From: Glycomyces buryatensis
GTDB taxonomy: Bacteria; Actinomycetota; Actinomycetes; Mycobacteriales; Micromonosporaceae
Direction: 5' to 3'
DNA length: 64,000 nt
NCBI RefSeq assembly: GCF_004912275.1
Contig: NZ_STGY01000071.1
Location: 62,001-126,000 of the forward strand
Positions 1 to 64,000 of this stretch are shown here, one piece after another; within the stretch, counting starts at the first letter, position 1; the number at the start of each line of letters is the position of its first letter. Below the pieces are notes generated by a model that was not told where the DNA came from, made no database searches, and worked only from the letters and a program-made list of their open reading frames with translations. Made by a program: the position numbers and the translations under genes.

Positions 1-354
1 GACGCGCGGCCAGATCTGGGCCGGGGGTACGGCCTGGTTCTCCAGTCCGAAGGCGACGTCGTCGCCGCTGCGGGCCATGACCAGTTGTGTCTCCGGGTCT
101 TGGAAGAGGATGCCGACGCGGCCGCGCTGGTCGGCCGCGTCCGCGCCGTCGAGCAGGACGGCTCCGGTCTGCTCCCCCGAGTCGGTGGTGAGCAGGCCGG
201 CGAGCGCGGCGAGCAGGGTGGACTTGCCCGACCCGGAGGGGCCGAGCAGGAGTACCCGCTCGCCGGGCTCGATGCGCAGGTCGACGTCGGCGACCGCCGA
301 GGCGAGGCGCCCGGCGTGCCGCCACGCGAAGCCGCGGAACTCGACCGAGATCAT
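1..354 (-). CDS. ECF transporter ATP-binding protein, N-terminal part (cut by the window edge)
   Basis: This is the first 118 codons of an ABC ATPase of the energy-coupling-factor type, which would power uptake of a vitamin through the adjacent membrane S component. The Walker A motif GPSGSGKST is visible near residue 40 and the Q-loop FQDPETQ near residue 87; the QDPE form is typical of EcfA/CbiO ATPases. The ATG at 354 follows the ykoE stop codon by only 7 nt, so the two genes are almost certainly co-transcribed and share the upstream TPP riboswitch. In the YkoEDC systems this ATPase is often a double-length protein; whether that holds here lies outside the window. Confidence 0.9.
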   Translation of the reverse strand, partial: MISVEFRGFAWRHAGRLASAVADVDLRIEPGERVLLLGPSGSGKSTLLAALAGLLTTDSGEQTGAVLLDGADAADQRGRVGILFQDPETQLVMARSGDDVAFGLENQAVPPAQIWPRV

Positions 355-361
355 GAACCGA

Positions 362-1003
362 TCAGATCCTGGCCCGCTCGCGTCCGGCGGGGAATCGGTC
401 GAGGACGCCGGTGGGCTGCATGGCCTTGACCAGGGCCTTCGATCCGAGTCCGGCGACAATGGCGCCGGAGACCATGGCGATGGCGACGTAGGGGACCTTG
501 AAGGCCCAGAGGTCGAACGTCGGGTACCAGTACAGGACGTCCCACATGGTGCCGCCGAATCCTGCCAGCGCCCCGCCGAGCATCGCGATGGGGACGCCGT
601 AGCGGCGGTAGCGGCCGGAGGCGAAGGCGAGATCGCCGCCGAGCCCCTGCAGCAGGCCCTGGTAGATGACGGTGATGCCGTAGGGCGAGCCGAGGAGGAG
701 CGACATGAGCGCGGCCAGTCCCTCGGTGAAGATGCCCGCGCCTGCCTTGCGGACGATGAGCGGGGCGAGGACGGCCGGGATGAGCCAGAGCCCGTAAATC
801 ACCGCGGACAGGGGCGGGAAGAACTTGAACAGCGGATCGATGCCCGCCCAGACGAAGTTCCAGGCCCAGAAGACGATGCTGAAGGCGACGGCGAGCACGG
901 CGCAGGTGACGATGTCAACGGTGCGCCAGCGTCCGGTGGGGGCGAGGAAGGCGGCGAGGGCCCCGCGGTCGGGCGCGGGGGGCGAGCTGTCGATGGGAGG
1001 CAT
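362..1003 (-). CDS. ykoE: ECF transporter S component, YkoE-type (thiamine/HMP uptake)
   Basis: A 213-residue polytopic membrane protein with about five to six hydrophobic segments. An N-terminal segment rich in Trp is followed by short Gly-rich helices (for example GGALAGFGGTMWDV). This pattern and length match the YkoE family, the substrate-specific component of the predicted thiamine or hydroxymethylpyrimidine ECF transporter. The start at 1003 is chosen because AAAGG lies about 9 nt upstream, and an earlier in-frame start would place coding sequence inside the riboswitch. Substrate assignment rests mainly on the TPP riboswitch upstream and the ECF ATPase downstream. Confidence 0.88.
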   Translation of the reverse strand: MPPIDSSPPAPDRGALAAFLAPTGRWRTVDIVTCAVLAVAFSIVFWAWNFVWAGIDPLFKFFPPLSAVIYGLWLIPAVLAPLIVRKAGAGIFTEGLAALMSLLLGSPYGITVIYQGLLQGLGGDLAFASGRYRRYGVPIAMLGGALAGFGGTMWDVLYWYPTFDLWAFKVPYVAIAMVSGAIVAGLGSKALVKAMQPTGVLDRFPAGRERARI

Positions 1004-1052
1004 GGGCGTTGCCTTTCGCGGTTCGGGGACACGGCGCGACAGCGGCAGACGA

Positions 1053-1136
1053 AGACTTCCTACGCCGGAATTACCCGGATCAGGTTTGAGGGTCTGCGGT
1101 CGGTTCCGCACTCTCAGCCAATCGGCTCCCCTGTCA
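1053..1136 (-). promoter_or_regulatory. TPP riboswitch (THI element)
   Basis: Read on the minus strand, the region contains the conserved THI-box pieces in order: ACAGGGGAGCC, then GGCTGAGAG, then GACCCTC followed by AACCTGATCCGGGTAAT and GCCGGCGTAGG. These are the P2/P3 and P4/P5 cores of the thiamine pyrophosphate aptamer. It lies 50 nt upstream of ykoE, so thiamine pyrophosphate should repress the transporter operon, most likely by hiding the ribosome binding site. Confidence 0.95.
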
Positions 1137-1299
1137 CTGTCGACGTTAACACCAGGCGACGCACAGGTAGCACCGAAGCGCCCGGCAGTGGCGGACGCCG
1201 CCGCTACCCCGGGTCACAGGGAGCCGATCGCGCTGAGGCACCCGGCGCCGGGCGTCGGCCTTTCCCGAGCCGTAGGGACCGACCCGTACATTGGGGCGC

Positions 1300-1695
1300 A
1301 TGACGACTGAGGCGGATTGGGAGTTGGTGCGACGGCTGGTCGCGGCCCTGCCCGAGGGGACCTGGACCTCCTACGGCGATCTGGCGGAGCTGATCGGCAC
1401 GGGCCCGCGCCAGGTCGGGGCGTTCATGCGCGATGACGGCGCCGTTCCTCGGGCCTACCGGGTCCTGACCGCCTCCGGGAAGGTCTCCGAGGGTTTCCGC
1501 TGGTCTGACGGCCGCACCGGCAAGAACGTGCCCGATCTCCTCCGCGACGACGGCGTCACGGTCTCGGCGAAGGGCACGGCCGACCTGAGCCAGCGCATGT
1601 CGGTCTACGACCTGCGACTGCTGGCGATGGAACTCGGCGAGGACCTCGGATCGGGCTTCGGCACGAAGCTCGACGAGGACGACGAGGACGCCTGA
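1300..1695 (+). CDS. MGMT-family DNA-binding domain protein (alkyltransferase-like)
   Basis: A 131-residue protein with the winged-helix DNA-binding region of O6-alkylguanine transferases: PEGTWTSYGDLAELIG near residues 17-32, then RQVGAFMRD and PRAYRVLTASGKVS. The active-site PCHR of true methyltransferases is absent and no Cys is present at that place, so it cannot act as a suicide methyltransferase. By analogy to ATL proteins it may recognise alkylated bases and hand them to other repair factors. The C-terminal third is acidic and not conserved in the family. A -10-like TACATT lies exactly 7 nt before the ATG at 1300, suggesting a leaderless transcript; the upstream in-frame TTG at 1291 overlaps that hexamer. 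Confidence 0.75.
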   Translation: MTTEADWELVRRLVAALPEGTWTSYGDLAELIGTGPRQVGAFMRDDGAVPRAYRVLTASGKVSEGFRWSDGRTGKNVPDLLRDDGVTVSAKGTADLSQRMSVYDLRLLAMELGEDLGSGFGTKLDEDDEDA

Positions 1696-1774
1696 CGGCC
1701 GCGCCGCCCAGACGATCCCCGCCTACCGAACTCCTGCGAGCGACCACGCCCGCCAGGGGTCGCTCAAGAACCCG

Positions 1775-2374
1775 CTAGTGAATCTCGGCATCGGGTTCGG
1801 TGAGCCGCCACGAGGCGAAGTCGACCGTGAGCCCGGAGCGGGTCGGCGCCGCGCAGTACGGTCCGGCCTGGAGCTCCAGCTCGGGGTTCACCGGGGCGAG
1901 GCGCACCAGGCGCCACGGCTCGTCGCCGGACTTCGCGCGGATCACGACGCCGTCGGCGATGCGGCTGACGCGGATCGTCACTTCCGTTCCGGCCCATTCG
2001 GGGACGGGCGCGTTCGACCAGTCGGACTTGATGTCGGTGACCACCGCGCCGACCCCGAGCGCACCGTCGGAGAACTCGACGCCGGTCTTGATCCAGTGCT
2101 CCTCGTCGGCCCGGATCAGCATGCCGGCCTGGTCGAAGTCGCCGTCGTAGTCGACGGTGAAGGTGACTTCGACGGCCTGTTCGCGGTCCCAGTCGGTGAG
2201 GAGGGCGTGCTCGTTGTCGTGCACGAAGCCGTAACTGGTGTGGCGCCAGGCGTCGCTGCCTTCGGCGGCGGTCACGACCAGGTGCCCGTCGCGCTCGGCG
2301 GCGGCGACGGGGAGGGTGGTCCACACGCCGGACTTCCAGGGGACTTCGACCGGGATGGTTTCGAGATTCGTCAT
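1775..2374 (-). CDS. DUF1349 domain protein (concanavalin A-like fold)
   Basis: A 199-residue soluble protein matching the DUF1349 family along its whole length. Recognisable pieces are the Trp/His-rich start of the fold, the strand DQAGMLIRADEEHWIKTGVE in the middle, SDWSNAPVP, and a C-terminal strand GPYCAAPTRSGLTVDF. The family adopts a beta-sandwich related to lectins and glycan-binding domains, but its role in bacteria is not established. There is no signal peptide. TACACT lies 8 nt before the ATG, again suggesting a leaderless transcript. It is convergent with the MGMT-like gene and divergent from the membrane protein at 2610. Confidence 0.8.
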   Translation of the reverse strand: MTNLETIPVEVPWKSGVWTTLPVAAAERDGHLVVTAAEGSDAWRHTSYGFVHDNEHALLTDWDREQAVEVTFTVDYDGDFDQAGMLIRADEEHWIKTGVEFSDGALGVGAVVTDIKSDWSNAPVPEWAGTEVTIRVSRIADGVVIRAKSGDEPWRLVRLAPVNPELELQAGPYCAAPTRSGLTVDFASWRLTEPDAEIH

Positions 2375-2514
2375 GGGACGGAAGTGTAGTGGCGGCGCGG
2401 CCCGCTCGGTAGAGGTCGCGTCAGGGACATTGCGGACCTGTCCGGCCCGGCCGAAGTGCTCCGTTCATCGGTGTCCGGGGCGATGTCGACGACGACCAGG
2501 ACAGGACCCGCCCA

Positions 2515-2536
2515 TGACGTGGCGGCAGCCACGTCA
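2515..2536. other. Perfect 9-bp inverted repeat in a divergent promoter region
   Basis: TGACGTGGC and its exact complement are separated by 4 bases. It lies between the divergent starts at 2374 and 2575 and 26 nt upstream of the TAAATT hexamer, so it could be an operator rather than a terminator; there is no T tract. Confidence 0.4.
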
Positions 2537-2574
2537 ACGGGATCGGCCGGGACCGGGCGGGTAAATTCAATCGC

Positions 2575-2613
2575 ATGCCCCGCCCTCCACTCAGAACGGA
2601 CGCCCTCGAATGA
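2575..2613 (+). CDS. Candidate leaderless leader peptide, 12 codons
   Basis: The ATG at 2575 sits 7 nt after the -10-like hexamer TAAATT (2562-2567), the arrangement of actinobacterial leaderless transcripts. The frame reads MPRPPLRTDALE and stops with TGA overlapping the ATG of the next gene as ATGA. The downstream gene has no convincing ribosome binding site, so translation by termination-reinitiation from this mini-ORF would explain its expression. The peptide has no recognisable function of its own. This is inferred from geometry only. Confidence 0.45.
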   Translation: MPRPPLRTDALE

Positions 2614-3212
2614 CCGCCCCGCATTCCTCCTCCGACCTCGTCTTCCGCGCCTCCGCCGCCACCCGCTTCGGACTGATGGCGGCAGGCGGCGGAATCTCCG
2701 TCCTGTTCATGGGCCTGGCCTGGTGGCAGGAGGGGTGGGGCCTCGCCGCGATCATGGGGGGCTGCTTCGCCGCCATACTCATCCCCACCTTCATCTATGT
2801 GCGCAACGCCTACACGGCCGTGACCTCCACCCACGTCGGCAGGGCCGGGATCACCGGCCGCCTCCGCGCGGTGCCGCGCGCCCACATCGCGGCGGCGGTA
2901 CGAGCGCGCCTCCTTCAGCCCCGGACGCCGGCCCTCGACAACCTGTTCCTCATCGACCACCACGGCAGGCAGCTGCTCCGCCTGATCCCGCACAATCGCA
3001 ACGGCGACCAGATCGATCAGATCGTGGCGCTGCTGGGCGTCCCGGTCACCGGGCCCGACGAGCCCGTCTGGGGCAAGCAGTTGGCCCGTGAATACCCGGT
3101 CGACCTGGCCCTGTACGAGCGGCGTCCCTACCTGTTCTCGCTCTCCATTGCCGGCGTCACCTGCGTGGTGATATTCGCGGTGATCGTCGCCGTCGTGTGG
3201 TCGGCCTCCTGA
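2610..3212 (+). CDS. Uncharacterised membrane protein with three predicted TM helices
   Basis: A 200-residue protein not recognised as a named family. Two hydrophobic helices lie at about residues 19-38 and 44-62, followed by a soluble region of about 110 residues and a third helix at the extreme C terminus (about 178-198). This is the layout of small actinobacterial membrane proteins with a PH-like cytosolic domain between helix pairs. The start overlaps the stop of the 12-codon upstream frame. It ends 33 nt before recQ on the same strand, but recQ appears to have its own promoter. Confidence 0.7.
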   Translation: MTAPHSSSDLVFRASAATRFGLMAAGGGISVLFMGLAWWQEGWGLAAIMGGCFAAILIPTFIYVRNAYTAVTSTHVGRAGITGRLRAVPRAHIAAAVRARLLQPRTPALDNLFLIDHHGRQLLRLIPHNRNGDQIDQIVALLGVPVTGPDEPVWGKQLAREYPVDLALYERRPYLFSLSIAGVTCVVIFAVIVAVVWSAS

Positions 3213-3245
3213 GAAGTGTCGGCGCCCTCAGGTACAACAGAGGGC

Positions 3246-5357
3246 ATGGCTGAAACCGGGAACATCGCCGAGCTGGTATCCAGAGATGAGGCGGAGGCGC
3301 TGCTGCGCTCCCTCGCGGGCGAGCACGCGCAGCTGCGCGAGGACCAGTGGAGTGCGATCGAGGCGCTGTGCGACGGCACGGGCCGCCGCGTGTTGCTGGT
3401 GCAGCGCACCGGCTTCGGCAAGTCCGCCGTGTACTTCGTGGCCACGGCGCTGGGACGCCGCAGGGGCGCCGGCCCCACCGTCATCGTCTCGCCGCTGCTG
3501 GCGCTGATGCGCAACCAGATCGAGGCCGCCGAACGGGCCGGGGTGCGGGCGCGCACCATCAACTCGGCGAACCTGGAGGACTGGGACGCCATCACCGAGG
3601 CCATCGCCGCCGACGAGGTCGACGTGCTGCTCATCAGCCCCGAACGGCTCAACAACCCGGCGTTCCGCGACTACCAGCTGCCGAAACTGGCCGCCGGCTG
3701 CGGCATGCTCGTGGTCGACGAGGCGCACTGCATCTCCGACTGGGGCCATGACTTCCGGCCCGACTACCGGCGCATCGCCACCTTCATCGAGGACCTGCCC
3801 GGCGCGGTCCCGGTCCTGGCGACCACCGCGACCGCCAACGCCCGCGTCAGCGCCGACATCGCGGAACAGCTCGACCGGGAGCACTCGGAGACGCTGGTCC
3901 TGCGCGGGACGCTCGACCGCGAATCCCTCCATCTGTCGGTGGTGGAACTGCCCGACAATGCCCACCGCATGGCCTGGCTGGACGAGCGGCTCCCGAAGCT
4001 CGAAGGCTCGGGAATCATCTACGCGCTCACCGTCGCCGTGGCCGAGGAGGTCAGCGACTACCTCTCCGCGCGCGGCCACGCCACCGCCTCCTACACCGGC
4101 CGCACCGACAATGCCGAACGCCTCGAACGCGAGGAGTCCCTGCTCCGCAACGATCTCAAGGCGCTCGTCGCCACCAGCGCGCTCGGCATGGGCTTCGACA
4201 AGCCCGACCTCGGATTCGTCATCCACCTCGGTGCACCGTCGTCGCCCGTCGCGTACTACCAGCAGATCGGCCGCGCGGGCCGCGCCTGCGACCGCGCCGA
4301 CGCGATCCTCATGCCCGGCAGCGAGGACCGCGCGATCTGGGACTACTTCGGGTCGCTGTCATTCCCCGCCGAGGACGCGGTGCGCCAGACTCTGGCGGTG
4401 CTCGCCGAGGAGGGCCGGCCATTGTCCACGGCGGCGTTGGAGACCCGGGTCGACCTGCGCCGCACCAGGCTCGAGATGATGCTGAAGGTCCTCGACGTGG
4501 ACGGTGCGGTCCGCCGCGTCAAGGGCGGCTGGGAGGCCACCGGCCGGCCCTGGGTCTACGACGCCGAACGCTATGCGAAGGTCGCCGCGGCGCGCGAGCA
4601 CGAACAGTCCCGAATGCTCGCCTACGAGGCGACGCGGGAGTGCCGCCTCGAGTTCCTCCGCGAGGAGCTCGACGACTCCACGGCCACCGCCTGCGGGCGC
4701 TGCGACAACTGCACCGGCGAGCGGGTCGAGACCGCCGTCTCGTCCGAGGTGATCAGCTCGGCGGCCGAGGCGTTGGCCAAGCCGGGCGTGGCGTTCGAGG
4801 CGAAGCGCATGTGGCCCACCGGGCTCGGGGCGATCGGCATCGATCTGAAGGGACGCATCCCGGCCGACCAGGGCGCCGAGTCGGGACGGGCACTGGCGCG
4901 GCTGTCCGACATCGGCTGGGGCGGTCCGCTGCGGGAGCTGCTGTCGGACGGTGCCGATCGGGACGTGCCCGACGACGTGTTCGCGGCGCTGGTGAAGGTG
5001 CTGGCGGCGTGGGACTGGGACGAGCGGCCGCAGTCGGTGGTGTCGATGGGTTCGCTGTCGCGGCCGCGGCTGGTGGACGGTTTGGCCGAGCGGATCGCGA
5101 AGCTGGGCCGGATGAACTATCTCGGTTCACTGGGGAGGGTGCCGGAGGCGTTCGGCGGGTCGCGGCGGGCCAATAGCGCACAGCGGTTGCAGCAGGTCCT
5201 CGGTTCGTTCACCGTGGACTTCCCGGTGCCGTCGGGCAGCGTGCTGCTGGTGGACGATGTGCGCGACTCGGGCTGGTCGATCACGGTGGCGGCCAGGCAG
5301 CTTCGCGGCGCGGGAGCGACGGCGGTCTACCCGCTGACGCTCGCACTTCAGGCCTGA
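3246..5357 (+). CDS. recQ: RecQ-family ATP-dependent DNA helicase with C-terminal phosphoribosyltransferase-like domain
   Basis: A 703-residue superfamily 2 helicase that would unwind DNA 3' to 5' in recombination and repair. Motif I is TGFGKS at 55-60, motif II is DEAHCISDWGHDFRPDYRR from 158, then TATAN (motif III), and a RecQ-type motif VI QQIGRAGRA. A zinc site follows, with Cys466 and the CGRCDNC cluster at 483-489. Instead of an HRDC domain, the last 100 residues end in VLLVDDVRDSG near 667-677, the PRPP-binding signature of type I phosphoribosyltransferases. Such RecQ-PRTase proteins are known in actinobacteria, but the role of the extra domain is unclear. The ATG at 3246 is preferred over the GTG at 3216; TACAAC lies 7 nt upstream. 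Confidence 0.93.
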   Translation: MAETGNIAELVSRDEAEALLRSLAGEHAQLREDQWSAIEALCDGTGRRVLLVQRTGFGKSAVYFVATALGRRRGAGPTVIVSPLLALMRNQIEAAERAGVRARTINSANLEDWDAITEAIAADEVDVLLISPERLNNPAFRDYQLPKLAAGCGMLVVDEAHCISDWGHDFRPDYRRIATFIEDLPGAVPVLATTATANARVSADIAEQLDREHSETLVLRGTLDRESLHLSVVELPDNAHRMAWLDERLPKLEGSGIIYALTVAVAEEVSDYLSARGHATASYTGRTDNAERLEREESLLRNDLKALVATSALGMGFDKPDLGFVIHLGAPSSPVAYYQQIGRAGRACDRADAILMPGSEDRAIWDYFGSLSFPAEDAVRQTLAVLAEEGRPLSTAALETRVDLRRTRLEMMLKVLDVDGAVRRVKGGWEATGRPWVYDAERYAKVAAAREHEQSRMLAYEATRECRLEFLREELDDSTATACGRCDNCTGERVETAVSSEVISSAAEALAKPGVAFEAKRMWPTGLGAIGIDLKGRIPADQGAESGRALARLSDIGWGGPLRELLSDGADRDVPDDVFAALVKVLAAWDWDERPQSVVSMGSLSRPRLVDGLAERIAKLGRMNYLGSLGRVPEAFGGSRRANSAQRLQQVLGSFTVDFPVPSGSVLLVDDVRDSGWSITVAARQLRGAGATAVYPLTLALQA

Positions 5358-5360
5358 GGC

Positions 5361-5382
5361 GCCCGCGCCGCGAGGCGCGGGC
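5361..5382. terminator. Hairpin terminator between convergent genes
   Basis: GCCCGCGCC, a GCGA loop and its exact complement form a 9-bp GC stem directly after the recQ stop and before the end of the convergent GDSL hydrolase gene. No clear T tract is present, as is common in actinobacteria. Confidence 0.65.
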
Positions 5383-5427
5383 CGCTCGCTTCATTCGATG
5401 CCGGTTCGCCAGTCGGCGATCGCCTGC

Positions 5428-6216
5428 CTAAAGGATCTCGGACATCTCGGCGTAGTAGCCGTCGCGCTGGCCCAGCACATTCGGGTGGTAGGGCACGTCG
5501 ATGACGGTGAAGCCGTGGAGCCACGGTGCGGTGTCGCAGATCGCGTGGCCCTCGAAGCCGTCACGTACGTCCACATAGGTGAAACTGTGGCCGCCGGTGG
5601 CCTCCTCGATGACATCGGAGAGCAGGTCGGCCCCCTGATTCATCCGCTCCTGCTCGGCAATGTTGATCGATCCCAAAGCGTCGCAGGTGTTGCGCGCGGC
5701 GAACAGTCTCGGGTAGCCCAGGACGTAGACCTCGGCCTTGGGAGAGCGCTCGGCGATCTCGGCGTAGACCGCGTCGAGCTTCGCGGGGAGCTCCTCCGTC
5801 GCCTTGCGCTCGGCCTCCTCGATCTCGGGAGTGCAGTCGTGGAACGGGGTGATGCAGGCGGCGATGGCCTCGGTCCAGCCGATGTCGTTGCCGCCGATGC
5901 CGATCGTGACCAGGTCGGTCTCCTCGGAGAGCGCGTCGACCTGTCCGGCGAGCACGTCGTCGGTGACCGCGCCGCCGCAGGCGACGAAGCTGAGCTCAGC
6001 GCCGAGCTCGTCCGCGAGCAGTTCGGGGTAGGCGTTGTTCGAACGCTGGCAGACCGCGTCGGAGTACGCGCCGGCACCGGCGCCCGAGGAGTACGAGTCA
6101 CCGAGGGCGACGTACTGCTCGATCTGCTTGGGCTTCGCCTGCGCGGCAGCGGGGATGAGGAATAGGGTGGCCAGCAGCGCTACGGCCACAGTGGCCGTTC
6201 GTCGGATATTTCGCAT
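5428..6216 (-). CDS. Secreted SGNH/GDSL-family esterase or lipase
   Basis: A 262-residue protein with a Sec signal peptide (MRNIRRTATV start, hydrophobic core, AAAQA cleavage region near residue 27). Block I is GDSYSSG with nucleophile Ser41, block III is GIGGND, and the C-terminal block V DVPYHPN supplies Asp241 and His244. Spaced cysteines (VCQRSN, FVACGG, CITPFHDC, NTCDA, AICDT) suggest disulfides, as in secreted Streptomyces lipases of this family. It probably hydrolyses ester lipids outside the cell. The start at 6216 follows AAAGGAG by 5 nt; the TTG/GTG-type starts further upstream would add a hydrophilic tail in front of the signal peptide. Confidence 0.9.
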   Translation of the reverse strand: MRNIRRTATVAVALLATLFLIPAAAQAKPKQIEQYVALGDSYSSGAGAGAYSDAVCQRSNNAYPELLADELGAELSFVACGGAVTDDVLAGQVDALSEETDLVTIGIGGNDIGWTEAIAACITPFHDCTPEIEEAERKATEELPAKLDAVYAEIAERSPKAEVYVLGYPRLFAARNTCDALGSINIAEQERMNQGADLLSDVIEEATGGHSFTYVDVRDGFEGHAICDTAPWLHGFTVIDVPYHPNVLGQRDGYYAEMSEIL

Positions 6217-6400
6217 GAGGGCTCCTTTGGGGGTCTTCGTTGACCTGCCAGTCATTGTGACCGACGAGTAACTTCTGAGGAACCCCTAACGCGGAATTAG
6301 TCGGTAAATTTACATATATCGTTCCTTTGCCACGCGTATTGTCACGGGTCGGTCACTGGTTTCTCTGGCATCGAGGCGCCGTAACTCCTAGGCTGAACGC

Positions 6401-6979
6401 ATGAGCGAGACTCCAGCAACCCGGCGAACGACCATGTCCGACCAGGCCCTCATCGAAGGGACCGGTGCCGACTGGAAAACCTGGCTCAGCCTGCTCGACG
6501 AACGCGACGCGACCGCGCTCGACCACACCGCCATCGCCGCCCTCCTGGTGCGCGAATTCGACCTCGACGGCTGGTGGGCGCAGTCCATCACCGTCGGCTA
6601 TGAGCAGGAACGCGGCATGCGCGAGCCCGGCCAGCGCGCCGACGGCACGTACTCCGCGAACGTCTCCAAGACCGTCTCCGCCGACGCCCCCACCGCGTTC
6701 GAATGGGTCGCCGACCCCGATCGCCAGGTCCGGTGGCTGTCGGACATCGAACTGACCCAGCGCAGCGCCTCACCGCCGAAGTCGATTCGATTCGACGCCT
6801 CCGACGGCACTCGAGTCCTGGTCAATCTCTCGGCCAAGGACGGCCAGAAGACGGCCGTCCAGATCGAGATCGCCAAGCTGGGGTCCGCCGAGGACATCGC
6901 GACGGCCAAGGTCGCGTGGCGGGAGCGTTTGGCTCGGCTGGCCGAGGCAATGCCTACCCTTTTAGCTCGGGTTCGATGA
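6401..6979 (+). CDS. DUF4287 / SRPBCC-like domain protein
   Basis: A 192-residue soluble protein. The N-terminal half has the DUF4287-type segment WWAQSITVGYEQERGMREPG (about residues 60-79), and the second half resembles a SRPBCC/AHSA1-like ligand-binding fold (SKTVSADAPTAFEWVADPD, then KSIRFDASDGTRV). This fused arrangement is frequent in actinobacteria; the substrate is unknown. TAGGCT lies 6 nt before the ATG, so the transcript is probably leaderless. Its last 26 bp overlap the 3' end of the convergent DMT transporter gene. Confidence 0.75.
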   Translation: MSETPATRRTTMSDQALIEGTGADWKTWLSLLDERDATALDHTAIAALLVREFDLDGWWAQSITVGYEQERGMREPGQRADGTYSANVSKTVSADAPTAFEWVADPDRQVRWLSDIELTQRSASPPKSIRFDASDGTRVLVNLSAKDGQKTAVQIEIAKLGSAEDIATAKVAWRERLARLAEAMPTLLARVR

Positions 6980-7883
6980 GCTCCGGCTCGGAGACTTCCG
7001 CTGCCCGCTTGGCCTTGCTTCGCGAACGCGAGATCGCCACGCCCGCCAGGCACAGCACCCCGCCCGCGAGCGCGCCCAGGCCGGGCACCTCGCCCAGGTA
7101 GATCCACGACATGAGCACCACGATCGCCGGGACGACGTAGGTCGTCGCCCCCATCTTGCCGGCGGTGGTGAACTTGAGCGCGTAGCTCCAGGTCAGGAAT
7201 CCCAGCGCGGTCGGGAACAGCCCCAGGTAGAGCACGTGCAGGCCCGCGGCCGAGGGGGCGGCGTCGAGTTCGGAGAACAGCGCCGGGGCGAACGGCAGGC
7301 ACAATACGGCCGCGATCGCGTTGCCGAAGGCGGTGAACTGGAGCGATGTCGCGTACTTCATCGTCGGTTTCTGCACGACGACGCTGATGGCGTAGGCGAT
7401 GGCCGAGACCAGGCAGAGTATGACGCCGAGGACCGACGTGGAGCTCTCCTGCGAGGTCGAGAGGCTGACGATGGCGACGCCGCCGAACGAGACGGCCATG
7501 CCCAGGAACAGGCGGGGCGCGAAGCCCTCCTTGAGGAGCCAGCCGCCGAGCAACGCCATCAGGATCGGGCCGATATTGACCACGAGCGCGGCGGTTCCGG
7601 CGTCGACGAGTTGCTCGCCCCAGTTGAGCGCGACCATGTAGACGCCGAACCACAGCACTCCGGCGGTGATGATGCCGGGCCAGGCGCGCTTCTTGGGGAG
7701 GCCTTCGCGGCGCACCGCCCAGATGGCGAGGAGGACGACCGCGGCGGTGGCGGCGCGGCCGAGGGCGAGGGGCCCGGGTTCGAAATGCTGGCCGGCGTCG
7801 CGGATCGACACGAATGCCGAGGCCCACAGCAGTACCGTCACGCCGGCGGCCAATGCCGCCTTCGTGTTCATCGTTCGACTCAT
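6954..7883 (-). CDS. EamA-family (DMT superfamily) transporter
   Basis: A 309-residue inner-membrane protein with ten predicted TM helices in two EamA repeats. The first starts at LAAGVTVLLWASAFVSIRDA and the second at LGVILCLVSAIAYAISVVVQ. This family exports metabolites or amino acids; the substrate cannot be read from the sequence. The C terminus is a charged tail (KAKRAAEVSEPEL). The start at 7883 is favoured by AGGAAG 11 nt upstream; an alternative ATG lies at 7871. It overlaps the 3' end of the DUF4287 gene. Confidence 0.9.
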   Translation of the reverse strand: MSRTMNTKAALAAGVTVLLWASAFVSIRDAGQHFEPGPLALGRAATAAVVLLAIWAVRREGLPKKRAWPGIITAGVLWFGVYMVALNWGEQLVDAGTAALVVNIGPILMALLGGWLLKEGFAPRLFLGMAVSFGGVAIVSLSTSQESSTSVLGVILCLVSAIAYAISVVVQKPTMKYATSLQFTAFGNAIAAVLCLPFAPALFSELDAAPSAAGLHVLYLGLFPTALGFLTWSYALKFTTAGKMGATTYVVPAIVVLMSWIYLGEVPGLGALAGGVLCLAGVAISRSRSKAKRAAEVSEPELIEPELKG

Positions 7884-7971
7884 TGAGCGGGCACTTCCTG
7901 TTCGGGTCCGGCGGCGCGGGGCGGCGCCGGAACGAACGTAGCACCGGGGTCTGACGGGAGGGAACCGAAAT

Positions 7972-8646
7972 ATGCCCCGCGGCGTCGTATTGGGTATGAA
8001 GCAGATGACACTTCTTCGCCTCGCCCCGGTGGCGGCGCTGCTCGTGCTGTCGGCCTGCGGGCAGGGCGGCGGCGACTCCGCCGGAACCCCGGTGGACGCC
8101 GGCGACAATGCCGACCAGTCCACTTCCTCCGATGAGCCCGTTTACGAAGGGGCGCTGACGGTCTACCAGGGGGTCGAGCGCGATGCCGCGGAGCTGTGCG
8201 GCGTCGTCGCCGAGTCGTATCCGCCGCAGTGCCAGGGCCTGCCGATCACCGGCTGGGACTGGGAGGCGGTCGAGCACGAGGAGGCCGAGGGGGTGCGGTG
8301 GGGTTCGTACATCGTCACCGGCACCTTCGACGGCAAGGCGTTCGACATTACCGAGGACCCGGTGGCGACGGCCGACGTCGACATGGCGGACTATCCGGAG
8401 CTCGACTACTCCGAGCCGGAGATCGGCGAGCCGGCCGAGGAGCTGAGCGTCGAGGAGCTTCAGGCCATGGTGGACGAGATCGCGGAGGCGTTCCCGCGGA
8501 TCGTCTACGGCGGCTGGGCGGACGAGCAGAACGGGGTCGCGCTGGTGGACACGCTGCTGGTGTCGCCCGAGCTCCAGACTTACGCGGACGAGCATTATCC
8601 ACAGGACACGGTCGTGTTCTCGCAGATGCTGCGCCCTGTCGACTGA
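7972..8646 (+). CDS. Uncharacterised lipoprotein
   Basis: A 224-residue protein with a lipoprotein signal: basic N region, hydrophobic core LLRLAPVAALLVLSAC and lipobox LSAC with the lipidated Cys at residue 29. A Gly/Ser/Asp-rich linker follows and then an acidic globular domain without a family I recognise. GGGAGGG lies 9 nt before the ATG at 7972; a second in-frame ATG at 7996 would give a shorter signal peptide. It is not a sugar-binding protein: the mature domain is only about 195 residues and lacks SBP motifs, so it is unlikely to serve the neighbouring ABC permeases. Confidence 0.75.
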   Translation: MPRGVVLGMKQMTLLRLAPVAALLVLSACGQGGGDSAGTPVDAGDNADQSTSSDEPVYEGALTVYQGVERDAAELCGVVAESYPPQCQGLPITGWDWEAVEHEEAEGVRWGSYIVTGTFDGKAFDITEDPVATADVDMADYPELDYSEPEIGEPAEELSVEELQAMVDEIAEAFPRIVYGGWADEQNGVALVDTLLVSPELQTYADEHYPQDTVVFSQMLRPVD

Positions 8647-8658
8647 TCAGGAGGGGAG

Positions 8659-8688
8659 CGATGGCCGGGGTGGGGGCCCCGGCCATCG
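8659..8688. terminator. Strong bidirectional terminator
   Basis: CGATGGCCGGGG pairs exactly with CCCCGGCCATCG across a 6-nt loop, a 12-bp stem, followed on the plus strand by CGTTATTT. It separates the lipoprotein gene from the convergent permease gene that ends at 8691. Confidence 0.85.
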
Positions 8689-8690
8689 CG

Positions 8691-9641
8691 TTATTTGATG
8701 CTGCCGAGGGTGACGCCGGAGCGCCAGAAGCGGGCCATCGCGATCATGAAGATGGCCAAGGGGATCGTGGACAGGAGCGATCCCATGATGACGAGGCTGG
8801 TCAGGTCGGTGCCGGTCTCGGCCCGCTTCCCGGCCCAGGCGTAGAGGCCGAGCGCGAGGGTCCACTTGTCCGAGCCGCGCAGCATCATCAGCGGCAGGAA
8901 GAAGCTGTTCCACGAGCCGACGAACGCCAGCAGGAAGATCGTGGCCGCGCCGGAGGTCATGATGCGCACGACGATCTGGAAGAACACCCGCACCTCCCCC
9001 GCCCCGTCGACGCGGGCGGCGTCGAGGAGTTCGTCGGGGACGGCCGAGTCGCAGTAGACCTTCGCGAGGTAGACGCTGAAGGCGTTGATGAACGAGGGGA
9101 TCAGGACGGCCCAGACCGTGTCGACCAGGCCGAGCATGCTGAACAGCAGGTACAGCGGGAACGCCAGGAGCATGCCCGGCACCAGGAATGTCGCGACGAT
9201 GAATCCCATCGCGATGCGCCTTCCCCGGAACTGGAACTTGGAGATCCCGTATCCGGCCGCCAGCGCGATGAGGGTACTGACCAGAGCGCCCACTCCCGAG
9301 TAGAACACCGTGTTGAGCGTCCAGCGGGCGAAGATGCCGTCGTCGTAGGTGAGGACCTGGCGGAGGTTCTCGATGAAGTTGAAGTCCGAGAACCACAGTC
9401 CCCGGAGGCCGGAGTCGGCGTAGAGGTCGCGCTGGTTCTTGGTGGCGGCGGTGATGAGCCACCACACCGGGGCGACGGAGTAGATGAAGAACAGTCCGAG
9501 TCCGGCGAGGGTGAACAGCTGGCTGCGGCGGGTCTGGCCGTGGCCGACGGGCATGTCCTCGGCGGCGCGGGAGCGTCGTTTCCGTACCGGGCGGGCGGGC
9601 GCGGGCGGGCTTTCCTTGAGTGAGGTCTTCAAGGCGCTCAT
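8691..9641 (-). CDS. Carbohydrate ABC transporter permease, MalG type
   Basis: A 316-residue inner-membrane permease with six TM helices after a basic cytosolic N terminus of about 40 residues. The EAA loop that contacts the ATPase reads DELLDAARVDGAGEVRVFF, in the typical place in the second half. The end WRSGVTLGSIK is the usual C terminus of MalG-type (CUT1) permeases. Its start overlaps the stop of the MalF-type gene by 4 bp (ATGA), so the two are translationally coupled. No ATPase gene is adjacent, which is common where a shared MsiK-type ATPase is used; a substrate-binding protein gene is also missing. Confidence 0.93.
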   Translation of the reverse strand: MSALKTSLKESPPAPARPVRKRRSRAAEDMPVGHGQTRRSQLFTLAGLGLFFIYSVAPVWWLITAATKNQRDLYADSGLRGLWFSDFNFIENLRQVLTYDDGIFARWTLNTVFYSGVGALVSTLIALAAGYGISKFQFRGRRIAMGFIVATFLVPGMLLAFPLYLLFSMLGLVDTVWAVLIPSFINAFSVYLAKVYCDSAVPDELLDAARVDGAGEVRVFFQIVVRIMTSGAATIFLLAFVGSWNSFFLPLMMLRGSDKWTLALGLYAWAGKRAETGTDLTSLVIMGSLLSTIPLAIFMIAMARFWRSGVTLGSIK

Positions 9642-10591
9642 GCGTTTCCACCCCTGTTGGCGATCTTGTAGTAGACGAAGGAGACCGCGCCGATGACGAG
9701 GGCGAGGACGACCGAGAGCGCGGCGGCGTAGTGGTAGTTGTTGGCGGCGAAGGCCTGGTTGTAGATGAACAGGATCGGCGTGAAGTCCTTGGTGACGGTC
9801 TCGGGCGAGACCTGGCGGAACAGCAGCGGCTCGTTGAAGATCTGGACGAGGCCGATGATGGAGAGCATGCCGACCAGGGCGAGGGGCCCTCGTACGTGCG
9901 GGATCTTGATGGACCAGGCGATGCGCCATTCGCTGGCGCCGTCGACGCGGGCGGCGTCGAACAGCTCGCGCGGTACCGACAGCAACGCCGCGTAGATGAT
10001 GAGCATGTTGAACCCGATGGTGTTCCAGACGATCAGGTTGCCGATGGAGACCCACAGCATCTCGGAGGCGAAGAAGTCGGCGTCGATGCCGATGTCGTCG
10101 AGGACGGGGGTGAGGGGGCCGGAGCGGGGGCTGTAGATGTAGATCCACATGAGGGCGGCGACGATGCCGGGGACCATGTAGGGCACCAGGAAGCCGAGGC
10201 GGAAGAACCTGACGGCGCGCCGCCGGGCGGCGTCGAGCAGCAGGGCCATGGCGAGGCTGATCGCGAGCATGACGGGGACGAGGATGAACGCGAAGATGAG
10301 GACCCGGCTCATGCCGAGCCAGAACTTGCCGTCGGCGAAGACCCTGGCGAAGTTGTCGAACCCGACGAATTCGGTGACGGTGCCGGTCAGGCCCAGGCCG
10401 CCCGCGGCCTGCTCGCGGAAGAGCGACTGCCACATCGCATAGCCCAGCGGGATGATGAAGAGCAGGACGAAACCGAGGAAGAACGGGACGGTGAAGGCCG
10501 CGCCCTTCCACTTCATCGCGGTGGTCCAGTGGCGGGTGCGGCGCCCGGGGGTTCCGACATCGGTGTCGGGTGCGAGTCCGGTGGAGCTCAC
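9638..10591 (-). CDS. Carbohydrate ABC transporter permease, MalF type
   Basis: A 317-residue CUT1-family permease with six TM helices, starting with a short cytosolic segment and MKWKGAAFTVPFFLGFVLLF. The EAA loop reads RELFDAARVDGASEWRIAW. It forms the transmembrane heterodimer with the MalG-type protein encoded immediately downstream. The GTG start at 10591 follows AAAGGGA by 7 nt. It is transcribed divergently from the hydroxyacid dehydrogenase and beta-galactosidase genes and shares a 270-bp control region with them, which suggests import of a beta-galactoside or related sugar. Confidence 0.93.
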   Translation of the reverse strand: MSSTGLAPDTDVGTPGRRTRHWTTAMKWKGAAFTVPFFLGFVLLFIIPLGYAMWQSLFREQAAGGLGLTGTVTEFVGFDNFARVFADGKFWLGMSRVLIFAFILVPVMLAISLAMALLLDAARRRAVRFFRLGFLVPYMVPGIVAALMWIYIYSPRSGPLTPVLDDIGIDADFFASEMLWVSIGNLIVWNTIGFNMLIIYAALLSVPRELFDAARVDGASEWRIAWSIKIPHVRGPLALVGMLSIIGLVQIFNEPLLFRQVSPETVTKDFTPILFIYNQAFAANNYHYAAALSVVLALVIGAVSFVYYKIANRGGNA

Positions 10592-10640
10592 GGTGGGGTC
10601 CCTTTCGGTCCAGGGTGGTGGGGAGCGGGAGAGTATAGAT

Positions 10641-10838
10641 AACGGTCTCTATGAGGCTAGGCGTCGCGGTTCTCGATGGCAAGACGGAGATGCCGAATCG
10701 TTACCTTTGTGGGTCTTGCAGATTGCCTGATAGTTCTCTTGCGCCGGTCATGAGACCGTTTGCAGGAAAATCAAAAATGTCGATGATTTTCTCTCGACAA
10801 TCGGGCGTCGAGTGCTTACCGTAGAAACCGATATCTAC
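10641..10838. promoter_or_regulatory. Divergent control region with several inverted repeats
   Basis: Two near-identical elements face each other 107 bp apart: AACGGTCTCTATGA at 10641-10654 and the complement of AAACGGTCTCATGA at 10748-10761. A perfect 8-bp inverted repeat, GAAAATCA and TGATTTTC, spans 10766-10791, with TGTCGA and TCGACA nested at 10779 and 10794. At 10821-10838 GTAGAAACCGATATCTAC is an imperfect 18-bp palindrome with a central CG, the shape of LacI-family operators, placed 24 bp before the dehydrogenase start. The LacI regulator at 15061 is the likely ligand. Confidence 0.5.
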
Positions 10839-10861
10839 ACCTCCCAACTGAAGGAACTCCT

Positions 10862-11869
10862 GTGACCGCTAAACCCCCGGCACTGTTCACCATGAGCCCC
10901 GAACTGGTCCCCCGGCTCTACCCCGAGCCCCTCATGCGGCGGCTGACGGCGGTCCTCGACATCGACCCCGCGGGTGCGGTGCAGCGCTTCGAGGGGCCGG
11001 AGGCCGACGCCGCGCTCTCGCAGGCCGAGGTCATCGTCTCCGGTTGGGGCTCAGCGCGGTTCGATGAGGCCCTGCTGGAGCGAGCGCCCCGGCTGCGGGC
11101 CATCCTCCACACCGCCGGCTCCATCAAGTGGCACGTCAGCCCCCTGGCCTGGGAACGCGGCATCGCCGTCTCCTCCTCGGTCGGCGCCAACGCCCTCCCC
11201 GTCGCCGAGTACACCCTCGGCTCGATCCTCTTGGCGGGCAAGGGCATCTTCACGCAGCGCGAGGATTTCCGGGCCCGCCGCTCCTTCACACTCGGCCTCA
11301 TCCACGAGGGCGTGGGCAATTTCGGCCGGGTGGTCGGGATTGTCGGCGCCTCCCGGATCGGGCGACGGCTCATCGAGCTGCTGCGCCCCTTCGACTTCCA
11401 GGTGCTGCTCTCGGACCCCCACGTGGACGCGGCGGAGGCGGACCGGCTCGGCGTCCGACTCGTCGAGCTCGACGACCTCATGGCCGCCTCGGACGTGGTC
11501 ACCGTGCACGCCCCGGCACTGCCCGAGACCGACGACCTGATCGACGCGAAGCGCCTGGCGGCCATGCGGGACGGCGCGGTCCTCATCAACACCGCCCGGG
11601 GCTCGCTGGTCAATACCGACGCGCTCACCGCCGAGCTGGAATCGGGCCGGATCTCGGCGATCATCGACGTGACCGAGCCCGAACCGCTGCCGACCGAATC
11701 GGTGCTGTACGACCTGCCGAACGTGTTCCTCACCCCTCACACCGCCGGTTCGCACGGCAACGAGCTCGCCCGCATGGGCCTGTTCATGGTCGAGGAGGCC
11801 GAGCGGTTCATCGCGGGGGAGCCCCTCGTCCACACCATCGACCGCGACTCGCTGTGGAAGCAGGCATGA
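10862..11869 (+). CDS. D-isomer-specific 2-hydroxyacid dehydrogenase family protein
   Basis: A 335-residue NAD-dependent oxidoreductase. The cofactor-binding motif is VGIVGASRIGRRLIE (about residues 158-172), with a Ser in place of the usual central Gly pattern. The catalytic set is present: Arg246 in NTARGSLVN, Glu272 in VTEPEP and His293 in TPHTAGS. It would reduce a 2-keto acid or oxidise a D-2-hydroxyacid; in sugar loci these enzymes often act on uronate-derived or aldonate intermediates. The GTG start is preceded by AAGGA. It lies first in an apparent operon with the GH2 gene and after an operator-like palindrome, so it is probably sugar induced. Confidence 0.88.
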   Translation: MTAKPPALFTMSPELVPRLYPEPLMRRLTAVLDIDPAGAVQRFEGPEADAALSQAEVIVSGWGSARFDEALLERAPRLRAILHTAGSIKWHVSPLAWERGIAVSSSVGANALPVAEYTLGSILLAGKGIFTQREDFRARRSFTLGLIHEGVGNFGRVVGIVGASRIGRRLIELLRPFDFQVLLSDPHVDAAEADRLGVRLVELDDLMAASDVVTVHAPALPETDDLIDAKRLAAMRDGAVLINTARGSLVNTDALTAELESGRISAIIDVTEPEPLPTESVLYDLPNVFLTPHTAGSHGNELARMGLFMVEEAERFIAGEPLVHTIDRDSLWKQA

Positions 11870-11970
11870 CGAACCCCTTCCCTGGGGCGAATGTCAATAC
11901 CACACGGCAGAGTCACTGCTCACAATGCGCCCCGGAGCGGTCACGTGTCGATGCGGAACCCTTTTACTAA

Positions 11971-14961
<2,991 letters not shown>

Positions 14962-15060
14962 TCGCACGAGTCGGCAACGCTCCGACCTGGGACAGCCGTT
15001 CTAATTGAACTAGGCTGAGGGCAAGCCCAACGAAGAGCGAACGCTGAGAGAAGGCCTCTG

Positions 15061-16128
15061 GTGCCCAAGAAGTCGAGTACGGAAAACGGAAAGCGCCCCA
15101 CCATTAGGGACGTCGCCGCGCTCGCCGGGGTATCGGTGCCGACGGTCTCGCGGGTGCTGGCCGGGAATTACCCGGTCGCACCCGCGACCCGCGCGAAGGT
15201 CCTGCGGGCCATGCGGGAGCTCGATTACGTGGTCAACGCCCACGCCCGCGCGCTGGCCGGGGCGACGACGAAGACCGTGGCGTTCGTGGTGGACGACGTC
15301 ACCGGACCGTTCTACGCCTTCATCGCTCGCGGCGTCGAGCAGGAAGCCTCCTCGCAGGGGCGGCTGTGTCTGCTGTGCACGACGCATGGAGACCCGGAGC
15401 GGGAGCTCGCGGTCGTGGAGCTGATGCGCGAGCAGCACGCCGAGGCGGTCATCGTCGTCGGCGGCGCCTGGGACGACCCGAAATACGCCGAGCGAATGCG
15501 CTACTTCGCCACCGTCCTCGACAAGTCCGGCTCACGGCTGGTTCTGTGCGGGCGGCCGTCCCTCGGAGAGGACGTTCCGGCCACGGTGGTGCACTACGAC
15601 AATGAGGGTGGGTCGTACGCGATGACCGCGTACCTGCTCTCGGCCGGGCATCGCAAGATCTGCTACATGGGGTTCGGCGTCGGACTCTCCACCACGGATG
15701 AGCGCATGGCCGGCTTCCGTCGCGCCCACGCCGACTACGACGTCGAGGTGGACGAGTCCCTGCTGATCCACGGCCATTTCTCGAAGGCCAGCGGCCGCGA
15801 GATGACCCGGCATCTCCTGGCCGAACGCAGCGACGTCACCGCCATCTTCGCGGCGACGGACATGGTCGCCGCCGGCACGCTGAAGGCGCTGCGGGAGGCC
15901 GGGGTGCGGGTGCCCGAGGACATGTCCGTGGTCGGCTTCGACGACATTCCCCTCGCTTCCGACCTGACCCCGGCCCTCACCACCGTGCACGTCCCCCACG
16001 AGCAACTCGGCAAGGAGGCGGTCCGCCTCGGCCTGGGCCGCTCCGAAACCGGCGACGACCAGGTGGTTCTCGGAACCCACATCGTGGTCAGAGATTCGGT
16101 CGCCCCGCCGAAGCACCTCAGCCACTGA
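15061..16128 (+). CDS. LacI-family transcriptional regulator
   Basis: A 355-residue repressor with an N-terminal helix-turn-helix (TIRDVAALAGVSVPTVSRVL, residues about 15-34), hinge region and a periplasmic-binding-like effector domain containing the dimer-interface run VVGFDDIPLASDLTPALTT. The GTG start follows GAGAAGG by 6 nt. It lies 99 bp after the beta-galactosidase gene and on the same strand, so it most likely senses the sugar or a derivative and represses the permease and lacZ transcripts through the divergent region near 10.8 kb. Confidence 0.92.
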   Translation: MPKKSSTENGKRPTIRDVAALAGVSVPTVSRVLAGNYPVAPATRAKVLRAMRELDYVVNAHARALAGATTKTVAFVVDDVTGPFYAFIARGVEQEASSQGRLCLLCTTHGDPERELAVVELMREQHAEAVIVVGGAWDDPKYAERMRYFATVLDKSGSRLVLCGRPSLGEDVPATVVHYDNEGGSYAMTAYLLSAGHRKICYMGFGVGLSTTDERMAGFRRAHADYDVEVDESLLIHGHFSKASGREMTRHLLAERSDVTAIFAATDMVAAGTLKALREAGVRVPEDMSVVGFDDIPLASDLTPALTTVHVPHEQLGKEAVRLGLGRSETGDDQVVLGTHIVVRDSVAPPKHLSH

Positions 16129-16390
16129 GCATTTGAGGGCAGGCCGGTTCACGCGGAGCGCGACCGGGACACGTTGAGGCACTGGTCTGCGCGAACACGG
16201 AATGGAACCGCAGTCACGTGGGACTGCCCTGCCCTCCTGCGCGGGAGAGCCGTGCAGAATCCGTGCGACCGGCGGTCACCGTGAATGAAGCAGCGGAGTC
16301 GATGTCGGAATCCCCCGCCCGTACAAGAACATCCGTCGAACCCCGCTGCATCAGGAGATGCCTCAACGTATCGATAGGAGAACTGCGCAA

Positions 16391-16831
16391 ATGAGAAGAC
16401 TCAGTTATTTCGTCATCGCGATGGTTAGCGCCATCGCCCTCTTGTGGCCGACGGCCGCATCGGCGTCCGCCGACACCGAAGGCGAATTCGCCGCTCAAAC
16501 CGTCGCATCCGGACCCACGACAACCGAAGCCGGTTCCAACGGCCGCAACGTCACCGTCGCTCGGCTGCGTTCGAAGTCGGATCTGTTGTCCAGCACCATC
16601 AGCTGCCCCGAGGGATCGTTCTGCATCGAGCTCGGAGGCAAATTGCATGTCTTCCCCACATGTACGTTGATTGAGCTGACGAGCTGGGAAGGCACAGCGC
16701 TCATCACCAACAATATTTCAGGAACGGTAACCAGGGCATACGACGCCAACGGACATCTGGTGTGGAGCAAGATGGCAAAGTTTTCCATCTCGGTGAACAT
16801 CACTCCGTGGTCGTACATCCGAACCTGCTAG
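16391..16831 (+). CDS. Small secreted protein of unknown function
   Basis: A 146-residue protein with a Sec signal peptide (RRLSYFVIAMVSAIALLWP, cleavage after ASA near residue 27). The mature part is about 115 residues with Cys residues in CPEGSFCIELGG, in FPTCT and at the last position, suggesting two disulfides. I do not recognise the family; the size and Cys pattern resemble small secreted actinobacterial proteins. Upstream in-frame ATG at 16358 would put charged residues in front of the signal. Codon usage is less GC-biased than in its neighbours, which hints at recent acquisition. Confidence 0.65.
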   Translation: MRRLSYFVIAMVSAIALLWPTAASASADTEGEFAAQTVASGPTTTEAGSNGRNVTVARLRSKSDLLSSTISCPEGSFCIELGGKLHVFPTCTLIELTSWEGTALITNNISGTVTRAYDANGHLVWSKMAKFSISVNITPWSYIRTC

Positions 16832-16850
16832 ACCGGGACCATGAGGAACG

Positions 16851-16890
16851 ACAATCGCCCCTGGCCAATGTGACTGGGGGCGTTGGTTTT
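16851..16890 (+). terminator. Rho-independent terminator
   Basis: CAATCGCCCC pairs with GGGGGCGTTG across about 14 nt and is followed by GTTTT, 20 nt after the stop of the small secreted protein gene. Confidence 0.65.
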
Positions 16891-17377
16891 GCCGGGGATC
16901 GATCAGCGACCAAAGGCGAACAGTTCCCTGAGGCCGGTTTCGCCGCCCGGGGAGACCGGCATTGGGAACGCGTGCGCTGGCGAAATCGGTGTCCCCGAAC
17001 GGAACCGGTGCACTGAGGCAGCGAAGAAGCGGTAGCGGGTTACCCCGGGCCGGTTCGCCATTGCCCGCACCGTTCGGGTCGGTCTTCAGGCATCAGCGAC
17101 GGAGGAGTGGGGAGGGTGTCCGCGCGACGCGCCCGACCGCGGGTGGCAGTGGCACCGAGTCGTGTCGGTCCTCGGGGGCATCGTTGAGATCGGGGGGTGC
17201 CGATTGGCGACACGCCCGACCGCGGGGTACGAGGTACTTGACCAGGGAAGACACTGCCATATTCACCCGATCGAGTGATGCCATCGAACCCGTCATGTGG
17301 CACCATTGAGTCATAGAACAGGAACACTAAGACAGGCGAACTGTTCGAGACACAGCCTCCCCGAGGAGGTGAGATAG
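16891..17377. other. Non-coding stretch with a short direct repeat
   Basis: No convincing gene is seen. CGCCCGACCGCGGG occurs twice, near 17130 and 17212, about 82 bp apart. The end of the stretch carries the ribosome binding site GAGGAGG of the DUF222/HNH gene. Confidence 0.4.
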
Positions 17378-19123
17378 ATGGCCACCAGTCACACCACTAC
17401 CACACAGGCCGGTTCTGACCGGCGGGGCAAGTCCGAGGCCATCCACTCCGTCCTCGATGCGCAGGCCGCTCTGATCAATTCCGCTCACGCCCAGGTGTTG
17501 GCCTCGGTGATCGATGCGAAGGCGGCGAACATCCACCGCGACTTCGACGGGTTCTCCGCCCTGCGGGAGTGGCTGGTCTCGACCTTCGACTTCCACACCC
17601 AGACCGCCTCGGACCTGGCCACGATCGCCAGACGTGCCAAGAAGTTCACCCTCCTGGCCGAGGCGGCGACCTCCCAGGCGGCCCGGATCGACCCCGTCGC
17701 TTACGCGGTCAGGCAGTTGGACAAGACCCCCGCGATGCGCCTCTACGCCCGGACTCCCTACCGCGAAGCCGTGGCCTCCCCCTTCGACGCTGCGGTGTCC
17801 TGCACGACCCCCGAAGCCCTGATCGTCCAGTACTGCGCGCACGCACCGTTCAAAGACCTGAAGGCGCACCTGGCCGAGATCGAAGCGTCCCTCGCTGAGA
17901 GCGCTGAACTGTTCGAAGGGCTCGGGGAGCAGTCGTTGCAGTATGTGGAGCTCGGGCTTCAGCGCAATGGCATGTGGGCTTTGAACGGGCAGTTGTCGGC
18001 CGACACCGGTGCCCTGTTCGCCAAGATGCTCGCCACCTCGGTTCCCCCGCCCCGCCAAGACGAGACCGACCAAGACGGGGACCTGCCCGCGGCCGCGAAC
18101 CGGAACGCTGAAGCCCTCCACCAGATGCTCGCTTCCTATGGCACTGACCCCAATGCACCGAAGCGGCACGGGCACACCGCGACCCTGTCCCTCTCAGTGG
18201 ACATCGAGACGCTGCGCGGAGACATCGACCTGACCGAGCACCCCGAGCGGACCCCGCGCCTGGACGGGGACCCGGTCTCGGTCGCCAAGGCCCGCCTCCT
18301 GGCCTGCGAGGCCGACATCATCCCCATGGTCTTCGACTATGCGACCGGGGAAGTAGTTGAGCTCGGCCGTGAAGAACGCCTCCCCAACACCGCCCTCCGT
18401 AGGAAGCTCGAGGCTGAGCAGCAGGGCGGGTGCGCCTGGCGGGGCTGCGACCGGCCGGTCGCCTGGACCGAAGCGCACCACATCGCACACTGGGCCGATG
18501 GTGGCGAGACGGTCGCGGACAACCTGATCCTGCTGTGCCGGTTCCACCACGGCCGCATCCACACTCCCGGCTGGAGCGTGACCAAGACCGGCCCCGGCCA
18601 GGCTCTGATCGTCCACCACGATGGACACGAAGCGGCCCCGGCCGACATGGGCGAATACTCGGCAGACGAAGGCAGCACCGGTAGCGGCTGCGGGTACGGC
18701 TGCGAAGACCACCGCAGCAGCATCGACCTCGATGAGGACTTCAGGAACGGGCCCGACGATGCCTTCCCCACCGGCCTCTACCCCGAAGAACACGCCCAAG
18801 TCCCAGGCCGGGACTTGAGGGATGTTCTCGACGCCTATGCGCTCCACCGAATCGGCATGGACCTCAAGCAAGCCAAAGCCAGAGCACGAGAACGCTTCCG
18901 CACACCAACCACTCCCGAACCCGAACCAGCCGACCGGTTACGGTGCCCCGCCGCCAGGCAGCAACGGCGGCGGGGGAAGCGGACCATCAAAGGACCGCAG
19001 CCCGACCCACCCCGAAACGGGACTCAGGGACGGGCCCCTCGCCATGCCCACAGGCCGAACCAGCCCCCAACCACTCCGCACCGGCCCACACCCCACCCAC
19101 ACGGCCCGCACCGGCCCACCTGA
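17378..19123 (+). CDS. DUF222 and HNH endonuclease domain protein (13E12-repeat type)
   Basis: A 581-residue protein. The N-terminal 300 residues match the DUF222 region of the actinobacterial 13E12 family. An HNH nuclease motif follows near residues 345-400: CAWRGCDRPVAW, EAHHIAHWADGGE, NLILLCRFHHGRIH, including the two zinc-binding Cys and the His-His of the active site. The last 150 residues are low-complexity, first acidic and then Pro/His/Arg-rich. Members of this family are multicopy in actinobacteria and often lie in variable regions; their targets are unknown. GAGGAGG lies 8 nt before the ATG. The tail may be degenerate, since it runs directly towards the repeat array at 19171. Confidence 0.85.
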   Translation: MATSHTTTTQAGSDRRGKSEAIHSVLDAQAALINSAHAQVLASVIDAKAANIHRDFDGFSALREWLVSTFDFHTQTASDLATIARRAKKFTLLAEAATSQAARIDPVAYAVRQLDKTPAMRLYARTPYREAVASPFDAAVSCTTPEALIVQYCAHAPFKDLKAHLAEIEASLAESAELFEGLGEQSLQYVELGLQRNGMWALNGQLSADTGALFAKMLATSVPPPRQDETDQDGDLPAAANRNAEALHQMLASYGTDPNAPKRHGHTATLSLSVDIETLRGDIDLTEHPERTPRLDGDPVSVAKARLLACEADIIPMVFDYATGEVVELGREERLPNTALRRKLEAEQQGGCAWRGCDRPVAWTEAHHIAHWADGGETVADNLILLCRFHHGRIHTPGWSVTKTGPGQALIVHHDGHEAAPADMGEYSADEGSTGSGCGYGCEDHRSSIDLDEDFRNGPDDAFPTGLYPEEHAQVPGRDLRDVLDAYALHRIGMDLKQAKARARERFRTPTTPEPEPADRLRCPAARQQRRRGKRTIKGPQPDPPRNGTQGRAPRHAHRPNQPPTTPHRPTPHPHGPHRPT

Positions 19124-19170
19124 ACACCTCACCCCGACAACGAACGCCAGGCACCCGCCACACCACTCCA

Positions 19171-19484
19171 TCGCTGATCGTCTGAACCCCAAGCGATGCG
19201 CACCCTGACAGCCAGCGGCCGGGCCGAAGCGGAAGGCCACCTCTCCATCGCTGATCAGTTTGAAGCCCAAGCTCCACGCACCCCGACAGCCAGTAGACCG
19301 CCACCGCACCAGACAGACCTCCGCTGTCGCTGATCCGTCTGAACCCCAACCTGTACCCACCCCGACAGTCAGCCGACTGACCCTGGACCGGGCTGACCTC
19401 CACTGTCGCTGATGAGTTTGAAGCCCAACCCACCTGCGCGCCCCGACAGCCAGACGACTGGCCCGGGACGGACGAACCTCCTGA
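19171..19484. repeat. Four tandem imperfect repeats, period 77-79 bp
   Basis: Each unit begins with TCGCTGATC/G followed by a conserved TCTGAA or TTTGAAGCCCAA block and a CACCCCGACAGCCAG block. Unit starts are at 19171, 19248, 19327 and 19406. The conserved and variable parts alternate within each unit, and the period is not a multiple of three between the first two units, so it is unlikely to encode a repeat protein. The rest of the 680-bp gap up to 19803 shows no convincing gene. Confidence 0.85.
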
Positions 19485-19802
19485 TAGGCCTTCAGTCCCG
19501 GTTCGAACGAGCTCATACGCCAGGCACGGCAAGCCGAGCGAGACGATCGAGTGCCGACGATGGGTTGGCGGCAGCGATGTGGGGCCGACCTCAGAGTCCT
19601 TCCAGCGCAGCGAGTACGCCAAGGTCGTGTTGGGTTTCGTTGTACCCCCGGGAGCCCTGTGGTGTTGCTGGGGCCTGTGGAAGGTGTATGCGCTGCTCTC
19701 GATGACCTGTGTGTTCAACACCGTCACCAGAGCGGCCTTGAGAACCGCTCCGATGCCCTTTCCTGCTAAGCGGAGTACCCGTAGCCGACCTGGGCGAACC
19801 CG

Positions 19803-21023
19803 TCAGCGGAACGACTGCAGCGCCTCGGTGCCCGGCGGCTCCTCCGCCCGGATGAGCGACTCGAGCTCGGCCATGCGCTCCCAGGTGTTCACGGCCATCC
19901 CCGCGAGCACCCGGCCGCCCTTGGTCCAGAAGACCACGAACTCCAGCGACTCAACCGAACCGGAGACCACCACCTCGTCGTAGGCGTCCGGGCCCGCGAC
20001 GAAGCCGAGGTACTCCATGCCCAGGTCGTACTGGTCGGTGAAGAAGTACGGCAACTTGTCGTAGGGCTCCTCGGCCCCGAGCATCGCCTTCGCCGCGTGC
20101 GGGCCGGTGTCGAGCGCGGTCTGCCAGTGCTCCACCCGGATCGGGCGTCCGTAGCGGGAGGACGGAATGCTCGCGATGTCCCCCGCGGCCCAGATGTCCG
20201 GGCCGCTCGTCCGCAGCGTCCCGTCGACGGCGATGCCGCCGCCGAGGTCCTTGGCGCGCAGGTTGATGCCAGCCTCGACCGCGAGGCCGGTGTTCGGGGT
20301 CGCGCCGACCGCGATGAGCACGATGTCGGCCTCAACGCGCTTGCCGTCCTCAGTCTCGACGCCCGTGGCCTTGCCGTCCTCGCCGAGGATCTTTGCGACC
20401 TGGGTACGTCGCCGCAGGTCCACGCCGTGGTCGGTGTGGAGCTTGGCGAATACCAGGCCCATCTCGGGCCCGAGGACGCGTTCGAGCGGCTCCGCGCCGA
20501 GCCCGAACACCGTGACCTCCCGCCCGAGCTGCCGCGCGGAGGCGGCGACTTCCATGCCGATCCAGCCGTCGCCGACGATCGCCACCCTCTCGGACTCGTG
20601 CAGAGCACTTGCCAGGAGGTCGGATTGCTCGACCGTGCGCAGCAGGTGCACGTTCTGGAGGTCCGAGCCCGGGATGGGGAGCGGGCGCGGGTTGGAACCG
20701 GTGGCGAGTAGGAGCTTCTTGTAGTCGACGGTGGAGCCGTCGGCAAGCGAGAGCCGCCGGGCGGCCGGGTCGAGCCCGGTCGCGGGCTCGCCGGTCCGCA
20801 GCTCGGCGTTCCGGGCGAACCAGTCCTCGTCGACGGTGAACACGGCCGAACGGTCCGCCTCGCCGCGCAGGTAGTCCTTCGACAGTGGCGGCCGCTCGTA
20901 CGGGCGATGGGCTTCACCCGTGACGATGACGAGGTCGTCCTCGTAGCCCTCGTCGCGGAGCGTCACGGCGGCCTTGGCCGCGGCGAGACCGCCTCCGACG
21001 ATGACGAACGGTGCGTGGCTCAT
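19803..21023 (-). CDS. FAD-dependent NAD(P)H oxidoreductase, ferredoxin-reductase type
   Basis: A 406-residue flavoprotein. The FAD-binding Rossmann motif is VIVGGGLAAAKAAVTLRDEG at residues 7-26, the second dinucleotide motif is VAIVGDGWIGMEVAASA, followed by VGATPN and the FAD motif DIWAAGDIA. The C-terminal reductase domain is present (FFTDQYDLGMEYLGF). The best match is the family of BphA4-like ferredoxin reductases that pass electrons from NADH to a ferredoxin or rubredoxin; no partner gene is adjacent. It is alone on its strand, 3' of the tandem repeat region. Confidence 0.88.
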   Translation of the reverse strand: MSHAPFVIVGGGLAAAKAAVTLRDEGYEDDLVIVTGEAHRPYERPPLSKDYLRGEADRSAVFTVDEDWFARNAELRTGEPATGLDPAARRLSLADGSTVDYKKLLLATGSNPRPLPIPGSDLQNVHLLRTVEQSDLLASALHESERVAIVGDGWIGMEVAASARQLGREVTVFGLGAEPLERVLGPEMGLVFAKLHTDHGVDLRRRTQVAKILGEDGKATGVETEDGKRVEADIVLIAVGATPNTGLAVEAGINLRAKDLGGGIAVDGTLRTSGPDIWAAGDIASIPSSRYGRPIRVEHWQTALDTGPHAAKAMLGAEEPYDKLPYFFTDQYDLGMEYLGFVAGPDAYDEVVVSGSVESLEFVVFWTKGGRVLAGMAVNTWERMAELESLIRAEEPPGTEALQSFR

Positions 21024-21188
21024 GAGCGCCTCCGGCTCGATAGGCGGCAGGTCGACATCATTGTCCCGCGATCGACTGATCTCGGGGCGGATCGACCGAG
21101 ATCGGAGTGCCCGGACCGCGGCGGCTCAATCGCAGGGGAGCGTGCCATGAGGGAACGGTGATGGATCGCCGTGGAAGGCGGCCGAGGG

Positions 21189-21250
21189 TCCGCGACCCAG
21201 CACCGAGATGGTGCCGGGCCGCGGACGTGGTTGTCAGGACGTGGTTGTCA
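21189..21250 (-). terminator. Stem-loop and 14-bp tandem duplication after the DUF4360 gene
   Basis: GTCCGCG at 21189 and CGCGGAC at 21221 enclose a second stem GCACC/GGTGC, forming a long hairpin downstream of the DUF4360 stop. Next to it GGACGTGGTTGTCA is duplicated exactly in tandem at 21223-21250, one copy overlapping the hairpin arm. Confidence 0.55.
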
Positions 21251-21266
21251 GAACGCGGTGTCCTCC

Positions 21267-21935
21267 TCAGTTATCCGCCGGGCATCGCTTCCAGGCGAAG
21301 TGGTAGATGGTGTTGATGTCGCCGTCCGTGGAGTCCATGGTCATGAAGCTCTTCTTGGTGGGGTCGGTGCCCGCGGACACTCGGACTTCGGTGTTGATGT
21401 TGAAGTTCCGCTCCTCGCCGCACGGCTTGTAGCTGAGCTGGTCGGTCTCGACCTCGTCGGTGAACTGCCAGTTGTCGCTGTGCGGGGCCGCCAGGTCATG
21501 GGTGACGCTGGAGGTCGCCGAGTCGCCTGAGAAGTAGTAGCTCGCCTTCTGCAAGCCGGTGGCGCCGGGTTCGAGGTGCCCGAAGCCGCGGTAGTCGGCC
21601 CTCGCGATCGCGTAGGTGAAGCCCGACGGGATGTGCACGATCAGGTTGAGCTGGCAGTTCTTGCGGAAATCGGTGGGGTCCGAATTGCCGCCCGCCTGGG
21701 CGAGGTACTCGCTGTAGGTCACGGTGAAGGAGGTGTTGCCCTCGTTGACCGCGACCGCGGCGGTGCCCGCCGGGCACCCGGAGCCGTTGACGGTGGCGAC
21801 GTCGATGACGATCTGGTCGGGCGGCGGATTCTGGAAGTGAGATGCGGCGGCCGCCGGGCCCGCCGCGGTGGTGATCAGGCCCGCCACCAGGGCGAAGGCC
21901 CCGGCGATCACAGAAGCCTTTCGGAGGGTTTTCAT
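21267..21935 (-). CDS. Secreted DUF4360 protein
   Basis: A 222-residue protein with a Sec signal peptide (MKTLRKASVIAGAFALVAG, cleavage after AAA near residue 31) and the DUF4360 fold: VATVNGSGCPAGTAAVAV near the mature N terminus, FTVTYSEYLAQAGG in the middle, and paired Cys residues (KNCQLNL, KPCGEER, KRCPADN). DUF4360 proteins are small secreted proteins of fungi and actinobacteria with unknown function. Its 480-bp upstream region is AT rich and contains the likely promoter. Confidence 0.85.
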   Translation of the reverse strand: MKTLRKASVIAGAFALVAGLITTAAGPAAAASHFQNPPPDQIVIDVATVNGSGCPAGTAAVAVNEGNTSFTVTYSEYLAQAGGNSDPTDFRKNCQLNLIVHIPSGFTYAIARADYRGFGHLEPGATGLQKASYYFSGDSATSSVTHDLAAPHSDNWQFTDEVETDQLSYKPCGEERNFNINTEVRVSAGTDPTKKSFMTMDSTDGDINTIYHFAWKRCPADN

Positions 21936-22089
21936 GTTGGATCCTTTTCTGGGCTATGGGCAGTCTTCCGACTGCTGGACAAGAGGCAGAGGGATCGGAG
22001 ACATTGCGCCGCAGGGGCTCGGGTTGGGGTGTTGGAATCGTTCCGGGCGAATACCTGCGCAAGGATCGGCTCTCCGGCTTGTGACCAGA

Positions 22090-22384
22090 TTGCACCGTCC
22101 AAATACTAATTTAAGACCATAAATATGTAATGAGTCAATGACTAGGGATGATTTTGTCTCAAAGAGATAAATGAGAATAAAGTTGCAAACAAGGCATCTG
22201 CGGCACGCCTGGGTCCAAATTTGACTGCTGGTGCGGCATTGCCGAACCACCCGGAGCGGTCGCAGAACCTTCCTCGCGGCACAAAGGCAACCGCCCGCCG
22301 AGTGAGGCCGAGAGGGACGGCGGCGCACGAACTCAGGCCAGATCCGCTCGGATCCCCTCTTGTCCTATCTATCGATTAACGATA
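22090..22384. promoter_or_regulatory. AT-rich island with short palindromes between divergent genes
   Basis: In a genome of roughly 68-70 percent GC, the stretch 22100-22200 is mostly A and T. AGTCAATGACT at 22133-22143 is a palindrome with one central base, and TCTCAAAGAGA follows. At 22370-22384 TATCG and CGATA flank five bases just upstream of the DUF2975/HTH operon, a possible site for the HTH protein. No gene is seen between 21936 and 22417. Confidence 0.45.
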
Positions 22385-22417
22385 TATTTCTATTGCCAAT
22401 CGATCGAAGGAGGAGAA

Positions 22418-22915
22418 ATGGGGAAGCTTACAGTGCTGGCGTTGCGCGTCGTGATCGTCATGTTGGGCGCCGGCTCGTTGTTCGTTCAGTCCGTGATGGT
22501 GCCGATCGTGGTCCAGGACGAGGAGTGGTCCGATGGGCCGCTTCCGAGCCAACTCGTCGCGGGTCTCGTGATCGTGGTCCTCGGCGTCGTCGCGATGCAG
22601 GTGGTCCTGGTCTGCGTCTGGAAACTCGTCACCATGGTGAAGCGGGGAACAGTGTTCTCCAACGCCGCTTTCCGCTACGTGGACGTCGTGATCGGTGCTT
22701 TCGCGGCGGCCGCCGTACTGGTATTCGCGTTCGGGTTCGTGCTGGCGCCGGGCGAAGAGGTCCCCCCGGGAATGGTGCTCCTCGTGGGCGGAGTCGGCAT
22801 AGCCGTCGTGGGTATCGCGCTCGTCGTGCTCGTGATGCGGGCACTGCTGGCCCAGGCCGTCGCGCGCGATGCCGAAGCGACGCAACTGCGCGACGAGCTG
22901 GACGAGGTGATCTGA
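22418..22915 (+). CDS. DUF2975 membrane protein
   Basis: A 165-residue membrane protein with four hydrophobic helices at about residues 8-30, 45-65, 82-105 and 116-140, matching DUF2975 (YoaS-like). AGGAGG lies 4 nt before the ATG. Its stop overlaps the start of a YozG-type HTH gene by one base, the gene order seen in many Gram-positive bacteria where the two are always paired. The function is unknown; a membrane sensor coupled to the HTH regulator is the usual suggestion. Confidence 0.85.
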   Translation: MGKLTVLALRVVIVMLGAGSLFVQSVMVPIVVQDEEWSDGPLPSQLVAGLVIVVLGVVAMQVVLVCVWKLVTMVKRGTVFSNAAFRYVDVVIGAFAAAAVLVFAFGFVLAPGEEVPPGMVLLVGGVGIAVVGIALVVLVMRALLAQAVARDAEATQLRDELDEVI

Positions 22916-23121
22916 TGCCGATCGTCGTCGATATCGACGTGGTACTGGCCAAGCGGAAGATGTCCGTGGGCGAGCTGGCGGACCGCGTCGGCATCACCCC
23001 CGCCAACCTGTCGGTCCTCAAGAACGGCCGCGCCAAGGCGGTCCGGTTCACCACCCTCGCCGCACTCTGCGAAGTCCTGGAATGCCAGCCCGGGGATCTG
23101 CTCCGGTGGGAGTCCGACTAA
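22915..23121 (+). CDS. YozG-type helix-turn-helix regulator
   Basis: A 68-residue Cro/CI-family protein consisting of little more than the DNA-binding domain: VVLAKRKMSVGELADRVGIT, then PANLSVLKNGRAKAVRFTTL, then CEVLECQPGDLLRW. It is the standard partner of DUF2975 proteins. The ATG overlaps the last base of the upstream stop codon, so the two proteins are made together. It probably binds the inverted repeat at 22370-22384 and controls its own operon. Confidence 0.9.
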   Translation: MPIVVDIDVVLAKRKMSVGELADRVGITPANLSVLKNGRAKAVRFTTLAALCEVLECQPGDLLRWESD

Positions 23122-23356
23122 CGGTTCCGGCCAGGCGCCTCGCCGGCCCAGACCAAGCCCACCCCGAGGCACCCGCGCCCCACGGCCCCGGCTCCGTACC
23201 CTGCGGTTCGCGCCCACGCGATATGATGGACCGCACAGGAAAACGTTGCCCCCCAGATCAAGTCGAGCTGTCATCCCCCGGCGCCCCGACTCCCGTGACT
23301 TGACCCCAAGGCGCGAACGTCATGCCCGCCGACAGCACCCCGACAGGAATGCTGTG

Positions 23357-25252
23357 ATGTCCCCGAGACCAACTCCGCTCATAGGACCCAGATCCGTCCC
23401 CCGAAAGGCCTCAAGGGACCAGACCGGCCGCTACCTCAAGGCCCCCGGCCCCGAATCCGAACGCCCGCCCGTCCTCAACTTCACCGGACCTCCCGGATTC
23501 GGCAAGACCACCCTGCTGCGCCAGCTCGACAAGTGGTACGAAGCGGACGAAGAACCCCCGCACGCACTCGTCGACAGCAGCGACTACCCCAAGCTGGAAG
23601 ACCTCCCCAAAATGCTCGAGGAGATCAAGTTCCAGCTCGGACGACGCAGCCCCGGGTACGGCCGCATCCCCTTCCGCCGCCTTGAACTCGCGCTGGCGGT
23701 GACCGAGCAGCCCGTCGACTTCACCGACCAGGGACACGCCTACCGCCGACTGAAGCGACTGACGCGCAAGGCCTCCCGCAGCCGCCGCGTTCCCGAAGTG
23801 GGCGGCGGCGTGCTCGGCGACGTTTTCCAGTCGCTCGTGCAGATGCCGCTCGCGCTGCTGCGCACCCCCGTCGAAATGATCGTGACCGCCGCGATCTCCT
23901 TCCTCATGAGCCGCCCGCTCGCCCGCCGCCGCTTCCAGAAATGGTTCGGACACCGCGACCAGGGACGCACCATCCACCCCGAAGACGCGCTCGCCCACCT
24001 CAATCGCACCGCCCAGACGCCCCGCCTGTTCCGCGAACGCGACGAGCTCCTGGTGGACGCCTTCCTCGCCGACCTGCGCGACGCCTATGGCCGCGGCAGA
24101 CTCTCACGGCCCGGCTGGCTCTCGTGCGTCGTCCTGCTCGACAATGCCGACAGCCGCGTCGGCACCCAGTTCCTGCGCCACTTCCGCCACCTGCGCAGCC
24201 AACTCCAGCACACCGCCGCCCGCGCCGAACCCCTCCTGGTCGTCACCGCCAGCCGCGAACCCATCGGCGGCGCCTCAATGGAAGTGCACCCCGTTCCCGC
24301 CTTCACCGAGAACGACGTGGAATGGCTCGCCTCCGACCTGCCCGAGGTCGACGAGCAGGAATGGCTGCCCAAACTCATCCACCAGACCACCGGCTACCCC
24401 GCCGCTGCCGCCGCGCTCGTCCGGACCGCCTGCGCGAAACCGGAGTCCGCCACCGGCATCGACGCGCTCCTGGCCCAGGCCTCGACCGACGGGCCTGACC
24501 ACCGCAGCCTCGAAGACCGGCTCTACCAGGACCTCGTGAACCATCTGCTCGTCGAGTCGGGCCCGCTCCCGTTCCCCGACGCGGCCCTTGACGCCTTCAT
24601 CACCTTCTCCGCCGCCCGGAACCAGACCGAAGCCGACCACCTCGCCAAGGCGCGCAAGGGAAGCGTCCTCGCCGACCCCGCCCTCATCCTCCAATCCGAC
24701 CTGTGGTCCGAGGAGAGCGGCACTGCCGCCCACGCCCTGCTGCGATGGCTCCTGTCCCGGCGCCTCGCCCGGCGCGGCGACGGCGAATGGAGCTGGAAGG
24801 AGGTCCACGCGACCCTGCGGGTCTGGTGCCGCACCCGAGGCGACCTGGCCGGCGAACTGCACCACGCGCTCGCGGGCGGCGACCTCGCCGCCGTGTCCAA
24901 AGTGCTCGCCGACCGACTGTCCGGGCAGGATCTGGAGGGGCGCTGGCTGGACCTGCTCAGGGAGGTCACCAAGGCGCCCCGCCAGGGAGGCGACGGGACC
25001 GGCGAGCCCTACTCGCGGCAGGTCGCCCTCGCGAAATCCATCATGGACCCCGCGCGGCCCCAACTCGCCCACATCGCCCACCTGGTCGCCGGGCTGTGGC
25101 TCGCCGCCTCCCCGACCACCGGTTCGGAGCGACGCAGCCTGCACCGGCAGATCTCGCTGGACTACCGCCAGGTCGCGCCCTATGCCGACCGCCCCGCAGA
25201 CCTGATCGAGGAAGCCGACCGGCACGAACGGCTGGCCGAGGACTGGCACTAG
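23357..25252 (+). CDS. STAND-like P-loop ATPase with a possible membrane-inserted segment
   Basis: A 631-residue protein. The Walker A motif GPPGFGKTT lies at 44-52 and a Walker B-like CVVLLDNAD near 256-264, followed by a sensor-like VVTASREP, the arrangement of STAND/Orc-type ATPases. Between them, around residues 150-187, sits an unusual hydrophobic run (VFQSLVQMPLALL, then VEMIVTAAISFLM) that may dip into the membrane. The C-terminal 280 residues are helical without recognisable TPR or WD repeats. AGGAA precedes the ATG by 7 nt, and TATGAT at 23222 may be its promoter. It is followed on the same strand by two membrane-anchored binding-protein homologues, implying one functional unit. The exact role is not known. 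Confidence 0.7.
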   Translation: MSPRPTPLIGPRSVPRKASRDQTGRYLKAPGPESERPPVLNFTGPPGFGKTTLLRQLDKWYEADEEPPHALVDSSDYPKLEDLPKMLEEIKFQLGRRSPGYGRIPFRRLELALAVTEQPVDFTDQGHAYRRLKRLTRKASRSRRVPEVGGGVLGDVFQSLVQMPLALLRTPVEMIVTAAISFLMSRPLARRRFQKWFGHRDQGRTIHPEDALAHLNRTAQTPRLFRERDELLVDAFLADLRDAYGRGRLSRPGWLSCVVLLDNADSRVGTQFLRHFRHLRSQLQHTAARAEPLLVVTASREPIGGASMEVHPVPAFTENDVEWLASDLPEVDEQEWLPKLIHQTTGYPAAAAALVRTACAKPESATGIDALLAQASTDGPDHRSLEDRLYQDLVNHLLVESGPLPFPDAALDAFITFSAARNQTEADHLAKARKGSVLADPALILQSDLWSEESGTAAHALLRWLLSRRLARRGDGEWSWKEVHATLRVWCRTRGDLAGELHHALAGGDLAAVSKVLADRLSGQDLEGRWLDLLREVTKAPRQGGDGTGEPYSRQVALAKSIMDPARPQLAHIAHLVAGLWLAASPTTGSERRSLHRQISLDYRQVAPYADRPADLIEEADRHERLAEDWH

Positions 25253-25298
25253 GGGGTGTGTGGTGGTACCGAACGGCCTGGCTCCACCACACGCCCCT
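25251..25298 (+). terminator. Intergenic hairpin between the ATPase and first binding-protein gene
   Basis: GTGTGGTGG pairs exactly with CCACCACAC across 17 nt, extended by AGGGG with CCCCT. It starts at the ATPase stop codon. Lacking a T tract, it may attenuate rather than end transcription and so set the ATPase to binding-protein ratio. Confidence 0.5.
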
Positions 25299-25330
25299 GC
25301 CGGCCCCGCACACACGCTTGAGGAGAGAGC

Positions 25331-26815
25331 ATGTCCAACGGACGTCAGAGATGGAAGCAGCGCAAGCGGGTCGTCATCGGCACGGTCATCGCGCTGGGAT
25401 CGATCCTGCTGGCCTACTTCGTGATCACCACCGTGCCCGACGCCCGCTGCGGCGGCCCGTTCGACGGCATCCGCTTCCAGGAGGGCGAATGCGTCGGCGT
25501 CACCGACGGCTCGTTCGTCTTCGATCCCGCGCTCGCGGCGATCCAGGCGGACATCAAGGCCGAGAACGACTGGGCCCAGGCCGAATCCGAGAGCTCGGGC
25601 GTCGCGCTGGTGAAGGTGGGCCTGCTGATGCCGATCACCACCACCGCCAACAGCGCCGTGAATCTCGACGTCGTGCTCAGTTCGCTCCAGGGCGCCTATG
25701 TGGCGCTCCACCGTTCCAACCACACCGTCGAGTTCGGCGACCCGCAGCCGCTGGTCCAGCTCCACCTCGCCAACGAGGGCAGCGTCCAGCAGGGCTCGGC
25801 GATGGCCGTGTCGCAGCTGGTGGACATGACCGACGACGAGGTGCCGCTGATCGCCGTCATGGGGCCCGCCATCGGCACAGAGACCACCAGGGAGTCCGTC
25901 ACCCGGCTTTCGGATGCGGACATCCCCGTCATCACCGGGGCGACCACCGCCGACGACCTCGACAACGACAGCGTCGAGAACCTGCTGCGCACCGCCCCCA
26001 GCAATACCGACTTCGCGACGGCGCTGCGCCACTACCTCGACGACCGGCCCGAAGGCGAACTGGAGACCGGCATCCTCGTCTACGACGACATCGCGCAGGA
26101 CACCTTCGTCACCACGCTCCGCGAGGCCTACGAGACCCAGCTGGGCGACTACATCGAGTTCTCCGACCAGCCATTCAAGGGCCAATCGGTGGAGCAGGGC
26201 GGGCCCGACGTGTTCTACCCGATCACCCAGAACATCTGCTCGGCCGAGCCGGACATGGTCTTCTTCGCCGGGCGCGCGCCCGACGCCGAGGTCTTCATCG
26301 AGGCGCTGAGCGAGCGGGTGTGCGTGGCCGAGCACCTCACCGTCATGTTCGTCGAGGTCGGGCTGTATCCGCGGGGCGAGGAGGTGCTCGACCAGTTGGA
26401 GACGGGGAACCTCACCCTCCTGCACGCCACCGGCGCCGACCCCGGCTGGGCCCGCGGTGAGAAGGCGGCCCCCGAGGGCTTCGCGGACTTCCACGGATAC
26501 TTCCAGGACCTGGTCGACCCCGACCCCGTCTCCCTGGACAACGGCTACGCGATCACCTACCACGACTCCCTCGCGATCGCGGTCAGGGCCATGCGGATCA
26601 CCAGGCCGCAGGACGAGGGCGCCCCCACGGCGGCCGAGGTGACCGAGAGTCTGCTGCTGCTCAACACCGACAACACCGTCCAGGGCGCGAGCGGGACGCT
26701 CAGCTTCAACCGCAACCGGGGCGGCAACCCCGGCGGCAAGTACGTCCCGGTCATACCGCTGCCCTACTCCGAGGAGTACGCGGAGAACCAGACCTACATC
26801 ACCCCTGAGGAATAG
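25331..26815 (+). CDS. Membrane-anchored periplasmic-binding-fold protein (LivJ-like), copy 1
   Basis: A 494-residue protein with a single TM helix near residues 14-34 after a basic cytosolic stub (RQRWKQRKR), so the large domain faces outside. That domain resembles type 1 periplasmic binding proteins of branched-chain amino acid transporters: VKVGLLMPIT at the start, PVITGATTADDL, RTAPSNTDFATAL, and the closing ASGTLSFNRNRGGNPGG. It has no lipobox and no neighbouring ABC permease. A CVGVTDGSFVF motif lies just after the TM. GAGGAGA lies 4 nt before the ATG. It is likely an extracellular sensor working with the upstream ATPase, not a transporter part; this is inference. Confidence 0.75.
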   Translation: MSNGRQRWKQRKRVVIGTVIALGSILLAYFVITTVPDARCGGPFDGIRFQEGECVGVTDGSFVFDPALAAIQADIKAENDWAQAESESSGVALVKVGLLMPITTTANSAVNLDVVLSSLQGAYVALHRSNHTVEFGDPQPLVQLHLANEGSVQQGSAMAVSQLVDMTDDEVPLIAVMGPAIGTETTRESVTRLSDADIPVITGATTADDLDNDSVENLLRTAPSNTDFATALRHYLDDRPEGELETGILVYDDIAQDTFVTTLREAYETQLGDYIEFSDQPFKGQSVEQGGPDVFYPITQNICSAEPDMVFFAGRAPDAEVFIEALSERVCVAEHLTVMFVEVGLYPRGEEVLDQLETGNLTLLHATGADPGWARGEKAAPEGFADFHGYFQDLVDPDPVSLDNGYAITYHDSLAIAVRAMRITRPQDEGAPTAAEVTESLLLLNTDNTVQGASGTLSFNRNRGGNPGGKYVPVIPLPYSEEYAENQTYITPEE

Positions 26816-26826
26816 GAGACCGAGCG

Positions 26827-28314
26827 ATGTCCGAAGGCAGGGACCGCTGGCAGCGGTGGATGGGTACCCTCATCGGCTCGTTGATGGCAATGGTGCTGGT
26901 CGTGAGCGTCGTCAGCATCGTGCTCGTGTGGCCCGACGTCCGGTGTGGTTCTCCTTTGGACGGGATCGTCCTCAAGGAGGGCGAGTGCGTCGGGGTCAGC
27001 GACGGCTCGTTCGTCTTCGACGAGGCGCACCGGGAGGTGTACGAGGACATCGCGGACGAGAACGAATGGGCCGCGGCCGAAGCCGAGGCCGAAGGTCTTC
27101 CGCTGGTGCGGATCGCGCTCATGACGACGCTGACGACCACGCAGGACAGCGCGATGAGCGCCGACCGCATCCGCAGCGCACTCGACGGGGCGCTGGTGGC
27201 CCTGCACCGCGCCAACCGAACCCGCGAACTGGGCGACCCGCATCCACTGGTGCAGCTGGTCCTCGCGAACGAGGGCGCCCGCCAGACCCATTGGGAGGTG
27301 CCGGTCTCGGAGCTGGAGGACATGTCCGACGACGAGGTGCCGCTCGTGGCCGTCATGGGCCAGGGGGTCAGCAGCGACCGCACGATGGACGCGGCGTACC
27401 GGCTCTCCAAGCACGAGATCCCCATGGTCACCGGGGTCACCACCGCCGACGGCATCGACAACGGGATCATCCCCGGCCTGCTGCGCGCCGCGCCGAGCAA
27501 CACCGACTTCGCCATGGCGCTGCGGCAGTACGTCGACGGCCGCGAGGACATCGCCTCGGCGGTCCTGGTCCACGACAACGCCGAGACCGACCTGTACGCC
27601 CGGACGCTGCGCAGCGCGTACGAGGAGCACCTGAGCGAGTACCTGACGTCCTCCCACCAGCCGTTCCCGGGACGCTCGATCGAGGAGGGCGGTGTGGAGG
27701 TGTTCGACACGATCACCCAGAACGTCTGCGAGTCGGAGGCCCAGGCGGTCCTGTTCGCCGGCCGCGAGCCCGACCTGAAGGTCTTCATCGAGTCGTTGAG
27801 CCTGCGCGCCTGCCAGAGCGACCCGCTGACGGTCCTGTTCGGGGTCACCGGCACCGACCTACAGGCCGACGAGGAGGTCCTGGGCTGGATCGAGGAAGGC
27901 AACCTGTCGGTGCTGTACGCCGCCGGGGCCGATCCCGGCTGGGGCGACGGCGCCGAGACGCCGGAGGGCTTCGCGGACTTCCAGACCCACTTCGAGAACC
28001 TGGTGGGCGGCGGCCGGGAGGCCCTCGCCAACGGCTACGCGGTCACCTACCACGACGCCCTCATGACGGCGGTGAGCGCCGTACGGATCACCAACCCGTG
28101 GAGCGAGGAACCGCCGACGGCCGGGGACGTCCGCGACCACCTGTTGCTGCTCAACAGCGAGCAGGTGGTGCGCGGCGCGAGCGGGACGCTGAGCTTCAAC
28201 GAGAACCGCGACGGGAATCCGGGCGGCAAGTACGTCCCGGTGGTCCCGCTGCCGTATCCCGAGGACCCGGCGGACCTGCCACAGACAGGCCCGTACATAA
28301 CGCCGGTGCAGTGA
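26827..28314 (+). CDS. Membrane-anchored periplasmic-binding-fold protein (LivJ-like), copy 2
   Basis: A 495-residue tandem paralogue of the preceding protein, co-linear over its whole length: TM helix near residues 17-38, then ECVGVSDGSFVFDEA, VTGVTTADGIDN, APSNTDFAMALRQYV and ASGTLSFNENRDGNPGG. The pair has clearly diverged outside these blocks, which suggests different ligands or a heterodimer. The spacing is 11 bp after copy 1 and AGGAG lies 7 nt before the ATG. The last 456 bp are overlapped antisense by an unusually long GH43 reading frame. Confidence 0.75.
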   Translation: MSEGRDRWQRWMGTLIGSLMAMVLVVSVVSIVLVWPDVRCGSPLDGIVLKEGECVGVSDGSFVFDEAHREVYEDIADENEWAAAEAEAEGLPLVRIALMTTLTTTQDSAMSADRIRSALDGALVALHRANRTRELGDPHPLVQLVLANEGARQTHWEVPVSELEDMSDDEVPLVAVMGQGVSSDRTMDAAYRLSKHEIPMVTGVTTADGIDNGIIPGLLRAAPSNTDFAMALRQYVDGREDIASAVLVHDNAETDLYARTLRSAYEEHLSEYLTSSHQPFPGRSIEEGGVEVFDTITQNVCESEAQAVLFAGREPDLKVFIESLSLRACQSDPLTVLFGVTGTDLQADEEVLGWIEEGNLSVLYAAGADPGWGDGAETPEGFADFQTHFENLVGGGREALANGYAVTYHDALMTAVSAVRITNPWSEEPPTAGDVRDHLLLLNSEQVVRGASGTLSFNENRDGNPGGKYVPVVPLPYPEDPADLPQTGPYITPVQ

Positions 28315-29982
28315 GGAACGGTGGTGCGGCAGGGGCCGGGCCGCACGTAAAACCCTTATGGACCCTAAGGCACCCGGACGGTAGTCGGCGTAGTCGAAGT
28401 CGGCGCTTCCGCCCTCATCCGCCAAGTCCTGAACCCACAGGCCCACAAAGGCTCCGGTGAAACCGAAGGCGTGGAGCATTCCGTTCTCGACCCACGTCGC
28501 ATGTTCATCGGACAGGATCGTCGCGTCGCGATCCTCGCTCAGGTCAATCCATTCGACCTGCTGCTCGGAATGCGGATCGCGGTAGCCGAAACGAAGCCTC
28601 GGTCCCTCGAATGCGATTCGGAGTTCAAGCCTCGGGCCCACCTCGGCGATCCGCTCAACCGTGCAGCGGCCCCGATCGGAGGTCACCAGCGACAGCCACG
28701 ACGCTCCATCCTTCTGCGACACTTGAAGAAAGTGCCAGTTGAAGCTGTTGTAGTACGCCGCAATGCCGGCACTCTGGTGTTCGGTCTCCGGAGTGAACTC
28801 CATGCCGACCTCGAGAACCCCCTGTTTCGCGGTGACCCGCTGCGCCACCAGGCTCGGGGTGCGCCTCCCGTGCGGCGATTGACCGCCGCGGATGCGCAGG
28901 TGCGACGGCCTGGCGGTGAGGCTGAGCCAGTCCGGGTCCGCGTGGCGGCGGAGGGTGTTCCAGCGCGGGTCCAGTTCCGGCGATTCGAAGTCGTCGCGAG
29001 TGTCGGCGCGGGGCCAGGGATGCGGTTCCAGCGCGGGCGCCTCGACCTCCACCGCGGGGGCCGCGTTCTCGATTCTGGGCCAGCCCGCATCCCACTCGAC
29101 CTTCGCCACCGCGGTCTCTCTTCCGAGCACGCAGCGGCCCGTCACGTCGCGCTGGCGGGCGTCCGTCGGCGGGCTCGGTTCGATCTCGGTGTACGGCCGT
29201 GAGGTCAGGTACGTCATGTACCACTCCCCCGCCTCGGTCTCCACGAAGCAGCCGTGACCGGCCTTCTGGAGATCCAGGTCGAGCTTGTCGCGGGTGGTGA
29301 GCAGCGGGCCGTTCGGGTCGACCTCATAGGGCCCCTTCAGGTCACGAGAGCGAGCGACGATCGCTCCGTGATTGAAGCCGGTGCCGCCCTCGGCGCACAG
29401 CAGGTAGTACCAACCGTTCTTCTTATAGAGATGCGGGCCCTCGGTGATACCGGCCGAACTCCCCCGCAGGATCAGTTCGGGCCGTCCGATGGCCTTGCCG
29501 TCCTCCAGCTGCTGGATCTCAATCCCTCGGAAGCCCATCACCATGTTCAGCAGCCAGGTGCCGCCGTCCTCGTCGTGATACAGCGCCGCGTCGAATCCCC
29601 GGCCGGGCAGGCGGACCGGGTCCGTCCACGGACCCGCGATGTCGGTGGCGGTGATGAGGTAGTTGGCGCAGTCCTTGTAGCCGTAGGCGTAGTTGTCCAG
29701 GACGCTGAAGACCAGGTGGAAGCGGCCGTTCGCGTACGTCAGGTCCGGCGCCCACACGCCGCCCGAGTCGGGGACGCCGTGGACGTCGAGCAGTCGCGGC
29801 GAGTCGGCGATGCCGCCGAGGGTCCGCCAGTGCCGCAGGTCCCGCGAGTGGTGGAGGCGGATTCCGGGCGCCCATTCGAAGGTCGAGGTGGCGATGTAGT
29901 AGTCGGCGCCGACCCGCACGATGGACGGATCGGGGTGGAATCCCGGGAGGATCGGGTTGCGGATGAGCGACGGAGTATTCAC
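27859..29982 (-). CDS. Glycoside hydrolase family 43 enzyme (beta-xylosidase-like), stop codon apparently lost
   Basis: The GTG at 29982 begins TPSLIRNPILPGFHPDPSIV, the conserved GH43 five-blade propeller start with the base Asp (HPDPS). Further marks are GGVWAPDL, the acid EGPHLYKK and the C-terminal jelly-roll domain ending DFDYADYRPG near 28366. Normal family members stop there, but here the frame stays open for another 500 bp, running antisense through the 3' end of the binding-protein gene to 27859. A shift of one base after GGGTG would give a TAG at once, so a lost stop or an indel is likely. No signal peptide; predicted substrates are xylo- or arabino-oligosaccharides. There is no clear ribosome binding site. 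Confidence 0.75.
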   Translation of the reverse strand: MNTPSLIRNPILPGFHPDPSIVRVGADYYIATSTFEWAPGIRLHHSRDLRHWRTLGGIADSPRLLDVHGVPDSGGVWAPDLTYANGRFHLVFSVLDNYAYGYKDCANYLITATDIAGPWTDPVRLPGRGFDAALYHDEDGGTWLLNMVMGFRGIEIQQLEDGKAIGRPELILRGSSAGITEGPHLYKKNGWYYLLCAEGGTGFNHGAIVARSRDLKGPYEVDPNGPLLTTRDKLDLDLQKAGHGCFVETEAGEWYMTYLTSRPYTEIEPSPPTDARQRDVTGRCVLGRETAVAKVEWDAGWPRIENAAPAVEVEAPALEPHPWPRADTRDDFESPELDPRWNTLRRHADPDWLSLTARPSHLRIRGGQSPHGRRTPSLVAQRVTAKQGVLEVGMEFTPETEHQSAGIAAYYNSFNWHFLQVSQKDGASWLSLVTSDRGRCTVERIAEVGPRLELRIAFEGPRLRFGYRDPHSEQQVEWIDLSEDRDATILSDEHATWVENGMLHAFGFTGAFVGLWVQDLADEGGSADFDYADYRPGALGSIRVLRAARPLPHHRSSLHRRYVRACLWQVRRVLGIRQRDHRDVLAARIPVAVLVEAQRPARAAHHLLAVEQQQVVADVPGRRRFLAPRVGDPYGAHRRHEGVVVGDRVAVGEGLPAAAHQVLEVGLEVREALRRLGAVAPAGIGPGGVQHRQVAFLDPAQDLLVGL
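28324..28346. terminator. Weak bidirectional terminator
   Basis: GTGCGGC and GCCGCAC flank a 9-nt GC-rich loop 10 bp after the second binding-protein stop. On the minus strand it is preceded by GTTTTAC and lies where the GH43 gene would normally be expected to end. Confidence 0.5.
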
Positions 29983-30207
29983 AGCTGCCGATTCAACCGG
30001 CGCGGAGGACGCGGGGCAAGCGATTCGGAGGCCGAACGGGGTATCGATAATTTCGAATCGCCCGCCTGTAGTTCGGGAGCGCCCCGGAGCGTCGTCGCAA
30101 ATCGGGCAGCGGGAGCTCCCCCCGTTTCGATTGTTCACGGGGGTGCGACAGCGGTCCGACGAAATCGCGGTGGTGCGATGTCGGACCTCTGGGTCAGAAT
30201 TGCCGAC

Positions 30208-30450
30208 ATGACTGCGTCCGATGCGAGTTTCCAGATCCGTCCCGTCCGCGAATCCGAGCACCAGGCGCTCGGTGAGGTCACCGTCCAGGCCTATCTCGAA
30301 GGGGGTTTCCTGCACGGCGCCAAGGACAGCTACGCCGCCGAGCTGCGAAAGGTCGCCGAGCGCACCCTCACCGCGACGGTCCTGGTGGCGATGGACGGCG
30401 AGCAGCTGATCGGCGGCGTCACCTACGCCCCGCCGGGAAGCGCCTCGAGC
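30208..30450 (+). pseudogene. GNAT N-acetyltransferase, 3'-truncated remnant
   Basis: The first 80 codons match the start of a GNAT domain: FQIRPVRESEHQALGEVTVQAY, then LVAMDGEQLIGGVTYAPPGS (strands 1 to 4). The similarity stops at about 30449, before the acetyl-CoA-binding motif RGxGxG that should follow. From there the sequence is a short tandem repeat and the antisense 3' end of the sulfotransferase gene. The open frame runs on to 30579 but encodes nothing GNAT-like. The remainder appears deleted. Confidence 0.75.
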
Positions 30451-30512
30451 CAGTGGGGATCTAACCCGGTGGGATTCGATCCAGTGGGGATTTGCGCCAG
30501 TGAGATTTACTC
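30450..30512. repeat. Four tandem imperfect copies of a 15-16 bp unit at the GNAT breakpoint
   Basis: The unit is CC(A/G)GTGGGGATTT, with copies starting at 30450, 30466, 30481 and 30497. The last copy overlaps the sulfotransferase stop codon (TAA read from 30509). Confidence 0.75.
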
Positions 30513-31712
30513 CAGATCGCCGATGAAGCGGCGGTACTCGGAGAAGACCTGGTTGACCTCGGTCTCGGTGATTCCGTAAGGGCTCAACTCGTACTTGTGG
30601 CGGCCACCGGATCCGCCGGGACGGTCGAGGGCGGTTTCGAGCGTGTCCTGTTCCGCCTTGCCCCACGGGGTGTCGAGGCGTTCGAACAGCTCGGGGATGC
30701 GCTCCCTGGCCTCCTTCGTGAGGTGCTCGTAGGGCACATCGATGATGGTGTCGCGCGGCTGTTGGCGGCGGACGGCCCGGGTGCGGTCGATGCCGGTGGC
30801 GAGCAGGCCCAGCCACTGGCGGCCGATCGAATGCGGGTCGGGCTTGTGCATGTGAAGCGACATCGAGGTCTCCGCGAGCGAGCACATCGAGGCGAGGACG
30901 GTCGCGGGTTCGCGGTGCGTCCACACGATCTCGGCGTCGGGGAAGGTCTTGAGGAGGACGTCGAGACTCCACAGGTGTGCCGGGGACTTGAGCACCCACC
31001 GGCGGCGGGGACGACCGTGCTGGAGGACCTGGAGTCCCTGTTTGAGGTAGCGGTAGTCGTCGGTGTAGTCGCGTTCGAGCATCCACTGGACGTAGCGGGG
31101 CGAGTCCGCCCGGACGGCGAACATCAGGCCGTGCGGAAGCAGGAAGACGCACTCCTCCGGCTCATCGGTGCCGATGGAGTGGATGTTGCGGAAGTCCGGG
31201 GCGACCTTGTCCATGCCAACGGTGATCCGGTCGGACCGCTTGCGGTATTCGTCCCGAGTCTCCTGCGAGATATCGCCGAGGTCGGTGCTCATGAGCTCCC
31301 ACAGCAGCGGGGCCCGGTGGGCCTCCGGAGCGCCGAGGAGGCGGTGGAGGAGGGTGGTGCCGGTGCGGGGCATCCCGACGATGACGATGGGCCGTTCGAT
31401 GGGTTCGGCCGCGATCTCGGGGTGCTGGACGTGGAGCTTGCGGATGCGCAGCCGGTTCTCGATGCGCGTGCTCACGTCGTTGATCATGCCGGACCAGCCG
31501 GTGGGGCTGAGCCCGTCGATGTCGGCGAAACATCGCAGCAGGAAGCGGTAGTCATCGATGAACTGCTCATCGCCCGAGTGGGTGCCGCCGATGCGAGTTT
31601 CGGCATTGTGGACGGCCTTTTCGATGATCTTGTCGATCTTCTTGCGTCGGTTGGCGATGGTTGGAGTCAGGACCGTGTTGACGGCCTTCAGCCATGGTGC
31701 GACTCGATTCAT
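30507..31712 (-). CDS. Sulfotransferase family protein
   Basis: A 401-residue enzyme of the Sulfotransfer_3 type. The 5'-phosphosulfate-binding P-loop is GMPRTGTTLLHRLL near residues 112-125 and the 3'-phosphate-binding region is KSPAHLWSLD followed by DAEIVWTHREP. It would transfer sulfate from PAPS to a small molecule or glycolipid; the acceptor is unknown. In mycobacteria related proteins sulfate trehalose or menaquinone. The ATG at 31712 is favoured over the TTG at 31721 because GGGAGAG lies 9 nt before it. The neighbouring acyltransferase suggests joint decoration of a surface lipid or glycan. Confidence 0.88.
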   Translation of the reverse strand: MNRVAPWLKAVNTVLTPTIANRRKKIDKIIEKAVHNAETRIGGTHSGDEQFIDDYRFLLRCFADIDGLSPTGWSGMINDVSTRIENRLRIRKLHVQHPEIAAEPIERPIVIVGMPRTGTTLLHRLLGAPEAHRAPLLWELMSTDLGDISQETRDEYRKRSDRITVGMDKVAPDFRNIHSIGTDEPEECVFLLPHGLMFAVRADSPRYVQWMLERDYTDDYRYLKQGLQVLQHGRPRRRWVLKSPAHLWSLDVLLKTFPDAEIVWTHREPATVLASMCSLAETSMSLHMHKPDPHSIGRQWLGLLATGIDRTRAVRRQQPRDTIIDVPYEHLTKEARERIPELFERLDTPWGKAEQDTLETALDRPGGSGGRHKYELSPYGITETEVNQVFSEYRRFIGDLE

Positions 31713-31880
31713 TGAGTCCAACTCTCCCTATAGGCCAACAAGATACGGGAAAAGCCTACATTCGAATCCGAGCGCAAGCCAGTCCCGTTGTGACACAGGG
31801 AGATCGCCTCGATACCTCCACTATCCTGTAACCCGCTCCGCCTCTTTCGTTCCCGAGCAGGGCATCCGCTGGGAGAACCG

Positions 31881-34064
31881 CTACTTCGACTCGGAGTCGT
31901 CGGCCTTCTCCTCCGGCACTTCCAAGGGGATCGAGGCGGCCAGCTGCGGGGCCAGTTCGGCCGAGAAGCTGGAGGACAGGTGGTTCGAGTCGCGGTAGAC
32001 CAGCAGGTTCCCGACGACCACCGGACACTTACCGGCCTCGGTGTCGCAGATCCACGGGATCGGGTCCACATAGGTCGCCCCGGTGTCCGCGACGGCGGCC
32101 ATGGCCTCCTCGCGGCGCTCAGGGAACTTGATCGCGTCGTCGAGGTTGTTGACGCACTCGGTCGCGTCGTCCGGGTGCTCCGAGAGGCAGTCGGGCACAT
32201 TGCCGACGCCCCAGGCGGTGTCGCCGATGACGTACACGTCCTTGGTGACGTCCAGCAGGCGCTCGGTGGTCTCAACCCAGCCGTCGACCCATTCCTGGTC
32301 GGGGTCGTCGCCGATGACCTGCTTGTCGTCCGAGTTGGAGGCGATGACCATGTCGGGATCGAGGTCCTCGATCTCCGTGAGGGCCTTCTCGCGCCACTCC
32401 TCGCACTCGGTGTAGCGACCGCCGCGGTCGTCGTTGTTCTCCTCGATCTCGGGAATCGAGCACGCGGCCTTGGTGAGCACCAGCATCTTCCAGCCCGAGG
32501 CCTGCGCGAGCTGGTTGAGCGGCGGGAACCACTGCGCGATGTGGGAGTCGCCGTACATCACCAGGGTCTTGTCGCCGTCCGGGTCGCCGAACCAGCAGTC
32601 CTCGGCGAGGTCGGTGCCGCCCTCCATGGTCATGCAGCCCTCGGCGTAGGAGAAGGGCTTGTCGTCGCGGGCCTCGTCCAGCGACGGCTGGAGGTTGATC
32701 GGGACGTCCTGGACGTCGGAGGAGTCGTTCAGCAGCTGCCACACGGTGGTGTCGTTGCCGGTGATCGCCTCCGCCTCGCCGGCATCCAGGTCCTGCGTGG
32801 GCTGGGTGATGGCGACGAAGGACGCGGCCAGCGAGACGCACATGAGCGCCCCGCCCACGGCCAGCGCCCGCGAGGGCACCTGGACCAGCCGCTTGCGGGT
32901 CCGGACGGGCTGCTCGACCAGGTAGAACGTGGCGACGGTCAGGATGAACGCGACGCCCATGAGCATGATGTAGTGCCGCAGCCGCGGCTCCTCGATGCCG
33001 AGCGCGGCCGGGCCGATCATGATGAGCGGCCAGTGCCACAGGTACAGCCCGTAGGAGACCTTGCCGATGTACTGGGCGGGGGCGATGCCGAGCAGCATCT
33101 GGGCGCCGAAGCGGTGCGGGACGCAGCCGGCGGCGATGACCATGGCGGTGCCGGCGACCGGGAGGGCGGCGGCGTAGCCGGGGAAGACGGTGTGGTCGTC
33201 CAACAGGAACACGGAGGCGACGATGATCGCAAGTCCCGCCCAGGAGGCGAGCGCGGCCAGGGCCCCCGGGACGCGAGCGAGCCGGTTGGCGCCGACGGCG
33301 ATGAGCGCGCCGACCGCGAGTTCCCAAGCCCGGGTGTGGATGCCGAAGTAGGACCACTCGGGCTCGGAGGCGGTCTGGGTGGCGCTGAGGTAGAAGGAGA
33401 CCACCGCGGTCGCGATGAGGAAGAGGGCGATGACCCACTTGCGGCGCTTCTCCAGCAGGCCCTTGCGCATGTACTTGCCGCTGTAGAGCTTGGTGGTGAT
33501 GAGGGCGATGGCCAGCAGGATGAGCGGCCAGACGAGGTAGAACTGCTCCTCGACGGCGAGCGACCAGAAGTGCTGGAGCGGCGACGGGTCCACGTCGGAG
33601 TTGAGGTAATCCGTGTTGGTCTGGGCCAGACGGAGGTTGATGACGTTGAGCGCGGCGGTGGCGGCGTCGGCGGCGATGTCCTGCAACCGGGTTCTGGGCA
33701 GCCAGATCCAGGTGGCGATCAGGGTCGCCAGGAGCACCGTCGCGGCGGCGGGGAGGAGGCGGACGGCGCGGCGGGCATAGAAGCCGGTGATGGAGACGCG
33801 GCCGGTCTTGAGGATCTCGCGCAGCAGCAGCGAGGTGATCAGGAAGCCTGAGATGACGAAGAAGACGTCGACGCCGACGTAGCCCCCGGCGGAGTGGAAG
33901 AACCCGATGTGGGCGGCGATCACCGCGCCTACGGCCACGGCCCTGAGGCCTTCGATGTCGGGTCTCCAGTGACTGGGGCGGGCACTGGGTTCCGTTTTTT
34001 GAGCTATTTCAGCGGGGCTGTCAGTGGACGGCCTCGCCAGTTCTGTTGCGCTGGTCAGACGCAT
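31881..34064 (-). CDS. OafA/YrhL-type membrane acyltransferase with C-terminal SGNH domain
   Basis: A 727-residue protein. The first 410 residues form an acyltransferase-3 membrane domain of ten to eleven helices, starting WRPDIEGLRAVAVGAVIAAH with the catalytic His in that helix and GYVGVDVFFVISGFLIT. The last 250 residues are an extracellular SGNH hydrolase-like domain: MYGDSHIAQW, a middle NSDD block and a final SNHLSSSF with His. Such proteins O-acetylate cell-surface polysaccharides or peptidoglycan, the SGNH part completing transfer outside. GGAG lies about 12 nt before the ATG. It is on the same strand as the sulfotransferase gene, 168 bp upstream of it. Confidence 0.92.
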   Translation of the reverse strand: MRLTSATELARPSTDSPAEIAQKTEPSARPSHWRPDIEGLRAVAVGAVIAAHIGFFHSAGGYVGVDVFFVISGFLITSLLLREILKTGRVSITGFYARRAVRLLPAAATVLLATLIATWIWLPRTRLQDIAADAATAALNVINLRLAQTNTDYLNSDVDPSPLQHFWSLAVEEQFYLVWPLILLAIALITTKLYSGKYMRKGLLEKRRKWVIALFLIATAVVSFYLSATQTASEPEWSYFGIHTRAWELAVGALIAVGANRLARVPGALAALASWAGLAIIVASVFLLDDHTVFPGYAAALPVAGTAMVIAAGCVPHRFGAQMLLGIAPAQYIGKVSYGLYLWHWPLIMIGPAALGIEEPRLRHYIMLMGVAFILTVATFYLVEQPVRTRKRLVQVPSRALAVGGALMCVSLAASFVAITQPTQDLDAGEAEAITGNDTTVWQLLNDSSDVQDVPINLQPSLDEARDDKPFSYAEGCMTMEGGTDLAEDCWFGDPDGDKTLVMYGDSHIAQWFPPLNQLAQASGWKMLVLTKAACSIPEIEENNDDRGGRYTECEEWREKALTEIEDLDPDMVIASNSDDKQVIGDDPDQEWVDGWVETTERLLDVTKDVYVIGDTAWGVGNVPDCLSEHPDDATECVNNLDDAIKFPERREEAMAAVADTGATYVDPIPWICDTEAGKCPVVVGNLLVYRDSNHLSSSFSAELAPQLAASIPLEVPEEKADDSESK

Positions 34065-34322
34065 AAGTGTCGGTCTCCGAACGGTTCACCGGGCATTTGG
34101 GTTTTCCCAGCTGGGCAGGCCGGGCTGACGTGTTCTGGGACGTTATCAGGGGGGACGAATGGAGACCCTAACATTGGTCGGCCATCGAGGGCATACCCCT
34201 CCTACAACGTGGTATTCATCCGATTCTATCTAAGCCGCAAGAAGGTTCGTCGCACCAGGGCACGGGGCCGGGCGTGTCCCCGGCAAGAAATTGTGTCCTG
34301 CGTCTCTGAGCCGGGAAACACA

Positions 34323-34348
34323 ATGGGCGGCCCGTGGGGACCGCCCAT
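34323..34348 (-). terminator. Rho-independent terminator of the tesB-pyk transcript
   Basis: On the minus strand ATGGGCGGTCC pairs with GGGCCGCCCAT (one mismatch) across four bases, followed by TGTGTTT. It lies 30 nt after the thioesterase stop. The rest of the 34065-34378 gap holds a second small GC stem near 34270 but no gene. Confidence 0.8.
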
Positions 34349-34378
34349 CGCGGTGGCCTTCATCCGGTTCGCCCGATG

Positions 34379-35269
34379 CTAGGGGACGCCCGGCGTCTCC
34401 GGAGTCTGCCGCAGCAGGCCCTCCTGCATGGCCGAGGCGATGTGCGCCCCGTCCTGGTAGAACCGGCCCTGCGCCAGGCCCCGGCCGAGGTCGGCGGTCG
34501 GGGACGTCGAGTCGTAGAGGATCCACTCGTCGGCCCGGAACGGGCGGTGGAACCACAGCGCGTGGTCCAGGCTGGTGCCCAGGTAGCCGCCGGGGCCCCA
34601 GACCTCGCCGTGGCGGGCCAGGACCGAGTCCAGCAGCGTCAGGTCCGAGGCGTAGGTCAGCACGCACACGTGGATGAGCGGGTCGTCGGGGAGCTTCCCG
34701 TCGGCCTTCAGCCACACGCGCTGGTGCTCGCGCGCCGGGCGCTCGCCCGAGGCCGAGAAACCGGATCCGCCCTCGTAGCGCACGTCGATCGGGCGCGGCA
34801 CCCGCGCCCAGATGCCCAGCCGGTCGGGGTGGGACTGCAACTGCTCGGACAGCGGCGGGATCTCTTCGGGGCCGGGCATGTCGTTCGGAACCGGGTCGGC
34901 GTGCTCCAGGCCGGACTCGCCGGTGTGGAACGAGGCCGACATGAAGAAGATCGTCTGCCCGCCCTGGAGGGCGACCGTGCGCCGCACCGAGAAGGAGCGG
35001 CCGTCACGGATGTTCTCGACCTGGTAGACGATCGGCTTCGACGAGTCGCCGGGGCGCACGAAGTAGCCGTGCAGCGAGTGGACCCGCCGGTCTCCGGGGA
35101 CGGTCCGCCCGGCCGCGACCAGCGCCTGCCCGGCGACCTGGCCGCCGAACACGCGCTGGAGCCCGACCTCGGGCTGGGGTCCCCTGAAGAGCCCCTTGTC
35201 GATCTCTTCCAGGTCCAGGACGCCGAGGAGCGAGTCCACGGCGTCCTGTCCGACGAGAATCCGCGTCAT
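34379..35269 (-). CDS. tesB: Acyl-CoA thioesterase II
   Basis: A 296-residue double-hotdog enzyme that hydrolyses medium- and long-chain acyl-CoA. Family marks are DLEEIDKGLFRGPQPEVG near the N terminus, RVFGGQVAGQALVAA, the catalytic region SLHGYFVRPGD, and ASDLTLLDSV followed by GTSLDHALWFHRPFRADEW in the second hotdog. The gene starts 3 bp after the pyruvate kinase stop, a typical actinobacterial pairing, so they form one transcript. Confidence 0.95.
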   Translation of the reverse strand: MTRILVGQDAVDSLLGVLDLEEIDKGLFRGPQPEVGLQRVFGGQVAGQALVAAGRTVPGDRRVHSLHGYFVRPGDSSKPIVYQVENIRDGRSFSVRRTVALQGGQTIFFMSASFHTGESGLEHADPVPNDMPGPEEIPPLSEQLQSHPDRLGIWARVPRPIDVRYEGGSGFSASGERPAREHQRVWLKADGKLPDDPLIHVCVLTYASDLTLLDSVLARHGEVWGPGGYLGTSLDHALWFHRPFRADEWILYDSTSPTADLGRGLAQGRFYQDGAHIASAMQEGLLRQTPETPGVP

Positions 35270-35272
35270 CGA

Positions 35273-36682
35273 CTAGGAGCCGATCTTGTGGACCCGGACG
35301 GTGTTGGTCGAACCCGGCGTGCCAGCCGGGGTGCCCGCCACGATGACGACCAGGTCGCCGGGGGCGGCCAGGTTCTGCTCCTGGAAGGTCTTGTCGACCA
35401 GCTGGAACATCGCGTCGGTGTGGTCGACGTGCTCGACCAGGTAGGAGTCGGTGCCCCAGGACAGCGCCATCTGGTTGCGGACGGACTCGATCGGGGTCAG
35501 GCCCACGATCTTCTGCTCCGGGTTGAGGCGGGCCAGTCGCTTGACGGTGTCACCGGTCTGGGTGAACGCCGCGAGCGCCTTCGCGCCGATCGCGTCGGCG
35601 ATCTGGGCGGCGGCCGCGGTGACGGCACCGGGCTTGGACTTCGGGTCGTGCGCGAGGTGGGCCACGTCGATCGGGCCGCCCTCGGTGGTCGCGACGATCT
35701 TGGCCATCGTGCGGACGGTCCCGATCGGGTACTTGCCGACCGAGGTCTCGCCGGAGAGCATGACCGCGTCGGCGCCGTCGAGGACGGCGTTGGCGACGTC
35801 GGAGACCTCGGCGCGGGTGGGCCGGGCGTTCTCGATCATCGAGTCCAGCATCTGGGTCGCGACGATGACGGGCTTGGCGTTCTCGCGGCAGAGGCGGACG
35901 ATCTCCTTCTGCACGATCGGGACCTCGTCGAGGGGCATCTCGACGCCGAGGTCACCGCGGGCGACCATGACGCCGTCGAAGGCCAGCACGATCTCCTTGA
36001 GGCGCGCGACGGCCTCGGGCTTCTCGACCTTGGCGATGATCGGGCGACGCACGCCGACCTCGTCCATGACCTTGTGGCCCAGGTGGACGTCGTTGGGGTG
36101 GCGCACGAACGACATCGCGATCAGGTCCACGCCCAGGTTCAGCGCGAACTTCATGTCGGAGATGTCCTTCTCGGACAACGCCGGCACGGAGATGTTCACG
36201 TTCGGCAGCGACAGGCCCTTGTGGTTGGAGACGGGGCCGCCCTCGACCACGAGGCACTCGACGTCGGTGTCGTCGGCGCCGAGCACTTCCAGCGCCAGTT
36301 TGCCGTCGTCGACCAGGAGGCGGTCGCCCTTGGTCACCTCGGACGGGAGCTTCTTGTAGGTACAGGAGACACGGTCGTGGGTGCCGTCGACGTCTTCGGA
36401 GGTGATCTTGACGCGGTCGCCCGCATCCCACTGCTCCGAGCCGTTGGCGAAATTGCCCAGACGGATCTTGGGCCCCTGCATGTCGGCCAGGATGGCGATG
36501 GGCTTTCCAGCGGCGGCGGCGGCGTCACGGACCATCTGATAGACGGCTTCGTGGTCGGCCTGCGTGCCATGGCTGAAGTTCATGCGGGCGACGTTCATGC
36601 CGGCGTCGATCAGGCCGGCCATACGCTCGGGCGTGGCGGTCGCGGGCCCGATGGTGCATACGATTTTTGCTCTACGAGTCAC
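35273..36682 (-). CDS. pyk: Pyruvate kinase
   Basis: A 469-residue glycolytic enzyme converting phosphoenolpyruvate and ADP to pyruvate and ATP. The N terminus RRAKIVCTIGPATA, the substrate-loop NFSHGT, the signature KVEKPEAVARLKEI with the active-site Lys, ARGDLGVEMP and AVMLSGETSVGKYP are all present and in order. Length equals that of other bacterial single-gene enzymes; it lacks the extra PEP-utiliser domain of Bacillus. It is the first gene of the pyk-tesB transcript. Confidence 0.97.
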   Translation of the reverse strand: MTRRAKIVCTIGPATATPERMAGLIDAGMNVARMNFSHGTQADHEAVYQMVRDAAAAAGKPIAILADMQGPKIRLGNFANGSEQWDAGDRVKITSEDVDGTHDRVSCTYKKLPSEVTKGDRLLVDDGKLALEVLGADDTDVECLVVEGGPVSNHKGLSLPNVNISVPALSEKDISDMKFALNLGVDLIAMSFVRHPNDVHLGHKVMDEVGVRRPIIAKVEKPEAVARLKEIVLAFDGVMVARGDLGVEMPLDEVPIVQKEIVRLCRENAKPVIVATQMLDSMIENARPTRAEVSDVANAVLDGADAVMLSGETSVGKYPIGTVRTMAKIVATTEGGPIDVAHLAHDPKSKPGAVTAAAAQIADAIGAKALAAFTQTGDTVKRLARLNPEQKIVGLTPIESVRNQMALSWGTDSYLVEHVDHTDAMFQLVDKTFQEQNLAAPGDLVVIVAGTPAGTPGSTNTVRVHKIGS

Positions 36683-36789
36683 CCTGCGAGCTTATATCGG
36701 ACGCACATTCACACTCACGAGGTCTCCGCAGATGAGAGGTGGAATTCACCGCGACTCGAAATGAGCGGAATGCAAAATGTAGATACGTC

Positions 36790-36826
36790 GAATTGAGCGC
36801 GGACAACAGGTGTCCGCGCTCAATTC
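36790..36826. terminator. Long perfect hairpin between gltD and pyk
   Basis: GAATTGAGCGCGGAC and its exact complement flank a 7-nt loop, a 15-bp perfect stem. It lies 80 bp downstream of the gltD stop, between that stop and the pyk start. Confidence 0.75.
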
Positions 36827-36907
36827 CGCGTTATTCGCACCGGTGGGGATAGCGCTTGTGCGCAGGTCCTCTCAGGCTGGTCCGCTAAAGGGGCCGCGAA
36901 GGTTTTC

Positions 36908-42890
<5,983 letters not shown>

Positions 42891-42990
42891 CCGTCGGCCT
42901 CCTTCGTCGTCGAGCGTCCCAGCTATGTGTGGGGGTGCTGGAACACGGCGTGGTTCCTACGGGACGACGTCGGCCCGAGAAGAATGCAAA

Positions 42991-43030
42991 GTGTCAGACG
43001 AGTGTAATGCATCGCTCATCTTTCTGACAC
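42991..43030. promoter_or_regulatory. 8-bp perfect inverted repeat upstream of gltB
   Basis: GTGTCAGA at 42991-42998 and TCTGACAC at 43023-43030 are separated by 24 bp, about 100 bp upstream of gltB and 320 bp upstream of the divergent gene at 43348. The centre spacing of about 32 bp is roughly three helical turns, as expected for two half-sites bound on one DNA face. A nitrogen regulator is plausible but unproven. No gene is seen between 42891 and 43347. Confidence 0.45.
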
Positions 43031-43347
43031 TCTCGTCCTACGATCCGAGCAGGTCCAGAGGTTTTTCTCACTACCGACCCGTCTGCGGGGCAATCAGTCC
43101 GTAACGACGGCGTAACCCCGAATCACCAGGGGAGATGCCCGCGCGACGTTTGACGCATAGCGGTTAGAGTGGGCAAATCGCACGGTCCCATATCCGTGCT
43201 TCGAGGCACCCATCATGGCTCGGCCTGAGCGTGCCCCGCCGTTCAAGCCGGCGGGACGCGCCAACGCCTCCTCGTCCACCGCGAGGCGACGCTGAGCGGG
43301 CCATCCCTTGGAGATACAACGGTACGTATTCAAGGAGCAATTCACCA

Positions 43348-44361
43348 ATGACCTATCCCCCGCCCGGCGGCAACCCTCCGCCGCCTGGCTTCGGCCAGCA
43401 GCCCCAACAGCCGGGATACGACTCGCAGCAGGGAGGCGGGTACAACCCGCAGCAGCCCGGCTACGGTGCGCCTTCCCAGCCCCAGCCCGGATACGGCCAG
43501 TCTCAGCCGCAGCCGGGTTACGGCCAGCAGCCGGGCTACGGGCAGACCCCGCCGCCCGGTTACGGGCAGCCCGGTCCCGGCCAGCCCGGCCAGCCCGGCC
43601 CCGGCGAGAATCCCTACGGCGCCCCGCCGCCCATGCCCCCTGCCTCGGGCGGCAGCGGCGGCATCTGGAAGATCATCGGCCCGATCGTCGGTGTCCTGGC
43701 GGTCGCGGCCATCCTGATCCTGCGGTACGTCGACTTCGGCGGCAGCGGCGATGACGGAGGTGACACCACCCTCAGCGACGACGAGGTCGCGGCCGCCGAA
43801 AGCGCGGCCGAAGGCGACTGCATGGGCGAGAACACCGAGGTCACCGCCGACGCCGAATTCGTCATCCCCTGCGATGACCCGGCGGCCTTCTGGACGATCA
43901 CGAAGGTCGACAACGAGGCGGCGGTGTCCGTCTCCGGCGGCGACGTGGCCGACTTCCAGGACGCGATCGACCAGTGCGGCGAGTCGGTCTACGCCCGCAT
44001 CCCCGGGCAGAAGTGGGTGGACTACAACTTCGTCTACGACGAGGCCACCGGCGTCACCTCGCAGTTCTTCTGTCTGGAGTCCATCGGCGAGCCGAACGAA
44101 TCCGGCCAGGCCGCCGTCGCCCCCGACACCGGCGACTGCTTCGACGACGCCGAAGACTGGTTCACCGTCGACTGCTCCGACCCCGGGGCGCTCTACGAGG
44201 CCGCCGACATGATCCCGGTCGACCCGCCGGTCGAGATGACCGAGGAAGAAGTCGCCACCAAGGCCGAGGAGTGCTCCGGCGGCGACTACTACACGCAGAT
44301 GATCAGCCCGTACGACCCGCTGGGGCGGGTCGGCGGCATCGCCTGCTACTCCGACCTCTAA
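43348..44361 (+). CDS. Pro/Gln/Gly-rich single-pass membrane protein with LppU-like ectodomain, copy 1
   Basis: A 337-residue protein. The first 95 residues are low-complexity cytosolic PGYG/QQPGYG repeats, followed by one TM helix near residues 107-127. The outer domain contains two units with GDC and a later Cys (EGDCMGEN, then PCDDPAAFW; TGDCFDDAEDW, then VDCSDPGALY), resembling LppU/SCO3897-type domains. AAGGAG lies 10 nt before the ATG. Two related genes follow, each isolated by a terminator. Function is unknown; such proteins are characteristic of actinobacterial envelopes. Confidence 0.75.
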   Translation: MTYPPPGGNPPPPGFGQQPQQPGYDSQQGGGYNPQQPGYGAPSQPQPGYGQSQPQPGYGQQPGYGQTPPPGYGQPGPGQPGQPGPGENPYGAPPPMPPASGGSGGIWKIIGPIVGVLAVAAILILRYVDFGGSGDDGGDTTLSDDEVAAAESAAEGDCMGENTEVTADAEFVIPCDDPAAFWTITKVDNEAAVSVSGGDVADFQDAIDQCGESVYARIPGQKWVDYNFVYDEATGVTSQFFCLESIGEPNESGQAAVAPDTGDCFDDAEDWFTVDCSDPGALYEAADMIPVDPPVEMTEEEVATKAEECSGGDYYTQMISPYDPLGRVGGIACYSDL

Positions 44362-44375
44362 AAAAGCGAGAACCC

Positions 44376-44405
44376 GAGGGCCGCCCCGGAAACGGGGCGG
44401 CCCTC
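44376..44405 (+). terminator. Strong terminator after membrane protein copy 1
   Basis: GAGGGCCGCCCCG pairs exactly with CGGGGCGGCCCTC around a GAAA tetraloop, 13 bp of stem, followed by GTCGTGTT. Confidence 0.92.
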
Positions 44406-44502
44406 GTCGTGTTCGGACGGTCGCGGCGGCGTCCTATGATGATGAGCCCCGCACGCCCAGGCGGTGTGCACCGCCCGCACTCAAAGCAAGATGGAGAACC
44501 AG

Positions 44503-45558
44503 GTGAGCTACCCGCCCCCCAATCCCTACCAGCAGCCGCCGCAGCAACCCGGCTACGGCGCGCCCCAGCAGCCCCCGCCTCAGCAGCCCGGCTACGGAAC
44601 GCCTCCCCAGCCCCAGCAGCAGCCGGGAGGCTACTCCCCGCAGCCGCAGCAGCAACCGGGCTACGGCGCACCACAGCAGCCCGGTTACGGTGCGCCGCAA
44701 CAGGGCGGGTACCCGCCTCCCCCCGGTGGCGGCGGCTACGGCGCTCCCCCGCCGATGCCGATGCCGCCCTCGAACGGCGGCACCGGCTTCGGCGCGTTCG
44801 TCAAGGACACCGGCAAGGGCCTGATGTGGCGGCTCATCGCCGGTGGCGCCGCGCTCCTCATCGTCGGCGTCATCGTGCTCGTGCAGATGCTCGGCGGCGA
44901 CGAATTCGGCGAAGCCGTGTCCGACCTGGATGACTCGGACATCAAGGCCGGAGTCGCCGTGGACGACTGCCTCTCGGACTGGTCGATGCACCTCTCGTTC
45001 GAGGAGGACCCGCTGGCCGAACTGGTCGTCGACTGCTCCTCTCCCGACGCGGTCTGGAAGGCCACCGTCGTCGACGAGGACGTCGACGACATCCGGGCCA
45101 GCTCCACCGGCGACCTGGAGTCCTTCGACGGCATCACCGCCATCTGCGGCGAAGAGGTCCTCGGCTGGCAGTTCGGCCAGACCTGGAAGAGCTACAACTT
45201 CGTCTACGACTCGGGCGGCGGCAAGGTCGACTACGTGGTCTGCGCCGAATCGCTGGACACGCCCGACTCCGAAGGCCGCACCCGCGTCGTGCCCGACGTG
45301 GGCGACTGCTTCAACGAGGACTACGACGGCTGGTACGTCCGCGACTGCGCCGACGCCTCGTACGAGACCACGGTCACCATCCCGGTCGACCCGCCGACGG
45401 CCATGACCGAGGACGAGATCGCCCAGATGGCCTTCGACTCCGGATGCAGCGAAGAGGACTACTTCTGGTCGCTGACGCAGCTGACCGACCCGACCTCCAC
45501 GACCGGCTCCGACAGCGACCCGGTCACCGGCATCCTCTGCGCGGCGTTCGCCTACTAG
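44503..45558 (+). CDS. Pro/Gln/Gly-rich single-pass membrane protein with LppU-like ectodomain, copy 2
   Basis: A 351-residue paralogue of the gene at 43348. Roughly 90 residues of QQPGYG repeats precede a TM helix (WRLIAGGAALLIVGVIVLV). The ectodomain has the same two Cys units: VDDCLSDWSM then VVDCSSPDAVW, and VGDCFNEDYDGW then RDCADASYE, with matching NFVYD and IPVDPP blocks. The GTG at 44503 is chosen because GGAG lies 7 nt before it and because copy 3 begins with the same residues; an in-frame ATG at 44491 would place the RBS inside the gene. Copies 1 and 2 are closer to each other than to copy 3. Confidence 0.75.
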   Translation: MSYPPPNPYQQPPQQPGYGAPQQPPPQQPGYGTPPQPQQQPGGYSPQPQQQPGYGAPQQPGYGAPQQGGYPPPPGGGGYGAPPPMPMPPSNGGTGFGAFVKDTGKGLMWRLIAGGAALLIVGVIVLVQMLGGDEFGEAVSDLDDSDIKAGVAVDDCLSDWSMHLSFEEDPLAELVVDCSSPDAVWKATVVDEDVDDIRASSTGDLESFDGITAICGEEVLGWQFGQTWKSYNFVYDSGGGKVDYVVCAESLDTPDSEGRTRVVPDVGDCFNEDYDGWYVRDCADASYETTVTIPVDPPTAMTEDEIAQMAFDSGCSEEDYFWSLTQLTDPTSTTGSDSDPVTGILCAAFAY

Positions 45559-45596
45559 GACGAACGCCTGATAGAGGGCATCGGACCCAGTTCCGA

Positions 45597-45643
45597 GGGC
45601 CGTCCCGCACCGAACATCCGAATCCTCGGGTGCGGGACGGCCC
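45597..45643 (+). terminator. Terminator after membrane protein copy 2
   Basis: GGGCCGTCCCGCACC pairs exactly with GGTGCGGGACGGCCC across a 17-nt loop, followed by TTCG. Confidence 0.85.
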
Positions 45644-45734
45644 TTCGCCGTATACCCCGCGTTCGCAGTGGAGCAATATGATGGAGCGAACGCCACCGAA
45701 CACCCCCTTGCCCGGCACAGCCTCGGAGACTCTG

Positions 45735-46571
45735 ATGAGCTACCCGCCCCCCAACCCCTACGACCCGAACCAGCAGCAGCCCGGCTACGGACAGCCCCCG
45801 CAGCCGCAGCAGCCCGGTTACGGTCAGTCCTCCCCGTCCCAACTCCAACAGCCGCAGTCCCAGCCGCAGCAGTTCTACACCGACGCCGACCCCTACGCAC
45901 GTCCCGATGCGTACGGGGCCCCCGCGCAAGGCGGCTACGGCAACCCCGCCATGAACGTCCACCCCGGCAGCGGCCCGCCCGGCGGTCCCGCGCCGATGCC
46001 CATGGGACCGCCCACCCCCGCCCCGCACGGGCAGGCCTTCCAGCCCGGCCAGGCGGCCCCCGCGCCTCCCAAGGGCCCCTCGAACCTCCCGCTGATCGTG
46101 ACGCTGTCGGTCGTCATGCTCGCCGTCGTCATCGGCGGCATCTTCATCGCCACCACCCTCGGCGGCGACGAACCGAAAGAGGAGACCACCGAAGCCGCCG
46201 GAGAGTCCAGCGCCGCCGAGGAGACTTCGGCCGCCGAAGAGGAGACGACTCCGGAGGAAGAGGAGACCACCGCGCCCGAGTCCGAGTTCCGGGCCCCGCT
46301 CGCGGACGAGTGCGTCGAGGACGTCACCGACGGCTTCTACGTCGTGGACTGCGAGGCCGAATCCGCCTACTGGCTCGTCCTCAAGGTCGTGGACTACCCC
46401 GAAGACCCCGACCCCAGCGACGAGTACCACTCGGTGGCCGGCACGGACGCCTGCGAGGACACCGACTGGAGCTACTACTACTACACCGACACCGCGCTGT
46501 CAGCCGGCCGCGACTGGGACCCCGAGATCGACTCCATCATTGCGATCTACTGTGTCCAGGAAGTCGAGTAA
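45735..46571 (+). CDS. Pro/Gln-rich single-pass membrane protein, divergent copy 3
   Basis: A 278-residue protein sharing the SYPPPNPY start and QQPGYG repeats with copy 2. The proline-rich part is longer and more varied; a TM helix lies near residues 118-140. After an acidic Glu/Thr/Ser linker only one short Cys unit remains (ADECVEDVTDGFYVVDCEAESAYW), so the second unit has been lost. GGAG precedes the ATG by 6 nt. Its stop lies 42 bp before the first ECF41 sigma gene, which has its own leaderless promoter. Confidence 0.72.
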   Translation: MSYPPPNPYDPNQQQPGYGQPPQPQQPGYGQSSPSQLQQPQSQPQQFYTDADPYARPDAYGAPAQGGYGNPAMNVHPGSGPPGGPAPMPMGPPTPAPHGQAFQPGQAAPAPPKGPSNLPLIVTLSVVMLAVVIGGIFIATTLGGDEPKEETTEAAGESSAAEETSAAEEETTPEEEETTAPESEFRAPLADECVEDVTDGFYVVDCEAESAYWLVLKVVDYPEDPDPSDEYHSVAGTDACEDTDWSYYYYTDTALSAGRDWDPEIDSIIAIYCVQEVE

Positions 46572-46613
46572 CGGCGCTCGCCGACCGCCACCCAGCTAGG
46601 TAGCATCGGCCGT

Positions 46614-47558
46614 ATGTCGTTGATCGCGGGCGAGGTCGAGCTGTTCGAGGCGCAGCGGAACCGGTTGGGCGCCATCGCCTACCGGCTCCTGGGTTCGGCC
46701 TCCGAGGCCGAGGACGCCGTGCAGGAGACGTTCCTGCGCTGGCAGTCCGCCGATCGCACCTCGATCCAAGTGCCCGAGGCGTGGCTGACGAAGGTCCTCA
46801 CCAACCTGTGCCTCAACCAGCTCACCTCCGCCCGCGCGCGGCGGGAGACCTACGTGGGCCAATGGCTTCCCGAACCGGTCATCGAGGGACACCCGCTGCT
46901 GGATCCGGCCGACACCGCCGAGCAGCGCGAATCGGTGTCCCTGGCCGTGATGGTCATGATGGAGCGCCTCTCCCCCGCCGAACGCGCCGTCTACGTCCTG
47001 CGTGAGGCATTCGCGTACCCGCACAGCGAGATCGCCGAAATCCTCGACATTACCGAGGCCGGCAGCCAGCAGACCTACTCCCGCGCCAAGCGGCACGTGA
47101 GTGCCGACAAGACCCGCACCGAGGTCGACCCGGCCACCGCCCGCAAGATCGTCGAGGAATTCCTCGCCGCCGCCACCAGCGGCCAAACCGACACGCTCGT
47201 CAAACTCCTCACCGACGACTCGATCGCCATCGGCGACGGCGGCGGCAAGGTCGTGGCCCGCCTCGTCCCGGTCCGCGGTGCGCTGGAGGTCGCGAAGTTC
47301 ATCCGGGGCCTGTTCAAGCCCAGCAAGGCCAAGCGCGAAATGCTCGGCGGATGGCCCGATCTGTATCTGACGCGGGCGAACGGCGACCCGGCCCTGGTCG
47401 TAGCGATCGGCGACCGCATCGTCGGGACCATGACCTTCGAGATCTCGGGCGGCCGCGTCTCGGCGATCCGCAATGTCGCCAACCCCGACAAACTCGTCGT
47501 GCTCGAACGCCACTGGAAGCACATCGAGCACCCCGAACCGGCTTACAAGGGCGAGTGA
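46614..47558 (+). CDS. sigJ: ECF41-type (SigJ-like) RNA polymerase sigma factor with SnoaL-like C-terminal domain, copy 1
   Basis: A 314-residue sigma factor. Region 2 (YRLLGSASEAEDAVQETFLRW, residues 23-43) and region 4 (LSPAERAVYVLREAFAYPHS, then EIAEILDITEAGSQQ) are followed by a C-terminal NTF2/SnoaL-like domain. The ECF41 marks are intact: WLPEP at 84-88 in the linker and DGGGK at 208-212. In this group the C-terminal domain itself modulates activity and no anti-sigma factor is needed. TAGCAT lies 7 nt before the ATG, so the transcript is probably leaderless. The adjacent oxidoreductase is the expected target. Confidence 0.9.
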   Translation: MSLIAGEVELFEAQRNRLGAIAYRLLGSASEAEDAVQETFLRWQSADRTSIQVPEAWLTKVLTNLCLNQLTSARARRETYVGQWLPEPVIEGHPLLDPADTAEQRESVSLAVMVMMERLSPAERAVYVLREAFAYPHSEIAEILDITEAGSQQTYSRAKRHVSADKTRTEVDPATARKIVEEFLAAATSGQTDTLVKLLTDDSIAIGDGGGKVVARLVPVRGALEVAKFIRGLFKPSKAKREMLGGWPDLYLTRANGDPALVVAIGDRIVGTMTFEISGGRVSAIRNVANPDKLVVLERHWKHIEHPEPAYKGE

Positions 47559-47578
47559 CCGGCCTCACAGTCAAGTTC

Positions 47579-47605
47579 TGTCAGAGTTCGCACGACTGCC
47601 TCGTT
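47579..47605 (+). promoter_or_regulatory. Candidate ECF41 promoter for the FAD oxidoreductase
   Basis: TGTCAGA at 47579-47585, a 16-nt spacer and CGTT at 47602-47605. The published ECF41 target pattern is TGTCACA, about 16 nt, then CGTC; here one or two positions differ. It ends 36 nt before the oxidoreductase ATG. Confidence 0.6.
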
Positions 47606-47640
47606 CAAGGGGGGCAAGCGAATCAGACAGGAGAAATCCA

Positions 47641-48816
47641 ATGCAGCACCGCATCGTAGTTCTCGGGGCCGGATACGCCGGCGCGTACATCGCGGGGAAC
47701 CTGGCCCGCAGCCTCGCCCCCACCGACCGGGAGATCACCGTCGTCAACGCCGAACCCGACTTCGTCGAGCGGCTGCGCCTCCACCAGGTCGCCGCCGGGC
47801 AGGACATCAAGCGCCACTCGCTGACCGAGGTCTTCCGCGGGACCGACATCCGAATTCGCCTGGCGCGTGTCGAATCGGTCGACGTCGAGGCCAAGACCGT
47901 CGCACTCAGCGACGGTGAACTCCCCTACGACACCCTGGTCTACGCACTCGGCAGCCGCGTCGCCGACCACGGCGTCCCCGGCGTGGTCGAACACGCCTTC
48001 CACGTCACCAGCAGCCCGGCCGCACAGCGACTGCGAGAACACCTGGACGGCCTCGACTTCGGCGGGAAGGTGCTCGTCGTCGGCGAGGGCCTGACCGGCA
48101 TCGAGACCGTCACCGAACTCGCCGAATCCAGGCCGGAGCTGCAGGTCGCCATGGCCGCCCGCGGTGAATTGGGCGCCTCGCTCTCGCCGGGAGCCCAGCG
48201 CCACCTGCGCCAGGCCTTCGACCGGCTCGGCATCGAGGTCCACGAGCACACCTCGATCGAACGCGTCGAGCAGACACGGGCGATCGGAGCCGACGGCACC
48301 GTCCTCGAATCCGACGCGACCGTGTGGGCCGCCGGCTTTGCCGTCGACCCCATCGCCGCCGCCAGCGGCCTGGAGGTCGCCGACACGGGCCAGATCCTGG
48401 TCGACCGGGAAATGCGCTCGGTCTCGCACCCGGACGTCTACTCCGCCGGCGACGCCGTCTACATCCTCGGCGACAACGGCCTCCCGCTGCCCATGTCATG
48501 CGCCTCGAGCGGATTCACCGCCAAGCAGGCGATCGAGGCGATCGTGGGAGACCTGACCGGCCACAAGGTCTCGACCAGCAAGCTGCCGTACGTCGGCAAC
48601 CACATCAGCCTCGGACGGAACGACGCGATCTTCCAGCTGGTCGACGAAGTGGCGCACTCGAAGTCGTGGTCGGTGCGCGGCAAGTCGGCCGTGCGCATCA
48701 AGGCGGCCATCCTCAAGGGCTCGATCATCGGCACCCTCCACCCGACCTTCGGCATGCCGAAGCGCAAGCACCGCCTGCAGACTTCCTCCAAGACGACGGA
48801 GGCCATTGCCGCCTAG
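47641..48816 (+). CDS. NDH-2-like FAD-dependent NAD(P)H oxidoreductase
   Basis: A 391-residue flavoprotein with the FAD motif HRIVVLGAGYAGAYIAGNLA at residues 3-22, the NAD(P)H motif GKVLVVGEGLTGIETVTELA, and HPDVYSAGDAVYI near residue 263. It resembles type II NADH dehydrogenases of actinobacteria, which pass electrons to quinones. An AGGAGAAATCC stretch precedes the ATG. Genes for such oxidoreductases often lie next to ECF41 sigma factors; it is enclosed here by two, with 10 bp to the second. The C terminus is basic (KRKHRLQTSSK). Confidence 0.88.
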   Translation: MQHRIVVLGAGYAGAYIAGNLARSLAPTDREITVVNAEPDFVERLRLHQVAAGQDIKRHSLTEVFRGTDIRIRLARVESVDVEAKTVALSDGELPYDTLVYALGSRVADHGVPGVVEHAFHVTSSPAAQRLREHLDGLDFGGKVLVVGEGLTGIETVTELAESRPELQVAMAARGELGASLSPGAQRHLRQAFDRLGIEVHEHTSIERVEQTRAIGADGTVLESDATVWAAGFAVDPIAAASGLEVADTGQILVDREMRSVSHPDVYSAGDAVYILGDNGLPLPMSCASSGFTAKQAIEAIVGDLTGHKVSTSKLPYVGNHISLGRNDAIFQLVDEVAHSKSWSVRGKSAVRIKAAILKGSIIGTLHPTFGMPKRKHRLQTSSKTTEAIAA

Positions 48817-48826
48817 GCTGGGAGCC

Positions 48827-49774
48827 ATGGACACTGCCACTTTGGAGCGCTTCGAGGCCAACCGGGACCGGTTGGCCTCGCTCGCGTACCGCCTGCTCGG
48901 ATCGGCGGCCGACGCCGAGGACGCGGTCCAGGACGCGTTCCTGCGCTGGCAGGACGCCGACCGGGACCACATCGACGTGCCCGAGGCGTGGCTGACCAAG
49001 ATCGTCACCAACCTCTCGATCGACCGGCTCCGCTCGGCCAAGGTGCGGCGCGAACGCGCGGTCGGCGACTGGATGCCCGAGCCGCTCCTCGACGGCGACC
49101 CGATGCTCGGCCCGGCCGAGACCTTCGAGCAGCGCGAGTCCGTGTCCCTGGCGGTGCTGACGCTGTTGGAGCAGCTCTCGCCGGTCGAACGGGCCGTGTA
49201 CGTCCTGCGCGAGGCGTTCTCCCACAGCCACAAAGAGATCGCCGCGATCCTGGACATCACTGAGTCGGCCAGCCACCAGCACCTCCATCGGGCCCGGCAA
49301 CGCATCGCCGCCGAATACCCCGCCACCGGCCGCCACGACACGATCGACCGCGACACCACGCGACGGGTCGTGGAGGCGTTCCTCGACGCCGCCGCCTCGG
49401 GCAGCACCGACCGGCTCGTCGCGCTGCTCACCGACGACGCCACGGCGGTCACCGACGGCTTCGGACTGAGCGAGAAGCTGATGCACTACTCGGTCCCGGA
49501 GCGGTTCGCCGCCGCCGCCCGGGCCGCGTTCAAGCCGACCCCGGCGAAGCGGGAGCTCGCGGGCGGCTCCCCGGCGCTCCATGCCGGCCTCGTCAACGGC
49601 GCCCCCGCCATGCTCGCCGTCATCGACGACCGCGTCGTGGGCGCGGTGGTGTTCGAGGTCGAGGGCGAGAAGGTCTCGCACGTCCGCGGCATGGCCAGTC
49701 CGGGCCGGCTCACCCGACTCACCGAGGTCTGGCAGCGGCACGAGCACGACGCGCCGCTCATCGCCGACTGGTGA
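48827..49774 (+). CDS. ECF41-type (SigJ-like) sigma factor, copy 2, with degenerate DGGGK motif
   Basis: A 315-residue paralogue of the gene at 46614. Regions 2 (YRLLGSAADAEDAVQDAFLRW) and 4 (LSPVERAVYVLREAF) are intact and close to copy 1. The ECF41 motifs have drifted: WMPEP at 82-86 and DGFGL at 210-214 in place of DGGGK. Since DGGGK is needed for control by the C-terminal domain, this copy may be constitutively active or respond differently. TAGGCT lies 7 nt before the ATG and includes the stop codon of the oxidoreductase, so it can be transcribed alone as a leaderless mRNA. Confidence 0.88.
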   Translation: MDTATLERFEANRDRLASLAYRLLGSAADAEDAVQDAFLRWQDADRDHIDVPEAWLTKIVTNLSIDRLRSAKVRRERAVGDWMPEPLLDGDPMLGPAETFEQRESVSLAVLTLLEQLSPVERAVYVLREAFSHSHKEIAAILDITESASHQHLHRARQRIAAEYPATGRHDTIDRDTTRRVVEAFLDAAASGSTDRLVALLTDDATAVTDGFGLSEKLMHYSVPERFAAAARAAFKPTPAKRELAGGSPALHAGLVNGAPAMLAVIDDRVVGAVVFEVEGEKVSHVRGMASPGRLTRLTEVWQRHEHDAPLIADW

Positions 49775-49799
49775 CCTGTTCGAAGGTGCTCGTTTGCCA

Positions 49800-51185
49800 C
49801 TGCTTGGTCCGATGGTTCGTTCAGCATGTTTCGGGACCGTCCCCCAAGTCTTCAGGGCACCAGAGAAACCACTACTGGAAGTCGCTCCGACTAAATTGTC
49901 GTACCCCTCCGATAGCGTTGGTGACGTGAAGATCGCGGTGCAAGTGAAGCTGATGCCGACGCCTGTTCAGGCGTCGGCATTGGCGGCGACTCTGCGCGTA
50001 TGCAACGAGGAGGCGAACCGGCTTTCCGAACGCGCCTTTCGCGGTGACGCTAAGCCAACCCGCGCGCACTTGCAGCGGGTCGCCTACAGCGACTTCAAAG
50101 ACCGCGGCCTGTCTGCTCAGCCTGCGCTGCATGTGATTCGGAAGGTCGCCGACGCGTACACAGTCTTGCGCGCCAACATTGCGGCCGGGAATCTCGGCGA
50201 ACCTGGTTCGCGACGCCGGGTCAAGGCCGAATCGAAGCCGGTCGCATTCCGATCGGATGCGGCGCAGCCCTTCGATGATCGGTGCCTGTCCTGGCAGCAC
50301 GATGCTGGGACCGCGTCGATCTGGACCGTGCACGGCCGCATGAAAGGCATCCGGTTCACCGGTGGCGCCGAACAATTGAAGGCTCTCCGCGAACATCGCA
50401 AGGGCCAGACTGATCTGGTCTGTCGCGATGGCATGTTCTATCTGGCCGCGACCTGCGAGGTCCCCGAAGCGGATCCGAACGAGCGGCCGGCGGGGTGGTT
50501 GGGCGTGGATCTGGGGATCGTGAATGTGGCGACCACCTCGGATGGGAAGGTCCGCTCCGGTAGAGGCCGAAATCGCCAGCGCCGTCGTGAGCAGGAACTG
50601 CGGGCGAAGTTGCAGGCGAAGGATACGAAGGCTGCGAAACGGTTGTTGAAGATCCGACGCCGCAAGGAACAGCGCCGGAATAGGGACGTCAATCACAAGG
50701 TTTCGAAAAGGATTGTGGCCGAGGCTGAACGCACCGGGCACGGGATCGCCCTTGAGGAGCTCAAGGGTCTCCGTGAGCGGGTACGGCTCCGCAAGCCCCA
50801 ACGGGCCGCAGTCCACTCCTGGCCGTTCGCCGAGCTCGCGGAGTTCATCGCCTACAAGGCGAAGATCGCCGGCGTGCCGGTGGTATATGTCGACCCGGCA
50901 TACACCAGCCAGGAGTGCTCGTACTGCCATTACATCGACAAGCGGAACCGGCCGAATCAGGCCGAGTTCCGGTGCCGGTCGTGCGGGGTCGTTGCCCACG
51001 CCGACCGAAATGCTTCCCGCAATATCGCCGCCCGCGGCGAGATGGCGTGGAATGCGGGGCGTCAGTCACGCGTCCCAGCACCGTCATTACGACAGTGCCG
51101 GATGTAGGAGTGAGCACGGCAGCCAGCCGCGGACGCCACCTACACGCTTGGCCTCTTTGGGTCGAGAAGTTGATTCAGTGCATTT
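49800..51185 (+). mobile_element. Solo tnpB element (IS200/IS605 or IS1341-like), ends uncertain
   Basis: The tnpB gene lies between the 3' ends of a sigma factor gene and hisS, with no tnpA. Imperfect stem sequence GTAGG...CCTAC follows the tnpB stop (51103-51142) and could belong to the guide (omega) RNA. The string CGAGAAGTTGATTCAG near 51163 might hold the right end, but neither end can be set exactly without an empty site. Confidence 0.55.
49926..51107 (+). CDS. tnpB: TnpB-family RNA-guided endonuclease (OrfB)
   Basis: A 393-residue protein with all residues of a working RuvC nuclease: Asp195 in GVDLGIVN, Glu277 in ALEELKG and Asp360 in AHADRNASRNIA. The zinc finger has two CxxC pairs (CSYC and CRSC) between the second and third RuvC motifs. 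The N terminus KIAVQVKLMPT is the usual TnpB start. The GTG at 49926 has TAGCGT 7 nt upstream and no ribosome binding site, so it is probably leaderless. As in IS1341-type elements, tnpA is absent; TnpB would cleave target-adjacent DNA to hold the element in the genome and be mobilised in trans. Confidence 0.92.
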   Translation: MKIAVQVKLMPTPVQASALAATLRVCNEEANRLSERAFRGDAKPTRAHLQRVAYSDFKDRGLSAQPALHVIRKVADAYTVLRANIAAGNLGEPGSRRRVKAESKPVAFRSDAAQPFDDRCLSWQHDAGTASIWTVHGRMKGIRFTGGAEQLKALREHRKGQTDLVCRDGMFYLAATCEVPEADPNERPAGWLGVDLGIVNVATTSDGKVRSGRGRNRQRRREQELRAKLQAKDTKAAKRLLKIRRRKEQRRNRDVNHKVSKRIVAEAERTGHGIALEELKGLRERVRLRKPQRAAVHSWPFAELAEFIAYKAKIAGVPVVYVDPAYTSQECSYCHYIDKRNRPNQAEFRCRSCGVVAHADRNASRNIAARGEMAWNAGRQSRVPAPSLRQCRM

Positions 51186-51194
51186 CGTATCTTT

Positions 51195-52517
51195 CTACTC
51201 AGCGATGATCCGCGGGTGCAGGTCCTCCGCCGGAGGCTCCCAGGCGTCGACGTCGACGGGCACCTGGTCGCCGGAGCGGATGTCCTTGATCTGGGGGCCC
51301 TCTTCGCCATCGAACAACACGAACGGGATGCCGCGCTTGTCGGCGAACTTGATCTGCTTGCCGAACTTGGCCGCCGAGGGCGAAACCTGGGTGGGAATGC
51401 CACGGTCCCGCAGCCGCTGGGCGAGGGCGTTCGCGCCGGAGCGCTCCTCCTCGTTGGCCAGCGCGACGAGCACGCACGTGGGCACTTCGCGGGTGGCGTC
51501 GAGCCTGCCGGCCTGGAGCAGCGGCACCAGGATTCGGGAGACGCCGATCGACAGGCCCACACCGGGATAGGTGTGCTTGCCGTCGGAGGCGAGCTTGTCG
51601 TAGCGGCCGCCCGAGCAGATCGAGCCGAGGCTCTCGTAGCCCTCCATGACGGTCTCGTAGATGGTCCCGGTGTAGTAGTCGAGGCCGCGCGCGATCTTCA
51701 TGTCCGCGATGACGAAGCCCGGCGCGGCCTTGGACGCGGCCTCCACGATGGCGGCGAGTTCGTTCAGGCCCTCGTCGAGGAGCGGGTTGGACACCCCGAG
51801 CGCGCGGACCTCCTCAACGAACGAGGTGTCGGCGGCGCTGATCGAGGCGAGCTTGAGACAGGCCTCGGCCTGCTCGAGGGTCGCGTCGACCGTGTCGATC
51901 AGGAGCTTGGAGACGCCTTCGGGGCCGATCTTGTCGAGCTTGTCGATGATCCGCAGCGCCTCCTCGGTGTCGCGGATGCCGATGCCCTGGTAGAAACCCT
52001 GGGAGAGCTTGCGGTTGTTGACGTGCATGCGCACCGGCGGGAGCGGGAGGCCGCGCAGGGCGTCGGCGATCACCAGCGCCACCTCGACCTCGTAGTGCGC
52101 GGGCAGCTCGCCGAGGTCGACGATGTCGATGTCGGCCTGCATGAACTCGCGGTAACGGCCCTCCTGCGGGCGCTCGCCCCGCCAGCACGGCTGGATCTGG
52201 TAGCGGCGGAACGGGAAGTTGAGCTTCCCGGCGTTCTCCAGCACGTAGCGGGCGAAGGGCACGGTCAGGTCGAAGTGCAGGCCGAGCCCGGAGTCGGAGC
52301 CTTCGGCGTCGGACTGGAGGCGGCGCAGGACGTAGACCTCTTTGGACGTCTCGCCCTTGCGGAGCAACTGGTCCATGGGCTCGACGGCGCGGGTCTGGAG
52401 GTTCGCGAAGCCGTGGAGTTCGAACGCCCGGCGGAGATGGTCCACGACCTGCTGCTCGACGATGCGCTGCCGGGGCAGCAGTTCGGGGAATCCCGAGAGC
52501 GGCTGGGGCCGTGACAT
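51195..52517 (-). CDS. hisS: Histidine-tRNA ligase
   Basis: A 440-residue class II aminoacyl-tRNA synthetase. Motif 2 (RYQIQPCWRGERPQEGRYREF) and the histidine-binding motif ARGLDYYTGTIYE are present, together with GGRYDKL, motif 3 GVGLSIGVSRI and a C-terminal anticodon-binding domain (PTCVLVALANEEERS). The ATG at 52517 follows GGAGA by 6 nt, better than the ATG at 52529. The gene order MBL hydrolase then hisS is conserved in actinobacteria. Confidence 0.96.
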   Translation of the reverse strand: MSRPQPLSGFPELLPRQRIVEQQVVDHLRRAFELHGFANLQTRAVEPMDQLLRKGETSKEVYVLRRLQSDAEGSDSGLGLHFDLTVPFARYVLENAGKLNFPFRRYQIQPCWRGERPQEGRYREFMQADIDIVDLGELPAHYEVEVALVIADALRGLPLPPVRMHVNNRKLSQGFYQGIGIRDTEEALRIIDKLDKIGPEGVSKLLIDTVDATLEQAEACLKLASISAADTSFVEEVRALGVSNPLLDEGLNELAAIVEAASKAAPGFVIADMKIARGLDYYTGTIYETVMEGYESLGSICSGGRYDKLASDGKHTYPGVGLSIGVSRILVPLLQAGRLDATREVPTCVLVALANEEERSGANALAQRLRDRGIPTQVSPSAAKFGKQIKFADKRGIPFVLFDGEEGPQIKDIRSGDQVPVDVDAWEPPAEDLHPRIIAE

Positions 52518-52597
52518 AGGTGTCTCCATTCTTGGCGAAGCTTGCGAGCCATAGATGTGCATGATCTGGGATGAATGCTGGGCGAACTGCGGTCGGT

Positions 52598-53272
52598 CTA
52601 GGCGCGATGCGCCGCGACCAGATGATGCAGGTAGGCATTGCCGGCGCGCTCGGCGCCGATGGTGCTGCGCGGGCCGTGGCCGGGCAGGATCACCGTGTGG
52701 TCGTCCTTGGGCAGGACCTTGTTGACGAGGCTGGCGCTCATCTGGGTCTCTGATCCGCCGGGCAGGTCGGTGCGGCCGATGCCGTTGTTGAAGAGCACGT
52801 CGCCGGTGAGGCAGAAGGGGTCCGCGGCGCCGATATTGAACATGGCGGAGCCCTGGGTGTGGCCGGGGGCGTGGTCGACGGTGAAGGTCATCCCGGCGAG
52901 GTCGAGGGCACCGCCGTCGGCGAGGACGGCCACGTCGTCGGGTTCGGTCCAGTCCAGGCCGGTGCCGACGAGCGACATCATCCCGGGCCCGAAGCCCTGC
53001 ATGGGGTCTTCGAGGAGGTGGCGGTCGGCGGCGTGGATGTAGGCGGGCACGTCGTTGGCGCCGCAGACGGGGGTGACCGAGAAGGTGTGGTCGAGGTGCC
53101 CGTGGGTGAGCATGACGGCGACGGGCTTCAGCCGCTTGTCGCGCAGGAGTTCCTCGAGGCGGGGGGCGATGCCGATGCCGGGGTCGACGACCACGCATTC
53201 GCTGCCCGGGCCGTCGGCGAGGACATAGCAGTTCGTGCCGAACGCGTCGGCCACGAGTGTCTCGATGAGCAC
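52598..53272 (-). CDS. MBL-fold metal-dependent hydrolase (glyoxalase II-like)
   Basis: A 224-residue metallo-beta-lactamase-fold protein with the di-metal motif THGHLDHTF near residues 58-66, HAPGHTQGS, a metal-bridging Asp in CLTGDVLF and the final ILPGHGPRST. Related proteins hydrolyse S-D-lactoylglutathione or other thioesters; in actinobacteria lacking glutathione the substrate is unknown. The GTG at 53272 is preceded by AGGAGG with 9 nt spacing. It lies 80 bp upstream of hisS on the same strand, as in mycobacteria. Confidence 0.9.
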   Translation of the reverse strand: MLIETLVADAFGTNCYVLADGPGSECVVVDPGIGIAPRLEELLRDKRLKPVAVMLTHGHLDHTFSVTPVCGANDVPAYIHAADRHLLEDPMQGFGPGMMSLVGTGLDWTEPDDVAVLADGGALDLAGMTFTVDHAPGHTQGSAMFNIGAADPFCLTGDVLFNNGIGRTDLPGGSETQMSASLVNKVLPKDDHTVILPGHGPRSTIGAERAGNAYLHHLVAAHRA

Positions 53273-53398
53273 CTGCGGTCCCCTCCTTTTCCGGCCCAAA
53301 GCCTACACCGACGGCCAGCCGTGTCGACCCCGACAGGTGCGGATACACTCCACATCTCGTACCCCCTTTACGAGTGACAGCATCTAGGAGGCCCGGCA

Positions 53399-53737
53399 GT
53401 GCCCGCCAAGTCGAAGCACATGGAGCGGCGCAAGCAGCGCATCGCGAACGCGAAGAAGAACGCGCGGCTCGCGAGCAAGCTCCGGCACCGCCGCCAGCTC
53501 CAGGCGCTGTTCGGACTGCTGGCGATCGCGGCGGTCCTCACCCTCGGGTACTTGTGGCAGAGCGGCTTCTTCAAGGATGACCCTGTCGAACCGCCCGCGG
53601 AGGAGACCCCGACCGCCGAGGTCACCGAGGCTCCCTCCGAAGAAGTCAGCGAGGGCGCATCGGAAGAGGCGAGCGACGGAGCGAGCGAGCCGGCCGAGGG
53701 CTCCGAGGCCCCGTCCGAAGACGCCGAGACCGAATAG
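53399..53737 (+). CDS. Small single-pass membrane protein with basic N terminus and acidic tail
   Basis: A 112-residue protein: a strongly basic N-terminal stretch of 33 residues (KSKHMERRKQRIANAKKNAR), one TM helix near 37-56, then an extracellular tail made almost wholly of Glu, Ser, Ala and Pro. No family is recognised. The GTG at 53399 follows AGGAGG by 7 nt. It lies 36 bp upstream of the cyclophilin gene and the two are probably one transcript. The N-terminal basic part resembles that of the following cyclophilin-like protein, which also starts with a basic segment and a TM. Confidence 0.7.
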   Translation: MPAKSKHMERRKQRIANAKKNARLASKLRHRRQLQALFGLLAIAAVLTLGYLWQSGFFKDDPVEPPAEETPTAEVTEAPSEEVSEGASEEASDGASEPAEGSEAPSEDAETE

Positions 53738-53773
53738 ACCCCTAGAAGTCAACGACGCGAAGGAGAACCGACG

Positions 53774-54685
53774 GTGTCGTCCAAACAGGCCCAGCGGATC
53801 ACTGCCCGCCAGCAGTTGCAGCAGCGGATGTCCGCCAAGGCCGAGCAGCAGCACAAGAAGCGCAATGTCGCCTGGGCCGTCGGCGGGGTGGGTGCGCTCG
53901 TCGCGCTCGCGCTGGTGGCCTGGGGCGCGGTCGCGCTCTTCGGCCCTGAGGACGACGGTTCGGGCACGGACGATCCGGCGGTCGCGTCGCTGGTCGATGC
54001 CGCGAAGTCCGCCGCGGACCGCTGCGCCGACGCGAAGCCGAGCGGCGAGGGCGAGACCGCCGAGGCCTCCGAGGGCGTCACCGACGGCATGCCCGCGCAG
54101 CAGGTCTTCCTCGAGTGCGCCCAGCTGAGCGCCCCGGACGGCTCGGCCACGGCCGAGTGCGCCTACACCGCCACCGAGGGCGGCAGCACCCCGCAGGCGA
54201 CCCAGCCGGCGGCGGGCAAGCAGGAGCTGAAGTTCGTGACGAACCTCGGCGAGATCAGCGCCGACATCGACACCGAGGGCGCCCCCTGCACGGCGGGCGC
54301 GATCACCACTCTCGCTCAGGCGGGCTACTTCGACGAGCAGCAGTGCCACCGGATGACCACGGACGGGATCTGGGTCCTCCAATGCGGCGATCCCGACGCC
54401 CGCGCGGCCATCGACGCCGGCACGCCGGAGTACGCCGGCCAGGGCAGCCCGGGCTACTCCTATGCGGAGGAGAACACGCCGGTCGAGTCCGAGGCGAACT
54501 ACCCGGCCGGGACCATCGCGATGGCCAACGCCGGACCGGGCACCACCGGCAGCCAGTTCTTCATCGTCTACGAGGACACGACGCTCCCGGCCGACTACAC
54601 GATCCTGGGTCAGGTGACGTCCGGCCTGGACATCGTCCAGCAGGTCGCCACCGCCGGCGTCGTCGAGGTCGTCGTCCCCAGCTAA
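53774..54685 (+). CDS. Membrane-anchored peptidyl-prolyl cis-trans isomerase (cyclophilin type)
   Basis: A 303-residue protein with a TM helix near residues 37-60 after a basic N terminus, a linker of about 70 residues and an extracellular cyclophilin domain from about residue 155. The domain starts LGEISADIDTEGAPCTAGAITTLAQAGYFD, then CHRMTTDGIWVLQCGDP, AMANAGPGTTGSQFFI and ILGQVTSGLDIVQQV. Position and type match ppiB next to relA in mycobacteria. The catalytic Arg of the usual FHR motif is kept as CHR. The GTG start has AAGGAG 9 nt upstream. Confidence 0.9.
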   Translation: MSSKQAQRITARQQLQQRMSAKAEQQHKKRNVAWAVGGVGALVALALVAWGAVALFGPEDDGSGTDDPAVASLVDAAKSAADRCADAKPSGEGETAEASEGVTDGMPAQQVFLECAQLSAPDGSATAECAYTATEGGSTPQATQPAAGKQELKFVTNLGEISADIDTEGAPCTAGAITTLAQAGYFDEQQCHRMTTDGIWVLQCGDPDARAAIDAGTPEYAGQGSPGYSYAEENTPVESEANYPAGTIAMANAGPGTTGSQFFIVYEDTTLPADYTILGQVTSGLDIVQQVATAGVVEVVVPS

Positions 54686-54837
54686 ATCCACGGCTCGCCC
54701 GGGTGCGGCACAGTGACGCGGGTCGCGGCATGAAACCGCGGCCCCGGCCGTTCGTCACGAAGCCTGACCCGCAGCTGTGCGCGGCTACGATATCAACCTA
54801 AGCTTGATCAGCAGGACCAGGCAGAGGAGGCGACGTG

Positions 54838-57192
<2,355 letters not shown>

Positions 57193-57318
57193 GGGTCCTC
57201 GGACACCCGCTAGAACCGACGTGTCGAGAAGGAATCACCCCTCCCCCGGGCAGGTCCCACCGTGCGCCGACCCAGTATGTTGTGGCGGTCCCGAACCGGC
57301 GCAATGAAAGGCACGGCA

Positions 57319-57798
57319 ATGACCGATCTCTCCGACTTCGAAGGCGACGCGCGCGCCCTGATCCTGGACACGCCTCGGGCCGTCATGGAGGGCGCCATCG
57401 TCGTCGATGGAGAGGTGAAACCCATGGCGTTCCTCAAGGAACTCACGGCCGGCGCCTCGGTCTTCCGCGAAGCCCAGCGGCACGAGAACGCCTTCGTGCG
57501 ATCCGTCGCAGTCGCGCTCCGCAAGGGCGGGGGCTCCGAGTCCGAGCACAAGGGCATGCCCGATCCGATCGAGGCGGTGGCCAAGGCGCACAGGCTGATC
57601 GAGGAGACCACCGCGCTGCTCCGCGAGCGGGCCGACGAGCAGGACGCCGCCGCGTACGGCGCCTGGCTAGTACGCCTCGCCACGAAGGTCGCCGAGGCCT
57701 CCAAGTCCAAGACCGGCGGCCTCTTCAGCAAGAAGGTCGCGATCTCCGAGGCCGAGCGGGAGTTCATCGAGCAGGTGGAGAGCCTGGTCGTACGCTGA
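57319..57798 (+). CDS. Uncharacterised soluble protein
   Basis: A 159-residue, helix-rich acidic protein. I do not recognise the family with confidence; it resembles small actinobacterial conserved proteins with a C-terminal segment SKTGGLFSKKVAISEAEREFIEQVESL. AAAGG lies 7 nt before the ATG at 57319; an ATG at 57304 is possible. It lies 126 bp after relA, and TATGTT at 57280 may serve as its promoter. Convergent with the FAD monooxygenase gene. Confidence 0.65.
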   Translation: MTDLSDFEGDARALILDTPRAVMEGAIVVDGEVKPMAFLKELTAGASVFREAQRHENAFVRSVAVALRKGGGSESEHKGMPDPIEAVAKAHRLIEETTALLRERADEQDAAAYGAWLVRLATKVAEASKSKTGGLFSKKVAISEAEREFIEQVESLVVR

Positions 57799-57853
57799 TG
57801 CTGGCCTTAGTCCGCCGTACCCCTCACCGAATCGCCGTGGCTCAGCGGGTAAT

Positions 57854-59062
57854 TCAAGCCGCCGCTTCCCAGTCGATCCGGTACCCGTACTGCCAGGCGG
57901 TCTTCTCCGGAGTGTTGAAGCGCTCCATGAAGAACGGCATGAGCGCGTCCCTGATCCTGGCCGCGATCGGCCCGGCCGCCTTGTTCTGATTGGTGCGCGC
58001 GGCGGCGGCGATGATCCGCTCCACCCGGTCGGCCCGGCCCCGCCTATAAGCGGCGAAGGCCGCCTCCACCGGCAGGTCGCGCAGGCACCGCGCCAGCTCG
58101 ACCGCGGACTCGGCCGCGAGGCTCGCCCCCTGTCCCGACGACGGCGAGGTCGCGTGCGCGGCATCCCCGACCAGGGCGATGCGGCCCTTGGACCACTGTG
58201 GGACGTGCGGCAGGTCCTCGAGCGGGCCGGGCGGGGCGAACTCGTCCGGTGTCACCCGGTCCAGGAAGTCCAGTGCCGGTCCGGCGTCGTCGGCGAACGC
58301 GGCCCGCATCCGCTCCATCCACTCTTCGAATCCGGTGGCGCGCACCGCATCCGCATCGAGGCGCTTGACCGGGAGGTTGGCGAACCAGCCGGTCCGCTCG
58401 CCGCAGGTGACGTAGCCGAAGAAGGCGCAGCGGCCGAAGATGAAGTGCCAGGCGCCCCCGGTGTCGGCCAGCCCCGCGCTCGGCACGTAGCCGCCGAGCC
58501 CGATCAGACCGGTGTAGCGGGGGGAGGGGGCGGCGGGATCGATGATGCCTCGCACCGTCGAGCGGATGCCGTCGCAGCCGATGAGGAGGTCGGCCTCCGC
58601 GGTGGTGTGGTCGTCGAACCGGGCGATGACGCTGCGGCCGGTGTCGACCGCACCCACGAAGCGGCGCCCGTAGACGATGGAAATGCCCTGTTCGACCGCG
58701 CTCTCCTGCAACTTCTCGATCAGATCCGCCCGGGTCAGGGTGATGCGGGGCGGCAGGTCCGGATCGTCGTCCATGGCGCCGAGGACCTTGCCGGAGCCGC
58801 TCTGAATGATCATGCGGGGCGTGGGGTGCCCTGCCTGCTTGACCGCCCGGTCCGCGCCGACGACGGCGAGCGCGTTCTGCCCGTTCGAGGCGAGGGTGAT
58901 CGGGCCGCCCCGGCTGCCGGTGCCGGGTGCATAGGGCTCGTAGACGACTGACTCGATGCCGGCCTTGCGCAGGGCCAGGGCGACCACGGGGCCGGCCACT
59001 CCCGCGCCGATGACGATCGCGGTGCGGGCCCGGCCCTGGTTGGTTTCAACGGTGCTGTTCAT
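57854..59062 (-). CDS. FAD-dependent monooxygenase (aromatic hydroxylase type)
   Basis: A 402-residue class A flavoprotein monooxygenase. The N-terminal FAD motif TAIVIGAGVAGPVVALALRK lies at residues 14-33, the DG motif in LLIGCDGIRSTVR near 158 and the second FAD motif GRIALVGDAAHATSPSSGQG near 290. Such enzymes hydroxylate aromatic rings or related compounds using NADPH and oxygen. No biosynthetic genes are adjacent, so the substrate is unknown. It lies in the segment between relA and secF, where apt is usually found. Confidence 0.88.
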   Translation of the reverse strand: MNSTVETNQGRARTAIVIGAGVAGPVVALALRKAGIESVVYEPYAPGTGSRGGPITLASNGQNALAVVGADRAVKQAGHPTPRMIIQSGSGKVLGAMDDDPDLPPRITLTRADLIEKLQESAVEQGISIVYGRRFVGAVDTGRSVIARFDDHTTAEADLLIGCDGIRSTVRGIIDPAAPSPRYTGLIGLGGYVPSAGLADTGGAWHFIFGRCAFFGYVTCGERTGWFANLPVKRLDADAVRATGFEEWMERMRAAFADDAGPALDFLDRVTPDEFAPPGPLEDLPHVPQWSKGRIALVGDAAHATSPSSGQGASLAAESAVELARCLRDLPVEAAFAAYRRGRADRVERIIAAAARTNQNKAAGPIAARIRDALMPFFMERFNTPEKTAWQYGYRIDWEAAA

Positions 59063-59228
59063 GGGGACGACGGTAAGAGGCAGGTCGCCTCGTCCGCATC
59101 AGCCCGCAGTCGCGTTCGGGGGTCGACTCAGGGAGTACGCGCCGGGCCGTGCCCGGATCGGCGAGATTTCCCTCCGAAACTCGCCCAGCACCTATAGTGA
59201 GGATGTCTCAGCCAAGGAGGAAACCACG

Positions 59229-59429
59229 GTGGGCATGTCAGACAAGTTCAACGAAATGAAAGACAAGGCCTCGGACAACGCCGGCGACATGAAAGACAAG
59301 GCCGACGAGATGTTCAACAAGGCCAAGGAGTCGCCGCTGGGCGACAAGGTGGACGAAGTCACCGAAACCGTCAAGGACAAGGCCGGGGAGGCCATGTCCA
59401 AGATGAAGGGCAAGAAGGGTTCCGAATAG
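59229..59429 (+). CDS. Small helical CsbD-like stress protein
   Basis: A 66-residue, highly charged Lys/Asp/Glu protein with repeating MKDKASDNAGDMKDKADEM patterns that favour an amphipathic helix, as in CsbD and related general stress proteins. AAGGAGG lies 8 nt before the GTG at 59229; the ATG at 59235 lies 14 nt away and is less likely. A strong terminator follows. The exact family is uncertain, since short low-complexity proteins match several groups. Confidence 0.7.
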   Translation: MGMSDKFNEMKDKASDNAGDMKDKADEMFNKAKESPLGDKVDEVTETVKDKAGEAMSKMKGKKGSE

Positions 59430-59446
59430 CCCACGCGGACGTACGA

Positions 59447-59482
59447 GAGGGCGGGCGGATCAGAATGGATCCGCCCGCCCTC
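59447..59482. terminator. Strong terminator between the CsbD-like gene and secF
   Basis: GAGGGCGGGCGGATC and its exact complement flank a 6-nt loop, a 15-bp stem, followed by TTTCGTGT on the plus strand. It lies between the convergent CsbD-like and secF stops. Confidence 0.93.
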
Positions 59483-59499
59483 TTTCGTGTCAGTAGGTC

Positions 59500-60690
59500 T
59501 TAGCGGCGCTTCTTGCGCCGCTGCGCGCGCGAACCGCCCGAGGGACGGGACGAGGCTCCAGCGGAGGCACCGGCGGAAGCGCCGGCGGTCGACTCCTCCA
59601 GCAGCTCGATCGGGAGCTCATCGGTCTTGGCCGTGGGCAGCGCGTCGTCATCGTCGTCATCGTCGGAGGCGTCGCGCCGGCCGGCGCGCTTGTTCTCGAC
59701 CTTCTTGTGGTGGCGCTTGTAGACGGCGCTCCGCTCGGCCATGTCGACCACCAGGGGCGAGGCCAGGAAGATCGAGGAGTACGTACCGACGATGATGCCG
59801 ACGAACAGCACCAGCGCCAGGTCCTTGAGCGTGCCGACGCCGAGCATGCCGACGCCGATGAACAGCAGCGCCCCCACCGGCAGCACCCCGATGAGCGAGG
59901 TGTTGATCGACCGCATGAGCGTCTGGTTGACGGCGTCGTTGACGCCCTCGGCGAAGGTCTGGTTCCGCGTCTGGAGCAGGTTCGCGGTGTTCTCCTGGAC
60001 CTTGTCGAAGACGACCACCGTGTCGTACAGCGAGTAGCCCAGGATGGTCAGCATGCCGACCATGGTCGAAGGCGTGATCTCGAAGCCGACCAGGGAGTAG
60101 ATCCCGGCGGTCAGGAGCAGGTCGTGGCCGAGGGCCGCGAGCGCGGCGACGGCCATGCGGCGCTCGAACCGGACCCAGATGAAGATCGAGACCAGGACCA
60201 GGAAGACGGCGAGCGCGACCAGGGCCTGCCGGGACACCGAGGCGCCCCAGGTGGCCGATACCTCGGAGACCGAGATCTGGTCGGCGTTGACATCGGCGGC
60301 CTCGGCCATGGCGGTCCGCACGGCCTGCGTGGTGTCCTCGTCGAGGTCGCCGGTGCGGATGACGAACGAGGCGCCGTCGCCGGACCCGGCGGTCTGCGCG
60401 GAGGCCACCTCCGCCCCGGCCTCCTCGGCGGCGTCCTCGACCTCGGTGATGGTCACATCTGGGTTGCCGGCCGGGACGTTGTACTGGTTGCCGCCGGCGA
60501 AGTCGATGCCGAGGACGAAGCCCTTGACCACCATGACCAGGACGCAGGCGCCCAGGACGATCGCCGAGGCGAGGTAGAAGCGATTCCGGTTGGCGACGAA
60601 CTGGAAGTCCGTCTCGCCCCGGTAGAGCCTGCTCCAGATCGACGGCGTCTTGTCCTTGCGCGGGGAGGTTTGCTTTTGCTGAGTGCTCAT
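59500..60690 (-). CDS. secF: Protein translocase subunit SecF
   Basis: A 396-residue membrane protein with six TM helices of the SecDF/RND type: ASAIVLGACVLVMVVKGFVLG followed by the DFAGG motif GIDFAGGNQYNV, VLVSIFIWVRFERRMAVAALAALGHD, and SLYDTVVVFDKVQENTANL followed by SLIGVLPVGALLFIG. It uses the proton gradient to complete protein export together with SecD. The C terminus has an added acidic and Ser/Ala-rich tail (DDDDDDD). GGAG lies 5 nt before the ATG; secD ends 10 bp upstream. Confidence 0.96.
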   Translation of the reverse strand: MSTQQKQTSPRKDKTPSIWSRLYRGETDFQFVANRNRFYLASAIVLGACVLVMVVKGFVLGIDFAGGNQYNVPAGNPDVTITEVEDAAEEAGAEVASAQTAGSGDGASFVIRTGDLDEDTTQAVRTAMAEAADVNADQISVSEVSATWGASVSRQALVALAVFLVLVSIFIWVRFERRMAVAALAALGHDLLLTAGIYSLVGFEITPSTMVGMLTILGYSLYDTVVVFDKVQENTANLLQTRNQTFAEGVNDAVNQTLMRSINTSLIGVLPVGALLFIGVGMLGVGTLKDLALVLFVGIIVGTYSSIFLASPLVVDMAERSAVYKRHHKKVENKRAGRRDASDDDDDDDALPTAKTDELPIELLEESTAGASAGASAGASSRPSGGSRAQRRKKRR

Positions 60691-60699
60691 CGGTGCTCC

Positions 60700-62577
60700 T
60701 TAACCGCGCGTGGCCGCGTCGCCGGTGGCCGGGGTCGACTTGGTCCGCAGCCCGGAGAGATGGACGTTGTTGAGGATCGAGCCCCGCGACAGCCAGGCGG
60801 CGATCGGGTGGGTGAACAGGACCACGACCAGAATGTCCACGAGGGTGGACAGGCCCAGCGCGAACGCGAAGGCGCGGACCGGGCCGATGGCCAGGATGTA
60901 CAGGACCACGGCCGACAGCATCGAGATGGCCGCGGAGGACAGGATGGTCCGGCGGGCGCGGGTCCAGGCGCGGGGCACGGCCGAGCGCGCGGACCTGCCC
61001 GAGGCCATCTCCTCCTTTATTCGCTCGAAGTAGACGACGAACGAGTCGGCGGTGATGCCGATGGCGACGACGAAGCCGGCGATGCCCGCGAGGGTGAGCG
61101 TCATGCCGATCTGCGAGCCCAGGAGCGTCACCGTCGGGTACAGGACCACGGTGGCGACCAGGAGGCTGCCGAGGACGATGAAGCCGAGCAGGCGGTAGTA
61201 GATCGCGCAGTAGATGAAGACCAGGATCAGGCCGATGAGCATGGCAAGCACGCCGGCCTGCAGCTGCTCGACCCCGAGGGTCGCGGTGACTTCGTCGATG
61301 GTCTCGACCTCGAAGGTGGTCGGCAGCGAACCGAAGTTCAGCTGGTCGGCGAGCTGCTTGGCCTCGGTGGCGGTGAAGTCACCGGAGATCTGGGTGGAGT
61401 TGGTGGAGGCCTCTTGAATCGTGGGGGCGGAGACCACCTCGTTGTCGAGGACGATGGCGATCTGCTGGCCGACGCTCTCAGCGGTGAGAGCGCCCCACTT
61501 GTCGGCGCCGCCGGTGGTGAACTCGGTGTTGACGACGTACTGGTTCGGCCTGGCCGGGTCGGAGCCGACGTCGGCGCTGGACACGTCCGAGCCGAGCACC
61601 TCGGCGGGCGCGAGGAGGTACTTGTTGGAGATCGTCCCGGCTTCGGGGTCCTCGGGGTCGACGTTCTCGGGGGTCGAGCACGCGGCCACCGGGTCGTCGG
61701 GCTTCTGGACCGATCCCGGCGGGCGGGCGTCGAGCTGCTCGCAGGTGATCTGCGGGACGTAGAACTGGACGTTCGCGGGCAGGAGGCCGACCTCTGCGGC
61801 GCTGAGCTCCCCGAAGGGCTCCAGGACCGCGGTGGTCGTCGGGTCGGCGGGGTCGGGGGCGGCGGTGAGGGCCTGCGCCGTGGCGGTGGCCTCCTCGCCG
61901 ACCTTCGCCCACACGTCGTCGACGGTCATGTCGGCGGTGTCGGACTGGGCCGAGCCGGAGCCCTCGGTGGTGGCGACGGTGCCGGAGCCGGAGGCGTCCT
62001 CGGAGGTCTCCTCGGTCGGCTCTTCCGCGCCCTCGCTGGACTCGGCGGACGGGGTCTCGGCGGACTCCTCGCCGCCTTCACCCTCGGAGGACGTCTCGTC
62101 CTCGGTGGAGCCCTCGACCTCTTCCTCGGGGATGGTGATCCCGGAGGTGTCCTGGGTCTGGTCGGTGACGATGCGGAAACGCAGTTCGGCCGGGGCGCCG
62201 ACGTCGCGCAGCGCCTCTTCGTCGGTGTCGCGCCCGGCCACGTTGACCACGATGTTCTCGGTGCCCTGGACGTAGACCTCGGGCTCGGTCACGCCGGTGG
62301 AGTTGACGCGTCCCTCGATGATCTGGCGGGCCTGCTCCATCGTCTCGGCGCTCGGCGCCTCGTCGGAGCCCTGCTGGTAGGCGGTGAGCGTCATTGACAT
62401 GCCGCCCTGAAGGTCGAGGCCGAGCTTCGGTGTCGGGAACTTCCATCCGGCGCCGGCGAGGGTGGCGGCCCACAGCACCGCGATCACTATCAGGAGCGCT
62501 ACGAAGTAAGGGGCGACTGGCAGCCGTTTGCGCTGGATCTTCTTCCGTGGGCGGTCAGCGCCCGTTACTGAAGCCAA
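60700..62577 (-). CDS. secD: Protein translocase subunit SecD with an extended periplasmic insertion
   Basis: A 625-residue partner of SecF. The N-terminal TM and LGLDLQGGMSMTL motif, the conserved FEVETIDEVTATLGVEQLQAGVLAMLIG and the final RND helices (AGIAGFVVAIGITADSFVVYFERIKEE) are intact. The external domain is enlarged by about 55 residues of Glu/Ser/Thr-rich sequence near residues 152-206. The TTG at 62577 is supported by GGAAGAG 8 nt upstream; a GTG at 62616 is possible but has no good site. It lies between yajC and secF as in most bacteria. Confidence 0.94.
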   Translation of the reverse strand: MASVTGADRPRKKIQRKRLPVAPYFVALLIVIAVLWAATLAGAGWKFPTPKLGLDLQGGMSMTLTAYQQGSDEAPSAETMEQARQIIEGRVNSTGVTEPEVYVQGTENIVVNVAGRDTDEEALRDVGAPAELRFRIVTDQTQDTSGITIPEEEVEGSTEDETSSEGEGGEESAETPSAESSEGAEEPTEETSEDASGSGTVATTEGSGSAQSDTADMTVDDVWAKVGEEATATAQALTAAPDPADPTTTAVLEPFGELSAAEVGLLPANVQFYVPQITCEQLDARPPGSVQKPDDPVAACSTPENVDPEDPEAGTISNKYLLAPAEVLGSDVSSADVGSDPARPNQYVVNTEFTTGGADKWGALTAESVGQQIAIVLDNEVVSAPTIQEASTNSTQISGDFTATEAKQLADQLNFGSLPTTFEVETIDEVTATLGVEQLQAGVLAMLIGLILVFIYCAIYYRLLGFIVLGSLLVATVVLYPTVTLLGSQIGMTLTLAGIAGFVVAIGITADSFVVYFERIKEEMASGRSARSAVPRAWTRARRTILSSAAISMLSAVVLYILAIGPVRAFAFALGLSTLVDILVVVLFTHPIAAWLSRGSILNNVHLSGLRTKSTPATGDAATRG

Positions 62578-62787
62578 TGGTCGGTCTCTTCCTTGAAGTC
62601 GATGCGGTTCGGGCACAGGGGTATGCCCTCACCTCGTGGCGCCGCGCCGCTCGGCCCACCCGCAGCGAATCGACTGAAGGGAGTGGCCTCGCACACGCAT
62701 CCTCGGCGCGGCTCATTCTAAACTGCCGCGTAAGTCGGCTTTGCCCGACCTGCAGGCCGCCCGATTGGCTACGCCGAGGCGGGAAGC

Positions 62788-63198
62788 TCAGTACTCCTTG
62801 CGGTCCGACTTGCCGGTGTGCTTGTCGCCGCCGTCTTCCTCGGCGGAGCGAAGCTTGTCGAGGTCGTCGTCGGTAAGCGTGGCGTCTGCCTCGGCCACCT
62901 CGGAGGACTCGTCCTCTTCGGGGGTCTCGGTGTCGGCGTCGGCGGGAGTGATCACCTTGGCGATGGCCTGGCGGGCGAAGACGAGGAAATTGTCGTCGCT
63001 GGCCTCAAGCGTCACCGTCTCCTCGTCGGAGTCGACCACGGTGCCGTAGAGGCCGCCGATCGTCATGACGCGGGCACCCGGAGCCACGGTGTTCTGCATA
63101 CTCTGCTGCTCGCGCTGACGCTTCTTCTGCGGGCGGATCATCACAAAGTACATCAGGGCGATAAAGCCGACGATCATGATGATGAACGTCAAGTCCAC
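62788..63198 (-). CDS. yajC: Preprotein translocase accessory subunit YajC
   Basis: A 136-residue single-TM protein with the YajC pattern: hydrophobic helix (LTFIIMIVGFIALMYFVMI) followed by RPQKKRQREQQSMQN and the conserved VMTIGGLYGTVVDSDEETV. The C-terminal half is acidic and unconserved. The GTG at 63198 follows GAAAGG by 7 nt, while the TTG at 63213 has none. It is followed by secD on the same strand after 210 bp that show no gene. Confidence 0.93.
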   Translation of the reverse strand: MDLTFIIMIVGFIALMYFVMIRPQKKRQREQQSMQNTVAPGARVMTIGGLYGTVVDSDEETVTLEASDDNFLVFARQAIAKVITPADADTETPEEDESSEVAEADATLTDDDLDKLRSAEEDGGDKHTGKSDRKEY

Positions 63199-63296
63199 GA
63201 TGGTGCCTTTCAAATTTGTAGGTCCTGGCGTGGGCGGAGTCTATCCTGCGGCCCGGACCTGGCGATCGGACCGCTCCCGCCCCTATTGGGCCCACC

Positions 63297-64000
63297 CTAC
63301 GCGTTGCCGGTCTCGAACAGCCCGTCGGTGTTGGGCGGGGCAAGCCCGAGATGCCGCCAGCCGGCGGCCGTGGCCACGCGTCCGCGGGGGGTGCGGGCCA
63401 GCAGCCCGGCCCTCACCAGGTACGGCTCGCACACCTCCTCGACGGTGTCGGATTGTTCGCCCACGGCCACTGCCAGGGTGTTCAGTCCGACGGGCCCGCC
63501 GCCGAAGGTGGAGACGAGGGCCCGCAGCACGGCGCGGTCGAGCCGGTCGAGACCGAGCTCGTCCACGTCGTAGAGCGCCAGCGCGTCCGAGGCGACCGGC
63601 TTGTCGATGACGCCGTCGGCGCGCACCTGCGCGAAGTCGCGGACGCGGCGCAGCAGGCGGTTGGCGATGCGGGGCGTGCCTCTGGAGCGGGAGGCGATCT
63701 CGACGGCGCCGGCGTCGTCGATGGCGACGTCGAGGATGCCCGCCGAGCGTTTGACGATGGCCTCCAGTTCGGCGTCGGTGTAGAACTCCAGTTGGCCCAG
63801 GAAGCCGAAGCGGTCGCGCAGCGGGCCGGTGAGGAGCCCGGCGCGGGTGGTGGCGCCGACGAGCGTGAACGGTTCGAGTTCGAGGGGGATGGCGGTGGCG
63901 CCGGGGCCCTTGCCGACGATGACGTCGACGCGGAAGTCCTCCATGGCGGTGTAGAGCAGTTCCTCTGCGGGGCGGGCGATCCGGTGGATCTCGTCGATGA
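63297..64000 (-). CDS. ruvB: Holliday junction branch-migration helicase RuvB, C-terminal part (cut by the window edge)
   Basis: The last 233 residues of RuvB. At the edge the Walker B motif [23 protein letters not shown] is visible, followed by sensor motifs [18 protein letters not shown] and [21 protein letters not shown] (Arg sensor 2), and the winged-helix DNA-binding domain ending [18 protein letters not shown]. It is upstream of yajC as in other actinobacteria; the N-terminal half, with ruvA and ruvC, would lie beyond 64000. Confidence 0.96.

What the first reader, a model, noticed from the sequence alone, without database searches (positions are those of the whole stretch)
23357..28314. 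STAND-like ATPase plus two membrane-anchored LivJ-fold proteins: candidate undescribed signalling or defence unit
Seen: a P-loop ATPase with a hydrophobic segment near residues 150-187, then two tandem paralogous proteins each with one N-terminal TM and an external type 1 periplasmic-binding domain, all on one strand with gaps of 79 and 11 bp. No ABC permease, lipobox or transport ATPase is nearby, so amino-acid uptake does not fit. Known: STAND-type ATPases act as ligand-triggered switches and are common in bacterial conflict systems. Inferred: external ligand binding by the paired sensors is passed across the membrane to the ATPase. The intergenic hairpin may set their ratio. I recall similar gene sets in streptomycetes annotated only as binding proteins, so the set may be widespread but uncharacterised.
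Basis: partly seen in the sequence, partly recalled or inferred. Interest (0 to 1): 0.75.

Follow-up and report, generated by a model that had tools for sequence, protein, structure and literature searches.

The report
Membrane sensor paired with switch ATPase
Three neighbouring genes of an actinobacterium encode an ATPase related in fold to cell-death and immune switches and two membrane-anchored outer sensors; the ATPase-sensor pair recurs in other actinobacteria, sometimes as one fused protein, so it is probably an undescribed way of passing an outside signal into the cell.

Summary
Window 23357-28314 (+; genus Glycomyces by inference) encodes a P-loop ATPase (631 aa) and two N-terminally anchored proteins (494 and 495 aa, 53% identical) with a type 1 periplasmic-binding (Venus-flytrap) domain; no LivHM-type permease lies on the contig.

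In 59 of 67 distinct sensor loci elsewhere the ATPase gene lies directly upstream (43) or is fused in front of the sensor (16); so do all 29 best loci tested from a further genus, probably Streptomyces, where 118 of 150 genomes match the sensor family. No third specific gene recurs.

The tandem pair of sensors is not general: none of 82 other loci has one. The two sensors belong to two Glycomyces lineages and differ at a predicted ligand-clamp residue.

ATPases without the C-terminal half (fused or short) also lack Walker A (0 of 22, against 29 of 37 full-length), so two modes are likely: an ATP-driven switch and a pseudo-ATPase relay.

Best reading: a split transmembrane receptor, external binding domain plus cytosolic STAND-like ATPase. 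Ligand and output are unknown. Defence is not supported by PADLOC or neighbours, though two relatives adjoin caspase genes. New variant of a known kind.

The parts
23357..25252 (+). P-loop ATPase P0001 (631 aa), STAND-like, with an all-helical C-terminal half
23486..23509 (+). Walker A motif GPPGFGKT (residues 44-51)
   Evidence: no canonical Walker A in any of 22 truncated or fused relatives
24125..24148 (+). Walker B motif VVLLDNAD (residues 257-264)
   Evidence: strand in the model
23849..23905 (+). Weak hydrophobic segment of the ATPase (residues 165-183); membrane contact not shown
   Evidence: gapped in Amycolatopsis rows
25253..25297 (+). Intergenic hairpin with a 14-bp stem
   Evidence: z -3.18; not seen by eye in relative L093
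25331..26815 (+). Sensor 1 (P0002, 494 aa): N-terminal TM helix and external type 1 PBP domain; Gly at the predicted ligand-clamp Ser
25370..25426 (+). TM helix of sensor 1 (residues 14-32)
26827..28314 (+). Sensor 2 (P0003, 495 aa): N-terminal TM helix and external type 1 PBP domain
26872..26928 (+). TM helix of sensor 2 (residues 16-34)

Best explanation
The genes encode a split transmembrane receptor. Shown by sequence or model: one hydrophobic anchor helix and a Venus-flytrap domain with four nearly invariant cysteines per sensor; a STAND-like P-loop ATPase encoded just upstream; conserved order and frequent fusion. Inferred: the flytrap lies outside and closes on a small ligand, the change passes through the TM helix to the ATPase held beneath it, and ATP binding or exchange then switches the ATPase (perhaps to an oligomer) to drive an unknown output through its helical C-terminal half. 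Relatives without the P-loop and the C-terminal half would relay the signal without ATP. The two sensors of this genome, from two Glycomyces lineages, probably give one ATPase two ligand specificities.
For: ATPase directly upstream (43) or fused in front (16) in 59 of 67 distinct sensor loci; upstream in 29 of 29 best loci tested in one further genus. From the ATPase side, 22 of 28 genomes with a match have the sensor next to it or fused, by coordinates. No third specific family recurs. In fused proteins the order is ATPase-like part, TM, PBP, which puts the first inside if the PBP is outside. Folds. Cys columns kept in 70, 69, 70 and 70 of 70 rows (a few rows identical). PBPs of the same family follow other N-terminal parts, e.g. 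several TM helices in the seven printed of L111-L121 and L126. Columns aligned to LIV-BP Ser79 and Thr102 are S/T in 66 and 61 of 70 rows. No LivHM permease on the contig, whereas an ordinary LivJ relative has two beside it (L047).
Against: Five of 28 genomes with an ATPase match, all of one genus, have it with no sensor beside it; the Walker A lysine is missing in the three of them whose sequence was printed there (L151, L153, L154). A sixth (G610) has it on a 4.5-kb contig without a sensor. Eight of 67 sensors have no detected ATPase. Eight of 37 full-length ATPases have no canonical Walker A. No contact between the proteins, no ligand, no ATPase activity and no output is shown. Fold matches do not separate STAND from ORC/Cdc6 or even p97 and RFC, and Foldseek E-values for the ATPase are weak (best 0.003).
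Confidence: 0.62

Rival explanations
1. A conflict or phage-defence unit in which the ATPase is a STAND-type alarm and the sensors detect an invader or envelope damage.
For: Fold similarity to Avs3, RdrA, plant NLR and Apaf-1 relatives among many other AAA+ proteins. Two relatives (L122, L140) have a caspase-domain gene beside the sensor, and PMC7159879 section 33 (read in full) reports caspase proteins with TM plus external PBP in a conflict system prevalent in actinobacteria. Patchy presence: 6 of the 16 own-genus genomes listed had a sensor match.
Against: Best PADLOC E for the three proteins is 0.059; among 20 aligned ATPases three members match two PADLOC families weakly (best E 0.002); nine neighbours give only weak HTH matches. 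Pfam shows no effector domain in P0001. 118 of 150 genomes of one genus match the sensor family, more like a common trait than an island.
Confidence: 0.15
2. Ordinary amino-acid uptake: the sensors are orphan substrate-binding proteins that feed a distant LivHM permease.
For: LivJ-like fold and clamp residues; 19 permease matches elsewhere in the genome.
Against: TM anchor instead of lipobox, four conserved cysteines, frequent link or fusion to a non-ABC P-loop-type protein, no LivHM permease on the contig.
Confidence: 0.05
3. A structural or regulatory scaffold without switching: the ATPase domain is mainly a docking module, ATP use being secondary, and the external domain binds cell-wall or envelope material.
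For: No canonical Walker A in 30 of 59 distinct pairs (some of these keep a GxxGxGR or GKG variant). Short Glycomyces ATPases differ more than their sensors (59-61% against 76-82% identity among L089-L091).
Against: 29 of 37 full-length ATPases keep canonical Walker A, which suggests that nucleotide matters there; the PBP keeps clamp residues.
Confidence: 0.15

Closest known systems
GlnH-GlnX-PknG signalling of actinobacteria (PMC6069109, PMC9769921; titles and starts of abstracts seen in a search listing)
   Same: An extracytoplasmic binding protein controls, with a membrane protein, a cytosolic signalling protein.
   Different: There the output is a Ser/Thr kinase and the TM protein (GlnX) is separate; here one TM is built into the sensor and the partner is a P-loop ATPase.
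[quoted passage not shown]
   Same: Two-gene membrane-associated system prevalent in actinobacteria; some caspase proteins carry TM plus external PBP; STAND NTPases occur among the C-terminal domains. In L122 and L140 a caspase gene adjoins a sensor of the present family.
   Different: No caspase domain in the window's set; the partner of the PBP is the ATPase. EACC1 itself was not sought.
MalT-MalK control of the maltose system (structure 8bob listed; biology recalled)
   Same: A STAND ATPase under control of a membrane transport system.
   Different: MalT ends in a DNA-binding domain and is held by the ABC ATPase MalK (recalled); no such parts were found here.
LivJ/LIV-BP and mGluR ligand domains
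   Same: Type 1 PBP fold and probable carboxylate clamp.
   Different: Here anchored by an N-terminal TM, with conserved extra cysteines and linked to a P-loop-type protein.

Membership tests
STAND NTPase | P-loop with Walker A and Walker B | tested here: met
   GPPGFGKT and VVLLDNAD in P0001; AAA_22 above cut-off
STAND NTPase | Match to a curated STAND model above its cut-off | tested here: not met
   nSTAND_NTPase5 15.2 bits against 34, nSTAND3 14.6 against 27.2. Hence 'STAND-like', not filed as a member
STAND NTPase | STAND rather than another AAA+ fold | tested here: inconclusive
   Z (rmsd, aligned): Cdc6 1fnn 11.8 (3.1, 160), MalT 8bob 11.6 (18.1, 278), Avs3 8dgc 10.7 (13.2, 215), NRC4 9cc8 10.4 (3.7, 151), CED-4 3lqq 10.1 (4.8, 151), p97 7jy5 9.9 (3.8, 136)
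STAND NTPase | Winged helix and C-terminal repeat or sensor region | tested here: inconclusive
   Mostly helical from residue 318 on; structural matches span mainly 10-392
ABC uptake binding protein (LivJ type) | Type 1 PBP fold | tested here: met
ABC uptake binding protein (LivJ type) | Linked LivHM-type permease | tested here: not met
   None on the contig; the ordinary locus L047 has two
ABC uptake binding protein (LivJ type) | Lipobox | tested here: not met
   Read directly from the sequences
EACC1/caspase conflict system | Caspase domain beside or fused to the PBP | tested here: not met
   No PF00656 match in P0001-P0003; found beside relatives L122 and L140
EACC1/caspase conflict system | EACC1 gene | not tested
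   Not sought by model or by eye
Known anti-phage systems (PADLOC) | Match of core proteins | tested here: not met
   best E 0.059; best E 0.002, three of 20 members

The most novel reading that the evidence does not exclude
A widespread, undescribed class of actinobacterial receptor in which a metabotropic-glutamate-receptor-like outer domain directly controls, across one membrane helix, an Apaf-1/NLR-like ATPase, with a second evolved branch that has turned the ATPase into a pseudo-enzyme relay fused to the sensor.
Probability: 0.45. Interest if true: 0.78.

Novelty: new variant of a known kind. Interest (0 to 1): 0.6.

Why it matters
PBP-type outer sensors joined to signalling proteins are known; a STAND-like ATPase as the dedicated partner of one, split over two genes or fused, was not found in print in the ten literature searches made. 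The sensor family matches 118 of 150 genomes of one genus, probably Streptomyces (two-gene, fused and other forms together). If the reading is true it offers a simple system to study how ligand binding outside a membrane controls a STAND-like switch inside, and a new outside-to-inside route in a group known for antibiotics.

Tried and rejected
Ordinary uptake: rejected (no LivHM permease, TM anchor, fusions). Tandem sensors as the unit: rejected, single sensors are the rule in the loci scanned. Hairpin as a conserved ratio device: no support in L093 (by eye). A third partner gene: clustering of neighbours in 58 loci plus the window region gave, among families in three or more groups, only the sensor (28 groups), the ATPase (14) and common ones such as ABC ATPases (6), LacI and LysR regulators, dehydrogenases and SGNH proteins (genus labels partly mine, named by eye from sequence starts). 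Viral carriage: 83 pattern matches, none a relative. Plasmids: four records with the sensor and three with the ATPase among 72,556, all actinobacterial replicons of 1.8-11.9 Mb with no gene annotated under the match. pN/pS of the short ATPases: 0.63-1.21, not corrected for codon bias in GC-rich genes; no conclusion drawn. The Fisher test (p 8e-10) ignores ancestry; by eye on the tree the truncated forms fall into about three or four origins. Left out of the 67: two duplicate loci, two pieces of the broken L102 sensor and the 13 other matches under 140 bits (L111-L121, L126, L128). The tally (80 of 150) includes weak matches to LivJ-like frames of about 400 residues and is not used as a count of the system; the own-genus count 6 of 16 includes the window genome and G627 (L142), whose N-terminal part is not recognised. 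The phylum tally (10 of 396) scored only three candidates per genome and includes the window genome and two weak matches of that kind. No complex could be modelled with the tools at hand.
Full report
Observation. P0001 has Walker A and B and matches Pfam AAA_22 at 1.8e-7; P0002 and P0003 match no Pfam family even at E 10 and each other at 53%. Of 13 members of the wider sensor family four match ANF_receptor (best 4.8e-6). The sensor profile finds Leu/Ile/Val-binding proteins in the PDB, and the P0003 model (pLDDT 89) is a type 1 PBP. The P0001 model (pLDDT 78; residues 143-194 under 50) has an AAA+ fold: the best structural matches are Cdc6 (Z 11.8, rmsd 3.1, 160 aligned) and MalT (11.6, 18.1, 278), then ORC, Avs3 (10.7, 13.2, 215), NRC4 (10.4, 3.7, 151), CED-4 (10.1, 4.8, 151) and RdrA (9.9, 5.6, 198), but p97 (9.9, 3.8, 136) is tied with these. 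Foldseek alone gave nothing better than E 0.003. I call it STAND-like, because no curated STAND model reaches its cut-off.

Organism. This is inference.

Conservation of the block. A sensor search in 150 genomes of the order found matches in 23. Twenty stretches around them, 22 named loci from GTDB genomes (Glycomyces 5, Nocardiopsaceae 3, Micromonospora 6, Amycolatopsis 8) and 40 further stretches chosen from the scans were scanned with local profiles: 82 loci. One (L047) is an ordinary LivJ locus with two BPD_transp_2 permeases. Of 67 distinct sensors scoring at least 140 bits, the window's own not counted, 43 have the ATPase directly upstream on the same strand (its stop codon -5 to 158 bases before the start of the sensor alignment), 16 are fused behind it, and 8 have none detected. 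The eight are L100 (its second sensor), L101 (contig begins a few hundred bases before it), L122 and L140 (a caspase-domain gene beside them), L129 (an N-terminal part that by eye reads like a helix-turn-helix; only the PBP matched Pfam), L142, L125 and L127 (the last two lie in the clade of fused forms and have long N-terminal parts that the profile does not recognise). In one genus of the same class (genomes of 5.5-12.4 Mb; Streptomyces is my inference) 118 of 150 genomes matched the sensor family at 1e-15. Thirty loci were returned there; the 29 new ones all show the C-terminal part of the ATPase just upstream, and the thirtieth (G490) does so too (L130). These are the best-scoring loci only; lower-scoring ones, many with frames of 900 residues or more, were not read.

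Counter-check from the ATPase side. In 150 genomes of the window's family 28 had an ATPase match at 1e-10 (eight candidates scored per genome). By coordinates 22 of them have the sensor next to it or fused. Five, all of one genus, have the ATPase without a sensor near; the gene upstream is a DUF4407 membrane protein in the two scanned (L151, L152) and looks alike in the other three. The Walker A lysine is missing in the three printed (L151, L153, L154). The last (G610) lies on a 4.5-kb contig with no sensor, in a genome with a sensor on another contig. So the link is strong, not absolute.

Two forms. Of the 59 distinct pairs, 37 ATPases keep the C-terminal half and 29 of these have a canonical Walker A ([GA]xxxxGK[ST]); 22 lack that half (16 fused, 6 separate) and none has it. 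On the sensor tree (68 rows) the first clade (18 rows, 99/98) holds all 16 fused forms together with L125 and L127, with open frames of 898 residues or more; the short Glycomyces ATPases belong to another clade, and L134 and L136 to unresolved branches, so by eye the joint loss arose about three or four times. This suggests that nucleotide binding and the C-terminal half work together, and that a second branch relays the signal without them (inference).

The window's own peculiarity. P0002 is sister to the single sensor of Glycomyces sp. L485 (L093; 75% identity, 59% for the ATPase); P0003 groups with the sensors of four other Glycomyces (64-67%) whose ATPases are short and without P-loop. The genome therefore holds both sensor lineages behind one full ATPase. 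At the position aligned with LIV-BP Ser79, P0003 has Ser and P0002 has Gly, as do L093 and L133; that Ser79 and Thr102 bind the ligand carboxylate in LIV-BP is recalled. Different ligands are likely. None of the other 81 loci, L047 aside, shows two adjacent sensors; L100 has two about 4 kb apart.

Mechanism. An external flytrap, one TM and a cytosolic switch ATPase is the simplest reading of order, topology and fusion. The helical C-terminal half is the candidate output. Precedents: GlnH-GlnX-PknG for a binding protein used in signalling (PMC6069109, PMC9769921; titles and abstract starts in a listing), MalT for a STAND ATPase under transporter control (recalled; structure listed), and caspase proteins with TM and PBP in actinobacterial conflict systems (PMC7159879: section 33 read in full, passages otherwise). 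Passages of PMC8195603 and PMC1592074 were also seen. None of these describes this pair in what I saw, and the ten literature searches found no such description, in a library that lacks most subscription papers.

Defence. PADLOC gives E 0.059 at best for the three proteins, two weak families in three of 20 aligned ATPases, and only weak HTH matches for two of nine neighbours. The window neighbours include an HNH/DUF222 protein, a reductase, DUF4360, DUF2975 with a small HTH regulator, a sulfotransferase, an acyltransferase and a thioesterase. The caspase neighbours of L122 and L140 keep a conflict role possible.

Noticed in passing
window 27859-31152 (-): A long minus-strand ORF that reads like a GH43 glycosidase (recalled motifs, no search) has no stop near its expected end and reads on antisense into the end of sensor 2; a frame error or unusual overlap.
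   Followed up: no
window 22418-23121 (+): DUF2975 membrane protein followed by a small HTH_26 regulator, 235 bp upstream of the block; not shown to belong to it.
   Followed up: partly
window 15061-16128 (+): A LacI-type regulator whose relatives lie just downstream of the block in L090, L092 and L095, hinting at a shared, rearranged neighbourhood.
   Followed up: no
L122:5691-7733 (-); L140:6098-9001 (+): Caspase-domain proteins (the first with HSP70) beside a sensor of this family.
   Followed up: partly
L111-L121, L126: Long proteins with a distant PBP of the same family; the seven printed have several N-terminal TM helices by hydropathy; no Pfam match in the one scanned (L117).
   Followed up: no
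L151-L155: ATPase homologues without a sensor, beside a DUF4407-type membrane protein gene, in five species of one genus; Walker A lysine missing in the three printed.
   Followed up: partly
L100:9340-11883 (-): A NACHT-domain protein with two C-terminal TM segments converges on a sensor gene that has no detected ATPase partner in Micromonospora parva.
   Followed up: no
L102: The sensor gene of one Allosalinactinospora locus is broken over three frames while its ATPase frame is open.
   Followed up: no
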